Shown piece after piece: positions 1 to 35,079 of a stretch of DNA of 35,079 nucleotides. Below the pieces are notes generated by a model that ran no database searches, was not told the origin of the DNA, and saw nothing but the letters and a program-made list of their open reading frames with translations. Source of the stretch: a virus; the IMG/VR virus record IMGVR_UViG_3300042542_005339, positions 1-35,079 of that record, one strand, 5' to 3'. How positions within the stretch are numbered: position 1 is the stretch's first letter; each line of letters opens with the position of its first letter. The translations under genes and the position numbers were made by a program.

Positions 1-33
1 CTGCCAGCATCATTGAGGGCGCGGTCAAATCCA

Positions 34-600
34 TCATCGAAGGTCGCCGACACGTGGAACCCCCCTATAGCCATTCGCCCGGCACAAGCGCCGCGCGGCT
101 TCAAATTCCGACACCGCCCAGATATATTGGCCGAGGCTAACAAAGCTGCGCCCCCGCGCACCATGCGACCCGGTGATCCAGTCACCGGAGACAGTGCAAA
201 TCCAAACCGCATGCCGATCAGGCGCTTCCATGGCGGACGCCATCAGCAGCACCGGCCAATCCAGCATTGTAGGACGCGGGTTATGCACCTGCGGCATGCG
301 CGCTTCATACCAAAGCGGCGTGCCGCAGCGCGGCGCTGTCATCAGCCGCCGCGTGAGACCCAGCGCCACCATCGCGCGCGCCATGTGGCCCGCATCTTCC
401 TTGGTGAGTTCTTCCGGGAAGGCCCAGGCAATTTGCTCACCCGCTTTGGTGCCGCGCTTGGGCAACGGCGCGTAAATGCCGGTGTCCAGGCCATGCGGCT
501 TGCGGCTGTCCCAAGCGGATGCGATTCTGGCGAACCGACGCCTATCCCAAGCGGATTGGATTTTGGCGCGCCGATCAGGGGCGAGGGCGGCTGCACTCAA
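34..600 (-). CDS. Unknown early protein, 188 aa, TTG start
   Basis: Last gene of the leftward early operon. The frame opens with TTG at 600-598, which overlaps the TGA of the upstream gene (TTGA). A GGAAGG sequence about 9 nt upstream serves as ribosome binding site, and no ATG occurs before residue 73. Residues 13-32 contain two near-identical copies of an IQSAWDRR/RIASAWDSR unit, reflecting a tandem DNA duplication at about 508-575. The C-terminal third (DRHAVW, then a GRS segment, then a Trp/Ala-rich helix and RANG..GVP) loosely recalls the DUF6362 phage family, which often precedes terminase genes. That resemblance is weak and from memory. No function is assigned. Its position just before the terminase genes, if the window ends join, fits a packaging or late-control role. 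Confidence 0.7.
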   Translation of the reverse strand: MSAAALAPDRRAKIQSAWDRRRFARIASAWDSRKPHGLDTGIYAPLPKRGTKAGEQIAWAFPEELTKEDAGHMARAMVALGLTRRLMTAPRCGTPLWYEARMPQVHNPRPTMLDWPVLLMASAMEAPDRHAVWICTVSGDWITGSHGARGRSFVSLGQYIWAVSEFEAARRLCRANGYRGVPRVGDLR

Positions 601-854
601 TTTACGCAGCCTTCCAACAGGGCCCGCATATCCGCATGGCAGCGCGCGACTTCTTCGGCATTCTTTTGTTGCCGCCGGATTTTTGCTTGGCTCAGCAGCT
701 TTACCAAATCCATTTCAATGCTGGGCAAGGGCAAATCCAGCAATTTCACCATGTCCGCATGCGCCATGGCCAAATCATCGTAAGCCCGCATCTTCAGCCA
801 CACTTCCGCAAGCGTCAGAAGCGTCAGCAGCTTGGCAGCCAGTTCCGCGCTCAT
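597..854 (-). CDS. Small helical unknown protein, 85 aa
   Basis: Third-from-last position in the tightly packed leftward early operon. The ATG at 854-852 overlaps the upstream stop as ATGA, and its own stop overlaps the next TTG start. The product is predicted to be almost fully alpha-helical, with Leu/Ala-rich N-terminal repeats (LAAKLLTLLTLAEVWLKM) and a conserved-looking KIRRQQKNAEEVARC segment near residues 58-72. It has no signal peptide and no obvious membrane segment. The family is not recognised. Coupling to GcrA and CII-like genes argues for an early cytoplasmic role. Confidence 0.7.
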   Translation of the reverse strand: MSAELAAKLLTLLTLAEVWLKMRAYDDLAMAHADMVKLLDLPLPSIEMDLVKLLSQAKIRRQQKNAEEVARCHADMRALLEGCVN

Positions 855-1114
855 GCAGTCCCCCTTGGTGGCACAGCGGCCAGCGCTGCCATGCGGCGCG
901 CCCGGGCGGCCAGGATGTAGCCGCCCACAAGATCAACCGTGGCGCGCGCGGCCTGCGGCCATTCACATTGGCGCCGATCTGCCAGGGCATTCTGCGCCAT
1001 CAGCGCCGCCAGCACCCTTTGCCCCTGATCCACATTCAGCCCATGCCGCGCCAGCACTTCGCGCACTTCCTTGCCTGCGGCACCAAGCCGCGCAAATTCG
1101 GCGCCATCACACAT
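851..1114 (-). CDS. Unknown early protein, 87 aa
   Basis: The frame extends upstream to 1279, but I chose ATG 1114-1112 because it overlaps the GcrA stop by 8 nt (CTATGTGTGATGG) and has a GGAAGG ribosome binding site about 10 nt upstream. Longer versions would lie inside gcrA. The protein starts MCDGAEFARLGAAGKEV and is helical and Ala/Arg-rich, with a CEWPQAARATVDLVGGYI stretch near residues 50-67. No catalytic motif or DNA-binding domain is visible. It is translationally coupled to gcrA upstream and to the 85-aa gene downstream. Family unknown. Confidence 0.65.
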   Translation of the reverse strand: MCDGAEFARLGAAGKEVREVLARHGLNVDQGQRVLAALMAQNALADRRQCEWPQAARATVDLVGGYILAARARRMAALAAVPPRGTA

Positions 1115-1739
1115 AGGCCGGGAACCTTCCACGGGCGGGCGGGCCTTGCCATGCGCGATCCTTTGGCCGGGGCCGAGCATCATCTTCTGCCGCCCCGCGC
1201 CTGGTGAAGCAGCGCGCGTGATGCGCTGGGCAGTAAGCGCTATCTTGCCGCCCTTCTTCATTCCGCCGCGCCGGCGCATCGCAAAAACGCGGTTCTTCCC
1301 CCAGCAGCCTTTCCTTGTCGCCCCACATCGGGAACTGGCACCCCCGCACCGGAAAAAGCTGCGGCCGAGACCTGGAAGTCTCAGCCGCAGAGTTTACAAC
1401 AGGGAGGAAAGACACATGCGCGGCAGTCGCCGCCGCGCTCGGCCCGGGCTGGGCAGACGCCTCAGCCAAGCTTTGGTGGGCGACGGGCGCCACCTGGAAC
1501 CCCCCAACACCCGTCGCCCTAAGCCGCGTGAACGCCGCACGCGGCTTATCCTTCACACCTTCAAGCGCCGCCGGCAGAGGCCGGGCAGCCAGCTTCAACC
1601 GATGCACCTTGCCAACCACGGACCCCTTGGAAACGCCAAGTTCATTGCCGATTTCAGAAAAGCTGTAGCCGCGCGCATGTAATTCGCGCAGCCGATCAAT
1701 CATTCCGGGCTTGCCCCAGGGGCCAGGAGGCGCGCTCAT
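1107..1739 (-). CDS. gcrA: GcrA family cell-cycle regulator homolog
   Basis: A 210-aa protein from ATG 1739, which overlaps the preceding 43-aa ORF as ATGA. An upstream in-frame ATG at 1790 would lie wholly inside that ORF. The N-terminal region holds the GcrA DNA-binding helices: Trp followed by I..L..L...GYSFSEIGNELGVSKGSVVGKVHRLKL at about residues 7-50. A long Pro/Ala-rich linker leads to the typical GcrA C-terminal cysteine region (GCQFPMWGD, RFCDAPA, YCPAHHARC). In Caulobacter, GcrA works with sigma-70 RNA polymerase and responds to GANTC methylation by CcrM. Phage copies are common in Alphaproteobacteria and are thought to redirect host transcription. The C-terminal tail beyond the Cys region is longer than usual (Caulobacter GcrA is about 173 aa). 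Confidence 0.9.
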   Translation of the reverse strand: MSAPPGPWGKPGMIDRLRELHARGYSFSEIGNELGVSKGSVVGKVHRLKLAARPLPAALEGVKDKPRAAFTRLRATGVGGFQVAPVAHQSLAEASAQPGPSAAATAAHVSFLPVVNSAAETSRSRPQLFPVRGCQFPMWGDKERLLGEEPRFCDAPARRNEEGRQDSAYCPAHHARCFTRRGAAEDDARPRPKDRAWQGPPARGRFPAYV

Positions 1740-1867
1740 GGCTGGCGCCTTGCGCTTTGCTGCGCCAAGCGCCCGCGCCGATACGCCCATTTACCAAGCG
1801 CCACCAGGCCATCCGAAATCTTGAAAGCGCCGGCAGAAATGCCGCGCCATATCGCTGCCTTGATCAT
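1736..1867 (-). CDS. 43-aa ORF between CII-like gene and gcrA
   Basis: A short open frame reads ATG at 1867-1865 to TGA at 1738-1736. Its start overlaps the CII-like stop as ATGA and its stop overlaps the gcrA ATG as ATGA, so it fills the gap between the two genes exactly. The product begins MIKAAIWRGISAGAFKISDG and ends in a basic tail (YRRGRLAQQSARRQP); it looks like one amphipathic helix followed by an Arg-rich segment. Coupling at both ends supports real translation. Function unknown. It could also serve mainly to couple gcrA translation to the upstream gene. Confidence 0.55.
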   Translation of the reverse strand: MIKAAIWRGISAGAFKISDGLVALGKWAYRRGRLAQQSARRQP

Positions 1868-2316
1868 TTCTTCACCCCCTCCAAAATCGCCGCTGCTTCT
1901 GTGGCGACGGCAACCAAATCCAGCATTTCCTGCCGCAACACGGCGCGTTCGCCATCCGTGATCGCGCCATCCGCAACCGCGCGCCCAAAGGCCGCGAAAA
2001 ACTCACCGGCATTTTGCCCGACTGCGGCGATGGCGCTGATGGCGCAGCCGCTGACAGGTTCCACATGCACCAGCGCCAGGCCGTGCATGCCGGCCAGCAG
2101 CTTTGTGACCACAGGCACACCCGCCGCGCGTTCCAAATCCGCCACAACATCAAGTGCAGGAAAGCGATCTTTCGCTTCCTGATCATAGCTTGCGGCCAAA
2201 ACAGTCTTGTTCACCCGCGTTGCCGCCGCCGCCGCTTCCAGCCCGCCGGCGTGCTGCACCAAAACCCGAAACCCGGTTTTCAGCGCGCGACGTTCTTCTT
2301 CCGTGGTCAGGTGCAT
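1864..2316 (-). CDS. CII-like phage regulatory protein
   Basis: I chose the start at ATG 2316 (MHLTTEEERRALKTG), giving 150 aa. The longer frame to 2412 would overlap the divergent lipoprotein gene and adds atypical sequence. The pattern resembles CII/CP76-type phage regulators: a first helix (RALKTGFRVLVQHAGGLEAAAAATRVNKTVL) that looks like a helix-turn-helix, then a PALDVVADLERAAGVPVVTKLLA segment. The C-terminal half (residues 95-150) is helical, Ala-rich and ends in EGVKK. CII-type proteins activate lysogeny promoters. Being first in the leftward operon ahead of gcrA is consistent. The family call is by remembered pattern. Confidence 0.65.
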   Translation of the reverse strand: MHLTTEEERRALKTGFRVLVQHAGGLEAAAAATRVNKTVLAASYDQEAKDRFPALDVVADLERAAGVPVVTKLLAGMHGLALVHVEPVSGCAISAIAAVGQNAGEFFAAFGRAVADGAITDGERAVLRQEMLDLVAVATEAAAILEGVKK

Positions 2317-2399
2317 GGGCGCGCCCCCATCGCGGAACCATTCCGCATGACAAACGCGAAAGCCTTCGCCATATTCCGGCAGAGAAGGAGAATGACGCG

Positions 2400-2726
2400 A
2401 TGCTGAAACCAATTACCGCCGCCGCCCTGGGGCTGTTGCTGACGGGGTGCGCCAAGATGGAAGCCAACATGTCCATGGCCTACGGCTTGCTGCGCGTGGA
2501 ACCGCACCCGGCTTATGCCGACAGCGTGCGCATCACCACGGTTGCCAGCACTGTCTTGCTGGACCCGCTGGGCAGAGGCACCCCTGAAGGCCCGCGCAAT
2601 GTGGTGAACGCCCTGTTTGGCGACAAATGCAAAGACGCGCCAATTATTGAAGAAGGCCGCATCAAGCTTGCCGCGGGCCGGGAGGATGCGGTTTTGCGCG
2701 TGGTCTGCCCTGAAGCGCGAGAATGA
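2400..2726 (+). CDS. Small lipoprotein, possible lysogenic-conversion gene
   Basis: A 108-aa protein from ATG 2400, with AAGGAG at 2385-2390, 9 nt upstream. The N-terminus MLKPITAAALGLLLTGC is a short lipoprotein signal with lipobox LLTGC and acylated Cys17. The mature part has two further cysteines (GDKC and LRVVCPE) that could form a disulfide, so the product is probably anchored to a periplasmic membrane face. It sits on the plus strand inside what is otherwise the leftward early operon, convergent with the Cro-like gene and 2 nt from its stop. Such isolated, oppositely oriented genes are often morons expressed in lysogens. Receptor blocking or superinfection exclusion is an inference by analogy with other phage lipoproteins; no specific family is recognised. 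Confidence 0.75.
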   Translation: MLKPITAAALGLLLTGCAKMEANMSMAYGLLRVEPHPAYADSVRITTVASTVLLDPLGRGTPEGPRNVVNALFGDKCKDAPIIEEGRIKLAAGREDAVLRVVCPEARE

Positions 2727-2728
2727 CA

Positions 2729-2935
2729 TCAGGCGGCCTCATTCTTGCGGGGCACGAAGTCCGCCGCCGTCACCGCGTTACCAGTCGCCCGCTCAATCGC
2801 CGGGATGCGATCCCAGCTAGGGGCCGCTTCACCGCGCCGCCAGCGCAGCACCGTGACAACGGAAACGCCGACCTCTTTGGCCATCCGTGTCATGGCACCG
2901 CGGCCTGCTTGGTCCAGATAATCGGAAAGGTTCAT
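2729..2935 (-). CDS. Cro/YdaS-like helix-turn-helix regulator
   Basis: A 68-aa protein beginning MNLSDYLDQAGRGAMTRMAK. The layout (short N-terminal helix, MAKEVGVSVVTVLRWRRGEAAPSWDRIPAIERATG) matches YdaS/Cro-type regulators that bind operators as dimers. The recognition helix is around residues 24-34. The gene is transcribed away from the CI-like repressor, with 67 nt between the two starts. A good -35 box (TTGACG, minus strand 2972-2967) precedes it, with a TAGGAA -10 candidate at an 18-nt spacing. It is probably the lytic-side regulator, read from the leftward promoter. Confidence 0.8.
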   Translation of the reverse strand: MNLSDYLDQAGRGAMTRMAKEVGVSVVTVLRWRRGEAAPSWDRIPAIERATGNAVTAADFVPRKNEAA

Positions 2936-2942
2936 AGGCGCA

Positions 2943-2962
2943 TTCCTACGCCAGAAGTAACT
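2943..2962 (+). promoter_or_regulatory. Operator-like element, copy 1
   Basis: TTCCTACGCCAGAAGTAACT matches 17 of 20 bases of the element at 3445-3464. One copy lies in the intergenic space between the divergent Cro-like and CI-like genes, and the other directly upstream of the next rightward unit. That placement is expected of binding sites for one of the two switch regulators. Confidence 0.5.
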
Positions 2963-2972
2963 TACCCGTCAA
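2943..2972 (-). promoter_or_regulatory. Leftward early promoter candidate
   Basis: On the minus strand TTGACG (2972-2967) is a near-perfect sigma-70 -35 box. After 18 nt comes TAGGAA (2948-2943), a fair -10 box, and the Cro-like ATG is at 2935. The operator-like repeat at 2943-2962 lies between and over these boxes, so a bound repressor would block polymerase. The short distance from the -10 box to the ATG (7 nt) is a weakness and would mean a nearly leaderless transcript. Confidence 0.4.
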
Positions 2973-3002
2973 GAAAGAATTTTCAGATTTACGGGAGGTG
3001 TC

Positions 3003-3413
3003 ATGGTTTACCAATCGCTGGCTGATTACGCAGGGCGTATGGCCCGAACCCGCAAACCCTTAACCGTCCCGGTCCCGCCAGACGAGCCGCATCATTTCGC
3101 ACATTTAGCAGCTTGGCGCGATTTTGCAGGCTTGACACAAGAACAAGTGGCGAACATATTCCTAGTTTCAGACGTTACCATTCACCGATGGGAAACCGGG
3201 AAGGCGCCCGTGACCGTAGAAAACCTTTTCAAATTGGCGGAAATCTACGGAGCGAAGCAGGTGGGCGAGCTTACCTTTGCGCCAACCCATCGCCACCTGG
3301 CCGAAGACGCCAAAAAAGCGCTGAATCTGATCTCGAACCTACCCGAATCGGACAGGAAGCAGTGGCTCGCAATCGGCCAAACCCTGGATGAGGCACGTCG
3401 CCGCCAGCAATAA
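3003..3413 (+). CDS. CI-like HTH repressor lacking a protease domain
   Basis: A 136-aa protein with GGGAGG ribosome binding site at 2993-2998. An XRE-type helix-turn-helix spans about residues 36-84 (LAAWRDFAGLTQEQVANIF, then a recognition helix in SDVTIHRWETGKA, and NLFKLAEIYG). The rest is a short helical tail. The S24/LexA autoproteolytic domain of lambda CI is absent, so classical RecA-stimulated cleavage is not expected. The divergent arrangement with the Cro-like gene and the operator-like repeats on both flanks mark it as the probable lysogeny repressor. The N-terminal extension (residues 1-30) is rich in basic residues and Pro. Confidence 0.8.
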   Translation: MVYQSLADYAGRMARTRKPLTVPVPPDEPHHFAHLAAWRDFAGLTQEQVANIFLVSDVTIHRWETGKAPVTVENLFKLAEIYGAKQVGELTFAPTHRHLAEDAKKALNLISNLPESDRKQWLAIGQTLDEARRRQQ

Positions 3414-3430
3414 TTACACGTGACGTAATT
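3412..3430. promoter_or_regulatory. Inverted repeat after the repressor gene
   Basis: AATTAC-ACGTGAC-GTAATT is a 6-bp perfect inverted repeat with a 7-nt centre, starting in the repressor stop codon. A run of T (3429-3434) follows. It could be a second type of operator, or a weak intrinsic terminator ending the repressor transcript. The stem is short and AT-rich, so I lean to a protein-binding site. Confidence 0.35.
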
Positions 3431-3436
3431 TTTTGC

Positions 3437-3465
3437 TTGCAAGTTTCTTACGCATGAAGTAACTC
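3437..3465 (+). promoter_or_regulatory. Rightward promoter candidate for the int operon
   Basis: TTGCAA (3437-3442) and TAACTC (3460-3465) are spaced 17 nt apart upstream of the GTG start at 3496. The operator-like repeat at 3445-3464 fills the spacer and part of the -10 box. The -10 match is poor, so activation or a different promoter position is possible. Confidence 0.3.
3445..3464 (+). promoter_or_regulatory. Operator-like element, copy 2
   Basis: TTCTTACGCATGAAGTAACT matches copy 1 at 17 of 20 positions. With its flanking base it forms an imperfect palindrome (AGTTTCTT at 3442-3449, AAGTAACT at 3457-3464, 7-nt centre), the shape of a dimeric HTH operator. It lies immediately before the rightward operon, so the switch regulator probably also controls the integrase unit. 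Confidence 0.5.
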
Positions 3466-3495
3466 AGCCTCCGTCAAACCCAGACGGAGGCCCAA

Positions 3496-3849
3496 GTGAC
3501 CACGCAACCCGCCCCACTTCCCCCACCCGGCACCACGCATTCCCCGGCGCCGTGGCGCGTACACGGCCAATCCGAAACTGGCCGCTACATCACCGTGAAG
3601 GCCGCGAATGGCCGCACCGTGGCGCGCGTGCCCTGGAACGGCGAAAACACCCCACTGGCGGAATGCACTGATGCGCGTGACGCGCTGACCATTGCCCTCG
3701 CGCCGGAACTACTGGCCGCGCTGGAAGACATGGTCGCGCTCGTTCAGGAACGCTTTGAAGCAGCCGCGCTTTTTGAAGATGAAGGCGACGACCTCACCCG
3801 GCGCTTCGATAAGGCAGCAAACCTTATTGCAAAGGCGCGCGGGCAATGA
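3496..3849 (+). CDS. Phage protein with HSPAPW motif, 117 aa
   Basis: First gene of the rightward operon, GTG start with GGAGG at 3486-3490. The protein has a Pro-rich N-terminus, then HSPAPWRVHGQSETGRYITVKAANGRTVARVPW, and a helical second half (DALTIALAPELLAALEDMV). This HSPAPW, small beta region and ALAPELLAAL arrangement is widespread among short phage proteins of unknown function. The tail (FEDEGDDLTRRFDKAANLIAKA) is charged and helical. Its end overlaps the next start as ATGA. No enzymatic motif is visible. Confidence 0.75.
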   Translation: MTTQPAPLPPPGTTHSPAPWRVHGQSETGRYITVKAANGRTVARVPWNGENTPLAECTDARDALTIALAPELLAALEDMVALVQERFEAAALFEDEGDDLTRRFDKAANLIAKARGQ

Positions 3850-4112
3850 ACGCGATCACGCCGCAATTTGCACCCGCCACCACGCAAGCGCTGGACGCCC
3901 TGATCCGCAGCGCCGCCAGCTACAAGGCGATGGTCCTGCTTTGGCAGGGCCGCATCGCCCGCCGCCAAACCGCCGTCTGGGGTGAAGCCTATTGCAACAA
4001 ATGCGAAGACTTCTGGACCGGCGAATTGGCGCGGACGCTCAGGCTGATCATCGAGGGCACAGAAGCCGACATCCTAGCCCATGCGCCTGCAACGCAGGAG
4101 GCGCAGCCATGA
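3846..4112 (+). CDS. Unknown protein, 88 aa
   Basis: The start overlaps the previous stop (ATGA) and the stop overlaps the next start (ATGA). The product is probably helical, with a single CNKC pair (residues 50-53: AYCNKCEDFW) followed by TGELARTLRLIIEGTEADIL. One CxxC alone is not a zinc-finger call. No family recognised. It belongs to the run of small accessory genes between the repressor and integrase. Confidence 0.65.
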   Translation: MNAITPQFAPATTQALDALIRSAASYKAMVLLWQGRIARRQTAVWGEAYCNKCEDFWTGELARTLRLIIEGTEADILAHAPATQEAQP

Positions 4113-4300
4113 ACCGGCGCACCGTTCGCCTTGGCCAGCTATCTGTCGTCACCGTTGAAAGCGACATCCGCAACGGCAGCATCAAACTGGTCAACCACCT
4201 TCACGGCCACCCCTCAATCGAACCACACGAAGCCCGCGCGCTTGGCCAAGCGCTGATCGCCGCTGCGGATGATGTCGCAGCATACAAGGTGAAGTCATGA
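4109..4300 (+). CDS. Unknown protein, 63 aa
   Basis: I chose ATG 4109 because it overlaps the upstream stop as ATGA; the frame is open further upstream only as a shadow of the preceding gene. The product MNRRTVRLGQLSVVTVESDI begins with beta-strand-like sequence, then NGSIKLVNHLHGHPSIEPHEARALGQALIAAADDVAAY. A small strand region followed by a helix is typical of compact phage accessory proteins. Function unknown. Confidence 0.6.
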   Translation: MNRRTVRLGQLSVVTVESDIRNGSIKLVNHLHGHPSIEPHEARALGQALIAAADDVAAYKVKS

Positions 4301-4590
4301 ACCAGATCATCCGCCCTCGCATGGTGCTGTTCCCGCCCATGCACCCGCTGTCCGCAATCTCCGCCCGGCTTGAAGACCTGCCCCCGCCGCTCTGCGCTTG
4401 GGCAAGCCTGACGCTGCGCACCGCCACCAGCGCGGATCACGTGCTGCTGGTCGCCGATGGCGCAGATGAAGCCGCCCGCGAAGCGGAAAACATCCTGCGC
4501 GGAGACAAAGACGCAGCCGCCTACCGCCTGATGGCCGCGCTTCTGCGCGAAGCCGCCCCGATTATCGAAGCCCAAAGAAAGGAAGGCTGA
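4297..4590 (+). CDS. Unknown protein, 97 aa
   Basis: Coupled to the upstream gene through an ATGA overlap. The first 30 residues are Pro-rich (RPRMVLFPPMHPLSAISARL), followed by a helical, acidic middle (ADGADEAAREAENILRGDKD) and a helix ending AAPIIEAQRKEG. No membrane segment and no motif recognised. It is followed after 3 nt by a small membrane protein gene. Confidence 0.6.
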   Translation: MNQIIRPRMVLFPPMHPLSAISARLEDLPPPLCAWASLTLRTATSADHVLLVADGADEAAREAENILRGDKDAAAYRLMAALLREAAPIIEAQRKEG

Positions 4591-4593
4591 GGC

Positions 4594-4809
4594 ATGACAC
4601 ACCACCCCAACCAAGCGCCACACCGCGGCTGCTATGATTGGCCGGCGATCGAAGGCCAGCGCCTGCCGCGCAAAAGCTTCGTCGGCATGAAGCTGACCGC
4701 CCTTGTGCTGGCCAGCCCGTTACTCGCCATCGGCTTCCTGTGGATGGCCTACTACTTGGTCAAGGGCCTGGGCGTATTGGCGCTGATCTTTGCGGCGGTG
4801 CTGGCATGA
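4594..4809 (+). CDS. Small membrane protein, 71 aa
   Basis: A cytoplasmic-looking N-terminal 33 residues (HHPNQAPHRGCYDW, RLPRKSF) are followed by two adjoining hydrophobic stretches, roughly residues 33-55 (LTALVLASPLLAIGFLWMAY) and 57-71 (KGLGVLALIFAAVLA). It probably forms one long or two short transmembrane helices in the inner membrane. It is expressed with the lysogeny/integration side, not the lysis cassette, so it is a less likely holin; immunity or exclusion is possible. The stop overlaps the next start as ATGA. Confidence 0.65.
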   Translation: MTHHPNQAPHRGCYDWPAIEGQRLPRKSFVGMKLTALVLASPLLAIGFLWMAYYLVKGLGVLALIFAAVLA

Positions 4810-5087
4810 TCAGCACAGACCTTAACGCCGCCATCGCCGTGGCGTATGATGCGCTTTCCTCCGCCGAACACGCGCCAGACCGCATGGTAGCCCTGCTACA
4901 CCTGCGCCGCGCATCAATGGCCATTCAGGCTTTGGAAGCCCATGTGGCCCGCGTTGCCGCGATGGAAGCCTCACCCATCCCGGCACATTGGCGCCAGCAG
5001 CCGGTCGCGCTGGCAGACATGCCGCCCAATGTGGTGCCACTCCGCCGCGCGCGGCACATCCCAATCCACCACGGGGGCGCCGCATGA
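4806..5087 (+). CDS. Unknown helical protein, 93 aa
   Basis: The start at ATG 4806 overlaps the membrane-protein stop (ATGA) and the stop overlaps the next ATG. The sequence is helix-rich (ISTDLNAAIAVAYDALSSAE, then LLHLRRASMAIQALEAHVA), ending in a Pro/Arg-rich tail (NVVPLRRARHIPIHHGGAA). No known domain. It is one of several short coupled genes that probably share one transcript with int. Confidence 0.6.
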   Translation: MISTDLNAAIAVAYDALSSAEHAPDRMVALLHLRRASMAIQALEAHVARVAAMEASPIPAHWRQQPVALADMPPNVVPLRRARHIPIHHGGAA

Positions 5088-5518
5088 CAACCGTGTCTAG
5101 CAACATCGCAGCGCTTGCCACCCTCCTTCAAAAATTCAACGACGCAGGCGGCGATCCAATGGGCGTCGAAAACCGCCACAACATGACGGCAATCAACCGG
5201 CACCTGGAAGAACTTCTCCCAGGCTTTGTGCTTGCCCCAAAAGCAGCAACCGAATTCATGTGGTTGCATGGGGGAAATGTAGCGCCCTCGCTCAATGATG
5301 AACCCACCCTTGGCAGAATCGGGGACCGCGCAGCAGCGAAAGCCTATCGCGCTATGCTGGCCCGCAGGCCGCACAGATCCCTTGAAATTGAGTGCTTCCC
5401 ACTCCCAAGGCGATGGGCAAATGCGGACCCAAACGAATGGCCAAAGGCCCCCACGCCAGAAGATTGGTGGCAGCAACACCGGAACCCAAAACGGTCAAAG
5501 AAAGGGGGCGCCGCATGA
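5084..5518 (+). CDS. Unknown protein, 144 aa
   Basis: ATG 5084 overlaps the upstream stop (ATGA), and its own stop overlaps the following gene. The sequence starts MTTVSSNIAALATLLQKFND and has several Trp and Pro residues in the C-terminal third (NEWPKAPTPEDWWQQH), ending in a basic tail (RNPKRSKKGGAA) that could contact nucleic acid. No recognisable family, no signal peptide and no membrane helix. Confidence 0.65.
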   Translation: MTTVSSNIAALATLLQKFNDAGGDPMGVENRHNMTAINRHLEELLPGFVLAPKAATEFMWLHGGNVAPSLNDEPTLGRIGDRAAAKAYRAMLARRPHRSLEIECFPLPRRWANADPNEWPKAPTPEDWWQQHRNPKRSKKGGAA

Positions 5519-6366
5519 CTCACCCCGGCAATGGCCGCATTGTCTTCACGCCTGAAAGATGCGCGGCACTGGCAGAAGATTGGCAAGCAGGCGCTGACGC
5601 CAGCGCCATCATGGAACGGCTGAACACTATGCCATGCGCGCACCCTGTCGCCAGCGCTCAATCGGTGATAGACAAGGCCCGCGTGATGGGCCTCAAGCGG
5701 CCCGAAGGCTGGATGCGCGCAAAAAAACAAACCGCCAAGGCCCGCACCTGGACCGATCAGCGAAAGGAACTACTACACAACCTGGTCAACCTGATCCCAG
5801 ATGATGATTTGCTGGAAAGGCTTAACGCCCTGCCCGGCCCGGCAGTGCGCAACCGGCGATCCATGCGGGACAAAGCTCAGGAACTTGGCTATCTCGCCGA
5901 ACGCCCGCGCCGACCCGGCCCCAATCAAGGCACCTGGACAGAATTGCGGACATCCTTTCTCCGCGAAAACTATGGACGCATCCCGCCGGCGGAATTGCTG
6001 GTCGCGCTGCAATACATGCCCGGCCCGGCCATCGGCAGCCTGAAAACCGTGCGCAGCGCCGCAGTGCGGCTGGGCATCAAAAGCGCGGGGCTGGTGCGCA
6101 CCCCACCCGCACCTCGCGCATCCCGCGCAGCCAGGCCACGCCAGACCCTGGCCACCAGCACACCCGAACCCGAACCGAGACCTCTGACGGCTGAAGAACA
6201 GGATGCGATCATCCTGGAAAAACTCGCGCGCATCGAAGCGCAAGCGATGAAGCTGTTCAGCCGCCGCGAAAGCGCCGCGACAGTAAGCGGATCACTGAAA
6301 ATCCCCCTACGCGAAGCCTTCCGCCTGCAAGCGATGCACCGCGAACAACAGAAGGAAGCCGCGTGA
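5515..6366 (+). CDS. Protein with three tandem GcrA/Myb-like modules
   Basis: A 283-aa protein from ATG 5515 (ATGA overlap). Residues about 8-62, 78-128 and 140-190 are three copies of one ~52-residue unit. Each has an aromatic start (FTPERCAAL, WTDQRKELL, WTELRTSFL), a middle LLERLNALPG-type turn, and an end helix RSMRDKAQELGY / KTVRSAAVRLGI. This is the pattern of GcrA- and Myb/SANT-like DNA-binding helices, so the protein probably reads an extended or repeated DNA site. Residues 195-225 are a Pro/Arg-rich linker. The C-terminus (230-283) is a separate helical domain with a possible fourth HTH (SGSLKIPLREAFRLQAM). A role as regulator or origin-binding protein is inference. It directly precedes xis and int. 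Confidence 0.7.
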   Translation: MTHPGNGRIVFTPERCAALAEDWQAGADASAIMERLNTMPCAHPVASAQSVIDKARVMGLKRPEGWMRAKKQTAKARTWTDQRKELLHNLVNLIPDDDLLERLNALPGPAVRNRRSMRDKAQELGYLAERPRRPGPNQGTWTELRTSFLRENYGRIPPAELLVALQYMPGPAIGSLKTVRSAAVRLGIKSAGLVRTPPAPRASRAARPRQTLATSTPEPEPRPLTAEEQDAIILEKLARIEAQAMKLFSRRESAATVSGSLKIPLREAFRLQAMHREQQKEAA

Positions 6367-6707
6367 TGACTGACCGGCTTCTCACCCGCCCCCAGGTTGC
6401 CGATCGCTTCCAAATCACCGCCCGTCACTTGGCAGATTTGGAGAAAGAGCATTCAATCCCCATCCTTAAGGCTGGCCGAGCGGTGCGGTATGACACCGCC
6501 GCTATCCTGCAACTGGAAGCAGCTATCAGATGCCCCTCTCGCTCTTCCGCCACGGCGCCACAGGCGCTTGGCAAATCGTCGGCACAGTTGCCGGGCAGCG
6601 GATCAGGCAATCTGCGCGGACGTCTGACCGCAGGCTCGCGGAAGAAGCAAGGGCCGAACTCGAAGCCAGCCTGTACCGTAGTGCCGTTTTCGGCGCGCGG
6701 GCGGTAG
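6366..6707 (+). CDS. xis: Excisionase-like HTH protein (Xis)
   Basis: A 113-aa protein from ATG 6366, which overlaps the upstream stop as TGATG. Residues about 4-56 form a winged MerR/HTH_17-type domain (LLTRPQVADRFQITARHLADLEKEHSIPILKAGRAVRYD), the usual excisionase fold that bends DNA at the attachment site. The remaining ~55 residues (from CPSRSSATAPQ) are Ser/Pro/Arg-rich and encoded in the 178 nt that overlap the 5' end of int in another frame. The same xis-int overlap is common in alphaproteobacterial prophages. Assignment rests on fold pattern and position next to integrase. Confidence 0.75.
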   Translation: MTDRLLTRPQVADRFQITARHLADLEKEHSIPILKAGRAVRYDTAAILQLEAAIRCPSRSSATAPQALGKSSAQLPGSGSGNLRGRLTAGSRKKQGPNSKPACTVVPFSARGR

Positions 6708-7579
6708 TAACCTGGGACCAGGCCGTCAATTCCTATCTGGACGCAGCGCCGCGTAGCGCCGCCGAAAATGCCCGGCTGCTGCGCCTGCTGGATAGCCTGA
6801 CCGGCAAGCGGCTTTCAAACATCACTCAGGCCACCATTGACCGCGTGATCCAGGCACGGTGCCGCCCGGGCGCGCAGCCTGCCACGAAACTGCGGGAAGT
6901 GATCACGCCGATCCGCGCCGTGCTGGCCCATGCCGCCCGGCGCCAGTGGTGCGATATGCCGAACTTCGAAGCGCCCAAGGGCGCCAGCGGCGTCAAGCGC
7001 ACCCGATGGCTCACCCCGGCCGAGGCCGATTCCCTCACCGCCGCCGCCGCGCCGCATTTGGCGCCGCTGATCCTGTTCCTGCTTGGCACCGGCGCGCGCA
7101 TGAGCGAGGCGCTGGCGCTGCAATGGGCCGATCTGGACCTGACACATGGCCGCGCGCTGCTACGCGACACCAAGCAGGGCCGGGACCGCGTGGCAAGCCT
7201 TCCGCCGCGCACCGTGGCAGCCCTGGCCAATCTGCCGCACCGGGAAGGCTATGTCTTCCGCCCGCCGGCCAAGAAGCGCGGCAAGCAGCCGCTGGCCTAT
7301 GCAGACACCGGCGGGCTATATGGCGGGCAGATCGCCAGCGCCTGGCGCGGCGCCTGCAGGCGCGCCGGCATAGCCGATGCGAGCCCTCACACCCTGCGGC
7401 ACACCTGGGCAAGCTGGCATTACGCGACGCACCGGGACCTGATGCGGCTTAAATCGGATGGGGATTGGAGCACGGTCAGCCAAACTGAACGCTACACGAA
7501 GCTGGTGCCGGGCACGATGGCGCCGGAAATTCGGAAATTCTTGGGGCTAAGCAAACCCAGCAAACGCGCTGCGGCGTGA
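6530..7579 (+). CDS. int: Tyrosine-family site-specific integrase
   Basis: A 349-aa protein. The N-terminal arm-binding part starts MPLSLFRHGATGAWQIVGTV; the core-binding SAM-like domain is about 60-145 and the catalytic domain about 160-335. Catalytic residues visible are Arg190 (GTGARMSEAL), Lys215 (DTKQGR), His287 and Arg290 (HTLRH), Trp313 in place of the third His (GDWSTVSQTERY), and the nucleophile Tyr322. Trp at this position also occurs in Cre, so the enzyme should be active. It recombines attP with attB to insert or excise the phage. The proposed attP core, the tRNA-Thr 3' end at 8341-8388, lies 762 nt downstream. The start codon is inside xis. Confidence 0.95.
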   Translation: MPLSLFRHGATGAWQIVGTVAGQRIRQSARTSDRRLAEEARAELEASLYRSAVFGARAVVTWDQAVNSYLDAAPRSAAENARLLRLLDSLTGKRLSNITQATIDRVIQARCRPGAQPATKLREVITPIRAVLAHAARRQWCDMPNFEAPKGASGVKRTRWLTPAEADSLTAAAAPHLAPLILFLLGTGARMSEALALQWADLDLTHGRALLRDTKQGRDRVASLPPRTVAALANLPHREGYVFRPPAKKRGKQPLAYADTGGLYGGQIASAWRGACRRAGIADASPHTLRHTWASWHYATHRDLMRLKSDGDWSTVSQTERYTKLVPGTMAPEIRKFLGLSKPSKRAAA

Positions 7580-7590
7580 AAGGAAAGAAA

Positions 7591-8208
7591 ATGACTGCCA
7601 ACCATGAGATGACTACCACTACAGAAGAAGCCGAACTTCATCGCCATCAAATTGAAGAGGTGCGCTTGTTATCCCTCACAGCCGAGCGTGATGCGCTGAC
7701 GATTAGATACAGAACAGAAATGAAGGCCCGCTTTAAGGCCGAGGCAGAGTTCTCACACATGCAGCGCCGCATCGCCCGCCAGCGCCGCGCATTGGCGAAG
7801 TTGTATCAGCGCAGGAACGACAAGAACACCCGGCTTTCAGGCTTCCTCACTGGCATGACAGCCGCCGTCGCCACGGCGCGCAAGGATGCGCTGGAAGAAG
7901 CGGCGCGGTTAGCAAGACACTATGCCACGATTGTCCCGATGCACGGCAGCTTGAAATGCGACATTTACGAAGCCGCAGGCCAAGCTGCGACGGAGATAGC
8001 AGCCAGCATTGAGGCGCTGGTAGAGAAGGAACTTCTCAGCGAAGACATCATTCGCGCAGATCGGGATGCATGGCCGGACTATCAGGCCAATGATCCCGTC
8101 CGCCCGCTGGGGAAGGGGGATTCGGTCAGTCTTACGCCCCAGCAGCAATCCGTCATGGAAAAGGCATTGATGCAATCAGTAGAAAGTAAAGGAGAAGGCG
8201 ATGACTGA
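7591..8208 (+). CDS. Coiled-coil protein of unknown function, 205 aa
   Basis: I chose ATG 7591, with AAAGGAAAG just upstream; a GTG at 7576 overlapping the int stop is the alternative. Residues about 15-85 are strongly helical and charged (EEAELHRHQIEEVRLLSLTAERD through KAEAEFSHMQRRIARQRRALAKLYQRR), a likely coiled coil. A helical Ala/Glu-rich middle (ALEEAARLARHYATIVP) and an acidic C-terminus follow. The EAARLARHYA feature recurs in many short phage proteins of unknown role. It lies between int and attP, so it is inserted at one prophage edge and is likely expressed with int. Confidence 0.75.
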   Translation: MTANHEMTTTTEEAELHRHQIEEVRLLSLTAERDALTIRYRTEMKARFKAEAEFSHMQRRIARQRRALAKLYQRRNDKNTRLSGFLTGMTAAVATARKDALEEAARLARHYATIVPMHGSLKCDIYEAAGQAATEIAASIEALVEKELLSEDIIRADRDAWPDYQANDPVRPLGKGDSVSLTPQQQSVMEKALMQSVESKGEGDD

Positions 8209-8335
8209 GGGTGCCGCGACGCGATTCGCACCGCGCGGCATATGTCAGAAACTTGCCACTGTTCCGTTCTTGTTCATGCCTTTTAGTGCCATTCTGTTCC
8301 TGTTGGCCGCAAAAATATCCGCGCTAAGCCATTGA
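8201..8335 (+). CDS. 44-aa hydrophobic peptide ORF
   Basis: ATG 8201 overlaps the end of the coiled-coil gene by 8 nt and is preceded by AAAGGAG about 7 nt upstream. The product (MTEGAATRFAPRGICQKLAT..., stop at 8333-8335) ends in a hydrophobic stretch from residues 21 to 37 (VPFLFMPFSAILFLLAA), enough for one membrane helix. The frame ends 5 nt before the tRNA-derived attachment core. It may be a real membrane peptide, or a chance frame across integrase-binding DNA. Confidence 0.35.
   Translation: MTEGAATRFAPRGICQKLATVPFLFMPFSAILFLLAAKISALSH
8254..8304 (+). repeat. Paired TGCCA...CTGTTCC repeats near attP
   Basis: TGCCACTGTTCC (8254-8265) and TGCCATTCTGTTCC (8287-8300) repeat with CTGTTCC starting 35 nt apart, about 40-90 nt from the attachment core. 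Direct repeats flanking a core are typical arm-type integrase binding sites. Coding constraint on the 44-aa ORF is the alternative explanation. Confidence 0.35.
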
Positions 8336-8340
8336 AATCA

Positions 8341-8388
8341 TGGTGCTGTTGGAGAGGATTGAACTCTCGACCTCTCCCTTACCAAGGG
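8341..8388 (-). other. attP: attP core: 3' part of tRNA-Thr(GGT)
   Basis: Read on the minus strand, 8388 to 8341 is the 3' portion of a tRNA gene. It shows anticodon loop TTGGTAA (anticodon GGT at 8383-8381) with CCC/GGG stem, a GAGAG/CTCTC T-stem around TTCAATC (8368-8352), the acceptor strand CAACAGC, discriminator A and a genome-encoded CCA ending at 8341. Upstream of the anticodon stem the match to a tRNA stops: no D-arm and no 5' acceptor strand. Such 3' tRNA fragments are the identity cores of tRNA-targeting integrases and restore the tRNA gene on insertion. The target is therefore inferred to be the host tRNA-Thr(GGT) gene. Confidence 0.85.
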
Positions 8389-8471
8389 CGCGGCCAACCC
8401 TGAATTGCCTCATTCTATCAATACGTTACGGGCCACCCCATCATGCCGCGTGTCAATTTTGTGCCTGCGCT

Positions 8472-9173
8472 TTAGACGCCCAGCACTTTGGCCGCGCGCC
8501 GGAAGCGCTCCTGCCGATCCGCTAAGCCAATCAACTTGGAGTTGATCGCACGGGTCACCGCAGGCACCGCATCCAGCCCGCCCGCGTCGGCCAGCGCGTT
8601 GATGCCACAGCGATCCCAGTAATCGCCTGCGCTTAATGCGGCTCCTTCATGGCTACGGGCAAAGGCCACTGCATCTTCGGCCGAGCTAAGGCCAAACGCT
8701 TGCGCCAGCTTTGTAAAATTTGCCCTGCCCGTCACTTGGATGAGGCCGCGTCCGCGAAAGAGCCAGCCATCCCCCGGGTGCTTATTGCCAAGATCACTTC
8801 GGCCCGGCGTGCCATCCACTTCCGTATTATAAACCCGCTCAGCCAGCGCCATCGGCTTTGCCACGAATGGCTGGGCGGAAGCGTCAGACGGGAAGCGCCG
8901 TGGCCAGGTCGCCCTGATCCCGGTGATCCTGGTGTAATGCAGGTCTTCGTCCAAGCGGGTCAGGCCGCTACTTTCATGCCCGACCTGCGCCAGGAAGTGC
9001 GCCACGCGGCGCGGCGTGGTGATGGCGTAGCGCTGCATTGCCGCATCCAACCACACCGCCCAATCGCCCCGCCCAGGGAAAATCGCGTCAAGCTGTTTGG
9101 CGGTAATGGCAGGATCAGGAACGCTCATTTTCACCTCCGGCGCTGGCGCAAAGATGCGCTTCAACCAATTCAT
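8472..9173 (-). CDS. GH19 chitinase-like endolysin
   Basis: A 233-aa protein from ATG 9173 (MNWLKRIFAP), which overlaps the Rz1 stop as ATGA; ATG at residue 16 is an alternative. The GH19 fold signature is visible: HFLAQVGHESSGL with the likely catalytic acid Glu67 and a second acidic pair near Glu76, and GWLFRGRGLIQVTGRANF at about 136-153. Phage GH19 enzymes cut the glycan strands of peptidoglycan. The N-terminal ~16 residues are slightly hydrophobic but are not a clear signal peptide, so release probably depends on a holin. It is the last gene of the late operon. Confidence 0.9.
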   Translation of the reverse strand: MNWLKRIFAPAPEVKMSVPDPAITAKQLDAIFPGRGDWAVWLDAAMQRYAITTPRRVAHFLAQVGHESSGLTRLDEDLHYTRITGIRATWPRRFPSDASAQPFVAKPMALAERVYNTEVDGTPGRSDLGNKHPGDGWLFRGRGLIQVTGRANFTKLAQAFGLSSAEDAVAFARSHEGAALSAGDYWDRCGINALADAGGLDAVPAVTRAINSKLIGLADRQERFRRAAKVLGV

Positions 9174-9403
9174 CGCGCGACCAGCCCGCGCACCAGGTGC
9201 AGCTTCGCGCGGCAATCTTCGCCGGCATCAACCGTGTCCAGCATCCAGCGTGCGACGGCGTGATCATCCATCACGTCATCAAGGCCGGGCTGCGCCTGGC
9301 ACTGAAGCAGGCTGGCGGGCACCACCACCTTGGGCTGCGCGCAACCCATCAAGGGCAGCCCGAACAGGGCCGCTAGTAGCGCAGGAATTCGAAGCTGGTG
9401 CAT
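9170..9403 (-). CDS. Rz1: Outer-membrane spanin subunit (Rz1-like lipoprotein)
   Basis: A 77-aa protein from ATG 9403 (MHQLRIPALLAALFGLPLMG then Cys21): a lipoprotein signal with lipobox LMGC. Its 5' 125 nt lie inside the 3' end of the Rz-like gene in another frame, the classic overlapping Rz/Rz1 arrangement. The mature protein is short, with KVVVPASLLQCQAQPGL and an Asp-rich centre, and is less Pro-rich than lambda Rz1. It probably sits in the outer membrane and binds Rz across the periplasm to disrupt the outer membrane in the final lysis step. Its stop overlaps the endolysin start. Confidence 0.8.
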   Translation of the reverse strand: MHQLRIPALLAALFGLPLMGCAQPKVVVPASLLQCQAQPGLDDVMDDHAVARWMLDTVDAGEDCRAKLHLVRGLVAR

Positions 9404-9650
9404 TGGCCACCGCCCTTCTGATTGGTTCCATTTTTGCCCGGCGCGCGGCGCTTTCCGCCGCTGCCTGTTCCAGCGCGGCAATCGCCTGGTCGCGCGCCGC
9501 CACCTCAGCCTCCGCCGCCGCCGCCCGCACGGATGCGGCATGGCGCCCCATGCGTTCCAGGCTGGCCCAGCCGATCAGCAGCGCAACCACACCCGCTAGC
9601 ACCGCAAAGCGGCCAAGGGGCGAGCGGATGAACGCCAAGGCCGCGATCAT
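9279..9650 (-). CDS. Rz: Inner-membrane spanin subunit (Rz-like)
   Basis: A 123-aa protein from ATG 9650, overlapping the holin stop as TGATG. One N-terminal transmembrane helix (LGRFAVLAGVVALLIGWASL, about residues 12-31) is followed by an Ala/Glu/Arg-rich coiled coil (about 40-75: RAAAAEAEVAARDQAIAALE), the standard i-spanin topology with a periplasmic helix. The C-terminal part, from about residue 83, is encoded in the region shared with Rz1. It fuses the inner and outer membranes together with Rz1. Low sequence conservation is normal in this family. Confidence 0.8.
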   Translation of the reverse strand: MIAALAFIRSPLGRFAVLAGVVALLIGWASLERMGRHAASVRAAAAEAEVAARDQAIAALEQAAAESAARRAKMEPIRRAVANAPASNSCATSGPVRAALDGLRAAQGGGARQPASVPGAARP

Positions 9651-9829
9651 CACTTCCGTTCCGGCAGGATTGCGGAGACCACACCAAGCATCACCGTGGC
9701 CACCAGCGCATAATGCGTTAGCGCACCGTCACCCCGATCCAAGCCCGCCACACCAAGGCAAACCCACACCAGGCTTCGCATGGTGCCGGGTTCAGCCAGG
9801 CGGTCACGCAAATAGGACAAGGCCTTCAT
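9650..9829 (-). CDS. Small holin-like membrane protein, 59 aa
   Basis: ATG 9829 overlaps the upstream stop (ATGA) with GAAGGGGAAG as ribosome binding site. The protein begins MKALSYLRDRLAEPGTMRSL, then has a hydrophobic helix (LVWVCLGVAGL, residues 20-30), a short DRGDGALTHY loop, a second hydrophobic helix (YALVATVMLGVVSAILP, 40-56) and ends ERK. Two helices with a basic RLAEP-type N-terminus is a common small-holin form. Its place directly before the spanins and endolysin makes it the best holin candidate. A second membrane candidate is at 16952-17260. Confidence 0.65.
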   Translation of the reverse strand: MKALSYLRDRLAEPGTMRSLVWVCLGVAGLDRGDGALTHYALVATVMLGVVSAILPERK

Positions 9830-10062
9830 GATTCTTCCCCTTCATCATCTTTCAGTTCCGGCCAGATCAGCCGTTCGGACATGATGTGCAGGCCGCGTTG
9901 CAGCGCGGGGCTTTCGGGTACGGAAAAAACCCGGACAACATCGCGGTATTCAGCCACGATCATCAGGCTCAGTGGCTTATCGGCCAGGGCCGCTTCCAGC
10001 GCGGTGACGGCCGGCGCGGACAAATCCACAGGCGCAGTCTTGCGCTTCACGCTTGCCGTCAT
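9826..10062 (-). CDS. Unknown protein, 78 aa
   Basis: Lies between the dNMP kinase and holin genes; its stop overlaps the holin start as ATGA. A basic N-terminus (MTASVKRKTAPVDLSAPAV) leads to a helix and a beta-like segment (LSLMIVAEYRDVVRVFSVP), ending with an acidic tail (LIWPELKDDEGEES). No membrane segment. Function unknown; position suggests a late role near lysis. Confidence 0.65.
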   Translation of the reverse strand: MTASVKRKTAPVDLSAPAVTALEAALADKPLSLMIVAEYRDVVRVFSVPESPALQRGLHIMSERLIWPELKDDEGEES

Positions 10063-10095
10063 GCGACCCCCAACTTGTAAGAAATGCTTAAAGGT

Positions 10096-10665
10096 TCAGC
10101 GCCACCCGAAAGCGGAAACCGGGCTGGCCCAATTCAACCCGAAGGCCAGACCAGAAGCCTGCGTATTCGCCACTTCCATATCGAAGCGGAAGTCATCCAG
10201 CGCGCCTTCGCTGGCATGCCCGGCAAGGCGCGCAGCATCGGGCCGCGTGATCCGCACCAGCTTGCCGCCCGCTTCCTGAATGGCGCGCGCTTCATTCTCG
10301 AACCGCATGTCATCCACAATCACCGCCACGCCTTCAGCGCGCAGCCGATTCGCACGGATGATGGCCAGGCGCACCCAAATATCGGATGCCATGGCGCCCC
10401 GGCCCCATTCCGTGCCGAGCGTTTGCATGGTGTACCTTGGGGTCCGCCCCGCCAGCGCTTCCATCGGCTGGGCTTTAAGGTCGCCCTCAATCGCGCGCTC
10501 AATCACATTCGCTGGCTCGCCCGCTTCGCTCAGCAGCGCCGCCACCATGGCCTTCAACGGCGCGGCGAATTTCACCACCCGCCACCCATGGCCGGCCATT
10601 GCAGCGGCCAGAGTGGATTTCCCGGAACCAGGCGCGGGGCTGTAAAGCCCAATGAGCGGCGCCAT
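10096..10665 (-). CDS. Deoxynucleoside monophosphate kinase
   Basis: A 189-aa P-loop protein from ATG 10665 (TGATG overlap with the methyltransferase stop). The Walker A motif SPAPGSGKST is at residues 9-18. The layout KFAAPLKAMVAALL, then ...TMQTLGTEWGRGAMASDIWVRLAI..., then VAVIVDDMRFENEARAI resembles the phage dNMP kinase family (T4 gp1-like fold). Such enzymes phosphorylate dNMPs to dNDPs for phage DNA synthesis, sometimes including modified nucleotides. Adjacency to a DNA methyltransferase gives a small nucleotide/DNA-modification cluster at the end of the late operon. Substrate cannot be told from sequence. Confidence 0.8.
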   Translation of the reverse strand: MAPLIGLYSPAPGSGKSTLAAAMAGHGWRVVKFAAPLKAMVAALLSEAGEPANVIERAIEGDLKAQPMEALAGRTPRYTMQTLGTEWGRGAMASDIWVRLAIIRANRLRAEGVAVIVDDMRFENEARAIQEAGGKLVRITRPDAARLAGHASEGALDDFRFDMEVANTQASGLAFGLNWASPVSAFGWR

Positions 10666-11357
10666 CACGCCACCGCATCCCGGAACATATCGCCTTGGCG
10701 CTGCGCCTCTTCTATGCGGCGGCAGGCGATGTCGAAGTAGCGCGGCTCGATCTCAATGCCGATGAAGCTGCGCCCAGACTGAATGCAGGCCACGCCTGTT
10801 GTCCCGCTTCCCATAAAAGGGTCAAAAACAATGTCGCCCGCATCTGATACCTGTTCGATCAAATATCGCATCAACTCCACAGGCTTTGTCGCAGGATGAT
10901 CTAGTGAAAGCTGCGGCGTGACCCAACACTTTATAACAGACGAATCTCGACCCATGCGCAAAGGCCCATTTCGGGCCACCTGAATCAACTCCCAGGATTG
11001 CTTCCAGCACCGCGCAACATCGCCACCGCCCCCAACCGCCGGGCCTTTATCCCACACCAGAAAGGAACTCCACCGCCCCGGCCATGGCTTGCGAGGCGAT
11101 GAAAAGCAAACAGTTGGCAACTCATTGGCTTCGCACCATTCAACAATAAACACCCCCAACGACTGGTCTTCATCGCCAGCGATATGATTCTCCCATGATG
11201 GCCTTGGCCGGCCATGCTTGCCGCCCTTTGAGTTATCCGATAAAGCAATCCCATACGGCGGATCACTAATCACCGCCGCTGGCCGATCCAGCCCCGGCGC
11301 AATCTCCCGGCAGTCGCCAAGGTACAGCGTCGCCAGCCCAATCTTTTCCACGCGCAT
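10665..11357 (-). CDS. DNA methyltransferase (amino-methylating, beta order)
   Basis: A 230-aa protein from ATG 11357. The catalytic motif IV DPPYG is at residues 32-36 and the AdoMet-binding motif FDPFMGSGTTG at 178-188, so the catalytic motif precedes the cofactor motif as in beta-class N6-adenine/N4-cytosine enzymes. HPATKPVELMRYLI (about 154-167) is the usual motif X-type segment before motif I. The target-recognition region (about 40-150) is compact. No restriction endonuclease is adjacent, so it is an orphan enzyme, likely protecting phage DNA or altering regulation. The enzyme is shorter than CcrM and lacks its C-terminal domain, so a GANTC specificity is not assumed. Confidence 0.9.
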   Translation of the reverse strand: MRVEKIGLATLYLGDCREIAPGLDRPAAVISDPPYGIALSDNSKGGKHGRPRPSWENHIAGDEDQSLGVFIVEWCEANELPTVCFSSPRKPWPGRWSSFLVWDKGPAVGGGGDVARCWKQSWELIQVARNGPLRMGRDSSVIKCWVTPQLSLDHPATKPVELMRYLIEQVSDAGDIVFDPFMGSGTTGVACIQSGRSFIGIEIEPRYFDIACRRIEEAQRQGDMFRDAVA

Positions 11358-12631
11358 CACGCCACCGCCACGAATTTCACTTGCTCACGCGCAGCCGGTT
11401 CATCGCAGAACACGTTGAACGGCAAATTGCAGCCAAAGCGCGGATGCACGAAAAACAAGCTTTGGGTCGGCGGTGCGAAGCTGTAGCGCTGCATCCGCGA
11501 ATATTCATCGAAGCCCTTTAAGGTGCCATTCACCACAAGCCCTGAATGCGGCTGCCAGATGCTTTGGTGAAAATGGCCCAACAGCAGCACATCGAAATCC
11601 CGGCCGAGGGAACGTTCCGCCCGGCCAGTCTTGATCGCGCCACGCATGATCGGCCCCAGCGCGCCGATAAGCCCGTCTCCGCCCCTCACGCCCAGTTCGT
11701 GCCCATGCATCGCCAGAAACCGCGTGCCGGCCACCTGAAAAAGCGCATCACCGGAAGCGGGTATCTGCCAGGTGATGCGCGCATCATCGCGCAGCCGATC
11801 CGACAGCGCCTCATAAATCGCGTGGTCAAAGCAGCTTGTGGCACCGCCCTTCGCCATGGGCTTCTTCGTCAGGCGCCCATGGTTGCCCGGCACACACACG
11901 GCATGAACCTTGCCAAAGGCTTCAGCCAGGCGCAGCAGCGCGGCATGTAAGCGGCTGACACACCAATTCGCCGCAGTCGGCGGCGCACACCAATCCGTGC
12001 GGAACAATTCTTCGTGCAACCAGCCAGACACAAAATCCCCGCCCAGGATCACCACAATCCCGGGATATTCAGGCGTCTTTACATGATGGAAGGCCAGGTG
12101 CAAAACCCGATCAATCACGGATTTGACGCGCCGATCGGCGATGGCCGCGTTGAATTCATTCGCGCCATGCACCTGCGCCGAATCCACCGTTTCGCCAATG
12201 TGCCAATCGCTCAACATCAGCACCGGCACGCCCGGCGCATCCTTGCCGGCGGGCACGCGCACGGTCCACTTCGGCGGGGCCTGCGGGCTTTCATGCAATT
12301 TAGCGGATAGCGCGCGGAACCTATCCGCCTGGGCAGCCTTTGCATCAGCTTCCGCAAGCATGCGGGCCAATTCCCGGTTCTTCGCCTGCAGGGTCTTGAA
12401 GACCACCCGTTCTTCCGCGCTCATTGCCGGCAAGCGCGGCGCGCCACCATCCCTATGGCCCTGGCCGGGTGCAACCTTCAGCCCAGCTTCCTCAGCGCGG
12501 CGCAGCCGATTGTGCATGGCGTTGTGCCCAATGCCCAGCGCCTGCGCCGCGCGCATCTTGTTGTGGTTGGCCTTGTCATAAGCCTTCACGGTCTTGATAA
12601 GTTCGGCACGGCTGAGCGGGGCTGGCGGCAT
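11357..12631 (-). CDS. HTH-metallophosphoesterase fusion
   Basis: A 424-aa protein. Residues about 7-50 form a Fis/HTH_8-like DNA-binding segment (ELIKTVKAYDKANHNKMRAAQALGIGHNAMHNRL). After a helical linker (70-115), the calcineurin-like phosphoesterase core begins at about 135: D-x-H motif LSDWHIGE (Asp142, His144), GGDF (Asp199), GNHGR (Asn250, His251), MHGHE (His309, His311) and GHFH (352-355). All metal ligands are present, so it should be an active phosphoesterase or nuclease guided by an HTH. It lies between tail-fibre genes and the methyltransferase and overlaps the latter by 1 nt. Function in the phage cycle is unknown; DNA processing during replication or host DNA degradation are possibilities. 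Confidence 0.85.
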   Translation of the reverse strand: MPPAPLSRAELIKTVKAYDKANHNKMRAAQALGIGHNAMHNRLRRAEEAGLKVAPGQGHRDGGAPRLPAMSAEERVVFKTLQAKNRELARMLAEADAKAAQADRFRALSAKLHESPQAPPKWTVRVPAGKDAPGVPVLMLSDWHIGETVDSAQVHGANEFNAAIADRRVKSVIDRVLHLAFHHVKTPEYPGIVVILGGDFVSGWLHEELFRTDWCAPPTAANWCVSRLHAALLRLAEAFGKVHAVCVPGNHGRLTKKPMAKGGATSCFDHAIYEALSDRLRDDARITWQIPASGDALFQVAGTRFLAMHGHELGVRGGDGLIGALGPIMRGAIKTGRAERSLGRDFDVLLLGHFHQSIWQPHSGLVVNGTLKGFDEYSRMQRYSFAPPTQSLFFVHPRFGCNLPFNVFCDEPAAREQVKFVAVA

Positions 12632-12632
12632 C

Positions 12633-12926
12633 CTACAGCTCCTTCACATGCAGCTTCACGCCGCGCTCAAGCGTGCGGCCGCCCGCCGTCACAATCCGGC
12701 ACGTGATGGTGTAATCCGTGCCCGCGACCCCGCCGGAAAGCCAAGTAGTCGCCACGCCGCCCACCACAGACTGCGCGCCCGCAGTCAAGCCCGCCGGCAC
12801 GGTCCAGGTTGCGCTGCTGATGGTGTCCGCGGGGCTTGTCAGGGCAAGCTGATCAGACCAGTCCAGGGCATAATCCAGCACATCGGCCGGGTCCTTATCC
12901 GGCCAACGCAAGGTGGCAATCGGCAT
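12633..12926 (-). CDS. Small Ig-like phage structural protein, 97 aa
   Basis: The protein begins MPIATLRWPDKDPADVLDYALDW and continues with beta-strand-rich sequence (SSATWTVPAGLTAG, ATTWLSGGVAGTDYTITCRIVTAGGRTLER), a pattern common in short phage proteins that sit beside tail-fibre genes and look like single Ig/fibronectin-type domains. It follows the repeat protein and precedes the HTH-phosphoesterase gene by 1 nt. A virion decoration or fibre-associated role is inferred from context. Confidence 0.65.
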   Translation of the reverse strand: MPIATLRWPDKDPADVLDYALDWSDQLALTSPADTISSATWTVPAGLTAGAQSVVGGVATTWLSGGVAGTDYTITCRIVTAGGRTLERGVKLHVKEL

Positions 12927-12936
12927 GTGGTTTTCC

Positions 12937-13833
12937 TTATCTGATCAGGATGATGCGCGCGGAAGCACCAGGCGCCCCAATGCGCGGCACGCCTTCAACG
13001 CGCGCGGCACGGGCCATCGCTGCCACCAAAGCAACCCGCTCAGCCGGCGGCACCGCTGGAAGCGTGACAAAGGGGCTGAATAGAATATCCGCATCGGCCA
13101 GGAACGGCAGACCAAGAGCAACCGCGCCAGGCGCAACCACGGGCGCGTAAAGCGCAGCGCCAGAACCCAGGAAGGGAAGCGAAAGCCCACCCGAACCCGG
13201 CGCAACCACGGGCCCGAACAGCACATTACCAGCGGGCAGGAAGGGCAGGCTTAGTGACTGCGCGGGCCCACCAGCAAGGCTGACCGATGGCGCGTAAAGC
13301 ACATTGCCTGAAGCCAGGAACGGCAGGCCAAGCGTAACCGGCCCCAGCGCGAGCGATGGCCCGAACAGCGCAGCGCCAGAAGCCAAGAAGGGAAGGACCA
13401 GCGATTGCGCACCGCCCCCCGCCAAACTGACCACCGGCGCGTGGAGCACATTACCAGAAGCCAGAAAGGGCAGGCCAAGCGCAACCGCGCCGGGCGCGAC
13501 CAATGGCGGGTAAAGCGCGGCGCCAGACGCCAGGGAGGGCAATCCAACCGCAACCGCACCAGGCGCGACCAATGGCGCATAAAGCACGCCGCTGGATGCC
13601 AGGAAGGGCAAGGCCAGCGATTGCGCACCGCCACCCGTTAAGCTAACGGATGGCGCATAAAGCACAGCGCCGGACGCCAGGAACGGAAGCGCCAGCGATT
13701 GAGCACCGCCGCCCGCCGCCACAGGCGACCAAATCGCTACCCGCCCGCCATAGCCCTTTTGGGCCGCGAGCGTCCCGGTCAGCGTCGAAACAAAAACCCG
13801 ACCGCCGTAGCTTTGCTGGACATTCAGCGTCAT
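12937..13833 (-). CDS. Tandem-repeat virion protein (LPFLASG...LYAP repeats)
   Basis: A 298-aa protein from ATG 13833 (TGATG overlap with the spike stop). Residues 1-45 contain two QSYGGRV/KGYGGRV units. Residues 47-257 are nine tandem units of 22-26 aa built on LPFLASG-x-(V/A)-L-(Y/F)-(A/G)-P. Two linker kinds are mixed: VSLAGGGAQS and VAPGAVALG. The pattern predicts a regular beta structure, possibly a fibre shaft. Proteins with similar APTV/PLL repeats are common and unnamed in alphaproteobacterial phages. The C-terminal 40 residues are non-repetitive (PPAERVALVAAMARAARVEG). Position between spike and small Ig-like gene suggests a tail fibre or fibre-attachment component. Confidence 0.7.
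   Translation of the reverse strand: MTLNVQQSYGGRVFVSTLTGTLAAQKGYGGRVAIWSPVAAGGGAQSLALPFLASGAVLYAPSVSLTGGGAQSLALPFLASSGVLYAPLVAPGAVAVGLPSLASGAALYPPLVAPGAVALGLPFLASGNVLHAPVVSLAGGGAQSLVLPFLASGAALFGPSLALGPVTLGLPFLASGNVLYAPSVSLAGGPAQSLSLPFLPAGNVLFGPVVAPGSGGLSLPFLGSGAALYAPVVAPGAVALGLPFLADADILFSPFVTLPAVPPAERVALVAAMARAARVEGVPRIGAPGASARIILIR
13063..13695 (-). repeat. Nine-unit coding tandem repeat
   Basis: The DNA encoding residues 47-257 of the repeat protein consists of degenerate 66-78-nt units. The block around the LPFLASG codons is the most conserved (plus-strand form AGCCAGGAACGGCAGGCCAA and variants). Units are similar enough for copy-number change by recombination or slippage. Confidence 0.75.
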
Positions 13834-15812
13834 CACGTCACCGTGATGGCTTCGAAGTACCCGTTAAAAGTCGTGCCGCCCCAGGCGATCACATCAAGGC
13901 TGACAATCTGCGTCCCGCTGCCGGTGGGGGAAAGCGTAAGGGTCACCGTCTCCCACGTGTTTGCAGCCGCCGTCATAAGCGCGCGTTGCTCAGTCGTGAT
14001 CCCAGGCAAGCCTTCGGTTGGCAGGTAGGACAGGCCAAGCGAAAGGCCCGTATTGTCGCGGCGCATCCGAATGGCAATGGATGTCGTCACCCCGCGCGTG
14101 ATCTCAAATTGCCCAAGCGGCAGGCGCAGCGGGCCACGGGCCACGGCATTGCTGCTTGTGACTTGTACGCGCCAGGAAGAAGCTTGCGTATTCACCACTG
14201 CGGTCTGCCGGGTCGCCCGACCATAAGTGTGGCGCAGCGTGTCATTGCCCGCAGTCTTGCCTAGGCTTTCGACCGAAACCAGCCCGTCATTGCCGTTTGA
14301 GACAAAGAAGATGTCGCTTGCCTCTCCCAAGCTTGCATTCCTGAGACGCGCGCTAACCCCTTGTTGGGCGAATATCCCGCCGTTCTGATTGTTGAGCGTC
14401 ACTAGGTCGTCAATACAGATGGAATCGTTTCCGGGATTGCCGTTCAGGTTGAGGCCATAGCCCCCGGCATTTCGAATGGTGATGCCCCGCACAAAATTAC
14501 GGCCCCCGGAATAAGTCATAGCCGATAAGTAGGCGTAGATGTTTTCTAAAAAGCTACCGTTCGGCTGGTTCGCTCCGCCGAGCGAAAAGTTGCTGCCCGC
14601 AGAATAACAAACATTGGCAGCACTGAGACCGCTTTGGGCGAAGCCGTTGCCTGCAAAGCCGCAGGAGTTCAGCAAGCAGTTCTCCACGCGGCACCCGTCA
14701 CTGCCGGGCAAAGTGTTCCCGCTGAGCGACGTGTTCATGACGAAGTTCAGGAACGTGTGAAACCCAAACCCGCCCGCCGAATAGGTGCGGGACGACAGCA
14801 TGTACCGCGTCATGCCCGTTCGTGTCGCCATGTCCGCTGCCGACCAGCCGCCCGTCCAGACGGTTTGATCTGCGGCGGTCCCGGCCTCGTTGGGCGACCA
14901 GATACGGGGTTCGGTAAACGGGAAACACTGGTGGGCATAGGTGGCCACCGTCCCCGCCGCACCGTCATATCCCCGGCCACTGGAATCAGCACCGTTGTCT
15001 TGGGTGCCGGATCGGTTCAGGACAACAACTGTGTCCGACGTGACACCCATCACACCAAACAGCGGTTCATCGCCGGTGCCAGCGCCGCGCAGCGGGGGCG
15101 CCGTGGTGTAGGCGGTTTTGCTGACCATGGTGGCCAGCGTGATCTCATCGGCACTGCCGCGGGCCTTGGATGCCCACAGGCAGTTGATCGAAATGGTCGG
15201 AGTGCCGGGGTCTGCCGTGGCGCGCAGGGCAATGGAATTGATCGTGCCGATGCTGCCGGTATGGGCGATCAGGCCCGCAAACCATGCGCTGCCTGCGGCG
15301 TCCGCAAACGGTATTGAGACAATCGGAACGTCGCCGGTCGCGTCCGAGCACAGGTCCAGAAACACAGTTCCCGCCGTCAGCGCAACCGTTGTCCGAAACC
15401 AAACGTTGACCTGCTGAAACGCGCTCAGGTCCATCGTCAGCGGCTTATGCGCAAGTTTGCCGGTGGTAAAAGCCGCGCCAACGATAATGGAGATCGCCCC
15501 CGCGCCGATGATCCGGCTGCCGACCGAATTAACCGTGACGTTAGCAGCCGCGACCCAGCCCGGGCTCACCGCCAGCGCGTCGATCAGCTTGACGATGCCA
15601 GCCGGAACCGTGATTGACCGCGCGCTTGCCCCGGTGGTCCAAGTGCAGTTGCCGATCAGGGTCGGGTCGGGGCTTTCAATAAAACGCAGCTCATCTCCAG
15701 GTGCCATCCGCGCCGCCGTTGGCCCGCCGTTGATCGTGCGCCAGCGGGTGGCAAAGGAAAGGCCATTATTGGCGTCGTTCCCGCCGATGGGATCAATGAA
15801 GTATGTGGGCAT
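13833..15812 (-). CDS. Tail spike / receptor-binding protein, beta-helix type
   Basis: A 659-aa protein. The N-terminal YFIDPIGGNDANNGLSFATR is the phrase that commonly opens pectate-lyase/right-handed beta-helix spike proteins. The middle (about 300-480) has short Asn/Gly-rich turns (NAGGYGLNLNGNPGNDS, NNQNGG) typical of beta-helix coils. The C-terminal ~120 residues look like a beta-sandwich (TQASSWRVQVTSS ... TWETVTLTLSPTG). Such spikes bind or cut host surface polysaccharide. Codon use is less GC-rich than in its neighbours, with more frequent A/T-ending codons, which hints at a recently exchanged host-range module. Catalytic residues cannot be located. Confidence 0.75.
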   Translation of the reverse strand: MPTYFIDPIGGNDANNGLSFATRWRTINGGPTAARMAPGDELRFIESPDPTLIGNCTWTTGASARSITVPAGIVKLIDALAVSPGWVAAANVTVNSVGSRIIGAGAISIIVGAAFTTGKLAHKPLTMDLSAFQQVNVWFRTTVALTAGTVFLDLCSDATGDVPIVSIPFADAAGSAWFAGLIAHTGSIGTINSIALRATADPGTPTISINCLWASKARGSADEITLATMVSKTAYTTAPPLRGAGTGDEPLFGVMGVTSDTVVVLNRSGTQDNGADSSGRGYDGAAGTVATYAHQCFPFTEPRIWSPNEAGTAADQTVWTGGWSAADMATRTGMTRYMLSSRTYSAGGFGFHTFLNFVMNTSLSGNTLPGSDGCRVENCLLNSCGFAGNGFAQSGLSAANVCYSAGSNFSLGGANQPNGSFLENIYAYLSAMTYSGGRNFVRGITIRNAGGYGLNLNGNPGNDSICIDDLVTLNNQNGGIFAQQGVSARLRNASLGEASDIFFVSNGNDGLVSVESLGKTAGNDTLRHTYGRATRQTAVVNTQASSWRVQVTSSNAVARGPLRLPLGQFEITRGVTTSIAIRMRRDNTGLSLGLSYLPTEGLPGITTEQRALMTAAANTWETVTLTLSPTGSGTQIVSLDVIAWGGTTFNGYFEAITVT

Positions 15813-16467
15813 TGTTGCTCAACCATACGTTCAAGGCAGCCGCGCGTAGCGTGGCATTGCCGGCCATTGGCAAATTGAAGATCGGCGCGACCTCAGACCC
15901 ATTGGCCAATTGAAGGCGGACCTGTTCATGCACGCCCCCACCTGGCGCAGAACCATTGCTGATCCATTCCAGCACGGTCACAGCCTGCGCCCCCGCCCGC
16001 GCGGCGGCAACCGCGAATGCGTCCACCGTCAAGCCGTTTGCTTCTGCCCAAGACGGCGCACGAATGGTTTTGGAAAGGATAGCCGCTTTCGTTGCTGGTG
16101 AAAGCAGGCCCATCGCTTCAATGCCGCCCAGCATCGCCTCGACCTCCCCACTTGTGTTCGCGGGGTCAACCCTCAAATCGCGGCCCACCGCGTCCAGCAT
16201 AGTCTCAATCACAATCAAGCCTTGGGTCGGAATAGAAATGTCTTGGCCGGTTGGCGAAACATCCGCCGGGATATGCCGCCGCTCAGCCACTATGCGAAGC
16301 ATGCCAAGCTCTCCGCTCAGCACGGCAGGCTCGGCAATTTCGCGGCATGAGAAGGCGACCATCACGGGCGGCAAAGACGGGTCCGGCGCATTCAGCGCAT
16401 TCGCCGCCTGCGCATCGGAAAGCGCCGTCATGTCAGGCTGTTGCAGGCGCTCGCTCAGTAAGGTCAT
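15793..16467 (-). CDS. Tail-associated unknown protein, 224 aa
   Basis: I chose ATG 16467 (MTLLSERLQQPDMTALSD) because it overlaps the small upstream ORF as ATGA; an upstream start at 16500 is possible. The protein is helical at the start (ALSDAQAANALNAPD), has a central EVEAMLGGIEAMGLLSPATKAAILS helix pair and ends near FNLPMAGNATLRAAALNVWLSNN. It overlaps the spike gene by 20 nt in another frame. Its arrangement beside fibre genes suggests a tail-fibre partner or chaperone. Family not recognised. Confidence 0.65.
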   Translation of the reverse strand: MTLLSERLQQPDMTALSDAQAANALNAPDPSLPPVMVAFSCREIAEPAVLSGELGMLRIVAERRHIPADVSPTGQDISIPTQGLIVIETMLDAVGRDLRVDPANTSGEVEAMLGGIEAMGLLSPATKAAILSKTIRAPSWAEANGLTVDAFAVAAARAGAQAVTVLEWISNGSAPGGGVHEQVRLQLANGSEVAPIFNLPMAGNATLRAAALNVWLSNNAHILH

Positions 16468-16544
16468 CTCACACCCCCATAACCCCGCCTTGCGCGCCAA
16501 GGCGACCAGGACATCCGGCGCAGTGTTGTAAAAATTTCACGCAT
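16464..16544 (-). CDS. 26-aa coupled ORF
   Basis: ATG 16544 lies 2 nt after the upstream stop (16547), and TGA 16466-16464 overlaps the next ATG, filling an otherwise empty 79-nt gap. The peptide MREIFTTLRRMSWSPWRARR... is basic. It may be a true micro-protein or only a coupling leader for the downstream gene. Confidence 0.3.
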   Translation of the reverse strand: MREIFTTLRRMSWSPWRARRGYGGVR

Positions 16545-16546
16545 GG

Positions 16547-16948
16547 CTACAGCGCGAACCAGCCAGACGCATTGACATTGATATTGATGTCCCCGCCATT
16601 CGGCGTGACAGGCAGGCCAGAAACGCCCGTATCGTAAAAACCAATCAACCGCGAAGTGCTGGGCGTGCCCGTATCAATGAACAGGATCAGCGCTTCCGAA
16701 ACATCGCCCGTCACCGCCGTGAAGGAAGGATCAGCGCTGTCAAAAACCCCATTGGTAAAGGTTTTGCTGGCAAGGTTGCCACTGGTCGCCACGCGGCCGC
16801 CTGCCGCCACGTCAGACAGGAATTCATGCGCGGCGGAATAGGTATAATCCGCCAGATCAACCAGCACGGCCTTGATGTTGCCGCTGGAAAGGTTCACGCC
16901 GCCCTGCAGCGCTTGTTCCTTGAATTTCGGGTAGAGTGCGTTTGCCAT
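16547..16948 (-). CDS. Phage tail-region protein (MANALYPKFK family), 133 aa
   Basis: The sequence begins MANALYPKFKEQALQGGVNL and continues with VKAVLVDLADYTYSAAHEFLSDV-type segments, ending SGLPVTPNGGDININVNASG. This family occurs widely in tailed phages among fibre genes, with conserved YTYSAAHEFL and LPVTPNGGDI phrases, and is usually unnamed. Mostly beta, without membrane segments; likely a virion component at the tail tip or a fibre accessory. It lies 3 nt from the holin-like gene upstream. Confidence 0.75.
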   Translation of the reverse strand: MANALYPKFKEQALQGGVNLSSGNIKAVLVDLADYTYSAAHEFLSDVAAGGRVATSGNLASKTFTNGVFDSADPSFTAVTGDVSEALILFIDTGTPSTSRLIGFYDTGVSGLPVTPNGGDININVNASGWFAL

Positions 16949-16951
16949 GGA

Positions 16952-17260
16952 TTATTTACCTTTCGGGTGCCGTTCGAGATAAGAAGTGAGTAGGTCGAGC
17001 CCGCGCGTGCCCATGGCACCAGCCAGGCCAGCCGCGCCGGCGGTGATGAAAATCGCCCAGGAATCTGCCTTCAAGGCCGGGTCAAGCCACACCGCAGCCG
17101 CGGCGGCGATAACGCCAAGCGCCGCGCCCACAAAGGCTTCAATCACCAGCCGCCAGCCACGCGCGCCGCCCTGCGCGGCGAAGGCCACGCGCACAACCGC
17201 ACCCATGCCAGCCGCCGCCGCCGCCACCTTGGCGATGAAGCCAATCGAATCGTCAGACAT
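16952..17260 (-). CDS. Holin superfamily III-like membrane protein, 102 aa
   Basis: I chose ATG 17260 (MSDDSIGFIAKVAAAAAGMG); the frame extends to 17332 but would overlap the upstream gene. Three hydrophobic helices are visible (about 8-28, 40-61 and 67-83), followed by GTRGLDLLTSYLERHPKGK, a positively charged C-terminal tail. Topology and the GLAGAMGTRGLDLL segment resemble LydA/holin superfamily III proteins. It is far from the endolysin (8472-9173), inside the tail-fibre region, so it may be a second holin, a holin regulator, or a virion-associated membrane protein. Confidence 0.6.
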   Translation of the reverse strand: MSDDSIGFIAKVAAAAAGMGAVVRVAFAAQGGARGWRLVIEAFVGAALGVIAAAAAVWLDPALKADSWAIFITAGAAGLAGAMGTRGLDLLTSYLERHPKGK

Positions 17261-17285
17261 GATGGAATTCCTTACGGATACAGGA

Positions 17286-17684
17286 TTAGATTGGCGGCTT
17301 GAGCCGCGCGGAAACGCCCAACCAAAGGCCAATGGCCGCTGCGATCAGTGCAACCAAAAACAGTCGCTCATGCGCGCCCGCGATGGACACGGCCAGCGCT
17401 GCGCCGGCGGTGACGAAAAGCGCATCTTGCGTGCAATCGCGCGCATTGGCCCAGGTGCGGGCTTGCAGAAAGTCAGGCAGTTCCTTCAACGCCGCATAGC
17501 CCAGCGCGGCGGACAGGAAGGCCCAGATCGGCGGCAGGAAGAACAGCATCGCTCCAGCCAGTACCGCGCCGATCATGGCATGGGCCACCTGCCCTGCCGC
17601 CCAAGCAAACCACTGGTCGCGCTGCGCGCTTGGCGTGTTCAATTCAGCCAAGATCAGGCGCAGCACGTCGCGCCATTTGCTCAC
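17286..17684 (-). CDS. Polytopic membrane protein, 132 aa
   Basis: The N-terminal 25 residues are hydrophilic (MSKWRDVLRLILAELNTPSA), followed by hydrophobic segments at about 33-50 (HAMIGAVLAGAMLFFLPP), 52-67, 88-102 and 109-123 (FLVALIAAAIGLWLG): three to four membrane helices. It precedes the holin-like gene by 25 nt; the two may work together, for example as holin and antiholin. No named family recognised. The stop of this gene is followed by a short gap rather than the tight overlaps seen elsewhere. Confidence 0.65.
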   Translation of the reverse strand: MSKWRDVLRLILAELNTPSAQRDQWFAWAAGQVAHAMIGAVLAGAMLFFLPPIWAFLSAALGYAALKELPDFLQARTWANARDCTQDALFVTAGAALAVSIAGAHERLFLVALIAAAIGLWLGVSARLKPPI

Positions 17685-18136
17685 GGCAGAGAAGCCCCGA
17701 GCGCGAAAATCCCGTCCACCTGTTCGCTTGTGGCAAGGTTGGCGGCAATCATGGCACCGATCAGCGGATGGTTGCGCGGCACGTCACGCATGGTCGCCCA
17801 GGTGAGGCGCGCCAGGAAGGCATCTTGCGCCGGCAGTGATGCGAAAACCGCGTCCACCAGCCCAGGCACCGCGCCCGTGCGGCCTGCGGCAAGCGCCTCG
17901 GCTTCTGTAATGAAGCCGGTCAGCGCAAGCGCCGCGAAAAGCTGGCGGTTGGTCAGGACGATCGGCTGATCCGGCGGCGGCTCCGGCGACGGCTCAGGCG
18001 GCAGGCCCACACCTTCCGCAGCGGCGGCGACGGCAGGGAACAACGGATCGTCGGCGGTGACGTGATAATCCCAACCAGTGGTTGCCATACGGATAACGAA
18101 AGTGCCGTCGGGGCGGCGGTGCTTAATAGTCCACAT
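17681..18136 (-). CDS. Tail-fibre accessory protein, 151 aa
   Basis: ATG 18136 overlaps the upstream stop as TGATG, with GGAGG about 8 nt upstream. It begins MWTIKHRRPDGTFVIRMATT. A Pro-rich linker (PPEPSPEPPPDQP, about 57-69) joins an N-terminal beta region to a helical C-terminal domain: LTNRQLFAALALTGFITEAEALAAGRTGAVPGLVDAVFASLPAQDAFLARLTWATM. This C-terminal block recurs in alphaproteobacterial phages next to fibre genes. Probably a fibre assembly or attachment factor; function inferred from position only. Confidence 0.65.
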   Translation of the reverse strand: MWTIKHRRPDGTFVIRMATTGWDYHVTADDPLFPAVAAAAEGVGLPPEPSPEPPPDQPIVLTNRQLFAALALTGFITEAEALAAGRTGAVPGLVDAVFASLPAQDAFLARLTWATMRDVPRNHPLIGAMIAANLATSEQVDGIFALGASLP

Positions 18137-18954
18137 CAGGCAATCCTCCACGCAAAGCCATATATGAAATGCGAGGCCAACCCAGCTAAAATTGTTGTCC
18201 CGCCAGCAGCGACGCCTGCCGCCATATTGGCGCCGCCAGGAACCCCGCCAGTAGAACTGTTGACGCGGAACATGAAGTAGGCATAGGTGCCGCCCGCAGG
18301 CAGGGTGTAGCCGTTGCCGACAGACGCCGAGGTATCGACCTTATCCCACAGTCCAGCGCCCGCCGCCGCTTGCGGCAGCGGGGCTGCGCCTGCCAAAGTT
18401 CGCATACCCGCAGTCGTGGCCGGCTGAACCGCCGTCACCACCCAATTGCCGGAACCAAGGCTTTCCACATCCGCAATATCCCCAACACCAAGGGCCAGGT
18501 TCGCGGCACCTGGGCAGATCAGGCTGGTGGCGTTATGCGTGATGGTGAGGCCATTCGCGATGCGAAGACGCTTACGCACACCGCTTGTTGCCGTGCCAAA
18601 GCTGCTGATCGTGGCAGTGCCGGTAAGGCGCAAACTACGCGAAGCCTGCGCCCCCAAATCCACCGTGGCGGCAGTAACCACATCCACCCAGGCAATCACG
18701 CCCTCGCTTGGAATGTAGATATTCGCCGTGATGTCCAGCCGGCCCAATTCAATCCAATCAGCGCCATCATATTGCTTGACCGTCCAGACCGTGGCGCTGG
18801 GCGTATCATCATCAACCCAGACCATGCCGGCCAAGGGCGCAGGTGGCGCGCTTGGCCCCTTCATGGAACTGCCCAGCGCAGCCAGGGCATTATTTGCATC
18901 CGCCCGGAACGCCGCGCCCGAGCCATTATCAAGAATTAAGTCATGCTGTGACAT
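18136..18954 (-). CDS. Tail fibre-like protein, 272 aa
   Basis: The N-terminus MSQHDLILDNGSGAAFRADANNALAALGS, followed by GMVWVDDDTPSATVWTVKQYDGADWIELGRLD, is a common opening of tail-fibre proteins (an adapter plus DUF2793-like strand). The middle is beta-rich with Gly/Thr-rich turns; the C-terminal half (about 200-272) is Gly/Ala-rich with aromatic strands (TLPAGGTYAYFMFRVNSS). The start overlaps the J-like gene stop (TGATG). Likely a distal fibre contributing to host recognition. Confidence 0.75.
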   Translation of the reverse strand: MSQHDLILDNGSGAAFRADANNALAALGSSMKGPSAPPAPLAGMVWVDDDTPSATVWTVKQYDGADWIELGRLDITANIYIPSEGVIAWVDVVTAATVDLGAQASRSLRLTGTATISSFGTATSGVRKRLRIANGLTITHNATSLICPGAANLALGVGDIADVESLGSGNWVVTAVQPATTAGMRTLAGAAPLPQAAAGAGLWDKVDTSASVGNGYTLPAGGTYAYFMFRVNSSTGGVPGGANMAAGVAAGGTTILAGLASHFIYGFAWRIA

Positions 18955-21590
18955 CAGATCACCTCATCCGCAGCCACGCGAAGCTGCGTGACTTCGATGT
19001 TGAATTCAGGTTGATAGGAACGAAGCTGGCAGCGGAACTGAAAAGCACGCGCCCTGAATTCAGACTGATCCAGGCGCTGCCAGCCGGACCAGGTGGGCGA
19101 ACCCGCGGGGTTATCATCAGTGCGGCGCACTTCAACCCAGGCGTCCGCTTCGCCACCAAACACGCCATCTACGGAAAGCCAGTCATCCACATCCGAAACG
19201 CGCTGGTCGATATTTGTACCGAAGGCTGCCACGCTAGCCAGCAGGTGCGTGCTTAGGCGTATGGGCTTTACTGTGGTCAGGTCTATGCCGCCGGCGAAGG
19301 CATAAGTGCCAGTGGCGCTGATAAGTCCAAGGCCATCAACATCCGCGATAGCATCCACTGACGCCACCGAATCCCACTGCGTGCTACTATCCAGCTTCAG
19401 CACACCAGCCGATGCCAGTACGTTTGTCTTGGCGCCGGTGAAGCCCGCGTCTTCCTGAATGCTGCTGACATTCGCAAAAGGCAGCGCCGTTGCCTGTACT
19501 GACTGGATGGAAGCCGCCGCACCATATACGCCACCCGCATCAACGGCACGGATGAAGTAAGTGCCAGCGCGCAGCGGCACCGGGGCGAAGGTAGCCTCCC
19601 CATTCAATGCAGGGCCCAGGCTGGTGGAACCGGCCCAGGTGGGGCTGCTGACGCTGGGCGTATGGCGAATTTCAAACCTGCCACCTACGCGCACATCAAT
19701 TTCGGGGTGCCGATCCCAACCAAGCCACGCAAAGCCGCCGATCGATTGCAGATTCAGGCCAGTGACCGCACCAGGGGGCTGAGCGGCCAACCCACCTACA
19801 GGAAAGCGCAGATATGCCCATTGCCCTTCCGCCGTTGCCGTGGCAGCGCGCACCCGGAAATCATAGGTGCCGCTTGTCAAATCCAGCACCTGCGCCGGGG
19901 GGGCCAAAGCGCCCGGGACAGACTGCCAATCAGTGCCGCCTTCGGGCGCATATTGCACCTGGTATTCGCGGATGAAAGGATTTTCTGGTGGCAGAAAATC
20001 CAGCGCAACAGCAGTTCGCACGCCGGCACCATCGCGCGTGACGTAAAGGCTTTCAGTGGCCGCAAGGCCTTTGGGCGCAGGCACATTGAACGGGCTGATC
20101 AGCGTGGTGTCCGCCACTTCAGGCGTATTCGCGGCAGCGTCCCAGGCCCAAGCATAGGATGCTGCCTGTTCTTCCTGCATGATCAGGCTGATCAAGCCGC
20201 TTTCCGGGCTGAAGGACCAAGACATGATGCGAAAGGGCTTGGCCACCCAGCCCAGATCGGGGATGGTCAGTGCCACCACCTGCCAGACAGTCAGGTCAAG
20301 GCTGGCATAGCGAAAGCTGCCCTTGAACATGATGGATTGACGTGCCCGCAGCAGAAGCTGCTTCGCGATACGCTGCGCGCGCGTGGCGTCCAGCACGAAG
20401 GGCAGATCAATCTCCCGCCAGATTTCTTCGCCATCTTCCGTGATCAGCGCCGCCGCTTGCTGGGGCGGGAATTCGGAAGACTGCCAGTAGCGCCCGGGGT
20501 CAATGAAATTCCCGCGCACGGAATTGAACAGGTCGCGCCGCGGGGGCTTGGTGGTGACTTCGAAATCACCAGCCATGTCAGAAGGCGTCAGCGTGATGGC
20601 CGGCGCGTTATAGGCCCCGCCATAAATGCGATATTTGCCCGCCACATAAACCAGAGCGCCGCCGCCGGGCGCCAGCATTTTTTCGATGATGTCGATCGGC
20701 GCTTCATCAAGCGTGAAGCTACCATCCAGCGTGTAGCGCTTTTGCGTTTCCGTGCCGGCCTGGTTCAGCGGGACCGCTTCATCGGCAAGGTTGGCCGCAG
20801 CGATGAAGCTTGGCAGGTCAATTTCATCATCCGTCGCGGCCAGGCCGTATTCGGCTTTCAGATAGTCCAGAATGCAAAGCGCCCAATTATTCGCGTAAGC
20901 CGTGGTGCTGGTGCGCGGGTCCAGGATGGCGCTTTTGCCGGTGACCTCAGCGCTGATGTTGGGAATGCCGTAGGGGAACAGATCGGCATTAAAGCGCATG
21001 CGCAAATAGATATAGGTTACGCCCGTCAGTCTATCGGCGGCGGCCCAGCCATCAGGGCTATTGGCCACCAGGTCAGCATCGGCGCTGGTCTGCGTGCCAA
21101 GGTAGCGCCTGACATACACGCTGTTGGTGAAGCGCCCCCCAACCACCAAGCCATTCCCGTCAATCTCCGCGGCCGCGATGCGCGTTTCACCAAGCCAGAC
21201 AGCATCAATGCTTTGGCAGGCATGATCCGCCAGCGGGATCACCAGCAGTATCCATTCCTTCTGTTCGCCATAGGAAGCTGCGTAGATCAGCGGGCCGGAT
21301 ACGCGGGCGCGGCCATAGATCATGCGGCGGGCTTCCGCACTACCACGCACTAGGCGCTTGGCGTCCTGCGCTTCTGCCGCAGTACCGCCCGCATCCCGAG
21401 ACTTCGGCTTCCCCGTAATGCTTTGCACAAGCTGCGCACCAGCATAAGCGACAACCGCGCCGGCCAAAGCGCCAATCATGGTGGCGCCGACGATTCCAAT
21501 CGTTATGCCAGCGACAACAGCGCCCGTCACTGCGGCAGTCACACCAGCGGTCGCAACCGCCGCGACAACCGCAACCACCACCATCGGCAT
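18954..21590 (-). CDS. Tail tip / host-specificity protein J homolog
   Basis: An 878-aa protein. Residues 1-58 are hydrophobic and Gly/Ala-rich (VVVAVVAAVATAGVTAAVTGAVVAG), as in many J-like hub proteins, probably membrane-interacting. Residues about 80-500 form the hub region (RLVRGSAEARRMIYGRARVSGPLIYA, then DEAPIDIIEKMLAPGGGALVYVAGKYRIYGG). From about 510 to 730 there are fibronectin-type III-like repeats (APKGLAATESLYV, GAVTGLNLQSIGGFAWLGWDR). The C-terminal 140 residues are beta-rich. In lambda, J forms the tail-tip complex and central fibre that contacts the receptor; here the order NlpC-like gene, then J, matches lambda K-J. Confidence 0.85.
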   Translation of the reverse strand: MPMVVVAVVAAVATAGVTAAVTGAVVAGITIGIVGATMIGALAGAVVAYAGAQLVQSITGKPKSRDAGGTAAEAQDAKRLVRGSAEARRMIYGRARVSGPLIYAASYGEQKEWILLVIPLADHACQSIDAVWLGETRIAAAEIDGNGLVVGGRFTNSVYVRRYLGTQTSADADLVANSPDGWAAADRLTGVTYIYLRMRFNADLFPYGIPNISAEVTGKSAILDPRTSTTAYANNWALCILDYLKAEYGLAATDDEIDLPSFIAAANLADEAVPLNQAGTETQKRYTLDGSFTLDEAPIDIIEKMLAPGGGALVYVAGKYRIYGGAYNAPAITLTPSDMAGDFEVTTKPPRRDLFNSVRGNFIDPGRYWQSSEFPPQQAAALITEDGEEIWREIDLPFVLDATRAQRIAKQLLLRARQSIMFKGSFRYASLDLTVWQVVALTIPDLGWVAKPFRIMSWSFSPESGLISLIMQEEQAASYAWAWDAAANTPEVADTTLISPFNVPAPKGLAATESLYVTRDGAGVRTAVALDFLPPENPFIREYQVQYAPEGGTDWQSVPGALAPPAQVLDLTSGTYDFRVRAATATAEGQWAYLRFPVGGLAAQPPGAVTGLNLQSIGGFAWLGWDRHPEIDVRVGGRFEIRHTPSVSSPTWAGSTSLGPALNGEATFAPVPLRAGTYFIRAVDAGGVYGAAASIQSVQATALPFANVSSIQEDAGFTGAKTNVLASAGVLKLDSSTQWDSVASVDAIADVDGLGLISATGTYAFAGGIDLTTVKPIRLSTHLLASVAAFGTNIDQRVSDVDDWLSVDGVFGGEADAWVEVRRTDDNPAGSPTWSGWQRLDQSEFRARAFQFRCQLRSYQPEFNIEVTQLRVAADEVI

Positions 21591-21593
21591 GGC

Positions 21594-22013
21594 CTAAACC
21601 CCCCAAGCCAGGGTAGCGCGGCGCAGCGGCACGAAGGCCAGGCCGCGCGCGCCAGGGGCTGCGATGTGCGGGCCAGTCACCACACCGCACACCAACTGAT
21701 TCTCAAGCCCGATCAGCGCCACATCGCCGCGCTGCGCGCCGGCCGGCGGCACTTCCTGCGCACCGAAGGCTGCCATCACGCGCGGCAGGAAGGCAGTGAT
21801 GCCACCTTCGCCCATCAGCGCTTCCGCCTGCGCTTCAGTCACGTAGCGGCCACGGTAATCCGCCAGAAAGTCCCGTCCGGTCATGGCCAGCACCGCATCA
21901 GCCGCCAGCACGCAACAATCATTCACAGCCCAATCGAAAGGGATATCGCGCCGCGCTTCAATGAAGGCAGCCAGCCTTTCCGGCCAATCGGGCAAGCGGG
22001 TGGTGCGGATCAT
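21594..22013 (-). CDS. NlpC/P60-like tail-tip peptidase (DUF6950-like)
   Basis: A 139-aa protein. FDWAVNDCCVLAADAVLAMTGRDFLADYRGRYVT (about 25-58) contains the NDC motif with a likely catalytic Cys, and QRGDVALIGLENQLVCGVVTGPHIAAPGARGLAFVPL the second half of a papain-like NlpC fold with a candidate His. It matches proteins annotated as DUF6950 / gpK-like in phages: tail-tip factors thought to cleave peptidoglycan peptides during DNA entry. It overlaps the upstream gene by ATGA and lies next to the J-like gene. Confidence 0.8.
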   Translation of the reverse strand: MIRTTRLPDWPERLAAFIEARRDIPFDWAVNDCCVLAADAVLAMTGRDFLADYRGRYVTEAQAEALMGEGGITAFLPRVMAAFGAQEVPPAGAQRGDVALIGLENQLVCGVVTGPHIAAPGARGLAFVPLRRATLAWGV

Positions 22014-22582
22014 CCCGTGAAGCTCCGCGCGGGCCAGATGATTTCTTTTTCCGTGGTGGCGGACAGAAACCGAAAGCTACCATCGGCGGGATTGCGCCGG
22101 CGCTGTTCATCATCTGTGAAGCGCTGAATGCGGGGGCGGTCCCAATCCGCCAGCCGGTTTTCCAGCCGGCAGGTCACACTGGCCTGGGCGCCAAGGGAAA
22201 TATCAAGCTGGTCCATCCGGCCCCGAAACACCACCAAAGGCGTGCCGATCACTTGGAAGGTGGCGGGGTCAAGCTGCACTTCCCAAACCGTGCCCTTGCG
22301 GCCCTGATAGGCTTGGCCCAGCGCATAGGCCACCGCATCACGCGGCACGCCGGAAAGCTTCACCACAAGGCCATAGGCGCGCAATTCCGCGCTTTCTTCC
22401 GCGACGCTAATGCTGCCAAGCTGGCCCACGCCCAGGAATTCGGCGCCGCCAATCGTTATGCTGTCATGCCCGCCATGAAAGCGCGCGAAGCCATCCGGGA
22501 AATCCAATTCAACCGCCACAGTGCGCGCCACATGCTCAGCCGCCGCGGCGGCCTGCTGGGCGCCCGAAAGCCCGCGGGTCAT
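22010..22582 (-). CDS. Tail tip/baseplate protein (gpL/DUF2163-type), 190 aa
   Basis: The sequence starts MTRGLSGAQQAAAAAEHVAR, then beta-rich TVAVELDFPDGFARFHGGHDSITIGGAEFLGVGQLGSISVAEES. The middle GVPRDAVAYALGQAYQGRKGTVWEVQLDP resembles minor tail proteins that close the tail tip, with a LENRLADWDRPRIQRFTDDEQRRR tail frequent in such proteins. It is coupled to its neighbours on both sides (ATGA). By order (tape measure, this pair, NlpC, J) it corresponds to lambda gpM/gpL-region proteins. Family name is tentative. Confidence 0.7.
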   Translation of the reverse strand: MTRGLSGAQQAAAAAEHVARTVAVELDFPDGFARFHGGHDSITIGGAEFLGVGQLGSISVAEESAELRAYGLVVKLSGVPRDAVAYALGQAYQGRKGTVWEVQLDPATFQVIGTPLVVFRGRMDQLDISLGAQASVTCRLENRLADWDRPRIQRFTDDEQRRRNPADGSFRFLSATTEKEIIWPARSFTG

Positions 22583-23193
22583 ACCAAGGCCTCCCGCATG
22601 GTGATGGTCACCTGGCCAAAGCTGGGCGGGCGGATATTCAGGCCGGGCGCTTCATCCTGTGGCAGCATGAAAGCGCCGATGGGTGCAGCGATTTCCACCG
22701 CTGCGCCATTGCTGCCCGCGCGACGAATGGGCGGGCTGATCGTGAGCGCCGCAACGCCAGAAGGATTGGCCGAGGCATCCGCCACCACCTGGTGCAGGCG
22801 CTGCCTGCCGCCCAAATCCACATAGGAAAGCCAATCACCTGCGCGCATAGCCTGGGCATTCGCAGTCCAGCCGCTGGTGGAAAGCACTTCGCCGGATTGC
22901 CCGGCGCCGTTGATTACCGGCACACCGCCACCCGTAGCGCGGCGGGGCGACCAGATGGGCCCATAGGTAAAACGCCCGGCCCGGCCACGCAGCCGCGCCA
23001 GAAAGGCCGATAACTCGCGCCGATCATCCGGCGAAAGGGTTTGCCAGGTGACTGTGAATTCCCAGCGCGCGCCCGGCATTTCCAGCGTTTGCATGGTGCC
23101 ATCGAAGGGGCTTTCATGCGTCTGCGTCAGGCCGATCAGCTTTTCAGCCGCTTCAGATGGGCGGCGGATGGTGGGGAAGGTCAGCACAGGCAT
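22579..23193 (-). CDS. Distal tail protein, 204 aa
   Basis: Begins MPVLTFPTIRRPSEAAEKLI, with SPFDGTMQTLEMPGARWEFTVTWQTLSPDDRRELSAFLARLRG. This N-terminal block is typical of tail proteins that follow the tape measure gene (distal-tail/minor tail beta-barrel proteins). The C-terminal half is beta-rich and ends NIRPPSFGQVTITMREALV. It overlaps the tape-measure stop as TGATG. It likely joins tail tube and tip. Equivalent to lambda gpM by position; not proven by sequence here. Confidence 0.7.
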   Translation of the reverse strand: MPVLTFPTIRRPSEAAEKLIGLTQTHESPFDGTMQTLEMPGARWEFTVTWQTLSPDDRRELSAFLARLRGRAGRFTYGPIWSPRRATGGGVPVINGAGQSGEVLSTSGWTANAQAMRAGDWLSYVDLGGRQRLHQVVADASANPSGVAALTISPPIRRAGSNGAAVEIAAPIGAFMLPQDEAPGLNIRPPSFGQVTITMREALV

Positions 23194-25232
23194 CAGCGGC
23201 GCCCCATGACCTTGGCGGCATTACCGCCACGGTTCACCGCATCCAGCATTTCAGCCTGCGCTTGCTTGGTTGCCATCAGCATGGCCGCGCGGATTTTCTG
23301 ATCAACGGCCGGGTCCGCGCCGCGCGCATCAATCGTGATGGTCTGGTTGATCACCACGCCACCCTGCCCGCCACCACCCGCGCGCACGCCAAGCTTGCCA
23401 TCCGCGCCGCGCTGCAAAGGCATGATGGCTTCCGGCCCGGCTTCACCCATCAGGCCCATGCCGCGCGCCATGGGGAACATGGTGGGGGAGGATACAACGC
23501 CGCCATTGGCGAAGGGGATCACGTTGCCGCCCCAGAAGGCGTTGCCATTGGCGGAGGGTAGGAACGGCCCAACCGAAGATGCGGATGAATAGACTGGAAC
23601 GCCTTGTGCGTTACCAGCCGCCGAGAAACTGAAATTGCCCATCAGCGATTTCATGCCACCAGAAACCGCACCAGAAATGGCTTCGCCAGCCGGGCCGGTC
23701 ACCGCCGTGCGCAGGATGATGCGCGCGATGTCCCGTTCCAGGGATTGCAAAACTTCGCCAAATTTCTTGCCATCCAGGATCGCATCTTCAAAGGCACTGC
23801 TGAAGGACATGCCCATCTGCACGCCCATGCGGTCTGTGCGTTCGGTTTGCTTTTCCGCGCGTTCCAATTCATTCGCGAAGCGCTGTGTCGCGCGAGTGAG
23901 TTCTTCCGTGGAAAGAGCGCGCACCCGCACGCCATTGATTTCTACGCCCCGGGCTTCGGCTTCATTCAGGCGTTCTTGCAGCGCCGCCAATTCTTCACGC
24001 TGGCGCTGATAGCGTTCAAACGCGGTTTCATTCGCGCGCAGCAGGGATTGCTGTTCGCGCAGGGTTTCCGCGAAGGGGTCTCGGCTTGCCGCAGCCGCAC
24101 GCGGGGCCGCGCCGCCGCGCGGGGCGGTGACTGTGGTGGCAGGCAAGGCGCCTGCGGTGCCGCCGGGGGGATTAAGGATACGTTCCGCCTGCTGGCGCAG
24201 TTCTTGTTCACGCTGATTGAGCGCGCCCATTTCGCGCTGCAATTCCTCAAGGCGCAGCCTTTCCTGGGAAAGCAGGCTTTCCGGCGTTTCGCCGGTTTGG
24301 CCCTGCGCCGTGCCCACCAACCCCGAACGGATGGAACCACGGCGGCCAGGCGAAATGCCCGTGCTGCCTTGCTGCAGTTGTTCAATGCGGCTTTGCGCCG
24401 CGCTGATCTGCAAATCCAACTGCGCGCGCCGCTCAGCCGTATTCAACCCAAAAATCAGGCGGTTCAAACCATCAATCACGGAAACAATGGCCGGCGCCAC
24501 ATTGGCAACCATATTATTGGCAAAAGCGGAGAAGCTGGCACTCAGCGCAGCTACCTTATCCGCAGCCTCATCGGCTTTTGCAATCAGTTCAGGGCTGGCA
24601 ATGGTGCCGAAGCGAATTGCCTCAGCCGTCATGGCCACCAAACCTTCGCGGCCCTGCGACAGCATCGGGATCAGCTTCTGCCCAATGCGGTCCCCAAACA
24701 TGGAAGTGACCACTGCCGCGCGCTCAGCCGGGCTTTCAACCTCGCGCAGCCTTTCGGCAATATCCACCAGCACGGCTTCAGTCGGGCGCGCTTGGCCTTC
24801 AGTATTGCGGAAAGCAATGCCCAACCGCGCGAAAGCTTGTTCCGCCGCCTGCTCACCCGTTGCAGCATCGGCAATCTTGCGCGTGAGCGCAGCCAGGCCG
24901 CGCTGCAATTCTTCACCGCTGATGCCAGCCTGGGTGGAAGCAAGGCTTAACGCCTGCAGTGCATCCGTGGAAACGCCAAGCTGGTCCGCCAATTCGCCCA
25001 GGCCACCAACCGCATCAATAGCGTTCTTGGTAAAGGCTGTTAGCGCGCCAACCGAAATCCCCGCCAACACCGGCCCAAGCAGCGAAAACGCCCGCTGCGC
25101 CACTTGCGCGCCCTGGGCCAGCTTGCCCATTTCGCGGCTGCCAGCTTCACCCACATCACGCAGGCCCTGCTTGACTTCCAGCGCGCCATCCATACCAAGG
25201 CGGATCGCAACCCTATGCTGTGCTTGCGCCAT
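23193..25232 (-). CDS. Tail tape measure protein
   Basis: I chose ATG 25232 because it has AAGGAGG at 25245-25239; the frame extends to 25325 but those residues lie over the gpT reading frame. The product is 679 aa. Residues about 45-200 contain TMP_2/TMP-like sequence (FSLLGPVLAGISVGALTAFTKNAI, GLGELADQLGVSTDALQAL). A long helical and coiled-coil centre follows (about 280-470, Gln/Arg/Glu-rich), then a C-terminal tail (about 560-679) with GEAGPEAIMPLQRGADGKLGV, the near-universal motif of these proteins. Length predicts a tail of about 100 nm by the usual 0.15 nm per residue rule. Confidence 0.9.
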   Translation of the reverse strand: MAQAQHRVAIRLGMDGALEVKQGLRDVGEAGSREMGKLAQGAQVAQRAFSLLGPVLAGISVGALTAFTKNAIDAVGGLGELADQLGVSTDALQALSLASTQAGISGEELQRGLAALTRKIADAATGEQAAEQAFARLGIAFRNTEGQARPTEAVLVDIAERLREVESPAERAAVVTSMFGDRIGQKLIPMLSQGREGLVAMTAEAIRFGTIASPELIAKADEAADKVAALSASFSAFANNMVANVAPAIVSVIDGLNRLIFGLNTAERRAQLDLQISAAQSRIEQLQQGSTGISPGRRGSIRSGLVGTAQGQTGETPESLLSQERLRLEELQREMGALNQREQELRQQAERILNPPGGTAGALPATTVTAPRGGAAPRAAAASRDPFAETLREQQSLLRANETAFERYQRQREELAALQERLNEAEARGVEINGVRVRALSTEELTRATQRFANELERAEKQTERTDRMGVQMGMSFSSAFEDAILDGKKFGEVLQSLERDIARIILRTAVTGPAGEAISGAVSGGMKSLMGNFSFSAAGNAQGVPVYSSASSVGPFLPSANGNAFWGGNVIPFANGGVVSSPTMFPMARGMGLMGEAGPEAIMPLQRGADGKLGVRAGGGGQGGVVINQTITIDARGADPAVDQKIRAAMLMATKQAQAEMLDAVNRGGNAAKVMGRR

Positions 25233-25916
25233 CGGTTGCCTCCTTCTCATTGCTGGCCTGCGCCATGCCGGTGCGGATCGCGACCAGCATCTGTGCTGCC
25301 GGCCAACCTGAAACACCGCCTTCACGCATCAGCGCCAAGGCGGCAGAAATATCCAAAGAAAGCCCGTTCATATCTGCCTGCACGCAGCCCATGGCGGCAT
25401 GCCAGGCGGTGAAGCCTTCCGCCGATTCTGGCGAATTCGCTTCATAGGGACACTTGTCGCCGCAGCTTTTTTCGAGTGCGGCGCAGCCTTTGCAGTATGC
25501 GGGACCGGCGCCGAAGTGCCATTCGGCGCGGGCCCTTAGCCGTTTCCCTCAGCACTCACTACCTGGATCGGGCGAAGCGCCGCATCCCAAAAGGCGCTGG
25601 CCATGGCTTCAATATCCATCAGCCGTTCCGCCGCATCGCCGGTCAGAGGCAGGGGCGCATCATCCGGGCCAGCCACACCCTGCCATTCCTCAATGGCAAA
25701 ACGCGCCAAGGCCTTCGCCATCAGCACGAAGGCCAGGCCCCGGCTGATGTCGGGGTCCAATTCGCCGCCGGCGGCTTCTGCCGCCTCCCGCCCCAGCCGC
25801 GCGGCGCGGTGCTGCGCGGCGGAGACAATAGCCGTGGTGACGGGCTTGATCCGCACCCGCACACCATGCGGCAGATCAGCCCAGAAGGGTTCAACCGGCA
25901 GGTCCAGTTTAAGCAT
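25213..25916 (-). CDS. gpG-T-like tail chaperone made by -1 frameshift
   Basis: The frameshift product of the 25536-25916 gene, 234 aa: 125 residues in the gpG frame, then 109 residues in the -1 frame down to TAG at 25215-25213. The -1 frame has no good start of its own and runs from a stop just before the slip site to 20 nt inside the tape-measure gene. The extension holds four clustered cysteines (AYCKGC, KSCGDKC; spacing C-x2-C-x6-C-x3-C), a helical centre (LSLDISAALALMREGG) and a Trp/Pro turn (GWPAAQMLV). In lambda, gpG and gpGT chaperone tail assembly, with T recruiting the tail tube protein. Gene order here is the same. Confidence 0.85.
25501..25548 (-). promoter_or_regulatory. Programmed -1 ribosomal frameshift signal
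   Basis: The heptamer GGGAAAC (minus strand 25548-25542) sits in the required phase G-GGA-AAC, three codons before the zero-frame TAA. After a 6-nt spacer a stem-loop follows: GGGCC at 25535-25531 can pair with GGTCCC at 25506-25501 (one bulged T), and above a C-C mismatch GCGCCGAA at 25529-25522 pairs perfectly with TTCGGCGC at 25515-25508 around a 6-nt loop. Slippery site, spacer and structure all match known -1 signals, and slipping places the ribosome in the open T frame. Confidence 0.85.
25536..25916 (-). CDS. Tail assembly chaperone gpG-like, 126 aa
   Basis: The zero-frame product, stop TAA at 25538-25536. It begins MLKLDLPVEPFWADLPHGVR and is largely helical (AAQHRAARLGREAAEAAGG, ISRGLAFVLMAKALARFAIEEW), ending ALRPIQVVSAEGNG. 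Position between tail tube and tape measure defines it as the lambda gpG equivalent. It starts inside the tail tube gene (8-nt overlap). The normal termination product should be in excess over the frameshifted form, as in lambda. Confidence 0.8.
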   Translation of the reverse strand: MLKLDLPVEPFWADLPHGVRVRIKPVTTAIVSAAQHRAARLGREAAEAAGGELDPDISRGLAFVLMAKALARFAIEEWQGVAGPDDAPLPLTGDAAERLMDIEAMASAFWDAALRPIQVVSAEGNG

Positions 25917-26865
25917 AGACAGTGCCGGCCTGGTTGTTGCGCAGCACCACCGTCATGGCGCGGGTAGCCGTGGCGTTGAAGGCCGCACGGAAGTCAAACG
26001 TGGCTTCCACCCCAGATGGGCCGGTGATCGGCGTCTTGGCCAGCGACAAATACGCTTCATGCACGGTGAAGGTTAGGCTGGTGTTTGCGTCAATCGTGTA
26101 GGCGAAGGCGAATTCAGCGCTTGCGCCGGTATCGGCTTGCGTCAGCAGCGTGGTACTTTCAAAGCGCGTGGTGACCTGGCCGGTAATAAGCGAAACGCCG
26201 GGGTCAATACCTTCCAGCTTGCGATCCGCGCGAATGGTGCGGACCATTTCCATGTTGTTGTTAAAATTCAGCCGCGCGCCAGTCACCTGCGCCAGGGCCG
26301 AACCACCCCGGCTGATGCTGCCCTGGTGCTTGCTGAAGCGCGTATAGGCCGCGCTGGTCGGCGTGCCGGCGGCAGTGGTTACCGCGCGGCTGCTGCCCTG
26401 TGCCATCAAGCCAATAGTCGCCTGGGCCGCGCCGGTTGGGCTGAAATCAATATCCAGGCTGCCCGCGCGCGCGCCCACGCAGACTTCGAAGGAAGGCACA
26501 TCAGGATGCGCAATTTCGATAGCCTGCGAAGGCAGCGTGGCCGCACCGGAAGCAAAGGTGTGAATGAAGTTCGGGTTGCTGCCCGTGGTGACCGGCGCGC
26601 CAAACAGCATGCGCAGCCAGTGACCGATATTGATCACGTCAATCGGCACCACGGCATTGCCTTGCACCGTGATAATGTCCTGGAAGGGCGCGGCTGCGTC
26701 GCGGTTATTGCCCGCCGCCAGCACGTCAGACTGGATCAGGGGCTGTTCCGCGCTCAGGTCAATAGACATGAACGGCATGCGCAGCCAGTTGCCACCAGGC
26801 GCGGTGCCAAAGGTGGTTTCCTTGATCATGTTAATGCGCCCATTGGCGCCAATGGCACGCGGCAT
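25909..26865 (-). CDS. Tail tube protein
   Basis: A 318-aa beta-rich protein. The opening GRINMIKETTFGTAPGGNWLRMPF and the middle ...WLRMLFGAPVTTGSNPNFIHTFASGA... match the phage tail-tube family (Phage_tube_2). It polymerises as stacked rings around the tape measure. The size is larger than lambda gpV's core but usual for this family. Its neighbours are the tail terminator (upstream) and gpG (overlapping 8 nt). The rest (about 160-318) repeats beta-strand/loop sequence with FESTTLLTQAD and SLTFTVHEAYLS segments. Confidence 0.85.
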   Translation of the reverse strand: MPRAIGANGRINMIKETTFGTAPGGNWLRMPFMSIDLSAEQPLIQSDVLAAGNNRDAAAPFQDIITVQGNAVVPIDVINIGHWLRMLFGAPVTTGSNPNFIHTFASGAATLPSQAIEIAHPDVPSFEVCVGARAGSLDIDFSPTGAAQATIGLMAQGSSRAVTTAAGTPTSAAYTRFSKHQGSISRGGSALAQVTGARLNFNNNMEMVRTIRADRKLEGIDPGVSLITGQVTTRFESTTLLTQADTGASAEFAFAYTIDANTSLTFTVHEAYLSLAKTPITGPSGVEATFDFRAAFNATATRAMTVVLRNNQAGTVYA

Positions 26866-26881
26866 GGCAGTATCCTTCCGG

Positions 26882-27331
26882 TCAGGAAAGCGGCGTTTCG
26901 GCCGCGGTGAATTGCAGGGTTACGGAAAAGCGCGCGGCACGGAGCGCGGCGGCGCCTTCAAATTCAATGTCTTCCAGATCGGCGGTGCCGACCTCAGCAA
27001 ACTCCACCGCACCGCCCAGCGTGCGATTTGCGGACACGCCAGCGGACAAAGCCACCAGCAAAGCATCAATCGCCGCAGCGCGGGCGGCGGCGGTATTGCC
27101 GGCCACAACCACTTCCACTTCGGCGGCATGTTCGATGTGGTAGCGCAGCGGTGACATGATGGCTTCAGAAGTCACCACTTCCCCATCCCGCACCACCACC
27201 AGGCCGCCAGCGGGCAAGCTTTGCGGGTAGGGTTCATTCCGCAGCACAACAGGCTTCGGCGCGGGCCGCGCGGCGGCGGATGCGGTAATCTGCGCCACCA
27301 GCGCGGCGATGGCCGTTTCACGTGCGGACAT
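26882..27331 (-). CDS. Tail terminator / completion protein (gpU-like)
   Basis: ATG 27331 (MSARETAIAALVAQITASAA) is chosen as the start; a further-upstream ATG at 27364 would lie in the upstream gene. The protein has 149 aa, with LRNEPYPQSLPAGGLVVVRDGEVV, a helical IEHAAEVEVVVAGNTAAARAAAIDALL segment and a RTLGGAVEFAEVGTADLEDI stretch near the end. The pattern fits gpU-like tail completion proteins between head-tail connectors and the tube. These cap the tail for joining to the head. It overlaps the preceding gene by 14 nt. Confidence 0.7.
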   Translation of the reverse strand: MSARETAIAALVAQITASAAARPAPKPVVLRNEPYPQSLPAGGLVVVRDGEVVTSEAIMSPLRYHIEHAAEVEVVVAGNTAAARAAAIDALLVALSAGVSANRTLGGAVEFAEVGTADLEDIEFEGAAALRAARFSVTLQFTAAETPLS

Positions 27332-28055
27332 TGGCGCGGACCTCCTTATCCCATTCGGCGACAAAGCGGCCTGGGATGCGCGCGGCGGCTTGTTCGGCGG
27401 GCTTCCGAATATCCAGGCGCTTGGGCAGATTCACGGCAGGCAGAAGCAGGAACATGGGCACCATGCCCTGGCTGAGCAGCTGATTCATCCAGCGGCTTTT
27501 TTTCGCGCGATTCGATGTCGCAACCGGGGTCACACCACCGGCAATCAAGTAACGCGGGCGGCGCTTGCCCGGTGTGTCACCGGGACGCTTGATTGGCAGG
27601 CACCAAACAAATCCCTTTGTGTTTGTGCTACTGATGGGGCGTATGAAAGCTTGCTTGCTGGCCACCATCTGCGCCGGCGTCACGCGCATTCCCTTTTCAC
27701 CACGCCCGCGCCTGCCCCGCGTAGCGTTGAAGCCAGTCGGGATCGCCAAAAACTTCTTCCCACCCTTGGGCCGGATCATCGCGCCTTTTTCGAAGGCATC
27801 CACAATGGCCGGCACCTTGGACCAAACCAGCCCCGCCGCGCCCAGGCTTGGCCTGCGCGGGAAGGTGCGCGCGCGCCAGGCATTGCCAAGGCCGCGCCCT
27901 TTGGGGCCGAAAGCGGCGCTGATCTGGCCGCGTAAATCAAGCTGCAGCCGGCGGGTTTCTTCACCCATCACACGGGAAGCAGCGCGCGCGCCGCCTTCCG
28001 TTTCCAGCTTCATGTATTCCGCGATATTGCCGGTGACCTGCGCCACAAACTTCAT
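27318..28055 (-). CDS. Head-tail connector/minor tail protein (DUF6441-like)
   Basis: A 245-aa protein from ATG 28055 (MKFVAQVTGNIAEYMK), which overlaps the upstream stop as ATGA. The sequence contains ETRRLQLDLRGQISAAFGPKGRGLGNAWR, then VPAIVDAFEKGAMIRPKGGKKFLAIPT, matching proteins labelled DUF6441 in phage genomes. The C-terminus is strongly basic with RRPRYLIAGGV and KSRWMNQLL. In gene order it takes the place of lambda gpZ/FI-region proteins. Function: likely head-tail joining. The alternative upstream ATG (28076) would extend it by 7 residues. Confidence 0.7.
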   Translation of the reverse strand: MKFVAQVTGNIAEYMKLETEGGARAASRVMGEETRRLQLDLRGQISAAFGPKGRGLGNAWRARTFPRRPSLGAAGLVWSKVPAIVDAFEKGAMIRPKGGKKFLAIPTGFNATRGRRGRGEKGMRVTPAQMVASKQAFIRPISSTNTKGFVWCLPIKRPGDTPGKRRPRYLIAGGVTPVATSNRAKKSRWMNQLLSQGMVPMFLLLPAVNLPKRLDIRKPAEQAAARIPGRFVAEWDKEVRANVRT

Positions 28056-28366
28056 CGGCGGCACATCACCTGCCATGCCGTCTGCGTGACATCACGCATA
28101 GGCTGGGAAACCACAGTCAGTTCCGTAGCATCAGCCAGGATGAAGACATCACCGATGGCCACGGCAGGAAGATCAGCCACGGCCACGGATAGTACGTCAG
28201 TCGCCTGTACTATGCTGGCGCCGAAGGCTTGTTCCGTCGCGTCTGGCGCGGTGCGGATGGCGCGCAGGGCCACACCTGGCCCGCTGCCACCCGCGTAATA
28301 CGTCACCGCCCCCGCCATGTTTGTATCCGCGACAAGCGCGGCCATGGCGGTAGCGAAGGCGTTCAT
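28052..28366 (-). CDS. Head-tail attachment protein (FII-like)
   Basis: A 104-aa protein starting MNAFATAMAALVADTNMAGAV, with TYYAGGSGPGVALRAIRTAPDATEQAFGASI, then LSVAVADLPAVAIGDVFILADATELTVVSQP: an all-beta arrangement like lambda gpFII, with a helical N-terminus. FII-type proteins form the tail-binding surface on the finished head. It is placed right after the decoration gene, as lambda FII follows E/FI. ATG 28366 is 2 nt after the upstream stop. Confidence 0.7.
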   Translation of the reverse strand: MNAFATAMAALVADTNMAGAVTYYAGGSGPGVALRAIRTAPDATEQAFGASIVQATDVLSVAVADLPAVAIGDVFILADATELTVVSQPMRDVTQTAWQVMCRR

Positions 28367-28368
28367 GA

Positions 28369-28716
28369 TTAAGCCGCGACCGCGTTTGGCCCGCCGAGCT
28401 TCACCAGGATGTCAGTGTTATCCGCGCCGGCATTGGCCGCAAGGCCCACATGCCAGCCGATGCAGCGATTGCTGGCGGCAGTGGTGGTCACGCGCTTGGC
28501 AGTGTCATCCCAGAAAACGCGGGCACCCACAGCAATGCTGCCGGTTGCCTTGCGCAGCGTGAAAACGCCACTGGTCTGAATAACCGCAGCCGCGCCAGAA
28601 GCGGCATCGGCCAGCACCACACCAAAAAGATCACCAACCAAAAGGCTTTGCCCAGCGGTGATGGCGGCAGGCGCCAGAATGTCAATGGCATAGCCATCCT
28701 GCACATAAGTCTTCAT
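28369..28716 (-). CDS. Head decoration/capsid cement protein (DUF2190-like)
   Basis: I chose ATG 28716 (MKTYVQDGYAIDILAPAAIT) with AAGGAG 8 nt upstream; two more ATG/GTG codons lie just before it. The 115-aa product is a predicted beta-barrel with SLLVGDLFGVVLADAASGAAAVIQTSGVFTLRKATGSIAVGARVFWDD, the hallmark of DUF2190 proteins that sit on capsid surfaces as cement or short fibres. It lies between the capsid fusion gene and the FII-like gene, typical for this family. Confidence 0.85.
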   Translation of the reverse strand: MKTYVQDGYAIDILAPAAITAGQSLLVGDLFGVVLADAASGAAAVIQTSGVFTLRKATGSIAVGARVFWDDTAKRVTTTAASNRCIGWHVGLAANAGADNTDILVKLGGPNAVAA

Positions 28717-28747
28717 CAACATCACTCCTTCACAGGAAAATGGGGAA

Positions 28748-28774
28748 GCCCCGGGCGCCCCATGCGCCCAGGGC
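28748..28774 (-). terminator. Hairpin after the capsid gene
   Basis: In the 66-nt gap between capsid and decoration genes, minus-strand GCCCTGGGCGC and GCGCCCGGGGC form an 11-bp stem with one G-U wobble (an A-C mismatch in the other orientation) around a 5-nt loop. Only C/T-rich sequence with a short T-run (TTCCCCATTTTCC) follows, so it is probably a partial terminator or an mRNA-stability element setting capsid versus downstream expression. Confidence 0.5.
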
Positions 28775-28782
28775 CATCAAGA

Positions 28783-30759
28783 TTATGCCGGCGCAGCGCC
28801 CGCGTTGAAGAAGCCGCCGCGGAAATCCATGGCGCCAACAGCGAAGTCATGCACCACTTCAACCACCGTGCCATCCACACCCATCGGCTGGCCCACGCGC
28901 ACCTGCGGGACCTCATTGTCGCCCACATAGCCGTACACATAGACCGGCGCGGCGGCAGGATCGGCAAACAGATACCAGCGGTTGTTCGGGATATTGGCAT
29001 CCGACACCACTTCAAAGCGGTTCGCGAAGACGTTCACATTGCCAGGCGCAGAAGGAACCACTGTGGAAGACGCGAACTGCGCCGCCACAAATTCCTGAAT
29101 GGGCGAACACACCAGATAGCGCGGCTGGATGTTCAGCTTCAGGCCATCAAGGCTGGACTGCGCCTTGATGGCATTGAAGCCAAGGCCGAGCGCCACCCCC
29201 GTGACGGCGCTGGCGGTGCCCGCCTTATTGTTGCGCGTGCCGCCAGCGGCAAACACCGCAGCGCTGCCTTCGGCCAAAGTCGGGCCGTCACCAGAAGCGG
29301 TATTCACCACGCCATAAGCCGTGGCGTTTTCCCAATCCGCAATGCGGCGGCCAATCATGGTGCCGAAGTCAGTAAAGGCGCCAAGATCGTCATTGACCAG
29401 CATCTGGCGCGTGACGGCCACGCCACGCGCATAAGTGGCCGGCGTGATCTGTTCGCGCTTTTCGCTGACAGTGCCGCGCTTGATTTCGCCACCTTCACCC
29501 AAAGCCTGCAGGGACGGGAAATCACCCGCCGTAAGGAAGGAATGCGCCTTGAAATCGTTGAAGCGGCGGCGGGCAAAGAACGCCCGATAAGAAGGGGACG
29601 CCAGCGCATAGCCTGCTTCCAGCATTTTATTGCCGGCATTGGCCAACAGCAGCGGGAAGTCAGACGAAGTGTGGAAAGCGCGAGCGATCAGCGCTTCACG
29701 GTCACGGGAAGAAACCCGTTCACCACGCGCCTGCGCCAATTCAATCAGCATATCGGAAGGGCGAAGGCCCACGAAGTTGCGCCACTGGCCTTCACCCGCC
29801 TTGCTGGCAACCGCCGGCATGTGGCGGGCAGCAATGGCAGTCGCCATGGCGTCAACGATATTGGCCGGGTCTTCATAGGAACGGCCGATTTGGCTCACCA
29901 GACCAGGCTTCAGGGCCGGGCGGGTTTCATCGGCGGCCACAATGGCGCCGAACAATTCCGCGCGCAGCCAGGCCGCGTCATGGTCACCGCTGATGGCGCG
30001 GGCCTTCAGTGCGTTGACCTGGGTTTCATCCAGCCCTTGGGAACGCGCCAGGCGGGCGGGTTCTTCCAGGCTTTCAATGCGCGCGCGTTCCTGCGTGCGC
30101 ACCGCACTGACATCAACCGCCTGGGCGGCAGATGCCACATTATTGTCGCGCGCCTGCTCGGCGGCGGGGACCGTAGTATCGGCCATGCTCTCTCCTTCGC
30201 GCCTAGGCGCGTTGTTGCCTTCTGCCGTGGTAGCGGCACCGGCCGCACGCACCTGCGCGCTGGCATCGGCCGGGATAGGGACAAGCGAAATCTCGAACGG
30301 GGTCCACTTCTTGGCGGTGCGGACCAGCACATCATCCGGCCCACGCGATTCCTGCCAGTCTTCAGAAGCGACCTGGTAGCCAACAGAGACATTGCGCAGG
30401 ATGCCATCGCGCACATCATTCAAGATGGGCTGGACTTCATCGCGCGCAGAAAAGCGCACCTGGGCGCGGCCTTCGCCATTCATGATCCAGGCGCGTTCAA
30501 CCACGCCAATCACATCACGCAAATCATACTGGCCATGTGTATTCAGCAGCGGTGCGCCACCATTCAGCCGGGCCAGGTCCACCGCTTCTTCAGTCATGGC
30601 CAGTTCTTCAATGAAAGGCTGGCCACTGCGCCAATCGGTACGGCGCACGCGGGCGCCGGTACTCCACACCAGCTCCACCGTGCGGGTATCCGCGTTGAAG
30701 GTACTGGGCGCAAAGCGCGCTTCAAGCCGCGGCACTTCCGCAGTTTGCATTTCAGTCAT
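28783..30759 (-). CDS. Prohead protease-major capsid protein fusion
   Basis: A 658-aa protein. Residues 1-175 are an HK97-type (U35) prohead protease, with His75 in GGAPLLNTH, Ser125 in RNVSVGYQVAS and a probable third residue at Glu156 (TPFEISLVPIP). About 176-300 is a linker and helical scaffold-like segment (ARIESLEEPARLARSQGLDE). The rest, from about 310 to the end, is an HK97-fold capsid protein (FLTAGDFPSLQALGEGGEI, KREQITPATYARGVAVTRQMLVNDDLGAF, PNNRWYLFADPAAAPVYVYGYVG). The protease, scaffold and capsid parts are thus one polypeptide, presumably self-processed during assembly. Such fusions are known from some phages but are less common than separate genes. Confidence 0.9.
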   Translation of the reverse strand: MTEMQTAEVPRLEARFAPSTFNADTRTVELVWSTGARVRRTDWRSGQPFIEELAMTEEAVDLARLNGGAPLLNTHGQYDLRDVIGVVERAWIMNGEGRAQVRFSARDEVQPILNDVRDGILRNVSVGYQVASEDWQESRGPDDVLVRTAKKWTPFEISLVPIPADASAQVRAAGAATTAEGNNAPRREGESMADTTVPAAEQARDNNVASAAQAVDVSAVRTQERARIESLEEPARLARSQGLDETQVNALKARAISGDHDAAWLRAELFGAIVAADETRPALKPGLVSQIGRSYEDPANIVDAMATAIAARHMPAVASKAGEGQWRNFVGLRPSDMLIELAQARGERVSSRDREALIARAFHTSSDFPLLLANAGNKMLEAGYALASPSYRAFFARRRFNDFKAHSFLTAGDFPSLQALGEGGEIKRGTVSEKREQITPATYARGVAVTRQMLVNDDLGAFTDFGTMIGRRIADWENATAYGVVNTASGDGPTLAEGSAAVFAAGGTRNNKAGTASAVTGVALGLGFNAIKAQSSLDGLKLNIQPRYLVCSPIQEFVAAQFASSTVVPSAPGNVNVFANRFEVVSDANIPNNRWYLFADPAAAPVYVYGYVGDNEVPQVRVGQPMGVDGTVVEVVHDFAVGAMDFRGGFFNAGAAPA

Positions 30760-30770
30760 TCGATTTTCCT

Positions 30771-32243
30771 TCAGGCTTGCGCGGCGTCATTCGCCGCAAG
30801 CTGCACCGCCGCGTTTTGCTTGACATCCTGCGCACCGCCGGATTTGGCGACATAGCGCGGGTCAGTATCCAGAATGACGCCAAGGTCCTTGGCTTTCTTG
30901 TTCGCCTTGGCGATCTTCGCCATGACTTCATCGAAGTTCGAACCAAACATGCCAACCGCTTCATCTTGGCTGATGAAGCCAGCGCGAACCTGCGCGATTA
31001 GCGCGGCGGTATCCTTGCTGGGGTCCACCATTTCCGGCGCTGGCGGCACATGGGAAGGCGCCAGATAATCGGATGGGAACAGCCCCAGCAACGCGCCCTG
31101 CGCATGGAAGCGCCGCGCCACGCGGCTGATCAGCATGGGGACCAGCATGGTATATTGGACCTGTTCCAGCAGCCGGCGGAATTCAATCTTGCCCGCGCGC
31201 AAGCTGGAATAATTTGCCTGCGACAGATCGCCCGAAACTTGGTCGTAAGTCAGGCCAGCGCCAACCGAAATGGCTTCCAAATGGCGCCTGGCGTACCCCG
31301 CATGATCGCCGCCGCCCGATGGGTTCACCGTTTCAATGGTGCCACCGCCGCGCCGGTACAAAATCTGCTGCGGTTCCAGATATTCAACCTTGTTCCCGGA
31401 AGCGTCTTGCAACACTTCGCCGGAAACCGATTCTTCGTCATCACCGGTCACCACCAGGGCAAGGCAGGCTTCCACAAACGCCTTTTTCAGCAGGGCCGAT
31501 TCGTATTCGCTTAAATCGCGCAACTGCCACAGGATGGGCGCCAGCCAAGACACATCGCGCAACTGGCCCGGGCGCCGGCGGCGATAAAGGTGGATCAGGT
31601 CTTCGGCGGGCACGCGGATGCGCTTGGCATGGGCGCGGCGCAGCAGCGGGAAATCATCATCATCTTCGCGCAGGTGGAAGGCGACCTTGCGGCCCCTTTG
31701 ATTGACTTCCACACCTTGAATGATGCGGTTGCCATTCGGCGCCATGCCGGTGTGGTGCCAATCCAGCCGATCCGCTTCCAGCACCTGCAACGCTAGGCCA
31801 ACCGGGTTATCGGCGGAAGGGGGCACGCTGCGCATCCAGATCAGGCTTTCGCCGCTTTCCACAACGGCGCGAAATGCCAAAGCCTGCAGGCCCGCCCAAT
31901 CCAGTTCGCCTTCAACATCGCAGCCGGGGCCAGCCGCCCAATTCGCCCAGGCAGCGGCTTCAGGCGCCGCGCCGGAATTTGAACCTTCCGGCACTTTCCA
32001 GGTGGTGGTGATTCCAGTGCCGACCGCATTGGCAACCCATAAATCAACGATGCGGCTGGCATAGGCATTGTTCCGCACCGCATCCCGCGACCGATCAGCA
32101 ATGGTGCGGATCGCGCCATCCATCGCCTTGCGCGCGGACCCGGTTGGCGCATTCCAATTTGCGCGGCCCGCCGGCTGGCGCGCTGCGGCAAAGGCCGCAG
32201 ACCTACCAGAAAGGGTTTTGCGCAGCCGATCAAGCAAGCCCAT
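30771..32243 (-). CDS. Portal protein (lambda gpB family)
   Basis: A 490-aa protein. The N-terminus MGLLDRLRKTLSGRSAAFAA, followed by SARKAMDGAIRTIADRSRDAVRNNAYASRIVDLWVANAVGTGI, VVESGESLIWMRSVPPS and LEADRLDWHH, matches lambda-type portals. Portals form the dodecameric DNA entry channel at one capsid vertex. Its ATG overlaps the gpW-like stop by 1 nt. The C-terminal ~70 residues are helical and charged (EVMAKIAKANKKAKDLGVILDTD). No separate protease gene follows; the protease is in the capsid fusion. Confidence 0.9.
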   Translation of the reverse strand: MGLLDRLRKTLSGRSAAFAAARQPAGRANWNAPTGSARKAMDGAIRTIADRSRDAVRNNAYASRIVDLWVANAVGTGITTTWKVPEGSNSGAAPEAAAWANWAAGPGCDVEGELDWAGLQALAFRAVVESGESLIWMRSVPPSADNPVGLALQVLEADRLDWHHTGMAPNGNRIIQGVEVNQRGRKVAFHLREDDDDFPLLRRAHAKRIRVPAEDLIHLYRRRRPGQLRDVSWLAPILWQLRDLSEYESALLKKAFVEACLALVVTGDDEESVSGEVLQDASGNKVEYLEPQQILYRRGGGTIETVNPSGGGDHAGYARRHLEAISVGAGLTYDQVSGDLSQANYSSLRAGKIEFRRLLEQVQYTMLVPMLISRVARRFHAQGALLGLFPSDYLAPSHVPPAPEMVDPSKDTAALIAQVRAGFISQDEAVGMFGSNFDEVMAKIAKANKKAKDLGVILDTDPRYVAKSGGAQDVKQNAAVQLAANDAAQA

Positions 32244-32476
32244 CAGGAACCACCACCAATGACGGCAATGGTACGCGCCGGGCGCCGCTGCGTGGTGCTA
32301 ACGCTGGCGGCGTAAAGCGCACTCAGCGCGCGCTCCATTTCAGCCAGCGTCGCGTATTCCACAGTGCGGTTTTCGAATGTCACTTTGCGCGTGCCGCTGG
32401 TATAGGCATCTGCCAGCACGCGCGCGCGCGTCCCGGCAACCTGATCCAGGGCCCAGGCGAGCGTATCAGCAAACAT
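32243..32476 (-). CDS. gpW-like head-tail joining protein
   Basis: A 77-aa protein with the pattern ADAYTSGTRKVTFENRTVEYATLAEMERALSALYAA, then RRPARTIAVIGGGS. This agrees with lambda gpW: a helix, a beta-hairpin (TRKVTFENRTVEY) and a second helix. Position between large terminase and portal is as in lambda (A-W-B). gpW stops DNA leakage after packaging and creates the tail-attachment interface. It ends in a flexible Gly/Ser tail. Confidence 0.85.
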   Translation of the reverse strand: MFADTLAWALDQVAGTRARVLADAYTSGTRKVTFENRTVEYATLAEMERALSALYAASVSTTQRRPARTIAVIGGGS

Positions 32477-32488
32477 GCAATTTATCCT

Positions 32489-34519
32489 TTACCAGGCGCC
32501 ACCAGCAGCCCCACCCCAGCCACGCGGGCGGAAGGCAGGGCGCGGCGGCGGTGCGGCATGGGCAGGCACGGTAGCGGGTTCATCAACCGGCGCTTCATCC
32601 GGCTGAGTTTCTTCAAGCGGCGCTTCTTCTTCAGCATCAAGCGCCAAATTCGTCTGCAGCGCGCGGCGGGCGGGCTGCATCAGGGCAAGTTGCAATTCAG
32701 CCCGGGCCCATTCCGCTTCCTGCCAGCGTTCAATCCCAAGCAGCGCGGCGGCGGCACGGGCATAGACGCGGCAATCCAGCGCTTCGTTTCTTTCGCGGGT
32801 CTTCACCCATTCCTGCCGGAACACCCCGGCGCGGACTTTATGGCGGCGGATTTCTTCCGAAACCAACTGCCGGCACACTTCTTCGCCGGCCAAATGCTCG
32901 GGCAGAAACACATACCCCGGCGGATAGCCTGCCGCGCTTTCGGCAGTGGGCTTTTCCAACCGCAACTGCCCGTAGAATTCGCCTTTGAGGTAGGATGATC
33001 CCACCAACCAAGGCTTCAACTGGCCAACCCGCTTACCGCTGCGCCGCACATCCACCTTGCCGCCTGGTGCAATGGCCTGGGGCTGAGCATCGCGGCCCTT
33101 CACGGCAATGGCGCGGCGCTGCCCAAGCTTCCGAACGAAGGCATAGACCTCGGCCGTGGTGGTGCCGTCACCGCTATCCACTGCGGAAAGGCTGATCGGC
33201 AACGCGCCGCCTGCCTCATGCGGGTAAATGGTTTCAAGCGCCGCCGCCACCTGCTCCCAGGTTGCCCAAGCGAAGGGGCTGCCAGCGATGATGATGTGAT
33301 CCACCAGCCAGCTTTGCCGAAGGCGCCCCCAGGCCCAGATGAACAACTCGATCCGGTTGCGCTGAACGTCAATCCCGGCGGTCAGGACCAACCCGCCCTT
33401 CGGGACAGTACCAGGCGCCCAGCTTTCGCGGCGATCATAAAGCCGCTGGAATTCCGGTGCTTCACCCGCAATGCGCCAGGCGCGGCCCAGCTTTTGCTGC
33501 GTGAAGGTTTTCAGGCCTTCGGGATCGTCTTTAACTTCTTCGAATTCGGCGGCCAGGTCGGCCCATGAAATCGTTGGGCTATACAGCGCATTGATCGCGA
33601 AGCCCGCATGTTCCTGCAACAAATCCGGCTTTGCATGCACCCATTCGCCCTGCGCCAGCATCGCCGGGCGATGGATCGGATCAATCCCCGTACCGCATTC
33701 GCTGCAATGGTACTGCGCGGCTTGCGGCTGTCCCTTCGGCCAGCGGAGGCTTTCCCATTCCAGCGTCTGCTTCGTTTGGCAATGCGGGCAGGGCACCAGA
33801 AACTTGCCCTGGCTTGAAGCCTCATAAGCTGCCGTGACGCGGCATGAATCTTCTTCCGCCGGCGTGCTGACCTTTAGGATTTTCTCGCGGCCCGCATAGA
33901 TAATGGCGCGTGCTTCAAGCTGGCGAACCGGATCACCGCGGCCATCCGCGTCCATCGGATAGTCAGAAACTTCTTCCATCAGCAGCACCCGGGCAGATCG
34001 CATCTGCAGGTTGGCCGATGAATTGGCGGTCAGAAGTTGCAAATACCCGCCAGGGAACCGCTTGAAGGTGGCAGTGCTTTCCTCACCGGATCGCGCCACC
34101 ACTTCTTCCACGCGCGCCGCCAGGGCCGGGCTGGCGCTGATCATGGGATCAAGCTTCAGGCGGTTATAGCCGCGCATCATGTCAATCGAAGGCAACATCA
34201 CCAGCACGGGGGCCGGCGTTTCGGCCATCACCTGGCCGATCAGATTCAGCGCAGCCTCAGACCCCCCGATCTGCGCGGATTTCAGGAACGTCACGCGCCT
34301 GGCCGGATGGCTGAGCGTCATCACTTCCATGATCTGGCGCAGATAGGGCACCCGATCAGTCTTCCAGCGACCAGGCCAAGGGCTGCCCGATTCGGCCGCC
34401 ACAATGCGTTCCGCTTCCGCCCATTCCGCCACGTTACGCGGGGGAGCCACACGGCAAGCGAAGGCTACTGCATTTAGCAGCAGCGCCTCAGCATCACGCG
34501 GCGGAGCGGTTGGCAGCAT
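32489..34519 (-). CDS. Terminase large subunit (GpA family)
   Basis: A 676-aa protein. The ATPase domain has an atypical Walker A FLKSAQIGGSE (79-88), as in lambda gpA relatives, and Walker B VLLMEEVSDYP (178-188, catalytic Glu183 likely). A zinc-binding CPHC ... CSECG segment lies near 248-276. The C-terminal nuclease part has VLTAGIDVQRNRIELFIWAWG and SAVDSGDGTTTAEVYAF acidic residues. It cuts phage concatemers and pumps DNA through the portal. GpA-family enzymes act at cos-type sites. It overlaps the small-subunit gene by 26 nt. The last 50 residues are a Pro/Ala-rich tail. Confidence 0.95.
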   Translation of the reverse strand: MLPTAPPRDAEALLLNAVAFACRVAPPRNVAEWAEAERIVAAESGSPWPGRWKTDRVPYLRQIMEVMTLSHPARRVTFLKSAQIGGSEAALNLIGQVMAETPAPVLVMLPSIDMMRGYNRLKLDPMISASPALAARVEEVVARSGEESTATFKRFPGGYLQLLTANSSANLQMRSARVLLMEEVSDYPMDADGRGDPVRQLEARAIIYAGREKILKVSTPAEEDSCRVTAAYEASSQGKFLVPCPHCQTKQTLEWESLRWPKGQPQAAQYHCSECGTGIDPIHRPAMLAQGEWVHAKPDLLQEHAGFAINALYSPTISWADLAAEFEEVKDDPEGLKTFTQQKLGRAWRIAGEAPEFQRLYDRRESWAPGTVPKGGLVLTAGIDVQRNRIELFIWAWGRLRQSWLVDHIIIAGSPFAWATWEQVAAALETIYPHEAGGALPISLSAVDSGDGTTTAEVYAFVRKLGQRRAIAVKGRDAQPQAIAPGGKVDVRRSGKRVGQLKPWLVGSSYLKGEFYGQLRLEKPTAESAAGYPPGYVFLPEHLAGEEVCRQLVSEEIRRHKVRAGVFRQEWVKTRERNEALDCRVYARAAAALLGIERWQEAEWARAELQLALMQPARRALQTNLALDAEEEAPLEETQPDEAPVDEPATVPAHAAPPPRPAFRPRGWGGAAGGAW

Positions 34520-35015
34520 CCTCCATAAATTCCTTGTGTAGCCCCGCCATCACGCGGCGCTGTTCATCAGCCAGGCGGTCAGCAATGGCGGCGGGGTCGG
34601 TCATTGGTGCCAGCACCACGGCCAGTTCCACCCAAGCTTCTGAAAACTTGGCCATGGCACGCCCGAAAACACTGGTCGCGGCCTGCGCTACGGCATCGGC
34701 CTTCAGCACTTCGCGCTGCTTTTCCTGCAATTTCATTTCAGCCAGCGTGGCCTCTGCGGCTTCGCGGCGGGCACGTTCTTCGGCGAAGTTCGGGGCGCCG
34801 GCCGATGGCGCAGAAAACAGCGATTCGGCGTCAGCGCTGGATGGCTTGCCAATCATCTGGTCAGCTAGGATGAAATTCACTTTGCCATCAGCCATCAAGG
34901 CCGGTGCGTCAAGCTTACCTTCGCGGATCAGTTTGGACACATACGCGCGGGAACAGCCCCGATGCGCGGCATACTCAGCCTTGGTGCCGACCGTCAATTT
35001 ACCGTCAGCGGCCAT
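34494..35015 (-). CDS. Terminase small subunit (Nu1-like)
   Basis: A 173-aa protein. Residues about 5-55 are a winged HTH (VGTKAEYAAHRGCSRAYVSKLIREGKLDAPALMADGKVNFILADQMIG) like Nu1-type terminase small subunits. The central region (about 77-115) is helical and charged (ERARREAAEATLAEMKLQEKQREVL) for oligomer/large-subunit contact. The C-terminus is also helical (WVELAVVLAPMTDPAAIADRLADEQRR). It recognises the packaging site and recruits the large subunit. It is the first gene of the late operon; the upstream DNA (35016-35079) holds three TGAACC repeats. Confidence 0.85.
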   Translation of the reverse strand: MAADGKLTVGTKAEYAAHRGCSRAYVSKLIREGKLDAPALMADGKVNFILADQMIGKPSSADAESLFSAPSAGAPNFAEERARREAAEATLAEMKLQEKQREVLKADAVAQAATSVFGRAMAKFSEAWVELAVVLAPMTDPAAIADRLADEQRRVMAGLHKEFMEDAANRSAA

Positions 35016-35017
35016 CG

Positions 35018-35046
35018 TGAACCCCAGTGAACCGTTTCAATGAACC
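35018..35046 (-). repeat. Three TGAACC direct repeats before terminase
   Basis: TGAACC occurs at 35018-35023, 35028-35033 and 35041-35046, written GGTTCA on the minus strand; two of the three are preceded by G. They lie within 32 nt of the terminase small-subunit ATG. They could be cosB-type binding sites for that HTH protein, or an operator for late transcription. The total sequence is short, so chance is not excluded. Confidence 0.45.
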
Positions 35047-35079
35047 CTCACACTAGAAAACTCGAGCGCGTTAGCCGCC

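Follow-up and report, generated by a model that had tools for sequence, protein, structure and literature searches.

In phage lambda, gpG and gpGT are linked by a -1 frameshift at the heptamer G_GGA_AAG, with a gpG:gpGT ratio of 30:1 (PMC5009743). In the model for this system, the tape measure protein is bound by gpG along with a smaller share of gpGT; the T portion brings in the tail tube protein, and both chaperones then leave (PMC5009743). The g-t genes of HCTV-1 and HCTV-2 carry G_GGA_AAC and A_AAA_AAC, respectively (PMC5009743), and in the gp12/gp13 genes of Acinetobacter phage Loki a -1 site, AAAAAAC, has been predicted beside the stop codon of the first chaperone gene (PMC5313236). In the paper on the Rhodobacter capsulatus phages, RcZahn has been flagged as unusual, the lone phage without clear signs of the usual tail-assembly-chaperone frameshift (PMC8601537). 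Among the Rhodobacter capsulatus phages of the RcC cluster, RcBaka, RcOceanus, and RcKai are annotated with a joined tail assembly chaperone coding sequence (CDS) whose length fits a -1 shift. The first-pass annotation of the DNA studied here expected standard annotation to leave the T span as a gap or to extend the tape measure gene wrongly, which does not hold for these curated genomes; less curated records, such as those of Nostoc and Synechococcus phages, list the T half as a short separate gene.

The stretch that we analyzed (the window) comprises all 35,079 nucleotides of a 35-kb virus contig, IMG/VR record IMGVR_UViG_3300042542_005339. It codes for a terminase, a portal protein, a protease-capsid fusion, and an integrase, which suggests a temperate long-tailed phage. 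The fusion is a single 658-amino-acid open reading frame (ORF; 28783 to 30759) that contains both a prohead protease (Peptidase_S78) and a major capsid protein (Phage_capsid_4). Elsewhere, a minus-strand ORF at 12937 to 13836 consists of imperfect tandem repeats of the form xLPFLASGxxLYAPxV (TRF periods 69, 78, and 147) and has no Pfam match.

Comparison with PHROGs revealed the usual order of tail genes: tail terminator (26882 to 27364; phrog_4204, E = 1e-19), tail protein, tail assembly chaperone, tape measure protein, and distal tail genes, those from terminator to tape measure lying on the minus strand. The tail protein gene (25909 to 26865; phrog_290, E = 3e-49) bears the PHROG label "minor tail protein" but occupies the tail tube or major tail protein position, and the gene at the same position in RcBaka is called "tail tube protein." The tape measure gene (23193 to 25232; phrog_8462, E = 6e-40) begins with an ATG at 25232 that is preceded by GGAGG. 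Between these two genes lie two ORFs, the second in the -1 frame relative to the first. The first, gpG (25536 to 25916), encodes 126 amino acids, ends at a TAA (25538 to 25536), and belongs to the tail assembly chaperone family phrog_313 (E = 7e-9, compared to 1e-9 for RcBaka gp16). The second, the T frame (25213 to 25548), was delimited from the ORF itself, alignments, Pfam matches on homologs, and an AlphaFold2 model. It runs for 111 codons counted from GGG, or 109 without the two slip codons as the first-pass annotation had counted them, and closes with a TAG (25215 to 25213); the tape measure gene overlaps its end by 20 nt.

The 3' end of gpG reads GTG AGT GCT GAG GGA AAC GGC TAA on the minus strand and contains the heptamer GGGAAAC (25542 to 25548). 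The gpG frame splits it as G_GGA_AAC, so that an X_XXY_YYZ heptamer stands within the overlap of the two ORFs in the phase required for tandem -1 slippage, just as first proposed. In the -1 frame a TGA lies immediately 5' of the heptamer, and the zero-frame TAA follows 10 nt downstream of its first base; a shift would therefore be workable only within this short overlap. As a word GGGAAAC is common enough, with four occurrences in the window against 3.8 expected; what is rare is its phase and place. We scanned 26 minus-strand genes in the window, 7,995 codon positions in all: X_XXY_YYZ heptamers with Y = A or T stood in phase four times, and those of the GGGAAA or AAAAAA type once, at the gpG/T site. 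We looked across the homologous junctions described below for a Shine-Dalgarno-like stimulator 5' of the heptamer and did not find one (1 of 141).

To determine how far the site is shared, we collected 145 distinct homologous junctions from viral contigs, genome contigs, and annotated phages, using scan patterns that excluded the heptamer region. In 141 of these, an in-phase heptamer lay exactly 27 nt upstream of the conserved WHFG codons (113 GGGAAAC, 26 AAAAAAC, 1 GGGAAAA, and 1 AAAAAAA). Codon choice at the site was fixed as well. All 114 glycines at T codon 1 were encoded by GGG, which accounts for 12% of the glycine codons elsewhere in T, and all 141 lysines at T codon 2 were encoded by AAA, although AAG is common elsewhere in T. 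Where codon 1 had changed from glycine to lysine, three bases had switched together to AAA, so that the residue was altered in both frames while slipperiness was retained. This combination of fixed codons and of slipperiness kept through a residue change argues for selection on slipping, not on the protein alone. The -1 frameshift site is thus real and very strongly conserved among relatives, as the first-pass annotation had anticipated for both the heptamer and the paired bases that follow it. One member of the T family with AAAAAAC, L054 (MT836000.1), is an unannotated phage scaffold from a human fecal sample, and the family may therefore reach beyond alphaproteobacterial hosts.

The last base of the heptamer deserves less weight. 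Position 7 is the first base of an arginine codon, T codon 3, that is invariant in all 141 junctions, and the difference between a terminal C and a terminal G is for this reason not informative. We also considered host lysine tRNAs as the cause of AAC in place of the AAG favored in Escherichia coli; this explanation is needless, as the constraint from the arginine codon suffices. The zero-frame stop fell into two classes, either 10 nt after the start of the heptamer (95 of 141) or 73 to 142 nt after it (46 of 141), implying that gpG has a C-terminal tail whose length varies and whose coding sequence overlaps the T frame.

Four junctions lacked an intact heptamer and were inspected individually. 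In two of them (L087 and L089) the site contains ambiguous bases (N), and a third (L199) starts near a contig end, where the end of gpG is not recognizable. The fourth, L178, carries a real difference: GTGAAAC stands at the site (about 1995 to 2030), both frames are kept, and gpG acquires a TGA stop there, overlapped by a new GTG start for T. L178 may be explained by an error in sequencing, by decay of the prophage, or by a natural switch from frameshifting to a coupled start. Homologs that keep both frames while losing the heptamer had been named at the outset as evidence against frameshifting, and L178 is the only clear example among the 145.

L178 also illustrates how T could be a separate gene with its own start, used through re-initiation or coupling, with the heptamer being incidental. 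Nostoc phage Nsp-JY21 is annotated in this way, with a short separate second chaperone gene, and the T frame of the window does contain internal start codons, the first being an ATG at codon 53. The first-pass statement that T has no start of its own therefore needs to be narrowed: codons 1 to 52 contain no ATG, GTG, or TTG, whereas such codons do occur from codon 53 onward, beyond the most conserved residues of T. It is those first 52 codons that hold the K-R pair, WHFG, and four cysteines, all invariant or nearly so in relatives, and T thus lacks a usable start while being under coding selection. Moreover, in the 46 junctions with a distant zero-frame stop there is no coupling point at the junction, and neither the fixed position of the heptamer nor its fixed codon choice would be expected of an incidental sequence. 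We consider a separate T gene very improbable, and frameshifting at the heptamer remains the preferred reading.

As an independent test of this reading, we ran the Pfam profile PF24752 (DUF7697) against seven selected genomes and 289 genomes from the same class. This profile covers only T residues of about 60 to 107, so that a match starts some 60 residues past the junction. The heptamer lay exactly at T position 1 in 16 of the 17 loci recovered; 6 of the 17 came from genomes sampled before, and 10 of the remaining 11 were new positives. The sole locus without a heptamer, L228, resembles a disrupted copy.

L228 raises the question of whether T is in general a decayed remnant, or a sequencing frameshift, of a gene that was formerly an in-frame fusion, since such a history, too, would leave two ORFs in different frames. 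However, the identical frame break at the identical codon recurs in more than 140 distinct phage and prophage junctions, and both frames are under purifying selection. When the window was compared to six relatives, most differences in T were at third codon positions when read in the -1 frame, and gpG showed the same pattern in its own frame. We therefore regard decay or sequencing error as exceedingly unlikely, and T as a maintained coding frame.

Downstream of the heptamer, after the 6-nt spacer GGCUAA, the RNA is predicted to fold into a stem-loop (25502 to 25535, minus strand). Its lower stem, GGGCC paired with GGUCC, has 5 bp including one G-U pair; a C-C mismatch separates it from an upper stem of 8 perfect bp, GCGCCGAA paired with UUCGGCGC, closed by the 6-nt loop UGGCAC. 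This is the two-part hairpin of the first-pass annotation, at a spacing suitable for stimulating a -1 shift. In the window, its minimum free energy corresponds to a z-score of -3.0 for a 50-nt element and -1.55 for a 79-nt piece. Across 109 distinct junctions, the 50-nt element had a mean z-score of -3.1 and a mean energy of -26.3 kcal/mol, compared to -15.4 to -20.9 kcal/mol at six offset control positions. In an ungapped alignment, a single register (i + j constant) gave 86.7% paired cells, against 33 to 56% when slid by one to three columns. Compensatory changes were present in five pairs, chiefly columns 15-46, where G-C is replaced by C-G in 22 sequences, and columns 21-40; the shuffle control for covariation is inflated by kinship among the sequences. 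The upper stem coincides with the codons of the nearly invariant A-E-W-H-F-G, and its conservation is therefore partly a protein constraint, which makes the lower stem the better evidence that the hairpin itself is conserved.

The hairpin also bears on whether the two frames could be joined by slippage of the polymerase during transcription. Some homologs have AAAAAAC at the site, and cyanophage homologs carry a run of eight A residues, either of which might suit such a process. In the window and in most homologs, though, the site is GGGAAAC, with homopolymers of at most three bases, and the X_XXA_AAZ tandem-slip pattern is retained together with the downstream hairpin in all groups. Transcriptional slippage can accordingly be given hardly any probability.

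We also asked what kind of protein the T frame encodes. In an alignment of 51 T sequences, the invariant residues were K2, R3, A6, A8, W10, H11, F12, G13, G15, Y18, C19, C22, C29, C33, P40, W49, and D66. The four cysteines form a conserved motif, and their pattern suggests metal binding. The AlphaFold2 model of the window T is mostly helical (mean pLDDT of 88), and its first helix starts directly at the junction, with residue 2. A search of the PDB by sequence and by fold detected no relative of this model. Against viral models the matches were weak, several of them to proteins named tape measure or tail assembly chaperone. The window T alone had no usable match in Pfam or PHROGs, and its near relatives L045, L046, and L048 scored about 15 bits against DUF7697, below the cutoff of 27. 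The T proteins of Rhodobacter and Nostoc phages matched this family well above the cutoff over residues 60 to 107, the homologs L051 and L053 scoring 60 and 57 bits; loci with the domain include L051 (2501 to 2860) and L216 to L232. These profile matches place DUF7697 at the C-terminal half of the frameshifted four-cysteine T domain in the homologs, and the family was probably built from ORFs cut at internal start codons. It is reasonably likely, if far from assured, that DUF7697 is not a stand-alone domain but this half of a T domain that almost always arises through frameshifting at XXXAAAC, mainly in alphaproteobacterial phages, and that constitutes a separate T-domain family, as the lack of a detectable relative among solved structures would imply.

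Taken together, the gene order, the PHROG match of gpG, the heptamer and hairpin conserved over the 145 junctions, and the joined CDS of the Rhodobacter phages support the first-pass proposal that T is the second half of a tail chaperone reached by a -1 shift. We predict, with near certainty, a programmed -1 ribosomal frameshift of the lambda G/GT type that yields gpGT. Most ribosomes would make gpG and terminate at the UAA (25538 to 25536). In a minority, the hairpin that begins 6 nt past the heptamer would cause a pause while GGA occupies the P site and AAC the A site; these ribosomes would move back by one base onto GGG_AAA and continue through the T frame to produce a gpGT of 234 amino acids. 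Its junction would read ...VVSAEGN|RLRARAEWHF..., provided that the slip comes after AAC has been decoded. The shift at the heptamer and its rate are inferred, as are the roles of the two proteins. By analogy with lambda, the gpG part would coat the tape measure protein, to which the T part would recruit the tail tube protein; gpG and gpGT would both leave before the tail is completed.

Although the site leaves existing knowledge of frameshifting itself unchanged, it brings to light a hidden half of a protein shared by a large family of phages and prophages of alphaproteobacteria, and it gives DUF7697 a likely role. The more than 140 naturally occurring versions of a -1 signal whose hairpin is conserved could also serve for testing frameshifting rules outside E. 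coli.

Compared to lambda, the locus has the same gene position before the tape measure gene, the same class of -1 tandem-slip heptamer, a shift near the 3' end of G, and T as a fusion. It differs in that the heptamer ends in C instead of G, a strong hairpin follows the site, and T is a four-cysteine domain with no relative detected. The phages of the RcC cluster (RcBaka gp16/gp17, RcOceanus, and RcKai) share a homologous T of about 31% identity, the identical GGGAAAC, a hairpin in the same register, and the same neighbors; their zero-frame stop, however, lies 94 nt past the start of the heptamer, compared to 10 nt in the window, and the stem sequence differs. The heptamers of HCTV-1 and HCTV-2 are the two main ones of the T family, although these are haloarchaeal viruses whose likeness to the window lies in the heptamer. 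For Loki, the likeness consists of the predicted -1 site and of a structural match, a very weak one, between its chaperone and the T model. GGGAAAC is thus not a new variant of the lambda heptamer, having been published for HCTV-1 g-t (PMC5009743), and with both main heptamers described and the homologous CDS already joined in the RcC cluster, the frameshift in the window is of a known kind. To this our analysis makes modest additions, namely a T domain that has no detectable PDB relative but carries a conserved four-cysteine motif, and the placing of DUF7697 as its C-terminal half in homologs.
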